A stretch of DNA of 64,000 nt from NCBI GenBank assembly GCA_025435555.1, contig JAIWWG010000003.1, positions 62,001 through 126,000 of the forward strand, written 5' to 3'. The position numbers and the translations under genes are program-made. Position 1 is the first letter of the stretch, and every line of letters begins with the position of its first letter. The DNA comes from Chytriomyces cf. hyalinus JEL632. Its lineage: Eukaryota > Chytridiomycota > Chytridiomycetes > Chytridiales > Chytriomycetaceae. Below the pieces are notes generated by a model. That model saw only the letters and a list, made by a program, of their open reading frames with translations. It had not been told where the DNA came from and ran no database searches. Shown here one piece after another: positions 1-64,000 of the stretch.

Positions 1-3000
1 TGAAGACGCGATCGACAACAAGATGCCCATCACTTCTCCGACTCCGTTCTTGATTAATCGAACTCAAGCGCAGGGTGGCATGATTCTGTTTTTCATTTCA
101 GTTGAGTTACTTTTTTTTGTGCGCGTGCTTTTTGTTGTGGAGGCAGCTTTTTATTAACATGTTTCCCTGGTGTTTTTCAGTGCAACGGATTTCTGATCGC
201 GCGGCTGAATGAGCATTACCGCGACAAAACAGAAATGCGCAAAAAAGCAGCCGCGCACGCGTTTCGAGTCACAAACCAGGCCACATTCGCCGCAAAAAAC
301 GGGCCCGCGCTCCTGGAAAGTGAGTACCCGGAAAGCCATGACGGCAACGATGACCCGGAAACCCCCGAAGACGTTGTCCCGGCAGCAGCAGCAGCCCAAC
401 CTCACACCGAACATACAATCTTCAACAAAGAGTTTGAATTTATTCGAAGATTGAAACACATTCTGCCGCAGTACAACAAAGTCTCCATCAATTTCGGGAA
501 TATTGTTCAAATCGTCGTCCTGGCTGTCGAACTTGTTCAACTGGCGTCGTTTCCGTACCGCGATTTGCTCATGAACCAGCAGTTCCAGGCATCGCTGACG
601 TATCAGTGGAACACTGGAACCACTGATGACCTCGGGAACTCGGTTGTGACGGGTCTGCGGCACATGCTGACCTCCATCTCATCTGGGCTGCCAAACATCG
701 ACACACTCGTGCTTTCCAACATTCAGTTTGCAATCGCGTGGTGGATATCGCTGATTGGCGCGACTCTTGCCGCCCTTGCTGTTTTGATTCGGTCAAACTT
801 GAAATCAGATTTTTTCCAAGCACGGCCGAAATTGAAGAAAGCCATGTCTGCGGTCGTCTCTGGAAGCTACATTGTTTATTTTGAACCGATTACAAGCATG
901 TTGTATCTTGTGGTGAGTCGCGTTGTTTCAGTTGATTAGTGGCAAATGTTGAAACAAAAGCTATCTCTGTCAGATGCTGGGTTCATTTGTCGAACCCCTT
1001 GGTTGTCTTTCCAACAGCGACATACCGCTTTGGCCACCTGCCGCGGGATCCAACTCGCAGGAGGCTGCCATCAATCTGATGCGCGCTGTGCGCCTTCGCC
1101 AAGAGCAATGCTCCCCGATTCTTTTAAACCCGCCGCTCCATGTCTGGTGCACCTTGTCTGGATACATGCTTGGCTATTACGTTCTCACGATTTTCAAAAT
1201 CTGCGATGAGCAGAAGCCGAGGGAGGGAATTGTCACATTCACAACACGGTCTGAAGGTGTGTGTGTAATCAACAACAAGCTCCGAATCTGACGCGCATAT
1301 TGCTTTTTTGTTTCAAATGACAAAACAGTTCTCAACAAGAACGGGTCCCTGATTTTACTGTTGCTGCACACGCTTATTCCAACGGAAGATTCAACCACTC
1401 TCCGAGGAAGCATCGGCATCATTGTGCTGTTGATTATGATATTTTACCAAGTTCGCATTGGATCCTCGTACATACGGCCCATCAATTTGTAAGTAGCATC
1501 TTTTCCCCCATTCTTTTAAGGAAAAAATCAAAACTGAAGGTTCAAACTTGAATGATCAACGCAAGCTGGCGATCCGTTTCCTTCTGCTGGGTCCTCTGGA
1601 TGAGTATTTGCACAATGTATTTTACGCATCCAAATACCCGCGGATTTTACGGCATATACCCAGACCCCCCAATCAATTATCGACCTTGGATGAGAATCGC
1701 ACTCGCCGTTGGGATCGGATGGATCGTCATTTTAGTTCTCTACAGCATTACATACTTGATATTCATCCGGTAAGCTCGTACCAACAGAAAATGGGTGTTC
1801 ATATTCATATATTCAAATCATGCAGGAAAATGGAAAAGGACAGCACAAAACCGCGCATCGGAATCTCGTATAACTACAACGCAAAAGACGATGAAGACGG
1901 TCGATTAACTCAAATCATCCACAGAGCAATGCACTCTGATCCCATGAACAGGATCCGCCAAGCCTTGCACATTTCGATTCCGGCAAAAGACCCTGCGCCA
2001 CCAGTTTCAGCCGCGCTTGCGGTTATTCACGATTCAAATTCGCCGCAGCCGAGCGTTGCTTCGAATTTTGGGACAATCAAGTCGATCGAGTCGGGTCGGA
2101 GCGTTGAAACGTTGGCATCCGCGGCGCCTTCGCATTTGAGTTTGAATTCAAGCAGGTCGCACTCGACAGATCGTTCGGGCGTTTACAATTCAAATCTGCG
2201 AGTAAAGATATCAGGGCCAAGAGCGCTGTTGGATAGCTCGGGGAACGAAATAGTCACGAAAAGGGTGGAGTATGAAGGGGCACCTCAAGAAGTGCGAAAT
2301 TCGAGTACTTTCCAGAGCGATTCTATGCGAGGAAGAAGTAGTTCTCGTGGGAGCTTGACAGAGATATCCATCACAGGTGGCAGGGATTCGTTAAAAGTTG
2401 ATGCTGTTGGCAAACAAACGGCACAGAATTCTCCTGAAACTGTCGGGGCAATGATATCAAAACGGCCAGCAGGTCCCAGAATTCTCGCGCACGCACCTGC
2501 GCCATCATTGCAAGCAGTTACGGAGGTGATCACTCCCAAAGAAATTGCTCCCGAAATGCCGCAGCCAATTGTTGGAAACGATGATCAAGTTCTTCCAGTT
2601 GTTGAAAATCAAGTCTCAATTGCTGTTGCTGAACCCGCGATACTAGCAATCGACGATATTCAAGGCAATGGATACAAGGAACCTCCTCCCTCATGGGCTG
2701 TTGATGTGTCTACTGAGAGGGAATCGGCCTCTTCCGTGTCAATTTCCAGCGCCGGTGTTGGCGATGGCGCTACCAAACTACCCTCTCATTCTCGTACAGA
2801 GGATGCACTTGCTGAAGAGGTTTCAACCAAATTGAAGCAATCGTTTCCGGAAGACGCTGAGACTGATCAAGTGGAACCAACACCCAAAAACGCGCCGAAG
2901 TTCAAAGCAAAAGCGCCGAAAGGCGGGAAACCTGTGGCAGCAAGTACCCGTTCATTGAAGATGTCGAATGTTCCAGGCACTGTGAATGACGTTCGCCGCC

Positions 3001-3116
3001 AAATGCAAACACCGACAAACTCGCCGTCCAGCGAGTCTCCGTACAAAAGCGAAGGAGACAGTTCCAGTTCCACTCCCAAAGCTTCTCGCAAGCATCCGCA
3101 AAAGAAGAAGAAATAA
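1..3116 (+). CDS. Multi-pass membrane protein with long disordered C-terminal tail (5' partial)
   Basis: The gene enters from the left edge, so its start is not visible. Coding exons run from about position 181, with GT-AG introns at about 913-973, 1258-1330, 1490-1566 and 1771-1825. About eight hydrophobic segments can be seen, near 505-560, 715-785, 870-990, 1140-1200, 1350-1385, 1405-1450, 1567-1630 and 1690-1770. They are followed by a basic juxtamembrane stretch and roughly 430 residues rich in Ser, Pro, Ala and Glu, with no visible domain, ending in a Lys cluster. This layout suggests an integral membrane protein with a cytoplasmic regulatory tail. I do not recognise the family; a distant tie to the Tmc-type membrane proteins of chytrids and amoebae is only a guess. 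The joins are supported because each keeps a continuous frame between hydrophobic segments. Confidence 0.6.
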
Positions 3117-3198
3117 GCAAATACATGTTGCATTTTAAATACGGTCACTCAAAAAATAGTTTGGATAAAATTTCGAGGCTCCAACCACCCAAACGAGT

Positions 3199-4584
3199 AT
3201 GTTCAGTTGGATCAGCAACCTAGTACACGGCATCAGCGCAGCAGACCCAGTAGAAGAAGCGCGGAACGCGAGCGAATCCCGGCTCTTGAGCGACGCTGAA
3301 ATCGATCATCTGGTGTCCATCTTCCAGTCGCTGCAAAGCACAACCAACAAAGTCGATTTCGAAGCAGTCGAGAAATGGGTCAAACAAAAGAGCGGCAGTG
3401 AAGCGATCGCACAATCGTTTGTTGTATGCATGTGGTCAAGCATGCTTTCAAATTCGGTGCTGGCATCGTCGAACTCTGGCATTGCGAGCGAGGCGTCAGT
3501 TTCGATGCGGGATTTCGTTGTTTCTGTTGCGCTGTGCTCTCGCGGGAGTTGGAGCGCGCGGCGGCAAATGGTTCTCTCGCTGGCCAAGGACTCGCTCGAG
3601 TTGGCGTCGATTGTTGGCTCTGCGTTGTCCTTGTTTACAAATAAGCAGTCAACAACTGCTTGCCATGTTGTCACGCCACGGTTTGCAAAGTTTCTTGTCA
3701 AGGAGAGCAACGCGTCCAAGTCCGAAAGCGGTCCGTTTGACCACGAACCCAAAGACACCATCCCCGATATTCAAACTGTCGAACTGTGGGCACCCAACGC
3801 CCGCCTCATGAACGAATTATGGAATGCTCTGTTTGGCGCCATCTTTTTTGATGCACAGCCGCAGTCGCTTCAGATACCAACCAAAATTCATTCAGAACCA
3901 CTGCTTCTCTCGACAGAAGATTTATTCGTTCTTTCCTCAAACATCAAACCGCAGACACGCACTTCCCTTTCTTCATCCTCTTTAGCTCCAATCCAAGAAA
4001 CATGGCAGCTCATATACTCAACAGAAACACACGGGAAATCTTGGGGCTCACTCACAGCAAAAATGGAAGCCACAGGCACACTGCTCATCCTCATCCGCGA
4101 CACCCAGGGTCACACGTTCGGAGCCTACGCCTCTTCCCCAATCGAATGCTGCCCTCGCTTCTTTGGAACAAACGACACGTTTCTATTTACGCTGGAACCA
4201 GACCTGCGTGTATTCCGCGACGCGGGCGTAAACTCCAATTACATGTACTTCAATTACGGAACGGCCACGCTTCCCAATGGAATCGGATTCGGTGGCCAAT
4301 TAGGGTACTGTGGGTTATGGATTGACTCATCGTTTTCATTTGGATCTTGTAGCGCTTCACCGACAAGTTCAACGTTTGATTCGCCAAAGTTGTGTGCGCC
4401 TGGATGTGGGGATGGGAAATTTGAAATTGATGAGATGCAGGTTATTTTGGTGCATCCGAAGGAGGTGGATGATCGATTGGTACCGGAACGCGTGAAACGA
4501 GGTGGGGCGTCTATTCTGAGTTCAAATCCAGTGGAGAGTGCGTTGTTGGAAATGGCTGGCAAAGAGCGGTTTTCGTATGAATGA
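3199..4584 (+). CDS. MEAK7: TLDc-domain protein, MEAK7/TLDC1-like
   Basis: This is a single-exon gene of 461 aa, close to the length of animal MEAK7 (about 456 aa). The N-terminal half is helical and EF-hand-like in character. The C-terminal half (about residues 265-440) is a TLDc domain: it has GKSWGSL near its start, then TFGAYAS, the FLF core, NYMYFNYG and GIGFGGQLGYCGLWID, which is the usual TLDc signature. The combination of N-terminal region and TLDc at this length fits MEAK7, a lysosome-associated mTOR-signalling protein in animals. The role in fungi is inferred. It starts 82 bp downstream of the membrane-protein gene. The start is the first ATG in the long frame. Confidence 0.82.
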   Translation: MFSWISNLVHGISAADPVEEARNASESRLLSDAEIDHLVSIFQSLQSTTNKVDFEAVEKWVKQKSGSEAIAQSFVVCMWSSMLSNSVLASSNSGIASEASVSMRDFVVSVALCSRGSWSARRQMVLSLAKDSLELASIVGSALSLFTNKQSTTACHVVTPRFAKFLVKESNASKSESGPFDHEPKDTIPDIQTVELWAPNARLMNELWNALFGAIFFDAQPQSLQIPTKIHSEPLLLSTEDLFVLSSNIKPQTRTSLSSSSLAPIQETWQLIYSTETHGKSWGSLTAKMEATGTLLILIRDTQGHTFGAYASSPIECCPRFFGTNDTFLFTLEPDLRVFRDAGVNSNYMYFNYGTATLPNGIGFGGQLGYCGLWIDSSFSFGSCSASPTSSTFDSPKLCAPGCGDGKFEIDEMQVILVHPKEVDDRLVPERVKRGGASILSSNPVESALLEMAGKERFSYE

Positions 4585-4643
4585 AAGTAAAATAGCATGT
4601 TGGGTTTTGCTGTGAGCAAAAAAAAAAAAAACGAATCCATTCA

Positions 4644-5873
4644 ATGCAAACTGTCGCCGCATGCAAATCAACAGTCAACATCAACGCACACGGCAAAACT
4701 CTCTCATGCGCCGCCATTCACCTTAAATGTGGCGAACCAGTGGCTCCGCAGGCCAAGAACATGCGCCGCCTTTTACTCGAATACGGCGTCTTAGTTGTCA
4801 AAAACGCTGTTCCGAAAGAGACGATTTCCAATGCTCTTCGATTTGTGCTTAGCCATGCCAGGAGGAGTTCTATTGACAAAATTGGGGGCGAAGGCGGTGG
4901 GAAGGGTGGGGATGTGGAAAGCGATGGAGCATACCCAGCACTGGCATTTGACCCAGAAAGCTGTACACATTCAAAACTTCCTTCATTACTCTCACGCATG
5001 GACATTGCTTTCAACGAGAAAGTTGTCGCAGCCACGGCGCATCAAAATGTATTGGAAATACTGGATTTGCTATTCCAAACCGAATCCGACGATATCACTT
5101 CCATCGATAGAGCAGAAAACCCAAAGAACTTGCCAAATTCTTCCGACACCGATAATTATAGCGACTCAGACTGCTCCTACGAATCCGAAAATGATTCCGA
5201 TTCCAGTGATTCGAAACTTCCAATCCAACTTCGACCGCCACCACCATACCCTTCATTCCCACGCGTCACCCAGATCCCTCATGCCTGGCTAAGAGCCGTT
5301 TCAACTGGAAAATGCACGGGACCGCATCTAGATCGTGTCTATCTCGGCGCTGGATCTCAACGCTTGTTGACAGTCTGGATGCCCTTCACAGACGTGCCGA
5401 TTGAAAAGGGAGCGCTTTGTGTTGCACTTGAAAGTCACAAGAGAGAAGAATTCCATCAATTGAGGTCAGAGTATGGATCGAAACCTGCTGGGCGTGAAGG
5501 AAGCGAGTCGGGGTGGATTTCCCAATATCCCGACAGAATACAGTCCATGTATGGGCTTAATGATGGCGCTAAAGAAGAGCGAGAGAGTGTATCGATATCT
5601 CCCAACCCCCCTTCAGCAGGAGGCAGGCCTGGCTTGAAGCGAAAGGCAAACGATAACCTGTCTGTCCATCACACCGCGTCGAAGTCCTCCAAAGCAAATC
5701 ATGGTGCAATCAATTGGGTGTCGATGGATTTTGAAATGGGAGACATTGCAATCTTTGGGCTGGACCTTTTGCACATGACTGTCAACAACGTCACGGACCA
5801 GTGGAGAGTCAGCTGCGAGACGCGCTGGCAGCCGACTGGAGATCCATACCCACCCTTCTTCCACAAGAAGTAA
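4644..5873 (+). CDS. PhyH-type Fe(II)/2-oxoglutarate dioxygenase family protein
   Basis: Uninterrupted frame of 409 aa. The core resembles phytanoyl-CoA dioxygenase-like enzymes. A candidate metal-binding HxD occurs in GPHLDRVYLG, followed by LTVWMPFTDVPIEKGAL, a distal His in LLHMTVNN, and an Arg in WRVSCETRW that would bind 2-oxoglutarate. Between the N-terminal cap and the catalytic core lies an acidic Ser/Asp-rich insert (about residues 150-195), and a second low-complexity insert lies near residue 320. The substrate cannot be predicted. The upstream frame is closed at the oligo-A run at 4620-4630, which supports this start. Confidence 0.72.
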   Translation: MQTVAACKSTVNINAHGKTLSCAAIHLKCGEPVAPQAKNMRRLLLEYGVLVVKNAVPKETISNALRFVLSHARRSSIDKIGGEGGGKGGDVESDGAYPALAFDPESCTHSKLPSLLSRMDIAFNEKVVAATAHQNVLEILDLLFQTESDDITSIDRAENPKNLPNSSDTDNYSDSDCSYESENDSDSSDSKLPIQLRPPPPYPSFPRVTQIPHAWLRAVSTGKCTGPHLDRVYLGAGSQRLLTVWMPFTDVPIEKGALCVALESHKREEFHQLRSEYGSKPAGREGSESGWISQYPDRIQSMYGLNDGAKEERESVSISPNPPSAGGRPGLKRKANDNLSVHHTASKSSKANHGAINWVSMDFEMGDIAIFGLDLLHMTVNNVTDQWRVSCETRWQPTGDPYPPFFHKK

Positions 5874-5937
5874 AAATAATTAAAGATGCATCAACAACAC
5901 TTGCCACTCTCGAAAGAAAAAGTTGGAGACAATAGTT

Positions 5938-6766
5938 TTATTTCGCGTTCATTCTCTGAACAATCCAATCACGAATCATTTTCTCCACCGCCGGATACAC
6001 TTCCTCCTCCAACATTTCCTCCTCGTCCAGGTGAAACCGCTCCAACACGTACCGCGCAACCACCTCTTTATCTTTTGACGCGGGCCGCCCGATCCCGATT
6101 CGCAGCCGCCCGAAAGCGTCCGTGTGGAACGTGGTTTGAATTGATCGTAGGCCGTTGTGTCCTCCATGGGATCCGGAAAGTTTTAGACCCATGGAACCCA
6201 GCTTTTTTTCCAACTCGTCATGTAGGATTAGCGTGTCTGCGGGCTTGATGGAGTATTCCCGAGCTATGTAAATAAAGGTTATCAGCGGCAGGGTCCAGGT
6301 CCAAAAAAAGAGCGGAAAACCTCAAGGATATCAAAAAAAAAAAAAAAAAAAAAAAAAAGGCTCACACACCTCCTTTCGCGACAGACACACCGCTCAAATT
6401 CATAAACCCTTTCGGTTTCAATAAAACAACTCGGGCAGTCCAATCATCACCCGACTCTTGCCCCACAGCAGCTCCCTTCTTACGCGCCACCAAGTCCTTG
6501 GAAGTAAACCGTGCAAGCGCAACTTGGCCATGCACGTTTCGACTCATTGTCCATTTGGATTCCAAGTTGGTTTGAGATATGCTTGAATGATAAGCGTCTA
6601 TGGCGGCGAATCCGACATTGTGCCGCGTGTTTGGCATGCCGGTGTTTCCCAGGCCTGCAATGAGGAGTGTTTTGTGGCGGTGGATAGCGGGAGGAGGTGT
6701 TTCGATGGCATGGGCAGCTGTCGTCAGTGTCCTTGGAAAGCGGCTCGCGGATGGGAGGCGGTTCAT
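5938..6766 (-). CDS. PTH1: Peptidyl-tRNA hydrolase (Pth/PTRH1)
   Basis: Two exons, 6370-6766 and 5938-6263, joined in phase 1, give 240 aa. The protein has the bacterial-type Pth signature: LIAGLGNTG, then NTRHNVGF with the catalytic His, KPKGFMNLSG, the loop LHDELEKKLG and the conserved GSHGGHNGLRSI, then RLRIGIGRP. It releases tRNA from peptidyl-tRNAs that drop off ribosomes. The basic, Ser/Thr-rich N-terminal 30 residues look like a mitochondrial targeting sequence, which fits eukaryotic PTRH1. The intron has a 26-nt T run (sense strand) just inside its 5' splice site. Confidence 0.9.
6333..6358. repeat. 26-nt homopolymer A/T tract inside the PTH1 intron
   Basis: There are 26 consecutive A residues on the + strand, which is poly-T in the sense of the PTH1 intron, starting about 11 nt after the donor at 6369. 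A similar tract is found in the SND2 intron. Confidence 0.95.
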
Positions 6767-6805
6767 TTTATGACTTGGTAAGCATAAATAATGGCGTTGT
6801 TTATT

Positions 6806-9800
6806 TCAGAAGGAAAAAACCCTTTGAACAACGCTCCCAATCTTTTCCGAGTTTCTAAACTTGGATTGCGCGGCAGCTAGCTGTTCCCTCGCAACTTCTA
6901 CAGGAGCCAGCTTTGAGAGAGCAACAAGCGCTTCTGATGCGGCATCCTAATGAGAGAGAAGAGCCCAATCAACTAACCCAGAAACACACAATACAGGCCC
7001 AAAACAGAAGATTGCAGCTCACCTGAATATTCATATTGGAGTCATCCACATGGATAGCCACGCCCTTAATCATCTCGATCCAGTGCACAGAGTCCAAACG
7101 AGTTTCGACATACACCCCTTCATGCACGTATCCGTTCGTGCCATCTGCAGGTAGAGCATTTTGCGCATGCCATACATTGATCGCAGCAGAGAATGCCATG
7201 AATGCTTTGCACGCTTGAATGCGGACATCATCTGATGCGTCATCCAACCTCTTTAAAAGCTCGGGATACATAATCTTGAAAGCATGTGCTGTGGATTTCA
7301 GTAAAACAAGACTTAGTAATATATTTCCAATGCCTCGTTTCCTTGTATATACATACCGGTAAACTTTGCGTTGCATCTCGCTGCCCCGTTCAACAAATGT
7401 TCAAGCGCCACGCACGCTTCCACGCGAATCCAGGTCAAATCCTCCTCCAGACAAGCAATCGTGACGGGAACATACGAGTTTCCTTCCGTCAAAAACGTTT
7501 CCACAGACGCAAGTGGAATGTAGCCGATTTGAGCTGAATTAGATGTGGCATTTGTCGCGGCTCGCGGGTCTAGAAGAGCGCTGATAATTTGCATTGCGTA
7601 ACCGCGAGATGGTGGCATTTTTCTGCCCGCACGCCAGACAGCACATGGGAGCGCGACCTTGTTGACAATATCGGTGGAAAACGATGCAAGCGCACCGAAA
7701 TGATCGAGAGCAGGTGGAAACGGCGAAACCAACGCATGAAATGTTTTCAAAAGACTGTTTTGATACCAGGTCAAATTAAAACGTGCGAGAACAAGCTACA
7801 AAAAAAAAGGAGTGATCACCTCTCTCTCACTTCCACATCTTTGCCCTCAGAAATACCCTCAGTGAACACAGATATAAGGGGCCCAATTCGCGATCCGACA
7901 ACGTTCTTTGATTTTTTTAGAAATTTGTCGAGCGTTCGCAAGTCAGCAGTTGAAAAACGAGTCCAGTCCTTTGCGCGACTTTCAAACGAAGCGAGAAACG
8001 CGTTAAAGTAAAGTGGGACGAGGTCTGCAGGGCTCGCATGACCGTGCGCCTGAGCAAACAGCTCAAAAGCATCCTCCGTCTAAATCGTCTTTTTTGAGTT
8101 CATCAGACATTTAGCCCACTCGCGACTTACATTTTTTTGCATCTGCAGCCATCCTGGGATTTTGTCATTGCCATTCACACTTTCCAAAGTCATGAGTACG
8201 ACAAACAATGTGTACCCTTCACTCCCCACCCCACCACCTTGCGCCATCCTTGAGGCAAGCGCTTTTGTCACAATGGAAACTTCGAGCAACACAGCAACAT
8301 TTTCGCTTCCAACCATGTCAGAGTCGGAAAGCGCCTTTGCAATCTGGGCGCGATGAGATGCTTGGATTGCCGACACTGGCGTTCCAGAAATCAGTGCACC
8401 AAGTGACCTTAAACAGCCAATGCTGAAAGTTGTAGAGGCATCTGGGTTCATGCTGGAGTGAGATAGAACGAGTGACAAATACACATCCGGCTCAACATAT
8501 CGCCCAATAATTTCGGTGGCTTTGAGTGTCTGGGCAAGCATTTGTTAATACGGACTCGCGTGGGTTTTGGACATATATGAAAGCCCTCAATATCACCTCT
8601 CTGATGACAGTAGCATCAACATCCGCTGCCAAGACTTTGTAGATTGCGGGCAGCAGGTTGCCCATGTAACCCGTCGCGTTCTTTTCAGTGAGAGGTAAAA
8701 ACGCGGCCAAAATGGATGCGCTTTTGGCGCGAACGTCCGCATTCCAGTCATGCAACCCATCTACAATTTTCCCAATGATTTTTTGCGTATTATCGCGCGC
8801 AAGGTGCCGAACTCCAACTCTGGGACGGGCTTAAAAAAACCGCAATTTTAAAGTTAGAGCAGAAATCTGCGATAATGCTATTCCTCCCCCTTCAAATTTT
8901 TACCTTCCAACAGCACGCCACCAAGACCCACAGAGTAATCCAAATCCTCCTTCACCCGATCCGGCCACTCCACCTCATATAACGCGCCAATTTCGTCCAA
9001 AGCCTTGAAACAAGCAGCCTTCACCGACACAACTTCGTCCACCAGACCAGCAAGTAAAATAGGCAACACTTTGTATCCAATCGAGTAACGATCCATCAGC
9101 TTCAACAGCCACGTAGCTGCCATGGCAAATAGGGCTTCGCGCACAGATTGGGATCTGTCCATTGTCAATGCGCGAAGGGCATCTTGCAATTCGTCGAGTG
9201 CGGTTGCATCGACCAGCATAAGCGATGTCAATGCACGAAGGGTTTGAATTCTCACTGCAGCGTGGCGATGTTGAAGCGATGGAATGAGAGCTTTCGCAAG
9301 AGGTGGGCAGTGGGCGGATAACGCGCGTGGTGTATGAGTGCAGAGCGAGATAATAAGAGAGCAAGATTCCTGTCCAGATGGATTCATTATCAGAAAACAG
9401 TTTGACTGGGACAGAGAATGTGTGTCTCACCTTTCGTACGTCCGGAAAAGCGTCCGTGACAGTTGTTTGCAGTATTTTCACAGCTTCATCCACGCCTGGA
9501 GTGAACACTGCCTTTGACAAATTCACGACGGATAACAAAAGTTTGATCAGCATCAGGCGAATCTCTTCCGCGGGTTCGACATCTTGATCCAGTCTTGACG
9601 AGAGAACAGGAATTAAGTACGGCAAAACGGTGGTCAAGTCCGAAGCTTTTTGGACCATGGACGACACCTTTCAAATAAAATAAGCGCATATCCAAAACAA
9701 GTCCAGTAAATCACGCATATTTAGTTACCAGGCTAATGGATGTCTCTCTGCACTTCTCGACTGGATCTGCAAAGCAGCGAAGCAGAGGAACCCGCACAGA

Positions 9801-10054
9801 TTTCGCAGCAAACAACGACGATATTTGATCGGGATTAAGACCTTTCGTGCCCGCAGAAACTGCTGAAAGAGCATTCTTTTTGGCGATTCTGTCGGACGCC
9901 GAGTCACTGAGAATGTTCAATGGGCGGGAAAGCGTCTGGGAGGCCGATCAGCGCTGCGCGGTTTCGAAGCAAGCGTGTTGTTGTTCACCTTGATGTACTC
10001 GGAGTCTTCGAGCTTGGAGGCCGTGTTTGCGTCAGGGCAACTTTCCGCCATCAT
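6806..10054 (-). CDS. DNAAF5: Dynein axonemal assembly factor 5 (HEATR2), HEAT-repeat protein
   Basis: About ten exons. The first four are 9989-10054, 9729-9935, 9431-9667 and 9369 down to about 8900, and introns are about 50-70 nt. The first intron (9936-9988, 53 nt) has a plausible branch site, gctgat. The protein is built of HEAT repeats. Several stretches match DNAAF5: LSDSASDRIAKKNAL near the N-terminus, DPVEKCRETSISL, the RPRVGVRHLARDN segment followed by DGLHDWNADVRAKSA, and IIGRYVEPDVYLSLVL. DNAAF5 is a cytoplasmic co-chaperone for preassembly of axonemal dynein arms, so its presence implies motile flagellated zoospores. The C-terminus ends in VVQRVFSF with the stop at 6806. The start at 10054 (MMAES) is head-to-head with the GT32 gene. 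Inner exon borders were not all resolved. Confidence 0.85.
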
Positions 10055-10108
10055 TTCCGTTTTTGTTTTGTTTTTATTTTGTTTTGTGGTTTTCCCACGT
10101 TAAAAATA
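10055..10108. promoter_or_regulatory. 54-bp bidirectional promoter between DNAAF5 and the GT32 gene
   Basis: The two divergent start codons at 10054 (minus) and 10109 (plus) are separated by only 54 bp, mostly T-rich on the + strand and ending in a short A/T segment. Both 5' UTRs and the core promoter elements must lie within or overlap this space, or reach into the opposite gene. Confidence 0.6.
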
Positions 10109-11302
10109 ATGACCAGCAGCAAAGGCATGACCCGTCTCCGAACAAAGAATCTGACGCTTGTTTCCATCACTCTGTTCGTGCTTCTGTTCACTTGGTTCCA
10201 ATCTGGGAGCGTGGTTGAGCTGGACTCGAGGCTGCTCGCAAGCACACACACCGCGCTGCCACACGCGGACTTCCCACGCGTCATACATCAGAGCTGGAAA
10301 ACGCGAACCATACCACGGGTAAGCTACACTGCTGAGAATGCGCCACGTAACTTTGTAACGGTGTTTCCATTTGATGGATTCACAGCACTTTGAGGCTTGG
10401 TCCGCGACCTGGACATCGTTGAACCCAACTTACACGCATCGAATCTGGTCTGACGAAGACAACAGAAACCTTGTGGCGGAGCACTATCCGTGGTTCTTGA
10501 AGACGTTTGACGCATTCGAATCCAACATTCTTCGTGCGGACACAGCGCGACTCTTTTACATGCACCGATTTGGCGGAGTTTATGCGGATTTGGATTTTGA
10601 GTGTCTCAAGGCACTCGGTGAGTGACACGCGCTTGCCTTGTTTTCAGAGTGGGGTGTTCTGAAACGCATTGGCGGATTTTAGACTCGCTCTTGGACCCGC
10701 ACCAGGCCGTTCTTGGCTCCATGAGCACGGGACACAACATGCTTCTTCGTGCGCATAGCATACCCAATGCTTTCATGGCGTCAAAGCCTGGACATCCCTT
10801 CTGGATCTTGTGTGCAAGGCGGATCATGCGCACTACAATCCTGGACCCATACATTTACTCTACTGAACAGCGAACAGGTCCTCCCGTGATGTTCCGTTGT
10901 TATAACGAGTATGTCGACGAAGTTAGGCGAAACCCAAACAGCCTCCTATCCCAGTTTCCCGTTTACTTGGCGCCACCTGGTAATGATTTTGAATTTGCAA
11001 TTGCTAAACATGCACTAAAGCAGCTTTCTTTGCTGGTGGAAGAATCCATATTTCCTTTTTCATGGGCAGACTCATTCACAAAAGAGGTTGAGCAGGCCTG
11101 CCTTGCAATGCGATCCAAAGCACTCAATAAAACACGATGTCTGGATTTAGTGGATCCGCAGGGGAAAGCTCACGCAATAACGTATTGGGGTAAGCTGCTG
11201 TTGTTGAGCTCAGTTCCCTTGGACTTGTTTTCTTCTGACTGACTGCCACTAACAAACAACCACTGCTTCCTCCAAGGCCATTCCTGGACAGATCCGTACT
11301 AA
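10109..11302 (+). CDS. GT32-family glycosyltransferase (type II membrane, DXD)
   Basis: Four exons (10109-10318, 10386-10617, 10683-11189, 11277-11302) give 324 aa in a continuous frame. A single hydrophobic segment near residues 15-32 would act as a type II signal anchor, placing the enzyme in the Golgi lumen. The catalytic region has the hallmarks of GT32 enzymes such as Och1 and Sur1/Csh1: PRVIHQSWKT, the RADTARLFYMHRFGGVY helix and the DXD in ADLDFECL, and it ends with YWGHSWTDPY. The HxSW ending is typical of inositolphosphoceramide mannosyltransferase-like members. The donor is probably GDP-mannose; the acceptor is unknown. Confidence 0.82.
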
Positions 11303-11554
11303 GCAAGCGGTGGTGCCGTCTTTGTTGCGCAGTGAATGGCTCGCGTGAGCCGCGACAAAAGACGACACGTCCGATGCAAAAACGCGGTGTCCGAAATCCC
11401 GAACGCGTCGCTTTTTTTCTCGCTCTTTTTCTAATAAAAATGCGTAATCTGAATCGCAATTGCACTCGTCCCTCCTCTGTGCAAACTACAAATAATTACA
11501 CTCGCCCCAGATGATAAATTTTTTTCAAACTTGAACAAAGACGCAAAAAGAAAC

Positions 11555-13608
<2,054 letters not shown>

Positions 13609-13748
13609 GCATGATTCTGACCTCATCCTCACTCTCTGTCCTCCCTCCCTTTCTTTCTGTCTCTTTCATTTCTGACCCCTCTATTCGGTTCTGAGCAGCG
13701 CTCTTCTGTTTTTTTTTTGGTTTTTTGATTTAATTTCTTTGGGAATAA
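13609..13748 (+). terminator. SLT2 3' region with AATAAA
   Basis: Pyrimidine-rich sequence follows the SLT2 stop, with a canonical AATAAA at about 13743-13748. This is a likely polyadenylation signal. Confidence 0.5.
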
Positions 13749-14265
13749 AGCGCGATTGAAGGAAGTCGAGGTTTGTTTGCAGAGAAAAGCTTCATTTGTG
13801 AAGAGGGAGAATGAAGCGTTGGAAAAACAGCTCAATGTGAATGGGAAGCGGATCACTGTTCAGAAGGCAACTTAAAAGAAAGGTGAAATGTTAAGATCTG
13901 AGCGGATAAGTGTTACGTATGGTTGGGTCCGAAAGCTTGGGTTTAAATCAACTGTCGCCGTCGTTGAACTGACGGATACTTTAAATCTTCTCCAAGTCAG
14001 GGAGCGATTTTCGCAGAATATTCCAATCGAAAGTAAGATGCTACCGTGTCGTGCATTTCATTTACCGTCCATCAAACATACAGCCCCCCCCCCCCCCCCC
14101 CCCGACCTTCATGTGGACTGATCCTTTGGCGTCATTAATGAGTTGCTCTGTTGCTTTTTCTTTCTCTTCTTTCTTCTCTTCATTATTTTGTACGCAGACA
14201 ACCAGCAAGCGCCAGCCTTCACTACAAACGAATTTACTTGTATGACTTTCTCACGGCACAAATGA
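13749..14265 (+). other. Possible small gene or gene remnant downstream of SLT2
   Basis: Two open, coding-looking segments lie here without a clear start codon. The first (about 13754-13875) reads as a charged coiled-coil-like helix containing KRENEALEKQL. The second (about 13890-14030) contains ISVTYGWVRKLGFKS. A good donor (GTAAGA at 14031) and acceptor (cgcag at about 14197) would join it in frame to a short last exon ending at 14265. The first two segments could be joined across 13840-13890. I recognise no family. It could be an alternative 3' exon set, a small gene with an unseen start, or decaying sequence. The putative intron holds the 20-C tract. Confidence 0.3.
14084..14103. repeat. 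Poly-C tract of 20 nt
   Basis: There are twenty consecutive C residues on the + strand, in a non-coding or intronic position. Such a tract is prone to length variation and to sequencing error. Confidence 0.9.
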
Positions 14266-14402
14266 TATTATTAAATGAAGATAAGCATCGTCCCGTCTAT
14301 CAAGCAACTGCATCAAGTTGCATGCTCAGCAGCACAATTACTTCTCATGGCAGAGTTCCTTCAAAGTGGCAACCTGATACAAAAAAAAACCCCCATGGGG
14401 AG

Positions 14403-16293
14403 TCAATAAACAAACAAAACAAAAGAGAGAGGGTAAGATAATTTTCCACATACCCATGCGTCTAGACCATTTTCCACGGGCGCCTTGTCAGTCTTGGTGC
14501 AGCCCTCAAAGCTTCCGTTCTTTTCGTCAATAAAGTATTGGCAAAAGTCAACCAAGTCGGCGTCAGTTGGGACCTTGGCGTTTCTCAAGGTCAAGAGACG
14601 TGGATCCGCCAAACAGGGGACATTGCAAGAGTCTGGAACGGCGCACAACAGAACAGCTTTTGCCAGTTGCGCAGCATCGGAACAAGTTGACCAGTCGGCG
14701 GGCGTGGAGGTCTGGTGAAGAACAAGATTTCAGTGTTGAAACCCACAACAACAAAACGAAGATCAAGCCTTTGCGCACCGTTTGGCAGTAACCAAAGGCG
14801 CAAGTCTAATATAAGGTTGATGTTAGCAATGTACAATACAAATGGAGCGCTATTCCCAAACCTTGCCCTTGCCACATTGAGAATCCTCAGTGCAGGAACA
14901 GACTTTTCCGGCTCTGATAAATGGACGCGAAGCGTCAGCAGTGGAGCAGGAGCAGACAGAAGTAGATTTTTGCCCAAGGGTGCATTTGGGGATACATTGG
15001 CCAGTGTACTTTTTGCACACCTGAAAAAAAAAAACAAATCAACATCGTTTGTCAGACGATCCAGCAGTACAGCCGTACCTCAGATGCCGAACAGTCGCTG
15101 GATTCAGAACACGGACACATGGTGTTCGAAGGAATCACAGAGTCGTTAGTGTAGCACTTGCATGTTTCAGTCGACATAGCGCCTTTAGTGCAGCTTGGCA
15201 GACCCCCATTGTTACCGGCATTGTTTCCGCTGCTGGCATTTCCGCTGCTGGAGTTTTCAACGGGACCGTTTCCGCTGCTGGAGCCGCTTCCGCTGTTGGA
15301 GGTTTCAACGGGACCGTTTCCGCTGCTGGAGCCGCTTCCGCTGTTGGAGGTTTCAACGGGACCGTTTCCGCTGCTGGAGCCGCTTCCGCTGTTGGAGGTT
15401 TCAACGGGACCGTTTCCGCTGCTGGAGCCGCTTCCGCTGTTGGAGGTTTCAACGGGACCGTTTCCGCTGCTGGAGCCGCTTCCACTGTTGGAGGTTTCAA
15501 CGGGACCGTTTCCGCTGCTGGAGCCGCTTCCGCTGTTGGAGGTTTCAACGGGACCGTTTCCGCTGCTGGAGCCGCTTCCGCTGTTGGAGGTTTCAACGGG
15601 ACCGTTTCCGCTGCTGGAGCCGCTTCCACTGTTGGAGGTTTCAACGGGACCGTTTCCGCTGCTGGAGCCGCTGCTGGAGCCGCTTCCGGTTCCGCTGCTG
15701 GAACCGCTTCCCTCGGCAACGGAGCCAGCACCACCATCAGAACCGCCGGTGCCATCACAATACGTCCATGAAACACCGCCGAATCTGGGACACAACGATA
15801 ATTAGATCAAGTGCTTCTTACGATCAGAAGCCAACAAGAGAGGCAGACACGCACCTTCCGACATCGAGAGGTTGAAACTGCTGAAAGACAACGGGGGTCA
15901 CGTCCACATCGCCGAATGGGCATCCTGCGCACCGATCTTCAACGGTGGCTGAAAAAAAAATTGTTATCAGTTGACCAGGATATTGACAGACGAGGGAAAG
16001 GCAAACAAGCGCACCTCGGACAGTTCTGCCGTTGTGCGAGATGCAGATGACTCTCCCGCACATGCTTGGGTCGCGGTCGTACTCGACCTCGTTCTGGAGA
16101 GAGCAACGAACGCTGGGTTAGTCGCGATCGATCACTGATCTGGGTCCGCCGATCTTACCATGGCGGCGATGATGTCTCCGTTTTGCAGGGATCTGCCGCA
16201 TGAACCGTAGCCGCCATTTGGGTTGTAGAAGGTCATGTCTCCGGCGAGGGCAGTGCCAGCAGTGAAGGCGAGGAGCGACGTGAGAAGCAACAT
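14403..16293 (-). CDS. Secreted double-psi beta-barrel (RlpA/expansin-like) protein with Ser/Gly repeats and Cys-rich modules
   Basis: Multi-exon gene starting at 16293. The first exon (16159-16293) encodes a signal peptide (MLLLTSLLAFTAGTALA) and the start of a DPBB domain: MTFYNPNGGYGSCG, then MCGRVICISHNGRTV, the DRCAGC motif, DVDVTPVVFQQF and LDVGR. This is the RlpA-like/expansin-like fold found in secreted wall-modifying or effector-like fungal proteins. It is followed by about nine copies of a 16-residue Ser/Gly/Asn linker repeat. Then come two Cys-rich modules (CxxGAxSxxxCxCxxN…CxCxxxxDC), and a C-terminal region with about seven more Cys. No catalytic Asp can be assigned, so a binding role is as likely as hydrolysis. 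The Cys module is shared with the gene at 29473-32439. The last junction near 14450 is uncertain. Confidence 0.75.
15247..15672. repeat. 48-bp coding minisatellite, about nine copies
   Basis: A 48-bp unit recurs with exact spacing: the word tttcaacggga starts at 15255, 15303, 15351, 15399, 15447, 15495, 15543, 15591 and 15639. Copies are nearly identical, differing mainly by a G/A change in two of them. On the coding (minus) strand each unit encodes SSSGNGPVETSNSGSG. Shorter degenerate SSSG units follow on the N-terminal side. Confidence 0.95.
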
Positions 16294-16557
16294 GTTCAGA
16301 CTTGGCGTTGGAAAAAAAGTGAAAAAAAAATGAACAAGATCGAGTCCTGTTTACTAATTTGTACTTGTCTCGCTCGGTGCTATATCGGAACACCAAAACT
16401 AATTCCGAGCCTCGCGATGCTGCGAGATTCCTTGCCGCGACACGTCGTCTTCGAGTTTCGAAGCTGTCCGAAGCTTGTCCCAGCGGTGCCGATTCGGGCA
16501 TGGTCACACCCACAGCGAGACACGTGCGAGGGTCGTCAAATTGACCAGTTTTATTTA

Positions 16558-16864
16558 CTTATGTACATGTCATGCAAGCAAGGCCGTCACTTCGGTATGG
16601 TCGTACTCTGTTGCCCATTCCAGTGCACAGTTGTTCTCAGCGTGCTTGTCTATCCTTGGATCGGCGAGCAGCAACCTTCAACGTTTCGACTTTAACATGT
16701 CCATTTCTAACGCTCCATTTGATAGCGTACTGGTCCTTGGCAGTGGAATCGACTCGCATCGGCCAGTAAAAGAGCCACCACTTCTGCATGGCCCTCCCTT
16801 GCCGCCCTCTTGATGTTGAAATCATTTCTGCTTCCGGGATGAGTTCTGCCGTCGTGCAACAGCA
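16558..16864 (-). pseudogene. Ankyrin-repeat gene fragment, frameshifted
   Basis: Reading the minus strand gives ankyrin-like repeats spread over three frames: one with AAREGHAEVVALLLAD, the next with QYAIKWSVRNGHVKVETL, and a third with LLADPRID followed by ATEYDHTEVTALLA and a stop. The pattern (repeat-wise GH-x-EV-x-x-LLLAD) is that of large ankyrin families. At least two frameshifts and a stop separate the pieces, and no start or further repeats are visible. It therefore looks like a dead fragment between the DPBB gene and SND2. Confidence 0.6.
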
Positions 16865-17001
16865 ACACCCTCATTTCACTTCTTCTTTTCCAACTGTTTA
16901 CTTTGCTTACTTCTTTGTTTTGTTCTTCTGTTTTGTTTCTCCGTTTCATACAACACACTTCCCATATTTATTATCTTAAATATCCCGTTCCAAACAGCGC
17001 G

Positions 17002-17691
17002 TCACTCTTGTTTCTTCTCCGCGTCGTCCTTCTCAACCTCACCCTTGTCCGGCGTGGAGGTCACGTCCCTGCTGTCATACAAGAAGAGAGACATCTGCAA
17101 AAAACCATCAGTTTCCATTTCAGCCAACCAAAAAAAAAAAAAAAAAAAAAAAAAAAGAAGCACATACCATCCCGGTGACAAACACAGCACCTGCATATAG
17201 AGGAAACACTGCGCCCCAACCAGTTGTCAGTCAGCACACAAAAAAAAAGCAAATCTGCAAGGAAACAAGAATACAAAAAGAAAAAAACCTGCACAAAGCC
17301 ACCACGCCCTCCCCGAAACCCCCGCAAGAACCATCACAGCCCACATCACATACATTGTATCAAATGCATACATGGCCCCGCCTTTACGCCGCCGCAAGTC
17401 CGCACCCACATGTACAATCATGCCATCAGCCTTGTTGACCATTGCCGATGCAAGATTTCTCAGCCACAGGAACATGAACAGAACAAGGCCGTTGCATGCA
17501 ATATACCCTGCAATGGCCCATAAGCTGAAAGGTTGCGGTCCCAGTGTGCATCGGAATGCGAGGACGGATACGCTGATGGCGACGTGCAGCTGATGATGTT
17601 GTTGGAGAACTTTGCGGTTTGATTCGAATACTTCCGATGCAGACACGGTCGGTTCAGCTGGTTTCGTCGGTGTGGCCTCCTCTGCAGTCAT
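17002..17691 (-). CDS. SND2: SND2/TMEM208 ER-targeting membrane protein
   Basis: Three exons (17289-17691, about 17168-17205, and 17002 to about 17097) give about 175 aa, matching TMEM208 (173 aa). The order is EVFESNRKVLQQHHQL, two hydrophobic hairpins (FSLWAIAGYIACNGLVLFMF and the DTMYVMWAVMVLAG segment) and an AWWLCA motif, ending in a charged Lys/Glu-rich tail. This matches the TMEM208/Snd2 family, which acts in SRP-independent targeting of proteins to the ER. The second intron carries a 27-nt T run (sense strand) right after its donor. A MITE begins 24 bp upstream of the start codon. Confidence 0.8.
17130..17156. repeat. 27-nt homopolymer A/T tract inside the second SND2 intron
   Basis: There are 27 A residues on the + strand, which is poly-T in the transcript sense, about 10 nt after the 5' splice site of the intron. 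Confidence 0.95.
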
Positions 17692-17714
17692 CTAAATTCC
17701 GCCAATTTAAAATA

Positions 17715-18106
17715 CCGTAAAATCACTTGTCGTCCCCCAGATAAAATAAATGCAATTTTCATAAAATGAATAAATGCTTGGCCATCCAGCAATCCACGTT
17801 GCCATCATGCCAACAGCTAGCGCAACCATGACAGACTCCCCATCTGGTGTGCTGCGTTCGTACCAGGTGATGAGCAGGAGATGAATAAAGTGATTGTTGA
17901 TTGTTTTTGGTGAATTTCAGCCGAATTCCAAACATATTCTCATTACTTCGGAACTGCAGATTCCATTTAGTTTCATACAGATAAGAATATCTAGATATAT
18001 GCTTGATTTCTATTGTCCATGCTTAGGGTGCAGATCACTTGTTTGTCGTAGCCCACCCATAAATTTTGTGCAATTTATGGGTGGACCACGACAAGTGATT
18101 TTACGG
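17715..18106. mobile_element. 392-bp MITE with 19-bp perfect TIRs and TA target duplication
   Basis: The left end ccgtaaaatcacttgtcgt (17715-17733) is exactly the reverse complement of 18088-18106. TA dinucleotides flank both ends (17713-17714 and 18107-18108), as for Tc1/mariner-type elements. There is no coding capacity. The right end holds an additional inner inverted copy of the terminal sequence (gatcacttg…gtcgta near 18033-18050) around a 13-bp hairpin. No autonomous partner with these ends is in the window; the transposon at 49371-53293 has different ends. Confidence 0.8.
18051..18083. repeat. Hairpin in the right end of the MITE
   Basis: A 13-bp perfect inverted repeat (ccacccataaatt / aatttatgggtgg) with a 6-nt loop is flanked by gtcgt and acgac, so the terminal sequence can fold back on itself. 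Confidence 0.8.
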
Positions 18107-18279
18107 TAATTTGACATCAACATTGGTCTTCGTCATGCCGAGACATAAAGTGATACACAACATTCGACCCATGAACAAGTTCAAAGAGAGTCAGGGAACA
18201 TGGCGAGATACATCTGCGACAGGAAGAACAGCGATAAAAAACTGCATTATTCTTCATTAACCTTCCCCCCCTCGACAAA

Positions 18280-21200
18280 TCAAAACGTTTCCGTCTCTAG
18301 CATGGCTTCAATTCCATCAGCCTCAGAATTTTTTCCCTTATTTCGCATTTCCTGCAACAGCGGCCCCGTTCCGCCAAGAAGCATAAGCTGTGCAACCAGT
18401 GCCTTCGCAAGAGCAGGCTCCGTCTCCAATACTCCATAGTCGCGTCGCTCGTCAATGATCATGTAAATGTGAAACATGGCAAGTTCCTGTAAATGCCAGC
18501 AAAAGAATACGTGCACATGCGTCAATAGAAATCAAAAGGAAAAAGGGTTGTTACTGATGATTCACCATGCTGTCGGGGTATTTGCCAGCAGTAAACAGAC
18601 GCGCCATGTCAGTTAACTCAACGCTAGATAGAACTGACAGCACTTTCTATAAACAACTGCAATCAGCCAAAAAATACCCGTCTTGGCCAAAATTATGTAA
18701 GGCCCACCTTCAACGCCAAGAAGACTCGTGGATGCGGTGGCAGACAGGTAAATAGAACAACTTTTTGAGCCGCGCGACGAGTCGTCGCATCCTTGGCATC
18801 TTCAATCGGAAGATCAAGCGACAACACAGACTCAACAATCGTATCCAGGTCCAGATCGTACAGGTATGGGCATTTTTGAATCAGACACAGGACTCGCTCA
18901 AACAAATCTGCTCAGAAAGAATCGAGAATCAATTGCTGTTGCGCGCATTCTTGCTGAAAACTTACATATATCCTGTCGTGCCGCCACTTCTTCGAGACAC
19001 ATGATCAACACGCGGTTCCAAACGGCAGGTAGATTCTTCATTTTGGACAGGTCAGGGGTAGTTGTCACAATATCAATGATACCGGCAAGGTAGCGGATCT
19101 AGTATAAATGGTAATGATTCAGCGTCGAGTTTTCTGTTATTGTAACCGGGAGTCCCACCGCTCCAAGCTGGACCAATCGTGCAAGCGCATTCTCCCAAAG
19201 ACTCAAATCATGTATTCCGTAGTCCAGACAAAGATTGCAGATTAGTTGAACCACCTGACAACAAAAAAAGAAGGTCAAGTCAACTCAAATTTTCGCAAAA
19301 ATATCAAGTCGTCATACTTTTGCCTCTCCGCCGTGGTTGAGCCATAAACTCCGAGCAAGGGCTTCTTTATCACACTCATCAAACTCTTTGATACTTTGCA
19401 CAATTCGGAGCTCTTCAAAGTCCAGCAGGTAAAGCAGCATTTGAAGATACCCACGAATTTCGTCATATGATTTGCCATATCGTTCAATTTCTTCTGGACT
19501 TGCCAGCTGGACGACCAATAATAAACATCGTATGCGATGGAGCGTGTGAATTTTGGAGGATGCGCCCTGACGGAGAAGGAGAAATGCGTTTGGAAACCAC
19601 GACAGATACAGCTGCGAAATATGCGACATCTCACGTTGTAGGCAAACTCCACAAAATAGATAATGCTCTCTTGCATGGACCCTGAACGGGCAATCTCTAA
19701 AAGCTGGTGCTGCAGTTCCCGCTCTTCACTCGACGCCAGAAGATTATTCAACTGTTGCAAAAAGCAAACGAGAATAAAATAAGCCCTTCGACGCTAAAGC
19801 CAGAAGAAAACGATATACCTGAACACGCATGGATGGCAGATAGAGTTCTTTTTCTTCGGGAGTCGCGACAGGATCATGAAGGAGGCCACGCTAAAAAAAA
19901 ACCGCTCGTCAGCTCACTTCAAGAAATACTGAATTCTGTCTGATCTAACCTGAAGCAAATTATTCCGCAGACGGAGTAAATCCACTCCATGCCTCTCCGC
20001 AACATCATTAACGACATTGTGAAGATTCAGCTTCCCTAATCAAATAACAGTGATATTTGAAGACCAGTAAGTAATCATCACAACGAAGGCAGAATGATGT
20101 GCAACCTTGGTCACTCAGATTTCTTTCTCGGTACAAGGCATGAATCAGCTGCGTCGGATCAGAGCAAAGCTCTGAAAACTCTCCGAGCCCTGAAGTCTGC
20201 AACTGGTGCTCCGTCTCGGTTGCTTCAGCCGCTAAAACGATGGAATTTGCGTATTCCTCAAGATTCTCAATCTGTTCCTCTGAAAAGTCGCCATTTTCAT
20301 GCTGCAACCCCACATATATCAGCACATCGAATAAAAGTGGTAAGTATAAATTTGAACTCACAGTAATAAGCTTTCGTGCGAACCCATGCGCCAACTTAAA
20401 TGCGGCGACTCGATCGACTCCGCATGGAAATGCTTCAGCGAGGGCCACCGAGAGTTTCACGGCTTGATGAGGATCCCGAAGTTTGGTAAAGTACGGTCTC
20501 ACGTCGTTGATCCCAAAAGATGCGTATTCGGTGCTGGTTTCACTGTCAACCTGAAAATTTTGACAGCGTACACGTGTAAGTTTTTGAAGGGATCGAAAAT
20601 CATGTACAATCAGGGAGTTTTACCAGTCTGGACACAAAGCCTTCAATCACCGCAGAATAAAACTGATCGGGATCTAAACCAAGGGATGATGATAGTGGAA
20701 GGAGCCATGATATCGTAGTTTCATTGACATGAGTTGCAAAAACCGCCCAGCCATCTCGAATGACAGAGTGAAAGGGAAGACGATGCTGTTCTGTTTCGTC
20801 CATCTGAAAAATTCGTAAGCAAACATAATGCTGACCGTGCCAACAAAAGTACCTTCACTGAATCTTATCAAATGGAGAGAGAGAAAATGTTCTCATGATT
20901 ACTAAATGTGATGGACGTGAAAGCCAGAGGCACACAGCAAACCTTTTGACTGATTGTGAAGATCCTTCGAACGCATGGTTTGGGAAGCATAGTTGAATAA
21001 CACATCGAGTACTTTGCGTCCTTTTGTCGCTGTGGCGTCGCTTGGATCCAGCCGTAAAATTTGATCGATAATGAATCCGATTTTTTCGTACTTGTACGGG
21101 GAGCATTTCGCGCAGACTTCGTGTAAAAGAGTTGCAAGCCTAGGTTTGTTGTCCACATCATCCAAAATTCCAGCAATTCGGTATTTGTAACCATTCGAAT

Positions 21201-24200
21201 CATGATCGGAAGAAAGCAATTGCGTGATGTACTCAAATATCACAAAGTCATCTGACGAGGAACGCGATATGTTTAACTTCGCAGTTGCAACTTCATAATC
21301 CTACCTTCGATGTTGTAAGTCCGCGCGAAGTCAAGACTTGTCATAATGTCAAGACCAGTCTTTTCCAACAATGCGGGCACAAGTCTTCTTTGGTATTCTC
21401 CCGAGGTAGACAGCTTGTACTGATCCATGTTGAACGATACATCTGTAATGATTCGCAATGAGGAACTGCTCAAGTCAGAAAACCGAGCAGGAAAGCAGTT
21501 TCATACTGAGCAGATGCAGCTGATGCCACCATTTCGCGTTTTTTGCGAGCGTCTCACAGGTGACTTGAAAAGTGCGCTGGTTCCATGCTAAACTTGCGGC
21601 TATGCCAATCGCTGCAAATTTGAGCAGCCTGTCGTAATCTTTGCCGGTTGTCGAGAGGCCGAACTGGTGTCACATATGAAGAGTTAAATTTTATGACGAA
21701 TCACAGGAAGAACAACGAAGCACCTTGAAAGATTCAAATGCCTCCTGAGGTGGTATAACCATCAAACCACCAAAGGCGAGATTCTGATCTATGGTTCGCG
21801 AGCTGAAGATCTGAGAAAAGTTGGACAGTTTTCAGTGGGAAAACCCACAATGGACAATAACGTCTTACATTTTCAGTGAAACTTTTGATCAGCTGCATAT
21901 GCCGGTCAATATCGTCTTCCAAATCCCCGTCAGACATAAAGTCATCAGTAAGCCACATCATGCACCTCGTCCGCAACTCCAGCGTCCGCTGCAATGTACG
22001 CATTGCCGTTACCAACGCGCGATTTGTTTTCAAATACCGCGATAAAACATTTCCAGAAACGACCGGGCTTGACTGTGGTGCACTCTTTTGTTTTCCGCTC
22101 ATTTTTTGTTTCACTGGCGATGCAGTCACATTCTCGGACAAGACGCCGCCGAGTCCTTGTGTGGTGCTGGATGCGATTTCGAGAATAAAGTCTGTCACCA
22201 AACCCATTGCCTTTTCTGTTGGTAAGACAAGGCCTCCTTCGCGATAATGTTCCATAAACAGGACGGAGCCATATGTGTCACCCACACTTGAAAGCTCAAC
22301 ATCCAAAGCACGATCGGACAGCTTTGACGATACAGACCATTTGACTGGGAATGACGAAGAGCTGGATCCAATCCCGGGCGATGAAGCCGAGGAAGATGAC
22401 GATGAAGATGACGATGGCCTTGACGAAATGATTGGATTCATAATGTTTGCGTTTCTTGTCGCCAAAAGCGTCCCATAGTCACCCGCATCACATTGTGTGA
22501 AAATGGAGTGTTGAACTTCGTAATTTTTGAAGTCATCGAGGCAATCTGAAGGTCTGCAGTAAGAAACTGAAGTGCAACATTTTATCTTGAGTCACCTCCA
22601 ATCACGTCTTCGCCACAAACGGCAAGCGATTTCTGGCTCAACTCCAAAATCCATTTCGTCAAGCGGAAATCAGACTGAAAATAAGCATTTGATGAGTTGC
22701 ATGTTGGTGGATACCACAAATGAACAACTCACTTTTGTTTCTTTCATATCCCTGAAGATGGCCTTATTTTCTGCAGAAAATGAAGTCAACAGGAGAGCAA
22801 TGTTTTTTAAAGTTTGTCCAGATACGACATCTGCGGATTTTTCGTACAATTCCTGGTGTGCATGGTGGGGTAAATATTGATTTCGCCTCGCCAAATGCAT
22901 CTATTCAACCTTGCACAACAGCAGCGCAGTCTTGACGTCTCCGTTTCGCGCAGCTTCTTCGGCAATGATTCCATCCAGAGACATGCGTTCAAAGCCCAAA
23001 AGTTCAGCAAGTCTGAATGTTCCGCACAGTCAGATTGGCTTCAACAGATGACCAAAACCTAACCAACCTGTACAGTTCTGTTCGAGAAAATTCTGAAGTC
23101 GATGATGAATCGGTCTGCATTTTTGGGTGTCAATGATAATATGAAGCAAAAATTTCAAGAAACAAATCCGAACGAACCTTCGATTCCACACCGTATTTAA
23201 ACACCTCCTTTGCAAACTTGTTTAAAATCACTCTTCTCACACCATCATCATGTCGATACGCGTGAAGGCCGATACGAATGTCAAATTCTTTGCACAAGTC
23301 TCGCATGCTCTCCAGAGCATGTGTTGTTTCCACTGCACAGCATGCGTTTGGCATGTCCAAGGCCGACAGATGGGAAGGTATGAGGTTGAAAATGGGTGTG
23401 GATGTTGAGAAAGTGGTCATTTTCTGTGTTGTTTGAGGTGTCCCACAAATATTGTCCTTCAACTTTTTGAGAGTTGAGGAGAGGGAGATTCCTGCCTTCA
23501 CTGCCCAAATGTAAGTTTTTTTGCTTGCGCTGGCTAAGAAGGCTGCAAAAATATAACATTAGGGTTGGAATAAAAAGTGCACAAAAGGAAATAAAAACCA
23601 AATTTCTCTTCATCTGCAACTGCTGATTCCACAACTTCTGCGATCCACGAAAAAACTTTCTCTCCAACAGTCAACTGATCCATCGGCTCAAGTCCAACGG
23701 TTAAGTCCAACCGCTTTTCCAACTCCGACTGGACGCACTCTGAAAACAGTGGATCGGAAGCCAGGCATTCATGGCCGGTTTCCAAAAGTGAAAGAGCCCG
23801 CTGAATGTGTCCTGCTTCAAACAAATTTCGGATGCGAATAATGTACGCGTCTGTTTTTGACAGGGTTGGATAGATGGCCACCAACTTATCAAAAAACAAA
23901 GAGAAATCAGTTCAAGATTCGCTGCAGGGATTCGCGGAAAAGTCTCAGAAACCTGCATTGCCTCCTTCATTGCAGATGGAGAATCCAAATTCGACAGAAT
24001 GTGCGTCAACAGTGCTGTTTAAAAGAAATATCGCCGAATAAGTAACACAATCACATTCGCAGGGTCAACACAAAATTACGCTTTGTCTTCGTCACGTCGG
24101 ACAGATTCAACTTCTCAAGGCCATGGAAAAAAAGAGTCCGTTTGAGCCTCATCAGACGATATTGCTCAGTCATATCCACTTGCTTGATATGTTTTCTATC

Positions 24201-27200
24201 AAGGGCCTGTAACATTAGAGTGATACGCAGTTAATAACTTTCAAAGTAATCAACGAGTGTATCAGGAACTCCTACCTTCACAATTTCGCAATCAAGGCTT
24301 TCACTCCATGGGATGGGGGTTTGAACCATAATGTCCAAGAGAAGAGACGCTTTGACATCTTGATTGTTGATGTGCTCTGCGATTGCCATCACTCGAGTTT
24401 CCGAGTGGCTACCGGGTAAAACTTTACCACGACCAGCTGTGTGGGCAAGAAAGATGCCATAAATACAAAAGAAATCGGTCAAATTATCTTACCTGATCGA
24501 TCCATAATTTCGACGCAGTACTGCCAGAGTAGTCCATCGAAATCCAGCTGATGTCTGATAACGTATGGTTTGAAGTGATTTTCCATTGCATCAGATAAAA
24601 GCTCGAAAGATGCCACACGGTCCAGCAGATCAATGGCTGACATGTAAACGAGGAACCATTAATCAAAAAGTCGAAAGTTTTCAGAAAATGGCCAGACCTA
24701 TTGACGCGGGATTCGAAGATTGGTACTCAGCCAGATACAGTTTAAAACCGTGGACGTCCTGCAAGAAAAAATGAATCACTTTGCAGTCGCAAAAATCATG
24801 TCTCGCTAACAGTTCTAACCCATAGGTACACCAAATCCTCCAATTGAGTTCGTAAGACTTCGTAATCTTTCTTCCTGTCCCACGCATTAAATCCAAAATT
24901 GGAACCAACACCTCTGTGAGAACCAGACAATGTCGATTGGATATAACAAGCGGGTGTAACTGGCTTGAGAGACTGGTATTGCGACATTTGATGAGCCGGA
25001 ATATCTGCGTTGCATTCCTTATTCGGGTCAAAGAGAGAAACCAAAGAAAACGCGTCATGTGGAGATTTCTGAAATGCTTCGGTTGAGCACGCTTTGTGTA
25101 AAATCCAGTCTCCGATTGAGAGACTACAAGGAAAGATATGAGCATCGATTTGACACAGAATTGCATAATTCGAGAGGATCTTACAATAGTTCCGTTGACT
25201 GAATTCTTGGTAGCACATCCGATTCAAGCCAATGAATCAGATCTGTCATGTTGCTTAGGTCTGGAATTTCGATCAACAGATCCGCCAGTCTGTTCATCAG
25301 TGCGTCCTCTAAGAAATGTGTCATGCTTTAGATGTTCAATAGTCCCAGAAATGATTTAGACAGTACCAGCACAGTGGCGCTTCCAAATCAGAAAATAGCC
25401 ACGAAAATCGCCAACCCTCAGCCTCTTTTGAATTTCTTCCATCAAATCCGTCTTTTGAAATTGTCTCCAGCGCGGACCATCGAATCCCAGCAAGTCTCCT
25501 CCAGCGTTGATTCCAACATCCGCATTGGCATCATTAATCGTTTCCAAAGATAAGAGACGCAGGGCTGAGCTTTTAACTTTCATGTTGTCGTGCATACTCA
25601 GCATCTGGAACGTTCCCAGCCGATGCGTCGCTGCATGAACTCGGAACGACAGCTCGTCATAGAATTGAGAGCTTGCGGAATCAGCTGCTGCAATGCGGTT
25701 TCTGGCATGCAAATGAAGTGCGCGCGTGGCTTCGTGATGACACGTGTTCGCTGACAAGCAAAATTCGATTGCGAATGAATCGTCCTGCAAATAATTCCCC
25801 CCTTAGCGATCGTGGGGCGGGCAAAATAGAGTTACTCAACTGTCATAAGCTTCAAATCAGCCAGAACCACGCCCACGCTTTCGTTCGTCACCACGGCGTC
25901 TCCAGAGATGAATTGAAGGAGTTTCTCTTTTAAAACATACTTTAATGGGAGTAAGATTAGCATTAAGCCGAGTAAAAAGGAAATCTATCGACAATATATA
26001 CCTCCATATCCAGATCATACTCAATCGCCAGGTTTTTAGCCTCGTCAAAATGACCCCTCTTTATCAACGCATTCACTTTTTGCATCGGATTTGTTTCGCG
26101 CATACACCGCAAATAGATTCGAGCGCAGTTTCCCTTCAAATCAGTTTCCCGCTCTCCGTAATACATGCCGCACTCGGCGAAATCTAGGGTTCCGCCAGAA
26201 GACACTGCCGCACTGCGAGACATGCCGTTTTTAATCAGCCACGAATCGCTGCTGACTTGAATTCGATTCGTGACTGTAAACGCAGGCAGAGACACAACCT
26301 CCATGAATCGATCTCCGTTATTATCGGATACGGGCAAAAGCGTCAAAATGTTGAAGCTCATTTCGCCAGATTCAGCAGACCCAAACTGTTCATTCGGTGG
26401 CATGATGGTGAAATCCGCAATTTTTCTCGATGACCGCTTTTTGAGTAGAACGAGTCTAAGAAAAGACGATGGAAATGAGGTGTTGCAGAAGTAAAGCAGA
26501 AGATGCAAATGGGTTTACCTTTTGTAATCCCATATCGACAAATGTCCGTTTGAATCCATCACGACCAAATATCTTCCAAATGCATCGCATTCGGCGTGCA
26601 CAACATTGCTTGTAATTCCTTGAAGAAAAATGATATCTGTCATCGAGGAGGTTTCGAGTCCTTGTTTGTGTATCCAAGTCGACAAAGACGGTTTGCCTAA
26701 AACACAAAGAAACACGATGAGCGAAAAAGGGCGCATAAAGAGACTTATTGAAGTCACCTGATACTACAACAAGAGTTGGAGCCTCCGCTGAACTCGTGGA
26801 AAAGTCGCCCATGCCACTGAAAGGCAGAATGGACAGGATTTTTCCAGTCACCAGATCGCGTGATTGCTTTGCAAGATTTGTAACTGTGATGGAAGCGGTA
26901 GATGGCGCTCCTTTTGGTTGGCGCAGTAGACCCGATCCCAGTGAAAAGTCAATGTTTCGAAAATGGACTTGAATCTGATTCTGCAGGACAACCACAAATT
27001 CCTCAACTTTTTCACATCTGCCATCCAAATTCAGTCGCCACATAAGGTTTCAGGATGATAATGTCGCGGATTTACCCTGATCGAGGAACAAACGAGATTA
27101 GCTCAATCGGAGCCGGAGTGGCATCAAAGTCTCCTTTCGATGCAGCCAGCCCATATATGTTCAACGAGATTGCAACAGTTGCGGAATCGACATGGACAAA

Positions 27201-27981
27201 ATGAATTATGCCGCTAGCATCTCCGATTGCCAAGAAGGATGCGTCGTTATTGAATGCGCAACAAGACGCAGGTGAGTCTACGGTGAAGCGAAGAATAGAT
27301 TCGTATAGCTAAGCAGAACGGCAAAGAGGGTGGCGGGAATAAAGCAGATGTGGATGGTGAAATACCGATGGATATAGAGGCAGCATGAGTGTTTTTGACA
27401 AAGAGAAAGGCGCATTGTCCGATAGCGAGACAAGCGCAATCATATTTCGCAGCATGAACGACATCGTCGGAGAGCGACAGAAGTTGATGGAAGGAAGACT
27501 GGTCTTGCGTCAGGCTGTCGTTCGCATCCGAATGGCTGTTTTCATCACTGCTCTCTTGCACGGCCATCATCTCCACGCATGCCACTGATTGCGAACAGAG
27601 AACAGCGCGCGCGTTCTTGTTTGTTGAGTTGTTGGAGTTGGTTGCCGGTTGAAGTGCGTTTGAGTTACTGCTGAATACGTCGACACGCTCCCTGGACGAT
27701 ACTAATACGCGAACATTGTCTGATACGAAGATGGGATCGTCTTCATCGTCCTTGCTCGCAAGCATGCTTGGATAAATGGGGGATGTCTTCTGCGTAAAGT
27801 TTTGTTGAATAAAAAATTCCAGTTGGTTTATTTGTCCGTTTTCAGACAGATTCTGGACATTCACCACTTTACATTCACGGCTGCCTCGGATCGCATGCCG
27901 CGCTGTTCTGTATCAAGCATGAAGAGTTAAGGCAGGAGAGCGTTACGCCGAAGCAGGCGAGAGCAACAGGCACAAATGCAT
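18280..27981 (-). CDS. KNTC1: Kinetochore-associated protein Rod/KNTC1 homologue
   Basis: A very long gene with many short introns. The probable start is at 27981: a 35-nt first exon, then a 39-nt intron with a cttaac branch site. The N-terminal third is WD/beta-propeller-like (YLVVMDSNGHLSIWDYKR). It is followed by NALIKRGHFDEAKNLAIEYD and a long helical Sec39-like region. Ordered matches to animal KNTC1 can be seen: the VGDFRGYFLIWKRH segment, EGGLVLP followed by helices, EEIERYGKSYDEIRGYLQ, and near the C-terminus ICNLCLDYGIHDLSLWENAL. Rod is the core of the Rod-Zw10-Zwilch complex, which recruits Spindly-dynein and Mad1-Mad2 to unattached kinetochores. Most yeasts and moulds lack it. The family call is good; individual exons are not all resolved. 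Confidence 0.75.
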
Positions 27982-28033
27982 AACAAGTTTATGCTCGATT
28001 TAATTCACAACCAGTGCAAGTTAAAAACAGCCG

Positions 28034-28960
28034 TCAGGCGGTATTTGCAAAATCTATTTTGGCCTTCGAATCAGCGCTGCGCTGTCTTAATGTCGTCAGT
28101 AGATGCACAGTCATGAACAAGGCATAGTTGCTCGAAAACGCGGCATTCCAAAAACTAACAACCGTTGGATCCAAGCTAGTGACAATACAGAGCACGTGTG
28201 CCGTCTCCAGAAGACACGTGAGAACAAGAATAAAGCCTTTATCAACTAGAATTTGTTTCAGAAATATTTGCCGGTCCTTTATGCCGCCCTTCATTTTGCG
28301 ATGCTGTTTTCCGGCATGTCTCTGGCCAGTTCCAGATTGGGTCCGACCAACAAGTCGATTGTTTTCTTGTTGGGCTGTGGGTGCGCGGTTCGCTATTTCG
28401 CGGTACCCCATAATCAGAGGATACAAAAAGATTCCTGCGAGAAGAAATGCGTAGCTGAAGTCAGCCAGTTTATCGGCCAAGTTGACGAATGTATCCAAAA
28501 CGGAAGCGCACGTTCGGTTTGGGTTCAGTGTCCACGTATACCGATAACAGACGTAGACATTGACAGAGGCGCGTACCGCAAGCGCTGTCCCAATAATGTA
28601 CGGGTGCCCGGGTGCCGTCTTTGAAGACGATGAGTTGGCTCTATGGGCGAGATCCGCTTGAAATAACCAGTAGGCAAAGTTGTACAGCAACGTTATGCTG
28701 TAGATGAGTTTAACGCGGAACAAGCAGCCTTGGAGACCCAGGTAGTCAAAGAGGAGGGCGTAGCCAGCTTTGGTCATGAGCAGCACTCCTAATGCCAGAC
28801 TGGCTGCGACAGTTAACTGCGGATAGCCCCTACGCGTCAGGCAGGTGATGACAATCAGCATAAACGCAAGGCCCATGTTCATGCCTCGAAACGTGTTTGA
28901 GATGATGTTGGCCGTGGTGAACGAGACGTCCATTAGTTGATGTAAATCTTGAAATGTCAC
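28034..28960 (-). CDS. Seven-transmembrane protein of unknown family
   Basis: Single exon of 308 aa. Seven hydrophobic segments are visible: about residues 18-42, 48-72, 83-107, 118-142, 168-190, 245-267 and 271-293. A basic loop between the fifth and sixth carries GTGQRHAGKQHRKMKGG. There is no recognisable rhodopsin, cAMP-receptor or Pth11 signature, so receptor function is only suggested by topology. It ends 52 bp before the predicted start of the KNTC1 gene, on the same strand. Confidence 0.6.
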   Translation of the reverse strand: MTFQDLHQLMDVSFTTANIISNTFRGMNMGLAFMLIVITCLTRRGYPQLTVAASLALGVLLMTKAGYALLFDYLGLQGCLFRVKLIYSITLLYNFAYWLFQADLAHRANSSSSKTAPGHPYIIGTALAVRASVNVYVCYRYTWTLNPNRTCASVLDTFVNLADKLADFSYAFLLAGIFLYPLIMGYREIANRAPTAQQENNRLVGRTQSGTGQRHAGKQHRKMKGGIKDRQIFLKQILVDKGFILVLTCLLETAHVLCIVTSLDPTVVSFWNAAFSSNYALFMTVHLLTTLRQRSADSKAKIDFANTA

Positions 28961-29472
28961 TCAAGCCAACGAGAGCGCCAATCCCTTGCTGCTTTTGAAA
29001 ACTCTTCCGCAGAGCATTTAATTGAAGAATGACTGCAGTGCTTGGATTCTTTTATTAAAATGGAACTGTTCGCGCGAGAGAATGGAAGGACGCAACTTCA
29101 GCTTTACGACGGGGGTAGCTGGTTCAGGCAGTCAACAACCGCAATGCATTGAGCGTATGGCTTTTGCTCGCTACCAACAGTCTTTCAACAAGATAACTGG
29201 CGGTGGTGGTTGTTTGCGGAAAACAGAGGGACGGAGTCCGTGCGTGACAGCCGCGTGGTCCAAACAAATCGCAATCCTCGCAGAATAATGCTACCAAATC
29301 TGAAACAGGAAACGCGCACTTTACATTCGTGTTTTTGCAAATCCTCAGTTTTGAAGTTCGAAAAGAGGCACGACTTCTTGATGACACGACATTTTCACAG
29401 CGTCAGAATGCATTTTTACTACTCGGAAAAGGGTACAAATAAATAAGAATTGCTAGCTCTCAATTCTTGACT
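28961..29472. other. Intergenic region, nothing recognised
   Basis: This 512-bp spacer lies between the 7-TM gene start and the stop of the Cys-rich gene, both on the minus strand. No convincing coding segment or repeat was seen. Confidence 0.5.
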
Positions 29473-32439
29473 TCATTTTGATATTGTGCACCATCCAGAA
29501 CTACAAGCCTGCGGTAAACAATAAAAGAGTTTAGTACGGCATCAGCAAACGCGCAAAGGCGGCTTACCCTTCCACCAGTACAGTCCGACCCATCCAAGCA
29601 AGGACACTGGTCTCCATTAAGCGTCATGTCATCGTTCGTCTTACACCAGCAGGACTTTTTGGCCTTTGCTCCAACAACACAGGTCGGTGCTGGCTTACAA
29701 AGACCGCGATTGGCTCCCTTTGTCGTGCATACCTTAATTGATGGATCAGTCAACGGACAAGGCAACAAGGCAAGAAAAACAATCGCCACCTTATTCGCTG
29801 AAAAGCAATCCTCATCTTGAACGCATGGACACTTGGCACCTTTTTCAATCAGCTTTCTTCCACCCGACTTACTATTGTTGCAGTAGCATGCGTCCTTCGC
29901 TACCAACCCCACTGAACACGAGCGAGGTTTACCGCATGTTCCGCTACTATTGCACAGCTTAAGAACAAGCAAACATTCAATACTCGGAAAGAAATATCAA
30001 ACATTCACACAAACCTGATTCTTTCCAGTGCATTCGCTATCTGACGCGCATTTGCATTTCCCGGATGTCAACAATGTGGCAACATTATCAATGTTACAGA
30101 AACATGTGGATTTCACAATTTTGCCAGGTCGACATTGCGGAAACGACCCATCGCCACACAGACCATCCTCGCGACATTCCTACATTGGTTACCGGTTCAT
30201 TATCAATCGTGGCTTGATCATGCAGGAGGAAACGCCCAAACCTTTCCGCTGGGACAATCACTGCTGACACTGCATTTGCAAATGGAGCCCACACCCAGAG
30301 ATTGGTTGTCGGTCAGACAGAGACACGGCGCCGATGCAAGTGCGCCGGTTTGGCACTGAGTATTGGGAGATTTGCAGATTCCACCCGAGAAGCAAAACTG
30401 TTGCATCAGGCGTATGGGCGGTTATGTTCAGAGCGTCCTTCAAAGATCCCATCAACAAAAAAAAGGCTTCAAAAGATTACCTGCCCATCGAAAGAACAAT
30501 CCGAATCTTTCTCACAAGCGCACTTGTCACCAACCGCAAGAATTTTGTCTGATGGTTCGCATTTGCAGAAGGATCCAACCGCCGCAGCAGCTCCAACTGC
30601 GCATGATGGAAGAGCTCCACACGTACCATGATTTGTATTGCACTCCTTGGAAAAGCGACCATTTAAGTATCAATGCTATAAATCAAGGCGAACAGTGACT
30701 CACTTGGCCGTTCATGCAATCAGAGCTTTTACTGCATTCGCACACAGAACCAACCGCCGCGAGTCGGTTTCCATCAGTTGTACACACGCACGGGGTAGTA
30801 ACGACAGCTCCAATTTCGCATGGCATGTTTGGAATTTGACAAATGCCACCAGACATGCAGACCTGGTGTCAGTGAGTTTGATTGTCAGCAACAAATGCTT
30901 TTATAGACATTGCACTCACTTGCTGGACATTGGAGCAATCCGCGTCCTTCTTGCACGCACAGTCATCGCCAGCTGCAGCCACTTTATTATCCGGCGCACA
31001 AAGGCACGAAGACGCAACACCGGCTCCTGAGCCAACTGGGCATTGAACGAGGACTCCGCACGTTCCGTCAGCAGAGTTGCAATTCTAAACATGTCGGATT
31101 GGCAAAGAGAAGAGGAGCAACGCGTCACCCAGCAGTGTTACCTGTCCGTTCACACAATCGCCATCGCCAGCGCATTTACAAATTGCACCAGTTCCTAGTT
31201 CCTGATTATCATTTGTTGAACAACGACATGGGGATGTAACTGCAACTCCAATAGGACATTGCGCATCCATAACTTGGCAAACTCCGCCTGACATGCAAAC
31301 CTAAACCCCGAAACGAAATCAGAACAGGAAACGAAGGAACGCGCAAACCTTGGAAAATTGAGATAGAACCTGTCCCTGACCCGAGCAATCTTTGTCTGCA
31401 GTGCATGCGCACATTTCTCCTTGTGCCACAACCTTATTTAAAGGCGCACATTGACAAGTAGCAGCAGCCGCATTCCCACTTCCGACTGCGCAAGAAGGGA
31501 TCGTGCCACAAGTTCCAGTCTCGGTGTCGCATTGCTGGAACGGACAAGCACCGTTTCAACAAATAGTACATAAAGACGAAAGCAAGTTTTCCAGCGCACC
31601 TCTCCATTCAAGCAGTCGCTGTCGTCCACGCACTTGCAAACCGATCCGGCATTCAAAACTTGATTATTTTTCCGACAAATGCAGGGAGAAATTGAAAGCG
31701 CACCGACGTCGCAAGTGTCATCCGGTACTCGACATGTCCCGTCCGAGAAGCAAACCTAGATTGTTGGTGTGAGTCAATATAACAATTAACACACGGAAAA
31801 AAAAACAAGGATGCCAACCTGGTCCGCGCCGCTGCAATCTGCATCAGTCCTACACGTACACGTTTCGCCGGTACTGATTCGCTGATTCGAAGGTTCACAC
31901 GTACACGTTTGGGAGACTGCGGAGCCGGACCCAACCGGACAAACGGGAGCCGATTTGCACGCACCGCTGGCATCGCAAATCTGTAGTCATCAGCAGTTTT
32001 GAAAGTGTTAATGTCAATCACAAAGGGTGTCAATGGCCAAGCTGGAAACGTTTTCACGCGTTTTCGATTTGGAAATTAGAAGACAAGTTGGCAGACCTGG
32101 GTGGCTGCACAGTCGCTGTTATTCGTGCATTCAGGGTTTGGTGTTCCCCCCCCACCTCCGTCGCCGCAGGTTCCAGTGCTTGCGTCGCAGCTCTGAAAGG
32201 AAGCTTAAACTGAGCAACGCCGCAAACTAAATAAGCAAAAACGCAACTGAGCCCGAGCACGTTTCGGACAGAATCCAAATCGAGTTTGGCTGTCGTGGGT
32301 CTGGGTTGCACACCAGCGAAGTTTGGCTGTTGGCGCATGAGAATGCGTCGGTGGCGGAGTCGCATTCCTGTCCGATTTGCTGGGCCAGAATGAGAGAGCC
32401 CAGGAGGTGTGCATGGATGAGGAGGTTGAAGAGACGCAT
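29473..32439 (-). CDS. Secreted protein of about a dozen alternating Cys-rich modules, about one per exon
   Basis: It starts with a signal peptide (MRLFNLLIHAHLLGSLILA) and ends in ACSSGWCTISK at 29473. Between these are roughly eleven Cys-rich modules of about 50 residues. Each has the pattern C-x-GxC, CxxG, a CxC near the middle, then GxxCxC and DxDC. Two module types alternate. One begins like CMSGGVCQ and has the central CxCSTNDNQ part; the other has GTCGxxxxCxVGSG. Introns of about 50-90 nt fall at nearly the same point, just after the DC-x-x-G(Q/E) end of modules, so the protein looks built by tandem exon duplication. I do not recognise a named domain; it resembles small disulfide-rich modules in general layout. 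It is probably a cell-surface or secreted protein. Confidence 0.75.
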
Positions 32440-32736
32440 TGTAGTGCTTGGTTTTGAGGTTAGTTTTTCAGAGGCCAGGGCCGAAGAGACGGTGCCAAGC
32501 ATGCAAATTGCCAATTTTTTTTTTTGAAAAAGAACCAGATTTTCGGACTTGGACGAACTCTGGCAACTCCCCTTTGTCCACGGGAGTGTTCATGAACACC
32601 GTTTCATTTCACCGGCATTTAATGTATTAAAGCCCGATATGGCTTGTCCACTCCATTGAACACTCATCACCCACGTCACCCCTCAGATTGTTGCGCAGAA
32701 AGAAAACGCGAAAGGAACAAAAGTAAACAAGACAAT

Positions 32737-33571
32737 TTACTGCTGAGCCTTGCGCTTCAACAAGGCCAAACGGTCCTTGTCAAGCTTGATGGTGCTGATT
32801 TGAACCTTGGATGGGTCAACTCCGAGCTGGACGCTCTGGTTGTTGGACTTCTCCTTGGTCAATTTCTCGATGTGGATGACCCACTTCTTGCGGTAGACGG
32901 CAACAACCTTTCCAGTCTTGCCCTTGTTGGATCCGCGGACAACGGTGACCTCGTCGTCAGTGCGGATTGGGAGGGAGCGGACCTTGTACTTCTCTCTCAA
33001 CTCCTTGGAGAGGGAGGCAGACTGCAAAAGGAAAAACAGAGAATGAGCATACACATGTCTTTTGATTGCGGTATTCCGAAGATTAGGTTGGCATTGAACA
33101 CAGCGGCGAGGTCCTCTGTTTTGACGAAATGCGAAATGGAGACACGCAGTATTGAAGATAGCCCCAATCCATTCACACATTCTCTCCAATGATAGCCCTT
33201 TTCGAAGATTGATACGCCGCTCCATCTCCGTGCAGTGATAGACTGAAGCTTTCGAGATAGGGATATGAATGATTTGGATCTTGGGCATTTGCCAACGCAC
33301 CATGATCTTGCGTCTGATGTTCGACGGGGCAGAAAAGTGTGCCTTTCTGTTGACCCTGCGGGAGGAGGAGACGGCTGCGCGAGAAGAAGTATCCATTAGA
33401 ATGACATGTCTCACTGACAGCAAAACAAGCTCCATCTTAAGGACGTATCCGACCGACAGCCCATCCTAAATGCCTCTCGCATGCATTCCATGCAAGGTAG
33501 GATGGACTGACGTGCCTGGGCGGGTGTGATGGGGTGTCGGAGGGAGGGCACTCACTGGTCGAGAACTTCAT
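32737..33571 (-). CDS. RPL26: 60S ribosomal protein L26 (uL24)
   Basis: Three exons. The first encodes only MKFST plus one base (ending at about 33556). The second encodes [16 protein letters not shown] and NIRRKIM. A 280-nt intron follows, and the last exon (32737 to about 33021) encodes [20 protein letters not shown]. The KOW motif region is [18 protein letters not shown] followed by [11 protein letters not shown]. The sequence is unmistakably L26, which sits at the polypeptide exit tunnel. The start is 56 bp from the divergent SmG gene. I looked for a C/D-box snoRNA in the long intron and saw none. Confidence 0.93.
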
Positions 33572-33627
33572 TTTATCTGCAAAACTCGGTTAAAATCGCT
33601 CCACATCACCAACAGAAACAATCCCAA
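33572..33627. promoter_or_regulatory. 56-bp bidirectional promoter between RPL26 and SNRPG
   Basis: The divergent ATGs at 33571 (minus) and 33628 (plus) are 56 bp apart, so the two housekeeping genes must share promoter sequence. Confidence 0.6.
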
Positions 33628-34092
33628 ATGAGCAAAGCAGCCGCACCGGAACTCAAGAAGTACGTGATTGTTCCTGGATCATATTGAAGAGTCCTCGACG
33701 GCGCCAATGCATGCCCCATTCCCTCTGCTCCTTGAGCTAAAACGTCAAATTCAACCCGTCGCCAGATACATGGACAAGAGACTATTTCTCGAACTCAACG
33801 GCAACAGGAAAGTGAGCGGAGTACTGCGAGGTATGTACTACATCGCTGAAATCAGATGACTGGGATCATTAAACTTGCGAACTCTTTCCGTTGAAACAGG
33901 ATTCGACCCGTTCATGAACATTGTCCTGGAAGATGCGACTGAAGAAGTTTCAGCGACTGATAGACAGGATATGGGCATGATTGTGAGCGTTTCTTTGATT
34001 TCTTCACAGAGTGTTTGGACTCATCCTCACTTTAAAAGGTCATCCGTGGAAACAGTATTGTCGTTCTGGAAGCTCTCGAAAAGATTGTATGA
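33628..34092 (+). CDS. SNRPG: Small nuclear ribonucleoprotein G (SmG)
   Basis: Four exons (33628 to about 33659, 33766-33830, 33900-33982, 34039-34092) encode a protein of about 76 aa that aligns end to end with SmG. It starts SKAAAPELKKYMDKRLFLEL, has the Sm1 motif LNGNRKVSGVLRGFDPFMN and the Sm2 motif with VIRGNSIVVLEALE. SmG is one of the seven Sm ring proteins of spliceosomal snRNPs. All introns are short, and every phase agrees. Confidence 0.95.
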
Positions 34093-34646
34093 CGCGCATT
34101 GGAACAGGGCATGGCCGCTGTCGGTGACAGGGGGTGGCGGTGTGATGGTGCGATCACATAACCTGTGTGCGCTTGTGAATACAACTCTTAATTATGCAGA
34201 CGGATGGCACATTGCGCGATGGTCTTCCTCGGGCAGCTTCCGTGAAACCTGCTCCATCTGAATTGGCGAATTTCGCGAGCTTTCTTAGCGCGATTTATAT
34301 CCACTTCGCGTTCACGTTGGGGAATTTATCGAAGATCAGCCCGGGATTAATGATAACAACGATGAGTTGCACCGAGCACATCAGAGCATCTCCGAGAAAA
34401 CTGGATGGACAGCGCAAGAACCAAAGCGGACACGACAGAATCAAGTGTGACGAAAAAGAAGAGCTTAAAGGGCCACTGCCTTTGCCAATGACTGCCCTGC
34501 GAGACTATCCAACTGATCTAGGCACACGCATGCACAGAAGCAGTGGGATTGGGGGACGGTTGTTGGAAGGTTTCGATGACAGCGACTGTGTCAGTATTTT
34601 ACATTGTGGGCCTTTCTTGTTTTTTCTTTCTCGAAACTGTGTCAAA
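34093..34646 (+). other. Spacer and 5' UTR upstream of eIF1A
   Basis: No coding gene was recognised here. Open frames in this stretch have no family resemblance. The 3' end (about 34600-34646, pyrimidine-rich) is the likely untranslated first exon of eIF1A. Confidence 0.5.
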
Positions 34647-35460
34647 AGTAAGAATGCCCCTTTTGCCGCTGCGACCGCACTGCTGACAACGCCCTTTTGA
34701 ACCGCTTTCTGCTCGTCCCGCCGAATCAACCAGTGCCAAAAAACAAGGGAAAGGGAGGAAAGAACAGAAAGAAGTGAGCCCCCCAGCCGCCCCTCCTTTG
34801 ACTTGACCACACTTGCTAAACCCAAACCATCCAAAAACAAAGGGGTAAAAACGAGAACGAGTCGGACAAGGTACATTTTCGAAACAGCCGCAGTCTCTGC
34901 TCCGAATCCTGACGAACTTTTATGCAAACTCGAAAACTGCTCAACTGACCCAATCCCCCTTCCAGAGAGAACTCGTCTTCAAAGAAGAAGGCCAGGAATA
35001 CGCTTCCGTGACGAAAATGCTCGGAAACGGATGGATCGAGGCTCAATGCATGGACGGAGAGAAGCGTCTGGGACACATTCGTGGTGCGTTCCGAAAGAAG
35101 GTGTGGATTGCGGCTGGTGATTTGGTGCTTTTGGGTCTGCGAGACTACCAGGACTCCAAAGCGGACATCATTCTCAAATACACGGCCGATGAGGCGAGAC
35201 TGTTGAAGTCGTATGGAGAGTTGCCCGACAACGTCAAGGTGAATGAGAACGATGTTGGTGGCGAGTCTGAAGACGGTATGTTCATTTTTCTCTTGCGGCC
35301 TTTCTTTTTTTTGTTGTCCCTTCAGTTTTTCAATTGCTCACTCGTTGGCTGTTCTTTTCCCTTCTGTAGATGTGGACGTCGAGTTCGATATCGATGACGT
35401 GAGTCTTGTGTTTTTTCAAATTGGTTGCACAGCATTCTCATCCCCTCTCGACAGATCTAA
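34647..35460 (+). CDS. TIF11: Translation initiation factor eIF1A, start codon split by an intron
   Basis: CDS join: 34647, 34734-34773, 34843-34870, 34966-35275, 35370-35398, 35455-35460; 137 aa, against about 144 in human. The start codon is A|TG: the A ends exon 1 before GTAAGA, and TGCCAAAAAAC opens exon 2 after a ccag acceptor. The protein reads [20 protein letters not shown], then [13 protein letters not shown], the OB-fold [13 protein letters not shown] and [11 protein letters not shown], and the acidic tail EFDIDDI. eIF1A promotes scanning and start-codon recognition on the 40S subunit. The last exon encodes only Ile and the stop. Confidence 0.92.
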
Positions 35461-35829
35461 ACGATCATCGTCTGCATGTCTGTGCATGGTTACTGCGACT
35501 ATACATCTGCTGGTGATGATGGGGGGATGGATTTTCAGTTCAACGGGAATAAACTGTATTTGCCAAGAAAAAGCTGCTGTTTGTATTGAACTGCACGGTG
35601 TTGAATTCACCGCAGATGTGCCGTGGTTAGAACAAGTCGCCGATCAGGTTCTCGCAAAAAGTATGGTGACGCGTGTTTTCACTTGAATGGACCTCGCAAG
35701 TCCCACTGATTTATTTCAATTACAATCCATCAGCACAGACGTGCGCAGAATTGCAACCTCAGACCTTTCCCCTTCAACATCACACCTTTTGCAAAATGAA
35801 ATGATGAAGATATTACAGGCGCGAGTAAT
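35461..35829. other. Convergent 3' regions of eIF1A and RPP2
   Basis: 369 bp between two stop codons on opposite strands. No further gene was recognised. The open frame on the + strand is a continuation through the intron and UTR. Confidence 0.5.
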
Positions 35830-36168
35830 TTAGTCAAAGAGACCAAAGCCCATGTCGTCATCAGACTCCTCCTTCTCTTCCTTCTCCTCCTTCTTGGGGG
35901 CAGCAGCGGCAGCACCTCCAGCAGCTGGGGCAGCGGCACCGGCAGCAGCAGGGGCGGCAGCACCACCAGCTGGCAGGGAAGCCATCTTCTTGGTACCTTC
36001 GGCGATGACGTCAGCAATGTTCTTTCCCTCGAGTTCGGAGAGGAGGTTCTCAATGCGGCTGTCCTCGGCTTCGATTCCAACGGAAGAGAGAATCTTCTTG
36101 ATGTCCTTGGCGGAAGGGGTCTCGTTTCCACCGAGGGTGGCGAGGAGGTAGGCACCAATGTACTTCAT
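35830..36168 (-). CDS. RPP2: 60S acidic ribosomal protein P2
   Basis: Single-exon 112-aa protein starting [20 protein letters not shown], with an Ala/Gly hinge (about residues 65-92) and the conserved acidic C-terminus [12 protein letters not shown]. This is the P-stalk protein that recruits elongation factors. The tatccag just upstream of ATG could be a 3' splice site of a 5'-UTR intron. Confidence 0.95.
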
Positions 36169-36887
36169 CTGGATACACTGAGAGGGAATGGGGAGTCAGT
36201 TGCGGCGATCGTCAAATCAATTCAAGCCTCCTTCGCTTGGCACCCCATCGCACTCCATCGCACATCAATGCCATAGTCAGGACTTTCATCGTTTCATCGT
36301 TAGTTCGACTGGTTCATGAGCACCGTTGCGCGATGGATGGGGATGGAGTGACAAGCTGAGTGGTCAAGGACATGTTGCTTACGCACAAGATTTTAAGTCT
36401 GAAAAATCTGCCAGCTGGCGAGCCTTTCAACCACCAGCACCGCAGCTCAGCAACCAGACGCGAAACAATGAAATCGACTGGATTGGTGGCTTGACAGACC
36501 AAACCGTGATCGTTGATTCACTTTATAAATTGCGATGCTCAATTGCTGAGGACTTGTCGTCACAACTGTCGAAAAATGTGTTCGCAAGGAAGACGCGCAA
36601 ACTGCCCAGCCACGACAAGTGCACTGCTCAACATAGATTATAACTTGCGCGCTGGTTTTTTCGAAACTGCACGGATTCTCCGAAACACTTTTCAATTGGA
36701 CTTGAAATCTGTGATCAGCACTTGGAGTGGTCGAAATCACAGCAGCGGTCAATCTAGATTTATTTGCAAATTTCAAACATTCTTCGCGCTCTGAATTGCA
36801 GTTCCATCGATTGAAAATTTAAGACAGAAGCACGTCAGTCAGATTTTCACGTTTTTACCAAAACAAACCCAAAATCAAACGCGCAGA
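36169..36887. other. Divergent intergenic region between RPP2 and IFT43
   Basis: 719 bp with no recognisable gene. It should hold the promoters of both genes. No clear motif could be assigned. Confidence 0.5.
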
Positions 36888-37968
36888 ATGGACGACCTCT
36901 CACAACCGCAACCCCCCGGCACAATCGAAGGAGGCATGACAAACCCGTCTCCTCCAAAAGGCCGACGCGTAAGAGCACCGCTTCGATCAGATGACTTGGA
37001 TGCACGACCCAAGGTTCTTACACCAAACAAACACATACAAGTTTAATAAGATCTGACACGTTCTTTTGAATCACGCAATTTGTTTCCTTGCTTTGTTGCA
37101 CTCTTCAGAAAGCAGACGAACCCGAACCTTCCAACCAAGACACACAACCATCCGCTGCAAACGCACTCGATGAAAACGACGCGCCACCAGGAATGGCAAC
37201 GAGCAGCGCATTTTCCATGCTCAGATTCGGTGCCAACAAGCCCAAAAAGGCCGCAAGTTCTCGTTTCGAAAAGGAAAAACCCGCTCCGCCATCACCAAAG
37301 GAAAAGGGCGCCAAAAGTGGGTGGGGAGAGGACACACTGGTCAGCGACGCGAAACAGGGACGAAGATCGGTTGCGGGGCGCAGAAGGCAGGCTGAGGAGT
37401 CGAGTCGGTCTCTGGATGAAGATGTGCAGGACGAAGACGAAGACAGTGAAAACGGCGCCGAAGAACGCGAAAAGTAATGGCAATAGCTTTTATTCAGCGT
37501 TGTTAGTAACCATGTTTTCTGGGCAGGGAGAACAGGAGGAAATCTGGAGACAGTCGCGATGATGGTCAGAATCTTCATATCTTGGGTCGCCAATCCATCG
37601 TGCTAACTATTTTGCCCGCAGTCATCATGATCATCCCCGACTTGAACGATGTGGAGGAAGACGAAATGATAACGACAGTTGCAGCCCCTCCTTCGCTCAA
37701 AGTCAACAAAGTTAAAACAATTCGTGAACTCGACAATGAGCTGGCACTGTCGACAGGAATCCTGAACGAGGTACGCATTCCATCTTGATCATTACTTAAT
37801 TTCGTAGACAGCTGAATCGATTTTTAGCAAACTGGGATGGACGGCATTGATTTCACTTTGTTGACTGGATACGCACTGTGCCCACCTGAAATGGTTTATG
37901 AAGAAGACAAGCATTGGGACTGGGACGTGACGTTTACGGAAATTACGACTGAGGAAGAAACGCGGTAA
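36888..37968 (+). CDS. IFT43: Intraflagellar transport protein 43 (IFT-A)
   Basis: Five exons (36888-37013, 37109-37473, 37527-37564, 37622-37770, 37828-37968) give 272 aa in frame. The N-terminal half is disordered and charged. The C-terminal half matches IFT43: IIPDLNDVEEDE, then VAAPPSLKVNKVKTIRELDN, GIDFTLLTGYALCPPE and HWDWDVTFTEI. IFT43 belongs to the IFT-A complex for retrograde transport in cilia, so this is a second marker for a flagellated life stage. Confidence 0.88.
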
Positions 37969-38139
37969 AAGTTCGAAATAAAATGCATTTTTTGTGAGGG
38001 GGGGCTGGATCATCGTAAAGGCATGCATCTTGGGTATGCGAAATGAAGGTTATTAAGCGAAATACTTTATTTGCGTGTGAAACGCCTTCAAGTTCGATAT
38101 CATGTTTCCATTTCCCATGGACCAAAACCCACCCAGATT

Positions 38140-39623
<1,484 letters not shown>

Positions 39624-39748
39624 TTCAGAAGTGTTTTTTGTGGCGATCGATCGAGCTTGCCTTTCATTACTTTTATCATCACAAGTCACAGGTCGCAAAG
39701 ATCGCGACAGGGCATGACGTATATTTATTTTGCTGAGTCTGAAGAAAC

Positions 39749-41089
39749 TCACGTCTGCTTGCAGAGGTATACGTAGTAGGACCAACCAGTTCCAAGTCCG
39801 TCCACTTCGAGGCACTGGTCAACAACCCAACCATTCCCAATCTCTTCCTCAATCATGGGGATCCGCAGCTCAGGTTTGCCAAACGAAACCAGCACAATCA
39901 CATCCGTGATACGCGCCATGTTGGCCCACATCTTCTTCACAACAGCCACGCCGTGACTCAACATTCCATCCGTGGTGCCTTTGTCAAACGCCCAGTCAAA
40001 CAACTTTCCTCCTGTTTTGCTGCTTCGGAATGGCATTCCTTGAACAAGTGCTCCATCGAAAACCGCGTGATCTTGAATGCCAGCTTCCATGCTCTTATCA
40101 CGTGGAGGCAGCGTCTTTTCTGAAGAATCCAAATCCTTCTTCTTTGCTCCCGCCTGAGTTTTCGCCAATGAATGAACAGCTTCCTTGGACACATCAAAGT
40201 GAAGCACCATATTAGCCAACCCATCCGCCACCATTCCGTCCCCAACTGTTCCCGAATTCCCACAACCCACATCCAACACGGTTATGAGACTGCCCGGGCG
40301 AGATGCCGGTGTTGGAACCAAGTCCTTGAGCATGGCAGAGAAGCCAGTACTCCATGGTAAGTACCAATCAAACGTGTTGGTTTCTTTGCTCGTGGCATAG
40401 TGATGTTTCCAGTACTCGTCATTTGAGTAGTCGGGCATGACCGTCAACTCGCCGCGCGTGACTCTGGTTAGCACGGAGATCTCAAAGTCGTCCGTATCGT
40501 CGATATCGTCGCCTTCCGAGACGCCGATGGGCCACAAGAGCGTGTAAGACTTGCTGGTACGCGTATCAATCAAGATGCCAGCGCCGAGAAGCGGTTCGTT
40601 GTCGAAGGGTAACAGAGCTGGTGCATACGGATCGAAGGAGACGCTGCTCATTTTCTGATCGCCAGCGTCAAACTCGAATGCAACACGCCACAGATTGCTG
40701 CACACGGTCTGAAAGTCCATTTCACGTGGTTGCTGTTCGGATTGCTGTGTTTCATCGCTGGAGTCCGCTTGCTGCACTGGCGGCATCGCTGCCTCAATGA
40801 GCCCAGCAACAGCCCCAAGAAGTCCCGGGCTCCCACCAAGCTTGCTTTCCGCATCTTCCTTATTGATAAACACCCACTGATGCCCAAACACGCTCACCGC
40901 TTCCCGTGCGGTTAGGTCCGAGGCAGCAACAACAGTTCCATCCTCATCGACTCCAAACGGGCATTCCATCTCGGAACCGACGGTGCCCAAGTTTCCTTCC
41001 TCGATGCGGGATTGGATTTCAGTCCATAGCACCTCGGGGACGTTCATCGCCGTAAGTTGCGCCTGGTTGGCGGCGATAAAATCTTCCAT
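39749..41089 (-). CDS. TTLL12-like N-terminal domain fused to a METTL13/EFM-type methyltransferase
   Basis: Single exon of 446 aa. Residues 1 to about 205 resemble the N-terminal (SET-like) region of TTLL12: QLTAMNVPEVLWTEIQSR, a GHQWVFINKEDAES segment, AFEFDAGD, and SYTLLWPIGVSEGDD. Residues from about 215 form a class I SAM methyltransferase: YWKHHY, FDWYLPW, motif I LDVGCGNSG, a post-I LHFDVS, and FDWAFDKGTTDGML. The YW…FDWY layout is that of eEF1A-type lysine methyltransferases (METTL13 and relatives). No ATP-grasp TTL domain is present. The substrate is unknown. The stop lies 125 bp upstream of the ferrochelatase start on the same strand. Confidence 0.72.
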   Translation of the reverse strand: MEDFIAANQAQLTAMNVPEVLWTEIQSRIEEGNLGTVGSEMECPFGVDEDGTVVAASDLTAREAVSVFGHQWVFINKEDAESKLGGSPGLLGAVAGLIEAAMPPVQQADSSDETQQSEQQPREMDFQTVCSNLWRVAFEFDAGDQKMSSVSFDPYAPALLPFDNEPLLGAGILIDTRTSKSYTLLWPIGVSEGDDIDDTDDFEISVLTRVTRGELTVMPDYSNDEYWKHHYATSKETNTFDWYLPWSTGFSAMLKDLVPTPASRPGSLITVLDVGCGNSGTVGDGMVADGLANMVLHFDVSKEAVHSLAKTQAGAKKKDLDSSEKTLPPRDKSMEAGIQDHAVFDGALVQGMPFRSSKTGGKLFDWAFDKGTTDGMLSHGVAVVKKMWANMARITDVIVLVSFGKPELRIPMIEEEIGNGWVVDQCLEVDGLGTGWSYYVYLCKQT

Positions 41090-41436
41090 TCCTCGTTCTG
41101 GCGAAGTTTGTTAAAACAAAAAAAGCAACCACAGCGAGAGAACGGATGGCAGCCATCCTTATGTTCGGCGCTTTAAATGCATTATTTTTCCGATAAGGAT
41201 GGATTCCCGTTTTTGAGCCAAAGTGCTCGTACTTACACTCGCTTAAAGACGCCAATTGACAGTGGCAGTTTAACAGTGTCGAGAGGCGATATCATCTGAC
41301 GTGCGAGAAAGATCGGAGAATAAAGCGTATCTTTTCATCACAGAATCATTCATAGTGCACTTCGATGTTCCCTGCTCCAGCTTTCCTCCCGACTTCCTAA
41401 CACTGCTTCCAACAAACGCAGCTGTAAAATAAATCA
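41090..41436. other. Intergenic region, nothing recognised
   Basis: 347 bp between the methyltransferase-fusion start and the LRR pseudogene. No coding signature was seen. Confidence 0.5.
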
Positions 41437-42634
41437 ATGAAACGCCAGCGAACTCGACGAACCTCAAAGAGCGACGGACAAGGCGCGACTCTAGACACTG
41501 CATCAGCACTGTCCACGTCTCGGGGAAGCGAATGCCGCAACCCTCTCAATCATCCTCCACACCCTCGAAACGATCCAAGCGACGATATCTGCAATGCAGA
41601 ATACAATGCAGAAGGAGTCCAAGGAAGTCGCCGGCATCAAAGAGACCCAGTTGGCCATCATCAGCAGCCAGCTTCATCTGTTGAACGAAGTTCTTTGCCC
41701 GCAAAACGGCAAGAAAAAGTTTTACACCCGCCTTCAGAATGTCCCTGTCGAAGTCATTGCCCAGGTCTTTGCCTGGATTCCGCTGCGAACTGTGCTCCCT
41801 TACAGGCGCCTGTCAAAGACGATCAATCAGTGCTTGTTGACCAGAGAGTTTGCATTGCTCAACGTACGGATGTCGGATTCTCACAAGGAATTTGGGATGG
41901 ATCAAGATTGGTTCCATCTTCCCGAGCCTTATCAGACCGTCTTTGCCAGCGCAGTGTCCGGGCAGCTCAAAGATGTCAAAATCCGCAACAATACATCAAT
42001 CGAAACAAAGCCACTTCCAGCATCCATCACTCGCCTGACTGCAATTGAGAACATCATTCTGCGTTGCTGAAAACTCAAAGGCAATATTCCAGATGGAATT
42101 GGCGCGCTGCAGAAATTGGTGTGTCTGGACTTAAGGTTCAATTCTTTGACGGGACTGCTTCCAAGCTCGGTGAACCTGCTGGTCGCACTGGAAACACTCA
42201 ATCTGTCCAACAACGAATTCAGCGGAGAGTTTCCCGCATTGCCAGACTTACATGCGCTCGAATCCTTGTACATAGACTGCAGTCCATTCCAACTGTGTTT
42301 GCCACTCCTGGTAGGCTGCTCCATTTATACGCTTCGCGCAATCGCTTCACAGTCATCCCCGATACCATCAGCGAACTCACTAATCTGGCGGATCTGAGCA
42401 TCAGCGGAAACTCTTTTGCGTGTGAAATTCCTCCTGTAATTTGGAACATGGAAAGCCTGAACATGAGCAAATGAAAGTTATTTGGGTCCCTTGCAGGTGT
42501 GGGAAACTTATGGCAACTTTTTTTGAGCGTCTGGATGTGTCCAACAATCAGTTCAGTGGAGAGCTGCCGTCCCGCGAAATCCATGGCTTGATGTACCTGG
42601 AAGGGTTGCACTTGATTGGAAATCAATTCTCTTG
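41437..42634 (+). pseudogene. Leucine-rich-repeat (F-box-like N-terminus) gene, decayed
   Basis: The coding signal is spread over all three + frames. An N-terminal part (about 41594-42067) carries LQNVPVEVIAQVFAWIPLRT, an F-box-like motif. It runs into a TGA at 42068-42070, exactly where the LRRs begin in the same frame: KLKGNIPDGIGALQKLVCLD, then FNSLTGLLPSSVNLL and LSNNEFSGEFP. After about 42290 the LRR pattern moves to another frame (LLHLYASRNRFTVIPDTISE). It ends there with a stop and reappears as LDVSNNQFSGELP before stopping again. One in-frame stop and at least two frameshifts argue for a pseudogene. Introns could explain some of the shifts, but I see no good splice sites at the TGA. 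Confidence 0.6.
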
Positions 42635-42639
42635 AGGCG

Positions 42640-43410
42640 AAATACTGGACAAACCAACAGCAACTTGCGCTGGGTTGTGCGGATCCTGACTTTCGAAGGA
42701 ATCACATGATTTGGCAGGAGGGCTTTCGTTGCGCCACAAAGCATGAAGGCATTGGCGACTCCTACGAATGCGTCTAACCAAACCTGAATTGACCGGATTA
42801 TTCCAAACAATAGTACCTTTTGACCTGTCTTCTCTTGCAATGAACAAACTGTCTGTGTTTTGATTTTACGCACCGTTGTTGACAAGTTTTCAAAGCTACC
42901 TGTTTTCGCAATGAGTTACTCATGTAAAATAGCTCTAATTCGAAGCCTTATTTGGTTTTGGGGTCGCGGAGTTTCCAGTGAATGCGCTATGGGAAAGCTG
43001 CGAGTCGCGCATTCGCAAGGCTGCGCATCAGTTTGTGTGTTAATTTTAACTGGTATTATGTTCCATCAATTCAGACCGTCCCCGGTTCTTGATTCTGGCC
43101 AACAGTTGAGTCAAAGCAAGAATCAGGTTGCTCGCACTTCCAGCCACCACAACGGGAAGTCAGGGGAAGCCCCGTGAGCATGAAGAATCTTGCCTGCCTC
43201 ATTTACTGTCCATATAAGCTTGTAGCCATATTCAGCCAATGACCGAAAGCCTTACAAATTGACAAGTACGCGCGTGGAGGGTGGCTTTTCGGTGATCGGT
43301 TTTTGTTTGTGCTCCTGAGCAAAAGTCCTCAATTTTTTGCGACTTGGTTTCAGCTGCTTTGAAGGGAGACATAAAACACGCGGAAAACCTGGAACAAACT
43401 TTCTCCCAAA
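42640..43410. other. Intergenic region, nothing recognised
   Basis: About 770 bp between the LRR pseudogene and the chitinase start, with no recognisable gene on either strand. Confidence 0.5.
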
Positions 43411-45335
43411 ATGAACGCCAACTCTCAGGCTGCACCCATGGGAGACGTAAGTCTGCTTTGCCGGTACTCCCTTACTACGAACCCTCCTGACACATACACT
43501 GTGGGCAGCAGAAACAGCTCGCCAAGCGCAGAACACTAGTCATTGCCGTTGCAATCCTAATTCTTGTCGCAATTGCAGCAACCGCAACAGGCGTACTTGT
43601 TTCGAAAAACAACAGCGATTCGGCCAATGCACAATCGAATTCAAATGGCAACTCGGTCAATGGGACGGGCATTCCAGCCTCGAACAACGGAACCAACACA
43701 ACAACTCCACTGCCTCCAGTTTCAACAAGACCTTGGGGAAATAAGAAAGCGCTGATTGGATGTGAGAACTTGTTGTAGTTCAATGGATGTTCAGGTTTTC
43801 AAGAATGCTGACATGCTCTTGCTTTTCTCGCAGACTGGGGCCAAAACGCGATTGGTTTGAACCTAATTGCTGGCAGATGCTCTTCCCCTTCTCGGACCTA
43901 ACTCCTACCATCCAATTCAGGAAATGGATACACTCCCGAGTTCAAAAACCAACTGCTAACGAAAAACTTGACCTGGCACTGCGATACAGGTTCGCAAATT
44001 TAAGTTGCCTTCTCCTTGGAGCCCAAAGATCTAAACTTCTGAGTAGGCTTATACCAGCAAATCAATCTGGCGTTCATGCCCGAGTTTGGCAGCTACCCAA
44101 GATTCTCCCTATCGTTTGGTGGTGCTGATTCTGGCGGAGTTTGCAACTGGGTTCAAGGAACAGACGGAGTGGCACCTCCTGCCGATGTCCAAGCACCATG
44201 TATCGCCCTGAGCTCAGAAATCAAACATTGTCAAACCAAAAACGTTAAGATTGTTCTTTCACTGGCCGGAGACCATCTGTCAGATTACTATCTCGGCGTT
44301 GGAGAGGGAAAACTGTACGCGCAGTTGCTGTTTGACAAGTTCCTGCAAGGGAAGGCGGATCCTGTACGGCCACTTGGAGACGCCATCTTGGACGGAATTG
44401 AATTGGACATTGAAAAGAATTGGCTGGCTGGAGGCTCCAGTGCGGAAGGAGCCAAGAACGACTGGCAGCCGGAAATGATTGAAATGTTTATTGCGCTTAA
44501 AAAACTGTCGCCGAGTGTGATTCTTGGTGTTGTTCCGCAGTGCTACTTGAACCATTGGGACTATACGGACTATAACATGGGGAAATTGATTGCGTCGCCG
44601 GATGTCAAGATTGACTACGTCTTGATTCAGGTAAGAACAACTGATATTTCTTGTTTCGAAGCCTGCTCACAACGTTGGCTTTAGTACTACAACAATCCCG
44701 TGTGCTCGTATCCGTTTGGCTTCAATTTCAACGACTGGAAGCTCAAATTCAAGGGCCCTCTTGTTGTAGGACTCCCAGGGGACCCCAGCTCTGCAGTGTA
44801 TGGTGGTTTTCTTCCCCCAAATGACCTGCAAGCCGTGACAGACGCTATCCTCTCCGATCCACAATTTAGTAAGTATTCATCAATTTCGCTTCCTCCACCA
44901 AAAAAGAAACTCAACATTCTCTTCCGGACAGGCGGCTACTCCGTATACGACGTATCATCATCCAACCCCCCTCTGAGCACCTACTCCAAAACCCTGCGCG
45001 ACGCACTTGACGGCAAGGAAGTCGGAAGAGGATCTCCACCACCCGGCCCAATCCCACGTGGCGCTGAAGTCGTGGGCCGCTGCGGCAGTCCAACCAAACC
45101 GCCATTGTCAGGCATCGGGCCCGACGCGGACGCAGATTTCTTTGCAAACGCGTATGCAAACTGCGACGCTCCGCGTTGTGGCGATGGCGCCGGTTCGTGC
45201 CCAAAAGGATGGAACTGCATTTCCTGCACAACCTGTGATCAGCAGTATTGGCGCAATACAAGTATGGAGCAGGATTTGGCGAACAGTATTGCGTATTTGA
45301 AGGCGCATCCGGACGTCAAGCCACCAGTAGGCTGA
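43411..45335 (+). CDS. Membrane-anchored GH18 chitinase-like protein
   Basis: Several exons: 43411 to about 43446, then about 43509-43760, several short ones, and long ones ending at 45335. A short cytoplasmic tail precedes one hydrophobic anchor (TLVIAVAILILVAIAATATG), followed by an Asn/Ser/Thr-rich stalk. The catalytic domain has YQQINLAFMPEFGSYP, the second-strand VKIVLSLAGDHL and the active-site strand DGIELDIEKNW, which corresponds to DxxDxDxE with Glu in the second position. It also has YVLIQYYNNPVCSY. A Cys-rich end (CDAPRCGDGAGSCPKGWNC) may bind chitin. It probably acts at the cell surface on chitin; exon borders between 43760 and 44060 are uncertain. Confidence 0.75.
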
Positions 45336-45649
45336 GTTCAATATTTAGAGAAATAAATTGCTTGTATATTTTGATGTAGTTGATGGTGCATTTTGAAGTT
45401 TTGATTCGATGTTTCGAATGACGCATCGTGTTGATAACTGGCCAGCTTCTGCGATTGCAACAGCCCAACCAAGACTCCCAGCATCTCTTTGACTGCCACT
45501 GTTCATTGCGCGTCATGTCCGGGGCCGTTACGCGTGGCTCTCAAGCACTTGTCAGCGATACAAATTTATTGCCATCTCCAAAACAAAAAAAATAAATCCA
45601 ACAAACACTTCATCCACTTGACATCAACGCACACTTATAAATTCCCGAA
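45336..45649. other. Intergenic region, nothing recognised
   Basis: 314 bp between the chitinase stop and the DNAI3 start; A/T-rich near the DNAI3 side, as expected of a promoter. Confidence 0.5.
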
Positions 45650-48600
45650 ATGGACGCGAAAGCTTCAACCAACCAACTCAACGTCAATGCCACACCTTCC
45701 TCGGCAATAAAACGCGGGAAAAGCAACCTTCAACTTGGCGGCACAGTTTCAAACTCGGTTCGAACTCTCTCAACAGCCAAAAACAATCGATCTACCGTGA
45801 GTCTGAATACGGCTCAGCAGCAGCAACAGCTACCAGCTTCAGCTGCTGCATCAGATCCCGCCGTTAAGCCGCCGTTGGATAAACCGCCAATCGGAGAAGC
45901 ACTGGCGCCAGGAAACAAAAATATCGACATTCCACTGGAAGGCATTTTGCCGCTGTTCTTGACAACGATGACGCAGGATATATTTAAAGTCAAGTCTGGG
46001 GAAGATGTGACGGCAGAGAAACCCATCAAAATCATTCCCAAAGCGGATATGCTGGCTGATATTCAAGCAAGACGCGCCATTAGTGATTTTCAACCAGCGC
46101 AAGCAAAGATTATCGTTAGTTGGATTTTTCTGTTTTTGTTGCGCTGTGTCGCTGACTGTTTTCTGTCTGTCCCAGGAATACCCAGCAGACGAGCTTCTTT
46201 TGTATTACGACGCCGATTTCAAATACGGACAAAACTTTTTTCTGTGCATCTCTCCAGACGCAGTGGACTACATTTTGAGGGTAAAAACAACCTCGCAACA
46301 TTTTCGAAACTGAATAACTGGTCCCTGAACTATCCATTTAAAAACCAAAACCAGCCCGCAACCGTCGACCCAGCTGCCGAAGAAGTAACCTACGGCCGCC
46401 CCAAAAAACCCGTCTCGAAGCCATGGGAATGTCTTGGAAGCGACAAAGATATGGAGTTGGAGCAAGTGTTTGATACGCGCGATTTGGTGCATGTGAAGTT
46501 GTCGAGGATGCGCAGGGAGTTTGGGAAAGTGTGCAATTTCAGCGATCGTGAAGGGACCGGAGATGCAGTGCTCGAGTGCAAATCGTACAAGGATCCTGCG
46601 TATGAAGTTAATCGGATCGAGCTTGGTATCAGCGTGCAGGTGCAGAGCACATTGTCGATATTCTCCGCAGTATTGACATCTCCTCCATACAGGCGATTTC
46701 TGAAGTTGAAACCAAAAGCACGCAAACGAATTGGTTCCGGCCATTGAACTTTTCCTGCCAATACGAACCGCTGTTGCTGGCTGACGATACTCAGCGCATG
46801 ATTCTTCAAACGGACGAAATGATTGACTTTGTGAAACTTGTGTCGGACAGGTTAGTATTTGACGCACATTGTACAATCGATCAACCAGGTCCCTTTGAGT
46901 TAACTCGCGTGCGCTTGAATTCAGCTTCGATGACGTGCTTCAGCAAAACTGTTTAGTCAACATCTTCAGCGACGATTTCAAAGAACTTGGCGAGGAGGAA
47001 CTCAACTTTGAGAAAGGATCGCATTCAATTCTGCAGGTACGTTCTGCAAGTGGGTATCATTCTGTTTGTGTCCGATCTCACGGTTTCAAACACAGGAGTA
47101 TCAAAGCTTCACGGATCTGAAGCATAGCAAAGACAAATCCATATCATGTACAGACTGGCACCCAACGCTGAAAGGTGAGCGAGCATGCTTAAGGATGAAT
47201 GGATGTCACAGTTGACTGATCAACAAACGAAGGCGTTGTCGGTGTATCGTGTGTGAAGCGCGTTACTTTCGATGAACGTGTAGAATCCGGCTTTGTCGTT
47301 CGATCAAAGCAATCTCTGATCCTGATTTGGAGTTTCCACGACCCGATCCACCCCCAAGTAAGTTTCTTTTCAATGAAAAAACAAACCGCCTAAAAAACCA
47401 AACACAGTTGATTCTGGAAGCACCAGAAGACATCAACTGCTTCCAATTCAACCCTTCCGATCCAAACTTTATCGCAGGAGGATGCATTAATGGCCAGATT
47501 ATTCTATGGGACATTTCCGAGCACCAAGATAAACTCAAGTCAAACAGGAAAACACACAACGGCGACGAATCTTCCACTTCAGATACACTCAATGCAGGCG
47601 ATGCAGCTGCTGGCGGTGCTTCTAGTAATGCCGATGAACCTGTCATTCCGATTGTAAAATACATTGTCGCGTCTAGCATCGAGCTCAGTCATCGCTCTGC
47701 TATATCCGATCTTCAATGGCTGCCAAATAACATGCTGGTATGGAAAGAGTTTGCTGCAATTTTCCGGCTTTCTTTCATCTCACCACACACAATAAAACTC
47801 AGGTATCACATAACGGAGACGTGAACGAAAATCCAGAATTGGGAAGTCGACAGCTAGTGACTTGCTCTCTGGACGGCCAAGTGTACCTGTGGGACACACG
47901 ATCCAAAAAGGATCTAAAGGCGCTGGATCTCGCATGGAAACCATTCTTGCGCGTGCCGTTGAGCGCAATGGACAACACGTTCGATTACGGGTTGACAAAA
48001 GTGTCGCTCAAGTCTCTCGAAAAGATCCTTGGTATTGTACGCTTATTTTATGAATGAAGAAAATCCCTCTGAGTTCCTTTCCTTTTTTCAGAAACGCTCC
48101 AGCCGAAAGTTGCCGAAAAGTCGGAAGAAGGCGGCGAAGAGAAAAAGAAAAAGGACAAAAAGGACGCGTCCGGAATTGTGCCCATCTCAAAGTTTTTCAC
48201 AGCGACGGAGGAAGGAGACTTGATTATCGCAGATTGGGTCGTCGAAAAGTCTGCCGAAGAAAAAGGTACGTCCAGATGCCCCTGCCTCATATTTCCATTG
48301 AAAATAAACACTTGGCTTCACCAGGTTCACGAGTGGAGCACGCATTCAGCTGGCACTTTGGTCCAATGTCCGATCTACAGCGGTCTCCCTTCTTCCCTGA
48401 CATACTTCTCAGCACAGGCGGCTGGTCATTTCACGTTTGGAAGGAAAAAACAATCACCGGTCCGCTCATTTCTTCCTCCCTGTCATCCTCATACATCATT
48501 TCTGGTCGTTGGTCTCCCACACGGCCGGGAGTCTTTTTCATTTCCAAGGCGGATGGAACGATTGAAGTATGGGACCTGCTGGATAGTACATATCAACCAG

Positions 48601-49317
48601 CATCGGTGCAAAACGTGGCCAGCGCGGGTATCAGTCACATGAATATCCGGCAGTATCCGGGGAAAGGCGTTACGCAATTTGTGGCTGCGGCAGATGACGA
48701 AGGAACGCTGCATATTTTAGAAGTTCCTCGACAACTCAGTCGGCCGACCAAAAATGAGGCAAGCAGTGTTTTGTTGTCGTTTTGAGCAATATTCAATAAT
48801 TGACCCACCACATGAAACTGCATCTGGATTTTTGCAGAAAGCAATCATGAAAGGTCTCTTTGAAAGAGAAGTCCGAAGAATCGGTTACGTGTCTGAACGG
48901 AAGCAAATTCGGACAAGGGAAAAAGGCGCTTGGGAGCAGGCGAAATTAGAGGCGGCCCAGGTTCAGATTTCTTCCTCTTGGCATAACATTTGTTGACGGC
49001 ATGTTCTTTAACGATGCTCTCAATCACACTGCCAGGCATTAAAAGCGCAAGCTGCGGCGGTTGTGGCTGCGGCGGAGGCAGCTGCGAAAAAAGCGGAGGA
49101 GGCCGAATCAAACGCAAAGGGCGGGAGCAGTGGAGAAGACGTGCCGCCCGTTGCGCCGTCGGCAGAGGATGATCGCATGGATAAAATGGAAATTGAATAT
49201 CGCAAGTTCGAAAAGAAGTAAGCGAGCATTTCATGCATTCAACGTATCGAATCTCTAATCCTGGTTACTGTTCAAAGCTTCCTTGAAGCAGAAGGGCTCT
49301 TGAAATCCGACGAGTGA
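45650..49317 (+). CDS. DNAI3: Axonemal dynein intermediate chain DNAI3 (WDR63)
   Basis: Multi-exon gene from ATG 45650 to TGA 49317. The last exon reads FLEAEGLLKSDE. The N-terminal half has LPLFLTTMTQDIFK, IIPKADMLADIQARRAISDF and YPADELLLYYDADFKYGQNF, followed by a SKPWECLGSDKDME segment, all typical of WDR63/DNAI3. The C-terminal half carries WD repeats: FNPSDPNFIAGGCINGQIIL, VTCSLDGQVYLWDTRS, ILLSTGGWSFHVWKE and SKADGTIEVWDLLDS. A coiled Ala-rich segment precedes the end. DNAI3 is an inner-arm dynein (I1/f) intermediate-chain protein of motile axonemes. It ends 53 bp before the Tc1/mariner element. Confidence 0.87.
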
Positions 49318-49370
49318 AGGACGGTGCCAGAGGCGATGTTGTTCAATAAAATGGCGTAAAACCGTATTTA

Positions 49371-49694
49371 CAGCTGATTTCACAATAAATGCCCCTCGAT
49401 TTTTTTTTTCTTTATTTTCTGTCGCGTTTCTGTCGTGTTTCTGTCGCGTTCCTGTCGTGTTCCTGTCGCGTTTATGTCGCGCTGTTGTCGTGCTTTTGTC
49501 GCGTTTTATAGTGAATTTGTGCGACCAGAGTTCAACAGAGCGAGGGTTGAGCGGCGCTGCTCGCGGAAACCCCAGACTGCTGACCCTATCAGTCAGAGCG
49601 TGCCTGCTGCTCTTATCATTCTTGGTGCATGCAAGTGATTACATGTTCCCAATTTGTGCCCAATTTGCGACAACGCTTCATCAGTGATTCTTTC
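49371..49694 (+). repeat. Left terminal inverted repeat (324 bp)
   Basis: It runs from CAGCTGATTTCAC to gtgattctttc and matches the reverse complement of 52970-53293, including the same 10-T run at 49400-49409. Between about 49433 and 49508 it contains a run of degenerate 9-10 bp units of the type TGTCGYGTT, a subterminal array. The inner end is 17 bp upstream of the transposase ATG. Confidence 0.93.
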
Positions 49695-49711
49695 GATACT
49701 ATCTTCACAGT

Positions 49712-50882
49712 ATGACTTACAGTCAAGAGATCCGAGCTCTTGTAAGACTGCATGCGTGTGAGGGCAAGAGCGTGGAGTTCAGCAGCAAGACTCTTAAGAT
49801 CCACAAACGAACTGTCATGCGAATGCGCAAGTGCTGGGAGGACTACGGGACTCTTTTCAATCCGTTAGCATGTCACAATGGAGCTCCACGCTCCATAGAC
49901 ATTGCGCATCGAAGTGTCAGTGCATCGTAATGCATCAATCAAGACGGATTTTAACAGGTTCAATCTCAGGTTTTGCAAGCGCTTGTGCGCTCACGCGCAG
50001 ACTGGTATTTGCAAGAGCTACAAGAAGAGATGTCATTTGCGCTTGGCAGATCAATCTCACTTTCGACTGTCTGGAGGGCATTAGATCGTGAAGGAATCAC
50101 ACATATGCAGGTTAGTTCTTAACTATGAACTCTGAAGTCGATCTCACAATGCTCATCCCTCACAGCTTTCTGTAAGAGCTCAAGAGAGGAATGAGCAGGA
50201 TCGAGCTGCCTTCCTCATCAGGATGGCCCAATTTCCTCGCGAGTACTTTGTCTTCACTGACGAAGCAGCAAATGATGACAAAACTCTGGAAAGACGTTAC
50301 GGCTGGGCACCACGTGGCTGCCGCGCGAGACATATTGCACCATTTATTCGAGGAACACGATACACAATTGAAGGATCCATTTCACTGTCACACGGACTTT
50401 TGGCATTTCAAATCTCTGAAGGACCAATGAACGGCGATGATTTCTGTGATTATGTGGAGAATGTTTTGGTAAGCACCTTTCTGTTGGGTTTTACAGTGTT
50501 AATCGTATGTGCGAAACAATCCATAAGATCCCAAGAATGGGGCGGTATCCAGGCCCAAATTCTATTCTTGTCCTTGACAACGCAGCCATTCATAAGCAAC
50601 CAAAATTGCGACTTATTTGCAGTAACGCAGGCATTTTACTTATTTTCTTGCCTCCCTACTCTCCCGATCTGACACCAGTAAGTACTGCTGCCTTCCTTGT
50701 ACTTTGAATGTAATCCTTCAAAAAAGATAGAGTCGGCATTTTTCCACATAAAGCAATGGCTGCGTCGAAATAAGGCCCATGTTCGCCGTCTACCTAATCG
50801 TGTCATGGGCTTGGTTGAGGCTTGTTCAAGCTTCACTCCCGAGCTTGCTGATTCATGTTTCAGATATGCTGGGTGGAGGTGA
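49712..50882 (+). CDS. Tc1/mariner-superfamily transposase, DD34E, intact
   Basis: Five exons (49712-49915, about 49970-50110, 50166-50468, 50528-50677, 50727-50882) give about 317 aa. An N-terminal helix-turn-helix region covers residues 1-68, followed by a second helical DNA-binding part with ALGRSISLSTVWRALDREG. The catalytic core has VFTDEAANDD with the first Asp, RRYGWAPRG, SILVLDNAAIH with the second Asp, and FLPPYSPDLTPIESAF with the final Glu, 34 residues after the second Asp. The fourth exon uses the acceptor ccataag; an earlier cag would leave a 28-nt intron and a stop. An alternative acceptor at 49957 adds four residues. All motifs are intact. Confidence 0.9.
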
Positions 50883-51142
50883 ATAAATTGTGGGTTGACT
50901 GGGCACAAAGCGAAAAATTTGAGTAAAAATTGACGTCAAAAAAATCGAGATCTGATACTTGCATTACTTCACGTGTATCTTCAACTGAAGAACGGTCTTG
51001 GCGTCGTATGATGGCATGCATGAATGAAAGATCACTGGAGTGGCAATGTGTGAAGAGAACTATTGTGCTATGCTGTTGATACTTGAAAATTTTCTTGAAA
51101 ATTTTGTTGTTGCACCGCAAAATTTTATGTTAAAAATGAGTT

Positions 51143-52956
51143 CTATTCAAGAGCTTGAACGGCAAACTGATCATCTGCCAAAAGTTTCTCCCAGTCAATA
51201 ACCGCGCCAGCCTCTCTGCACAAAATCTGAAGATGCGGTAAAGAAGGAAAGCATTCAGACAATTTGTCATCCTGGTGAACTTCAGCACCATCAACTGAAG
51301 CCTGAAAGACTCTGTCGCCTGGAAAGTTGACTGATTTCAGAAGGATAGCAACTGTTGAGATCGGACGAACTACGCGGTTTTGGAACACTTCCACAACTTT
51401 ATCTGACCGCGTTATGAAGGTGCAAGATGCAGTTTGAATGTGCAACGCTTGTGTAACAGGGGTAAATTTAGACGCCAAAGGCGAAGGGCCAGATGCAGCA
51501 GACAGAGCAGGCTGCAAGGAAGCGGAGATTTTTTTAGCGTTTTTCATGTCGAAGATATTAGCTACAGGCGGCTTGGATGGTGTGCAACCTGTGTCGTTGG
51601 CATGGTCCTGTAACGCAATCAAATTGTAAAACTTTTTTGATTGCAAATCAACCAAGACAGCTCACCATTATGGTCACCCATTGGCGAATGTGCTGTGCGG
51701 TTAATAAAAGGTGGAGATCTCCTTCGCGGTAGCATCCCTTTAAGTGCTCTTCATTCACATTGCAGGTTCCACAGTATAAGTCACGCAGCCGCTGCTCGGA
51801 ATCCGTCGAAACTTCACTTGATGGTCGTGATAGCACTTTAGACAACGTTCTCAAGGGTTTATCGGATCCCGTTGGCATCGCCAAATCTATTCACAGCGGT
51901 GAGCAAATGAAAAAATTTCAAGTCACATGTTTGCAATCACCGATTTGATTTGTGTAACAAAAAAAGCAGAATGTCTTGACATGCTTGTGGAGTAACTGCA
52001 GCACCACGTCTAAGTTTTCATCAGAGACAATGTCGTGCACTGGTTTTGTCTTGCTGGTCTTGTATCCCAGCTTGCCAGTTAGCGGTGCCCATTTTGCAGG
52101 TGCCTGTTTGTTGATGGCCCCAAGTATATCATAAATTGAGATTCCTGGCTTGCGGAAATCAAATGACATGGAAGCGGCTCCAATTTGGGGTTTCTTCTCA
52201 AATTCGTTTATACAGATCACCGACACTGAAGATACTGTGAGTCGACTGACAGCAATTTTGCTCATAATTTTTCCTTACAAACTGTAATCGGTTCCATCTT
52301 CATTTTGTTGGGTGCAGGTGTTGATACAGGCGTCACAAGCTCAGGGTCCGAATTCTCATCTGCCCCACCTTCGTCGTCAGAATCATCATCATCCAATGAA
52401 TCTTCCATCTCCACTGCACATAAAAAAATTTCAGCACCTTCACTTTGCACCAACAAATGGCAGACCTGTTTCAGAGAAGTCATCGTGATTTCCTTCTGTT
52501 ATCTTTTTCAGTTTTGGCACGTTTTGCCCTGTTTCGAAACTCTCAGTGAAATGGTACATACTGAGATAAACTGACACTCACTGGTTGCTGATCTCATGGG
52601 TGTGATACCATTCAATTTAGCCACTGCCAGCCTTGCTCGATCGACCTTTCTCCTCTCCGCATTGGATAGAGAGATACTGTCTCCCACCTTCAGTGGCAAC
52701 GGACCAAACCCACTCCACATGTTATCCTTCGCGTAATCCACAAGCCACTCATTGGTCAGCTTAAGTGGCAAAGCGATGGCTTTGTTTTTGGTGCGTGGTG
52801 AGTCGGCTGGACACTGGCAACCACGATTGACTTTCTAAACACAACCAACTATGTGAGAACACTGTAGATTTATAAATAAAGAGCATGCGTTACCTTCTTG
52901 CAGTTGAAGCATATGCCTGTGACCAGGCATGCATGCAAAGGAGCTGGCTTCCCCAT
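51143..52956 (-). CDS. Second gene of the transposon: 476-aa protein of unknown function
   Basis: Six exons (52894-52956, 52582-52834, 52279-52413, 51941-52234, 51666-51886, 51143-51607) sum to 1431 nt, and all phases agree. The N-terminus has a compact Cys cluster (CLVTGICFNCKK, then GCQC), possibly zinc-binding. It is followed by a basic segment, a WSGFGPLPLKVGD stretch, an acidic run (DSLDDDDSDDEGG) and a mid-region containing SIYDILGAINKQAPAKWAPL. A further Cys pair (LYCGTCNV) lies in exon 5. The last exon carries ISTVAILLKSVNFPGDRVFQ. I recognise no family; it could be an accessory transposition protein, a regulator or captured host cargo. The start is 13 bp inside the right TIR's inner end. 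Confidence 0.7.
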
Positions 52957-52969
52957 CGTCTCACTGTTT

Positions 52970-53293
52970 GAAAGAATCACTGATGAAGCGTTGTCGCAAA
53001 TTGGGCACAAATTGGGAACATGTAATCACTTGCATGCACCAAGAATGATAAGAGCAGCAGGCACGCTCTGACTGATAGGGTCAGCAGTCTGGGGTTTCCG
53101 CGAGCAGCGCCGCTCAACCCTCGCTCTGTTGAACTCTGGTCGCACAAATTCACTATAAAACGCGACAAAAGCACGACAACAGCGCGACATAAACGCGACA
53201 GGAACACGACAGGAACGCGACAGAAACACGACAGAAACGCGACAGAAAATAAAGAAAAAAAAAATCGAGGGGCATTTATTGTGAAATCAGCTG
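52970..53293 (-). repeat. Right terminal inverted repeat (324 bp)
   Basis: Inverted copy of 49371-49694, of the same length and with no difference found by eye. The outer end lies 12 bp before the MMACHC start codon, and the inner end 13 bp upstream of the accessory gene's ATG. Confidence 0.93.
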
Positions 53294-53305
53294 TAAAATA
53301 TACGC

Positions 53306-54061
53306 ATGGAAACAGCGAGAGCCATTGAACAGCAGCTGGCCAAGTACGGCCTGGACATTTGCATAGCCTTCCGCAGTGAATTCTACAACGAACAAGTAGC
53401 CACGCCCGGCGGCCATCCACTCCTGCCAACTCTGGACGCAGGTCCAACCCTGTCACTCCTGATCGCCAACACACAAACACTCTGGGACCATTTCACTGCC
53501 CATCTCAAGCATGACCCTTCCCGACTGAACGCAAAGAACCCACTCGACGAATACGTCCGCAACAGCATCGAAGCCTCGCTCCAAACCGTGCTCGGCAGCA
53601 ACAACTCGCCCCAACGAAGCGTCCGGTTCGCGTTCGAATTTGGCGACAAGTTTGTGGCGTTTCAGCGGCTAGGTCATGTGACCGGAGAGGCGTTCTACAA
53701 TAGCAGTTGCTTCATCTCTTCTCACCCACAAGTGGGTCCGTGGCAGGCTTTCCGGGCAGTGGCAACAATACTTGTATCTGCTGCGGATGTGCCCAACGAG
53801 TTTGATGAACTCGGTGATCCGCATCCAGGTGGTGCCGACAGGGTGGCAGAGTGTATGCGGCAGTACTTTGATGTTGTGAAGCTGGCTGGGGGACCAAGAG
53901 AAAGTGGGCCGAAGGAAATCTACAGATACTTGGTGGCGGCAAGGGACGCTGCCACTCGCCCGGATCAAATGCAGTACAGGTACTCGGAAGAGCAGATTGA
54001 ATACCACTACACAAAGAATAGAAGTGTGTTGAGAAGATGCGTTGAACAAGACGTTAAATAA
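53306..54061 (+). CDS. MMACHC: MMACHC-like cobalamin-processing protein (CblC)
   Basis: Single exon of 251 aa. It aligns in order with human MMACHC: FRSEFYNEQV, DAGPTLSLLIANTQTLWDHF, NPLDEYVRNSIEASLQ, HVTGEAFYNSS, ISSHPQVGPWQAFRAVATIL and YSEEQIEYHYTKNR near the end. MMACHC binds cytosolic cobalamin and removes its upper ligand, delivering B12 to methionine synthase and methylmalonyl-CoA mutase. This implies B12 use, which most Dikarya lack. The start codon lies 12 bp after the transposon end, so its 5' UTR and promoter probably now include the TIR. Confidence 0.82.
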   Translation: METARAIEQQLAKYGLDICIAFRSEFYNEQVATPGGHPLLPTLDAGPTLSLLIANTQTLWDHFTAHLKHDPSRLNAKNPLDEYVRNSIEASLQTVLGSNNSPQRSVRFAFEFGDKFVAFQRLGHVTGEAFYNSSCFISSHPQVGPWQAFRAVATILVSAADVPNEFDELGDPHPGGADRVAECMRQYFDVVKLAGGPRESGPKEIYRYLVAARDAATRPDQMQYRYSEEQIEYHYTKNRSVLRRCVEQDVK

Positions 54062-54344
54062 AGAAGCCCATTCGCATCATGCCACGTCGCCACGTCATCG
54101 CTCAATATGGCTGGGCGTATGCACTTTTTCCGTTATATTCTGCATGCTGTTCTGCATGTCTTGTACGCGACGCCGGCAGCAAGTGAGGCATCTTCTCGAC
54201 CAACGGACCGATTTGGTGGGAAATTCTCCGCTAATTTGTTTGTCGCGGTTCCCAGGAAAAGAAGGGCCAGAGGAAACCCTTTCTTCGCAATGTTGGGTTC
54301 CTTCCCCACTTTACAAACACAGGATCAAAATTATTTCACTCGGA

Positions 54345-56198
54345 ATGACTGGTTCAACGAATAGATCCGGTTACCTCTTGCCCGCGATTGCCGGCGCCAC
54401 CGCAGCGGCGGGGATTCTCACGTACCTGTACCGCAACGAGGCCATTTGTTCAACTGGAAGGACGGACCAGAAGGTTGCGCGAGTTGGTGGCGATGTTCCC
54501 TTCTTTGGCGACCTGTTCACAGCGCTGGCTCGGCTTGAGACAGTGCAAGACTTTTACGCCGGTTTGTACATGCAGATCGGGTTTCATGGGATCGCTGATG
54601 ATTGGTGCTGACTGCTGTTGTTGTTGTTTCCCGCAGATACGTTTGAAAAGACGGGAAACGCCACCTTCGTGTTCAAGATCCCGTTCAGCCCAAACAACTA
54701 CGTCTTCAACAACCCAGAAATTCTCGAATTCGTTCTGAAAACGCACTTTTCTGTGTTTGACAAGGTTGGGTCGTGTTTTCCGTCGCAACCTTCCCTCCTT
54801 CCCAAGCATCACTCTCTCTCTAATCAATCAATTTAAACTAAACACAGGGAACAAGATCGTATGATCTCATGTATGATTTACTGGGAAACGGAATCTTTAA
54901 CGTTGACGGGGAAGCCTGGCGCACGCAGCGGAAACTCGCCGCCAATATTTTCAACGTGAAGGTACAGTGAACCCAGTTAAGACTGACCATGAAGGAGTGA
55001 TTGATCCTTTTCCAAAAAAAAACACACACAGAACTTTAAAGACCACGTTGATTCTGTATTCGTGGACCAAGAGGTTGCATTTTCAAGGGCTGTACAGCTT
55101 CATATTGAAGCTTCGCGTGAATTTGACGTGGCGGATCTGTTTTACCGTCTGTCGTTTGACACGTTTGCTCAGATTGCGTTCGGGGTCAGCGTTGTTTTTA
55201 CAATTATCAGCAATGAATGTTCTCTAAGCAACAAAGCAGGTCAACATGAACTCAATGCTTTCTCATGAATGCATCGACATCATGACGGCCCTGGATGCCG
55301 TCCAAAAGAGAATCGCACACCGATTTATCGACGCGTTCTGGAGAACTACCGAATACATCTCGGGCGAAAGCAAAGTGCACAAGAGAGAGATTCAATTGAT
55401 TCGAGACTTTGTTCAAGACATCATTCAAAAGAATCGTGTTTCTGGAGTCTCGGAAAACGATTTGCTATCTCTGCTGATGAAGGTGGATGACCAGCTGGGC
55501 AAAGTTCCTTCCGACGATGAGCTGATTTACTATGTCCTCAATTTTCTGATTGCAGGTTTTTTCCTTGTTGCAACTTTCCATCCATGTCAAGCTTGTTAAA
55601 CCTCTTGTTTTTGTTCAATCCAGGTCGCGAAAGTACGGCGGCTTCGCTCGGCTGGTCTGTGTTGCTTCTTTCCAAACATCCACGCGTGCTGGATTCTCTT
55701 CTGGATGAGATCAATTCAACATCCAATGGCGAACGGCCCACGTATGAACAAATCAAGAACGGAATGCCGTACGCAAAAGCAGTCATGCGCGAGACAATGC
55801 GTTTGTATCCACCCGTTCCCTTGAACATTAAGATGGCAAACACCGACATTACTCTTCCTGATGGCACATTTGTACCAAAGGGTGCAAGCGTCAGCTGGAG
55901 TGTGTATGCAATGGGACGTACTGAAGAAATCTGGGGCCCAGATGCGAAAGAATACCGACCAGAGCGGTGGCTGGAGATGAACAAGCAGCCGTCGCCATAC
56001 AACTACCCCGTCTTTCAAGCAGGACCACGCGTGTGCTTGGGACAGCAAATGGCAGAGTTGCAAGTCGTGTACATGCTTGTGCAGTTTGTGCGGAACTTCA
56101 AATTCGAAGTCGTGGATCCTGATTCAGTCACATACACGTACTCGCTGACTCTTCGCATGAAGAATGGTCTGAAAGTCCGGTGCCAGCCGCGTAACTGA
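54345..56198 (+). CDS. Cytochrome P450, CYP86/704-like (copy 1)
   Basis: Seven or so exons, about 500 aa. An N-terminal hydrophobic anchor (YLLPAIAGATAAAGILTYLY) is followed by GDVPFFGDLF, YEQIKNGMPYAKAVMRETMR with the ExxR motif, YRPERWLEM, and the haem loop FQAGPRVCLGQQMA with the Cys ligand. The layout resembles fatty-acid omega-hydroxylases of the CYP86/CYP94/CYP704 group. The I-helix motif reads AGRESTA instead of AGRDTT, a change in the oxygen-activating acid-alcohol pair. It is a tandem paralogue of the next gene, in the same orientation. Confidence 0.83.
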
Positions 56199-56351
56199 TG
56201 ATCTTTGTTTTCTGTTGTTCATGTTCGAATAAAGTGAAGAAGTGGCACGGTGTGTTTCTTGAATAAAAATTCTTGTGAATTTATAATCCAAACGAACTCA
56301 TAAAACGCGCTCCAAGAATAGACGCAAGCGCTTCAAACAAAAAGAAACGCA

Positions 56352-58358
56352 ATGAAAGGAAAGACGCAAGCAATTGTCGCTGCTGCAACCGGTCTCGTGT
56401 CCGTCCTCGGTCTGATCGTCTGGGCGTACTCGGACGCTCCGATCGGGTCATCTTCCAACTCGAATCAGAAGCTGCGGCGTGCTCCTGGCGCGGTGCCTAT
56501 TCTGGGAGATGCGCTAACGATCAGTGCGCACCTTGACAAGTTCCATGATTTCATTCTGGGTATTTTTGAACAGACTTTTTTTTATCTTCTTTCTGAAATA
56601 TCTCACAAGTCTTCTCCTTTTTCAGAAATATTCGAGAACAACGGAAACAAGACTTTTTCGATGCGAATTCCGTTTGAACCGATGGGTGTCATTATCAACG
56701 ATCCCAAAATCGTCGAATACATTTTGAAAACAAAGTTCCACGTCTTTGACAAGGTTCGTCGTGTGCATTTGCAGTGGGGAGATGTTTTCGCACTGTGAAC
56801 ACACGTTGTGATGTTATTTTTTTTGCCAGGGTCCCAGATTTCAACACGCTTTCCACGACTTTTTGGGTCGCGGTATCTTCAACAGCGACGGCGAGGGCTG
56901 GAAAAGTCAACGGAAGCTTGCCGCAAATATTTTCAATGTCAAGGTGTTGTTGCCCCGTGTTTTTTATCCCGCGCATATTTTAACACATGTGGGATTATAC
57001 TTTCAAAGAACTTCAAAGACTTTGTGAGCGACGTCTTCGTGAACGAGATGGATAACTTTTCGCAAGTGTTGTCCGAACACGCGAAAGCTGGCGACGAATT
57101 TGATTTGCAAGATTTGTTTTATCGCTTCACATTTGATTCATTCACAAAGGCAAGCGAGTTTATTGATGGAAACATGCGGCTGACCTTTTATTTATTTATT
57201 TCCTTAATTTCCGACCCAGATCGCGTTTGGGGTAAGTCTCTTCCGCTCCCCCTCTCTCCCAGACATCTACGAGCGATTAAAAAAGTATCATCTGACCTCC
57301 CCTTTTCACACCTCGCCAGGTCGACATGAACACAGTCAGCGAAAAAAACAAGGCCCCTTTCATGGTAGCATTCGACGAAGTCCAAGCACGTACAGCCAAA
57401 CGCTTCCTCACCCCAATGTGGGAAACCAGCGAATACATGAGCGGACAAGCTGCCATCCACGCGCGCCAAATTTGCGAAATTCGAGAATTTGGAAAAGACA
57501 TTATTCGCAAAAAGCGTGCCAACGATGAAGCAGGGATTGTATCTTCCGAATCTGATTTGTTGTCACTGTTGATGAAGGTGAAGGATGATAGAGGGCAGTT
57601 ACCGAGTGATGAGTTGCTTGTAGATTACGCTCTCAACTTTTTACTGGCGGGTAAATGTGACCCGGTTATGAATGCTTCAACTACGCACTCACCTTTAATG
57701 TATTTAAATTTTAGGCCGCGACACGACCGCAACGGTACTGACTTGGGCCATCTACTGCCTCAGCCAAAACCCATCCTGTCTCGAAGCATTGCATCAGGAA
57801 CTCTCAGCGCTTGACGGCTCCTCCCCAACCTACGAACAAATGAAGTCACAACTCCCATACGCCAACGCAGTCTTCCATGAAACCCTGCGTCTCTACCCAT
57901 CAGTTCCCACCAACCAAAAACAAGCAAACGCCGATGAAATCTTGCCCGACGGTACAATCATCCCAAAAGGCGCAACAGTCGGTTGGAGCGCATACGCAAT
58001 GGGCCGCACAGAGGCAATCTGGGGTCCAGGTGAGCACCAAAAGAATGAGTTCCATTGTGATGTAGTGATGAAGCCCAGCTTAAAGATTTCACAACCCGCA
58101 GATGCAAAACAGTTTCGACCCGAGCGGTGGCTTGAAATGCAAAAACAGCCGTCACCGTTTGATTACCCCGTGTTCCACGCTGGACCGCGCGTTTGTCTTG
58201 GAAAGAGCATGGCCGAGTTGGAGGGCGTGTTTGTGCTTGTGCAACTGTTGAGACAGTTTGATGTTCAAGTGTTGAACGGGAAGGACGCAAAGTACAGCTT
58301 GTCGATTCTGTTGCCCATGACGGGCGGGCTGAAAGCGCGTGTTTCTGCACGTGTTTGA
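56352..58358 (+). CDS. Cytochrome P450, CYP86/704-like (copy 2)
   Basis: Multi-exon, about 500 aa. An N-terminal anchor (AIVAAATGLVSVLGLIVWAY) is followed by RAPGAVPILGDAL, the canonical I-helix AGRDTTATVLTW, YANAVFHETLRLYPSVP with ExxR, FRPERWLEM and the haem loop FHAGPRVCLGKSMA. It shares intron positions with copy 1 (for example before the IFN/K segment and at A|GRDTT) and has one extra intron within WGP|DAKQF. It starts 153 bp after copy 1 ends, consistent with local duplication. The substrate is probably a fatty acid or alkane by family; this is inference. Confidence 0.85.
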
Positions 58359-58519
58359 GTTTCGTTTTTCTGTCTTCACACACAAGTCACGCGCGTTTCT
58401 TTGTCCGCTTCGCGGCTGGCTGACGCTCCAGCTTTATTGTACTCACTTCCCGTTCAAGAACGAAACGCGTCCATGTTTTTTGTTTTTATCTTTTTTTTCC
58501 ATCCAAAAAAAATAAGAAA

Positions 58520-60556
58520 TTAAATCCGCTTTCTCTGCTTGTCTTCCTCCATCCGCATGTTTTGAATCACACTAAGAACGCTTGTGCTGGGTATGCAACC
58601 ATTCTCGCAAATCACGAGCGTTATAAAGTTGGCTGGCGTGACGTCGTAGTTCAGATTCAGCAGTTTCAGCTGCGGCTCGTCTCTCCATTCCTTCAAAATG
58701 GCAGGTTTCACAGATGCGTCAGACAGGGATGGCGGTACAAGCAGAGACGATCGCACGGATTGCGGGTTTTTGGCATGGATATTCACCAACTCTTCAGGAT
58801 CCCCTAGAAATATGGAAAAAAAAATTTATAAGATATTCACACCATCCCCTTCTAAAAGAAAAAAAAACTCAACGAACCAATCTCATTCCAAACATACGAG
58901 TCCAATTGAACCAAACTACTAAACTTAATAGACTCGCACAAAACAATCACAGGAACATGCGCATCATGAGCCATCATGGCAACAATCGAAGTTCCGGTTC
59001 TTGACAAGACTGCACCATTGGACCACAAAGCACTCGCCCCAAGGAATACTTTCGTTACTTTGGACATGACGGCTCCCAAACTGCTGACAAGAACATATGT
59101 GCATTCGATGCCGGCCCGTGCTAAATTTCCAGCAAGGGAACGACCTTCGAGGATTGGTCGTGCATCGCAGATGATGACTTTGAATTCCAAGCCTTTTACG
59201 TGTGCATCGAGAAGCAGTTGTTCGACAACGGCACTGTGGCTGAATGTGAGGATGACATCACCAGAGCGAATTTTTTCCATTGCATGTGAAACGATTGCGT
59301 TGTCGGCCGATCGAATTCGCTCGAGAATGAACATGTCAATCCAATCCAGCAACTCTTCCTTGACCTGGTTTTGGTGGAATGATCTTAGAATTGCGCAAAT
59401 CTAGCACGGATGGGCAAGTTCAAACGTAGGTTACCTCTTCATCACTTTTCTCCAATTCGACATTGTTGATTTCTGACTTGAGTTGCCGAATCGCGCATTT
59501 CATTGTTTCAGCCATATGACGCGTTGTGGTGAGGTAATCAATTTGCTTTCCCAGATAAGTCGTCAGACCTCTCTGGATTGAAGCGCCGGGCGGAGTCACG
59601 AAATCGGTGATGACCTAGAAACGCAATCCGTAATTACGAAACGAGTCAAACACGTTACAGGTGGTTGAAGTTTGAAAAAAACGCACACTTTTAAAAGCAG
59701 ACAACATCGCCAGACAACGAGCGATTCCTCCAGAAATAATAAACTCCGAAAACTGCACCCCAAGCGAGACGACAGCAGGATGCACCAAATTGCTTCGAAT
59801 CCCCGTAGCGCTCTTTTTTTCAAACTGGGTCAAATGGGCCAAAAGAGGAACCGGCTTTTGCGCAAGGGTTCGGCCCTTGACAGCCTTCTTTTGATGTTTC
59901 ACGTCGTCAAAACGGATCTGCGAAGGTGCTCGCAAATTTGCCTGAGATTGGAGCATGGGCGCCGGAGTGGATGAGACGTTTAAATTGGATCCATGGTTTG
60001 GTGTAGTTGAAGAGATGGATTGCGAGCTGCTGTGACTGGCGCTTTGTTTTGCTAACGGTGTTTGGGGTTGTTGCTGGGTTGGGGCTCCGCTTGAACTGCC
60101 GGCTCCGCCTTTCGATGCCTCCTTTGCGAGTCTCTTAGCAAGTTTTTCTGCCTCGCCACGTTCCTGAAGAAAATTCGGATGAATCACACACCCGCAAGCG
60201 CCCAGAAACCAGTAAAACGCACAGCGCGTGCTCCCCAAACAAGTTCGGAATGAAAAAACCCGAATGAAGCGATGAGAACAAACCTTAAACTCCCGCTGCT
60301 CCTCAGGCGTCATGTCCTTAAACTTCTTCACTTCAACAGGCTTCTTTTTGGCTGATGCATTCGCAGAGGATGCGCTCCCAGCCGGTTCTTCCTGCTTGGA
60401 GAACATTTGCTGTTCATGGGTCTTTGGAGGATTCTTTTGCCGAGGCGTCTTTGCTGACTTGTCGGACTGCGCGCTGGGGATTGTTGAAGATTCAGCCTGC
60501 GATGTATGGCTCGGATCAACGGACAGGTTCTCCTTGTTCGTGGTCTTGTTCGGCAT
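58520..60556 (-). CDS. GCD2: Translation initiation factor eIF2B subunit delta
   Basis: About five exons starting at 60556 (MPNKTTNKENLSVD). The N-terminal ~190 residues are Ser/Lys/Gln-rich, with KDMTPEEQREFK and a basic helix. The C-terminal Rossmann-like regulatory domain has VHPAVVSLGVQFSEFIISGG, SVITDFVTPPGASIQRGLTT, DVILTFSHSAVVEQLLLDA, VIICDARPILEGR and SKVTKVFLGASALWSNGAVL. It also has GTSIVAMMAHDAHVPVIVLC and ends NLNYDVTPANFITLVICENG. This is eIF2B-delta, part of the guanine nucleotide exchange factor for eIF2 and the target of integrated stress control. Confidence 0.92.
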
Positions 60557-61183
60557 GGCTGGCGTTTTTTTTTTTTCTTTTCTATCTCGATTTTACCAAT
60601 ATGTGCCAAGTAAATATTTACAGGCACAAAGAGTGCAGAAAAAGTGGAGCAGCAATCTGAGTCAGAATGGATATCAAGACTTCTGTGCATTGTTTGGATG
60701 TGTGGATGAGTTGAAAGGATTCTTCCAAAACCCACCTGCCATTTTCGACAAAACGACTCAGTTGTGGAGCACGCGCTCGAGAAGTTCACGCTTAAACATG
60801 GATGTAAGGCGCGAATTGAGCTAACCCATCTTCAGAATCCATGTTTCCACCGGCAGATGAGTGCTCATGTGCTGGAGGTGGTGCATGGACGAGCGTGCCA
60901 AGATTATGGCTGAATGCTAAACAGCGACCGTGAAATTGTCGGCGACTTCAAGACACGGAAACGCGAAAAAAAACTCCTTTGAAAATAAATGTTAAATATT
61001 ACGTTAATAGTTTTCCTAAAATGTTCCATCCGCCACGCGATAAAGCGGTCAAGTTCTGTTCACTGTGCTTCGATTATTGTTCTTTATTGTACTCGACACT
61101 CCTCACTTTTTTGATATTCAACGCATTAGCCAAAACGATTTACACCTCACATTGCCAGAGACATGATGGAATCGTTTTCCATA
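60557..61183. other. Intergenic region, nothing recognised
   Basis: 627 bp between the eIF2B-delta start and the stop of the orphan gene. Short open stretches near 60660-60830 show no family resemblance and are interrupted. Confidence 0.5.
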
Positions 61184-62209
61184 TCAAGCTCTAAACCGAC
61201 ATGTGAAGTTTTCCGTCGATCCATAACTCTTGCGGCGTGCATTATTTCTGGTCAACTCAACCGTCTCATCATCATCCGGCTCTGTCATTGAACCGAAGCA
61301 AGAGAAAACCTGCACCCCCCAGTTCCAAACGCGCTCATAGACTGACGTTTTCAGCTCTCTCAAGAGAATAATGTCCCACTCTTCCGCTGTATAAGTTCTG
61401 TGCATGGTGGACATTTGCGTCCGATCAAACGGTACCGGGCCGCTGGTTGCAGCGACTTCAGGTTCACGTTCACATGGCGGAGACGGTGGAGACACTGATT
61501 GTCGCATCAACTGCAGTTGCTGTTTTGCAAGCGCTATCCGTCTCTGCCGCACCTCCCAGTCCAAGCTCTTGAGCTTCCAACGCAAGACACGCGCCTTGGA
61601 GCGGACACCGTCCAACGAGGTCGTTGTCACGTCAAAACCCCCTTCTCCAGTAACTCCGTATGAAGCAACGGTAACCTCGTCGCAAAACATGACGCGGGAA
61701 CTGCGCGTATTGTCGCTTTGCGCAAGTCTCAGTTCCATGGCCGGACTTTCTGCAACGGGTGCAATGATTTCAACATGAAAGTCACGTTGCGGGGATATAA
61801 CGCCCGAGTCAGTGATAAAGTTCTTTGCCCACTCGTCCCACTCGGAGCAGAGTCTGCGGCGGCGGCCGACATTGCGGCTGTTGATGATTTCCTTGGAGAA
61901 GAACGGAGGTCCAATGGTGTACGTTGAAGAGAGTTGCGCGGTGACGAGGGAACTGGCAGCCTTCACTTCCTGTGTGGGGAAACGCGTGCTATTGCTCTCG
62001 TTGCACAATGAGGCGTTCATTTTGATTTGCAAAATTATTTTTGACAACAATTTGACCTGCCACTGACTTCTCAGCTTGATACTGAGGCATTGGAAGCTGT
62101 AAGTACTGAACTTGAAATAAGAAAGAGACGGAGACTTGGTTGTTAGCGTGGCCTTGTCAGTATCGCAGACATGCTTGATCGTAAGCATGGAGTACCGACG
62201 CGTAGCCAC
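61184..62209 (-). CDS. Hypothetical protein
   Basis: Open frame of 341 codons with no recognised family. The convincing part begins at an internal Met at 62020 (MNASLCNESNSTRF). It includes the SEWDEWAKNFITDSG segment, a basic helix SKARVLRWKLKSLDWEVRQR and a Thr/Glu-rich stretch (RTYTAEEWDIILLRELKTS). Codons 1-63 look less coding-like and may be 5' UTR or intron, so the true start may be 62020 or an upstream exon. No transmembrane segment or signal peptide is clear. It is divergent from GET3. Confidence 0.45.
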   Translation of the reverse strand: MATRRYSMLTIKHVCDTDKATLTTKSPSLSYFKFSTYSFQCLSIKLRSQWQVKLLSKIILQIKMNASLCNESNSTRFPTQEVKAASSLVTAQLSSTYTIGPPFFSKEIINSRNVGRRRRLCSEWDEWAKNFITDSGVISPQRDFHVEIIAPVAESPAMELRLAQSDNTRSSRVMFCDEVTVASYGVTGEGGFDVTTTSLDGVRSKARVLRWKLKSLDWEVRQRRIALAKQQLQLMRQSVSPPSPPCEREPEVAATSGPVPFDRTQMSTMHRTYTAEEWDIILLRELKTSVYERVWNWGVQVFSCFGSMTEPDDDETVELTRNNARRKSYGSTENFTCRFRA

Positions 62210-62603
62210 GTGCCAACAACAAGCAAGGGATTATATGGCCCTTTCTTTCAGCAGATTGCCTTAATCGCTGTCGCCCCAATCGGCATTTCATTAAAAGAAG
62301 CAACCTCCGTCGACCCTACTCAGCGCCAATGATTTGACTGCCACAAAGGCTGGCTCAGTCGATTTGCTCCTCAACACACCATTCGAAGCACATCTGGAAC
62401 TGCAAACGGGATGCGGTGAGAGTCAGTGGGATTGATTCATTCCAAAGTTTGTATTTAAGGTGTTGTGGTGCTCTCAGCATGCCAACTCCTTTGCTGCACA
62501 CAGCTTCGCTGCTATTTCGGCGCAGCTGAATCCAACCGTGCGCTCCGAGAAACCTTTCTTTTGCAACGTGTAAAATACGCACCCACAAACAATTATCACA
62601 AAA
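62210..62603. other. Divergent intergenic region upstream of GET3
   Basis: 394 bp between the orphan gene and the GET3 start. No gene or repeat was recognised. Confidence 0.5.
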
Positions 62604-64000
62604 ATGAGTGCGTTAAATTGGGCGCTGCCCTGAAGCCAGCTCTCACCAATACCCTTCCCAACCAAACCAGGCGACGACCTCGAGATTCTGCCTCCAACAA
62701 TCCAAAACATTCTTGACCAAGAGTCCCTCCGATGGATCTTTGTCGGTGGAAAGGGCGGTGTCGGAAAGACGACCAACTCGTTGAGTCAACCTCTCTGCTT
62801 CTGCGAAACTCGCTGTCCCCCCAGTATCTAGTCCTCTTACGCCCGAATTCATTGCTCCCTTCTTCAGATGCTCCCTCGCCGTTCAGCTTGCAGCTGTCAG
62901 GGAAAAGGTTCTTCTCATCTCAACCGACCCTGCGCACAACCTGTCAGGTGCGACACCAGACATTCATTCGCAGCAACATGAAATAATTCCGCATCGCTAA
63001 CGCATCGCCCGTGTTCATTCGTCCTCTTTTTAATTTTTTGCGCTTGTTTCAAATTCGAACAGATGCCTTCTGCCAGAAATTCACCAAAGTGCCAATGCTC
63101 GTCAACGGCTTCGACAACTTGTTCGCCATGGTACCTTTCTCTTGTCTTTTTCTTGTGAAGGCGGAATTCATCCCTTTTTTACCCGTGAAACGTGGACCCG
63201 TGTTCAAAAATGATCCTAAACAATTTGCTCTCCGCAGGAAATCGACCCAAACAGCAGCATGCAAGAAATGATGGATGGTCAATGTACGTCACTTCCGAAT
63301 TTCTCCGCTCGCCTCCCCCCACCCTCCTTCATTTTTCCCCCACTTCAAATTCACATTGTTTTTTGAAATCCAAAAACACAGCCGAAGACGCTGCCATGCA
63401 AAGCGGTCTCCAAGAACTCGCATTCGCAATCCCAGGTGTTGACGAAGCCATGAGTTTTGCTGAAGTGATGAAACTCGTCAAGAGTATGGACTATAGTGCC
63501 GTTGTGTTTGACACGGCACCCACCGGCCACACTCTGCGATTCTTGTCCTTCCCTAGTGTGTTGGATAAGGCATTGGGAAAATTGAGCGATTTGGGTGGAC
63601 GCTTTGGACCAATGGTAAAAACCGTCTTTTGTTTGGGAAGTTTTTTTTGTTTGCAGGTCTGATTTTGTTTTTTTTTTGCAGATTTCGCAAATGTCTTCCA
63701 TGATGGGCGTGTCACCCAACCAAGAAGATATGTTTGCCAAGCTCGAAAGCATGCGTACCGTTATCCAGGAAGTCAACACACAGTTCCAGGATCCCGACAA
63801 GACCACCTTTATTTGCGTGTGCATTTCAGAGTTTTTGTCCCTGTACGAGACGGAGCGCATGATTCAGGATTTGGCGGGATTCAACATCGACACTCATAAC
63901 ATTATTGTGAACCAGCTGTTGTACCCAAAGAAGGGTGAGTGAAAAACACTCTGATTATTCATAAAATTTCTAAGACTCTCTTCATTTCCAGACTCAAACT
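62604..64000 (+). CDS. GET3: GET3/ArsA-type ATPase (TRC40), 3' partial
   Basis: The gene runs off the right edge. Exon 1 carries only ATG plus A (62604-62607) before GTGCGT. A 63-nt intron leads to exon 2 at 62671, giving [20 protein letters not shown]. The P-loop is [20 protein letters not shown], split by an intron after TC, then STDPAHNLS (switch I). Further exons encode [52 protein letters not shown] and [11 protein letters not shown]. Get3 is the homodimeric ATPase that delivers tail-anchored proteins to the ER. The usual Thr after KTT is Asn here. Confidence 0.92.

Follow-up and report, generated by a model that had tools for sequence, protein, structure and literature searches.

Transposons of the IS630/Tc1/mariner (ITm) superfamily are known for needing a single protein only. 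Multi-gene ITm elements with long terminal inverted repeats (TIRs) are described in ciliates: in the available passages of PMC7325037, Tec and TBE elements have three ORFs and a DD34E transposase, Tec TIRs measure about 700 bp, and Tec encodes a site-specific recombinase while TBE encodes a zinc-finger protein. Excerpts of PMC7386202 report very long TIRs for some insect pogo elements. CACTA (En/Spm) elements are said to encode two proteins, one of which binds DNA at subterminal repeats that diverge between families (excerpts of PMC2613891), and PIF/Harbinger and other PHIS elements to combine a transposase gene with a second gene (excerpts of PMC4482050). For fungi, the accessible text of PMC9977792 gives Tc1-MP1 of Mucorales (1,688 bp, one 434-aa protein, DD34E) and Tc1-OP1 of yeast (5,659 bp, one 1,155-aa protein). 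Going by titles and the starts of abstracts, no two-gene ITm element of fungi was among the matches listed by a full-text literature search. Such an element may be new for fungi; multi-gene ITm elements as such are known from ciliates.

Here we describe an element of 3,923 bp (49371..53293, + strand) in the window, that is, in the whole 64,000-nucleotide stretch of DNA analysed. The DD34E triad, the DDE_3 domain, the TA duplication and TIRs are shared with IS630 and other ITm elements, to which this element adds a conserved second gene (gene 2), introns, 324-bp TIRs with tandem arrays and TTAA targets. It has a DD34E transposase and several ORFs in common with Tec and TBE, which the passages available place in ciliates only; Pfam linked gene 2 to neither the Tec recombinase nor the TBE zinc finger (no match). 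The two-protein design resembles that of CACTA, and by analogy TNPA, as portrayed in the excerpts, would be the nearest working model for gene 2; CACTA differs, however, in its transposase, its CACTA ends and its 3-bp duplication (versus CAGCTG and TA). PHIS elements are alike in having a second gene, but their transposase is different, and neither Myb/SANT nor YqaJ, typical of their second gene, was found in gene 2 using Pfam. Tc1-MP1 and Tc1-OP1 are likewise fungal ITm elements, but encode one protein each according to the same excerpts.

The transposase and the eight copies of the element

The earlier note had claimed an intact spliced DD34E transposase, and our analysis bears this out. The predicted gene (49712-50882, + strand) comprises five exons and four GT-AG introns of 49-59 nt and encodes 317 aa. 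The boundary of exon 1 (49712..49915) was set by comparison with L017, a 73%-identical relative. Exons 2 (49970..50110), 3 (50166..50468), 4 (50528..50677) and 5 (50727..50882), all on the + strand, follow the predicted gene model; the last three hold D147, D233 and E268 plus the stop codon, respectively. These residues form the catalytic triad, the second and third being separated by 34 residues, and DDE_3 (Pfam) matched the protein at E 2.1e-26.

A DDE/D domain with the characteristic spacing, together with TA on both sides of all eight copies of the element found in the genome (see below), are the features of ITm membership, and the best reading is a transposon of this superfamily that is autonomous, moves by cut-and-paste and has been mobile recently. 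The Tc1/mariner assignment of the earlier note holds at the level of the superfamily (DDE_3, DD34E, TA), whereas a placement as IS630-like rather than Tc1-like is tentative: the NCBIfam IS630 model NF033545 exceeded its cut-off (157.8 bits, cut-off 100, E 4.2e-46) in a library that was built for prokaryotes and holds no Tc1 rival. By profile the element thus appears IS630-like. All transposase matches to HTH_33, HTH_32, HTH_23, HTH_Tnp_Tc3_2 and HTH_Tnp_IS630 were below the curated cut-offs, and solved structures were matched only marginally, SETMAR at E 0.011 and Sleeping Beauty at E 0.39.

Sequence comparison also confirmed the previously claimed borders. The left (49371..49694, + strand) and right TIR (52970..53293, - strand) are 324 bp long and 100% identical, the element termini read CAGCTG, and a TA duplication lies on the left (49369..49370, within a TTAA context) and on the right (53294..53295, read from the flank). 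One comparison scored the TIR at 328 bp because the TTTA...TAAA flanks are likewise symmetric; 324 bp lie within the element.

When we searched the genome (37.8 Mb, 242 contigs) with the TIR, we obtained 16 matches forming 8 pairs. These enclose eight full-length interiors with identical ends, and both genes are present in every copy. Across the full 3,923 bp, five of the seven others were identical to the copy in the window, one had 1 difference and one had 2 differences. Only two positions vary across the eight copies: one is a silent change in the transposase, and the other (in two copies) would turn L112 of gene 2 into P, provided that the uncertain exon 3 is real. TIR pairs are perfect and flanks are distinct in all eight copies. 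Since the flanks differ among all eight, a duplication in the assembly was rejected. The focal family is young, and with eight full-length copies that vary at only two positions and have perfectly paired TIRs it has probably been active very recently, in agreement with the very recent insertion that had been proposed.

Gene 2 among the relatives in the genome

A second, convergent gene had been claimed as well, and we predict it as a seven-exon gene on the - strand (52956-51143) that encodes 497 aa; its stop codon lies 260 bp from that of the transposase gene. Exons 1 (52894..52956) and 2 (52582..52834) contribute a CxxC and a CxC to a Cys-rich N-terminus. Exon 3 (52466..52528) is the least certain, and the frame is also kept without it. 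An acidic stretch is encoded by exon 4 (52279..52413), and exon 5 (51941..52234) follows. Exon 6 (51666..51886) contains the GCYREGDLHLLL motif, is conserved in L017 and was aligned to group B (defined below), while exon 7 (51143..51607) is conserved in L017 and L018. The protein further comprises a conserved GC(F/Y)-H-L-W stretch. A Pfam search with the focal protein gave no match at E 10.

All 59 matches of the focal gene 2 protein in the genome (E up to 1) fell within the eight copies or two related elements with a focal-type gene 2 (C205:203 kb and C41:69 kb), a search that falls short of the more distant gene 2 groups. They argue against gene 2 being an ordinary host gene, an alternative that the earlier note had raised. 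The transposase gave at least 156 matches, counted exon by exon. We read 34 transposase loci (L016-L047, L050 and L051) with 36 transposase copies, chosen by similarity and not at random; several loci represent a single lineage, and the count excludes the seven further copies of the focal family. A convergent gene 2, on the opposite strand and beyond the 3' end of the transposase, was present in 31 of the 36 copies; 13 loci had also served to build the gene 2 profiles and are therefore no independent tests. Four of the five copies without gene 2 are defective: L019 is a fragment, the D233 region is without a match in L020 and L021, and L035 has G and E in place of the two catalytic D residues. 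The fifth, L050, encodes an intact 313-aa transposase of 24% identity and had no match to any gene 2 profile within the 4 kb read.

These counts support a two-gene lineage within this genome and mostly favour the earlier note, which had asked whether relatives regularly lack gene 2; the intact, single-gene and distant L050 speaks against it. The same note had suggested a distinct two-gene lineage in early-diverging fungi, of which the second part is supported indirectly only: chitin synthase 1 had 18 matches, radial spoke 3 was found at one place and tektin was not found in the genome search, a combination that fits a zoosporic fungus as host. In viral contigs, no relatives were confirmed for the transposase (4 pattern matches) or for gene 2 of group B (141 pattern matches).

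Gene 2 sequences were assigned to group A (the focal element, L017, L018), group B (L024, L030, L027, L034 and kin), group C (L040 and kin), group D (L042, L045, plus L046 by profile) and group E (L043, L044, the inner element of L026 and kin). None of the groups exceeded a Pfam cut-off, the best match being L042 to Fib_alpha (E 0.0015, 19.1 bits versus 29.9). Profile comparison with hhalign joined A and B at E 9.1e-5, with a probability of only 59% (48% in another run) and a lowest value of 0.13 in 20 shuffles, and D and E at E 1.1e-13 (lowest of 20 shuffles 0.088). With 20 column shuffles per pair, none fell under 1e-3, and the lowest value for any pair was 0.0051. Among A/B, C and D/E, hhalign detected no homology (E 0.28 or worse), leaving three sequence groups of gene 2. 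The transposase tree, which is unrooted, free of Tc1, mariner, pogo or Gambol references and includes 24 of 25 partly intron-read rows (L039 was dropped for short coverage), separated C plus D/E from A plus B (0.996), B from the rest (0.978) and D/E from the others (0.999). These splits match the grouping of gene 2.

Nei-Gojobori dN/dS for exon 7 of the focal gene 2 was 0.35 versus L018 and 0.30 versus L017, and for exon 3 of the focal transposase 0.06 versus L018; these values are rough because dS exceeds 1. Other gene 2 pairs gave 0.22, 0.59, 0.57, 0.34 and 0.29 (L024/L030 was not computable), and other transposase pairs 0.45 and 0.17. In the pairs compared within A and within E, gene 2 evolves more rapidly than the transposase, whereas in a near-identical group C pair with few changes its ratio is the lower one (0.22 versus 0.45).

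Gene capture by transposons occurs, and gene 2 might be a passenger, that is, a captured host gene without a role in transposition. The intact L050 transposase without gene 2 would fit, as would a group B relic at L017:5514-5999 with no transposase match alongside, where the stretch examined ends. We disfavour this explanation and consider it very improbable: focal-type gene 2 was found in elements only, diverged elements keep gene 2 in the same convergent place (with homology within A/B and within D/E), and its dN/dS is below 1. Since most of the sampled relatives in the same genome carry gene 2 too, it is probably part of how these elements move.

Target sites and terminal arrays

All 19 A/B insertions with both ends read lie in TTAA, with TTA before and TAA after the element. 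They comprise the eight focal copies, L017, L022-L027, L030, L031, L034 and a 470-bp stretch in L018 (676-1145), which is bounded by TIRs and holds no genes; its link to the L018 transposase is not shown. Left out of the count are L028 and L033, along with L032, L035, L038 and the second copy in L041. L029 has TTG at its single matched end. All three group C insertions read (L039, L040 and L041) have TA without TTAA, and a comparison of L026 with L023 yields an exact empty site for a group E element that lies inside a B element, showing a duplicated TA but no TTAA. A search with the joined flanks of the focal copies returned paralogous empty sites for two of the eight, both for copies outside the window: C178 for the copy on C36 (94%) and C12 for the copy on C90 (81% over the joined stretch). 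Both have TTAA at the junction and agree with a TA duplication in TTAA; they support but do not prove it, because mismatches adjoin the junction just right of TTAA in both. A 4-bp TTAA duplication as in piggyBac was rejected, as the element flanks read TTA and TAA. The tip pattern CAGCTGATTTCA is common to A, B and C elements.

Inside the TIRs, tandem arrays with an 11-bp unit lie at 49416..49506 on the left (+ strand; 8.3 units of TTTCTGTCGCG, reached by 0 of 200 shuffles) and, on a tandem-repeat reading, at 53158..53248 on the right (- strand). We applied a period test with 200 shuffles to 12 stretches, each 300-455 bp long, from the ends of 11 elements, the L018 stretch being viewed twice. 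The focal element, L027, L034 and the L018 stretch each had a best period of exactly 11 (0/200 shuffles each), with the L034 array barely above the shuffles (22 versus a maximum of 21), and L017 was borderline (4/200 shuffles reached its period of 11). In L023, L030, L040, L042 (with a guessed end), L043 and L044 the test revealed no array beyond chance. Units differ by lineage: the focal element has TGTCG, L018 has TGTCC and L027 has GATACTGGTCA. Those of the focal element contain CpG.

Proposed role of gene 2

With about even confidence, and by analogy with CACTA, we propose that the element encodes, in gene 2, an accessory transposition factor that most likely binds DNA. B-DNA turns about every 10.5 bp, and an 11-bp array would therefore align bound proteins on one face of the helix. 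In the proposed mechanism, the transposase would recognise the conserved tip (CAGCTGATTTC) and cut at TA, and the element would be reinserted. In array-bearing lineages, the gene 2 protein would bind the 11-bp arrays on one helix face and might help to pair the two element ends, the part attributed to TNPA in CACTA. Array binding cannot be the role of gene 2 everywhere, because the six elements without a detected array also carry a gene 2. The lack of a recognised domain in gene 2, its poor structure models, the modest probability of the A-B profile match, the missing sequence link among the three groups and the intact L050 without gene 2 are points that count against an accessory role.

The arrays could also serve another purpose. 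As the main rival, gene 2 might encode an anti-silencing factor comparable to VANC of Arabidopsis VANDAL elements; it would bind the family-specific arrays and remove host silencing marks rather than act in cut-and-paste itself. The available text of PMC10398659 describes VANC targets as rapidly diverging tandem repeats of short motifs; here, the arrays hold their 11-bp period yet shift in sequence between lineages, the focal units offer CpG, and in the pairs from groups A and E gene 2 outpaces the transposase. We nevertheless regard an anti-silencing function as unlikely, given several gene 2 lineages without a detected array and the lower gene 2 ratio in the group C pair.

Equally doubtful in our judgement is a gene 2 protein that acts through protein contacts only, for example by importing the transposase into the nucleus or by dimerising or stabilising it, and binds no DNA. 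Its presence where no array was detected would be explained in this way. Single-sequence structure models of gene 2 were poor (mean pLDDT 48 for exon 5 and 36); the weak exon 5 model has the order strand-strand-helix-helix-strand, which could suit a small protein-contact domain. But at that pLDDT the model had 0 Foldseek matches at E 0.001, and the Cys-rich N-terminus would suit DNA binding.

Returning to the accessory factor, a wider form of this proposal, which we put forward tentatively and hold to be rather less than probable, is an obligate two-component IS630-like clade in zoosporic fungi, in which the transposase would move the element into TTAA and a fast-evolving partner, resembling no known domain, would recognise 11-bp arrays that co-evolve with it in each lineage. 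If true, a CACTA-type design would have been reached independently within a superfamily best known for needing a single protein. The G-C-(F/Y)-H-L-W-A-like stretch is presumably common among proteins of basidiomycete genomes, which would spread the lineage widely, and the gene 2 groups, having no confident Pfam match, could be listed as host genes in annotations of fungal genomes. That a diverse clade retains a second protein raises a clear question: what does this protein contribute? The question is testable, because one genome offers eight near-identical, apparently intact copies, sister lineages with and without arrays, and the intact L050.

A nested element and possible short and single-gene relatives

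Beyond the focal transposon, we observed related sequences in other arrangements elsewhere in the genome. Locus L026 holds a two-gene element of sequence group B (2044-7995), and a second two-gene element, from group E (5294-7946), is nested in its terminal repeat. A 470-bp stretch at L018:676-1145, set in tandemly repeated DNA, carries CAGCAGATTTCATATAAAATG repeats at both bounds with TTA/TAA flanks, and contains 11-bp arrays. No gene was detected within these 470 bp, and the stretch looks like a short non-autonomous relative. Locus L050 carries an intact ITm transposase gene (1429-2367) that lacks introns and specifies 313 aa. No gene 2 match was obtained there, and the locus may represent a domesticated gene or an element with a single gene.

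Gene 2 frames with a shared stretch, and a gene 2 relic

In two different elements, the frame of gene 2, the gene convergent to the transposase (L047:2420-2833 and L051:2591-3127), opens with a common unrelated stretch. The two loci share a second stretch farther downstream (L047:3287-3601 and L051:3582-3896). This pattern resembles what the insertion of a further repeat at each locus would leave. A relic of a group B gene 2 (L017:5514-5999) adjoins a group A element; no transposase match was found beside it in the sequence examined, which stops at the relic.

Insertion sites and flanking sequence

At L048, the paralogous empty site of the C36 insertion (one of the eight focal-element copies), about nine bases directly right of the junction differ from the C36 copy, and the 99 bases beyond them are identical. 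Within the window, a 48-bp unit is repeated in tandem (15240-15672, nine copies, 98%). On the right flank of the focal element (49371..53293), the ATG of a 251-aa ORF (53306-54061) is located 12 bases downstream of the element's end. This ORF matches MMACHC weakly (E 1.5e-4, under the cut-off), and the insertion may have disturbed its promoter.
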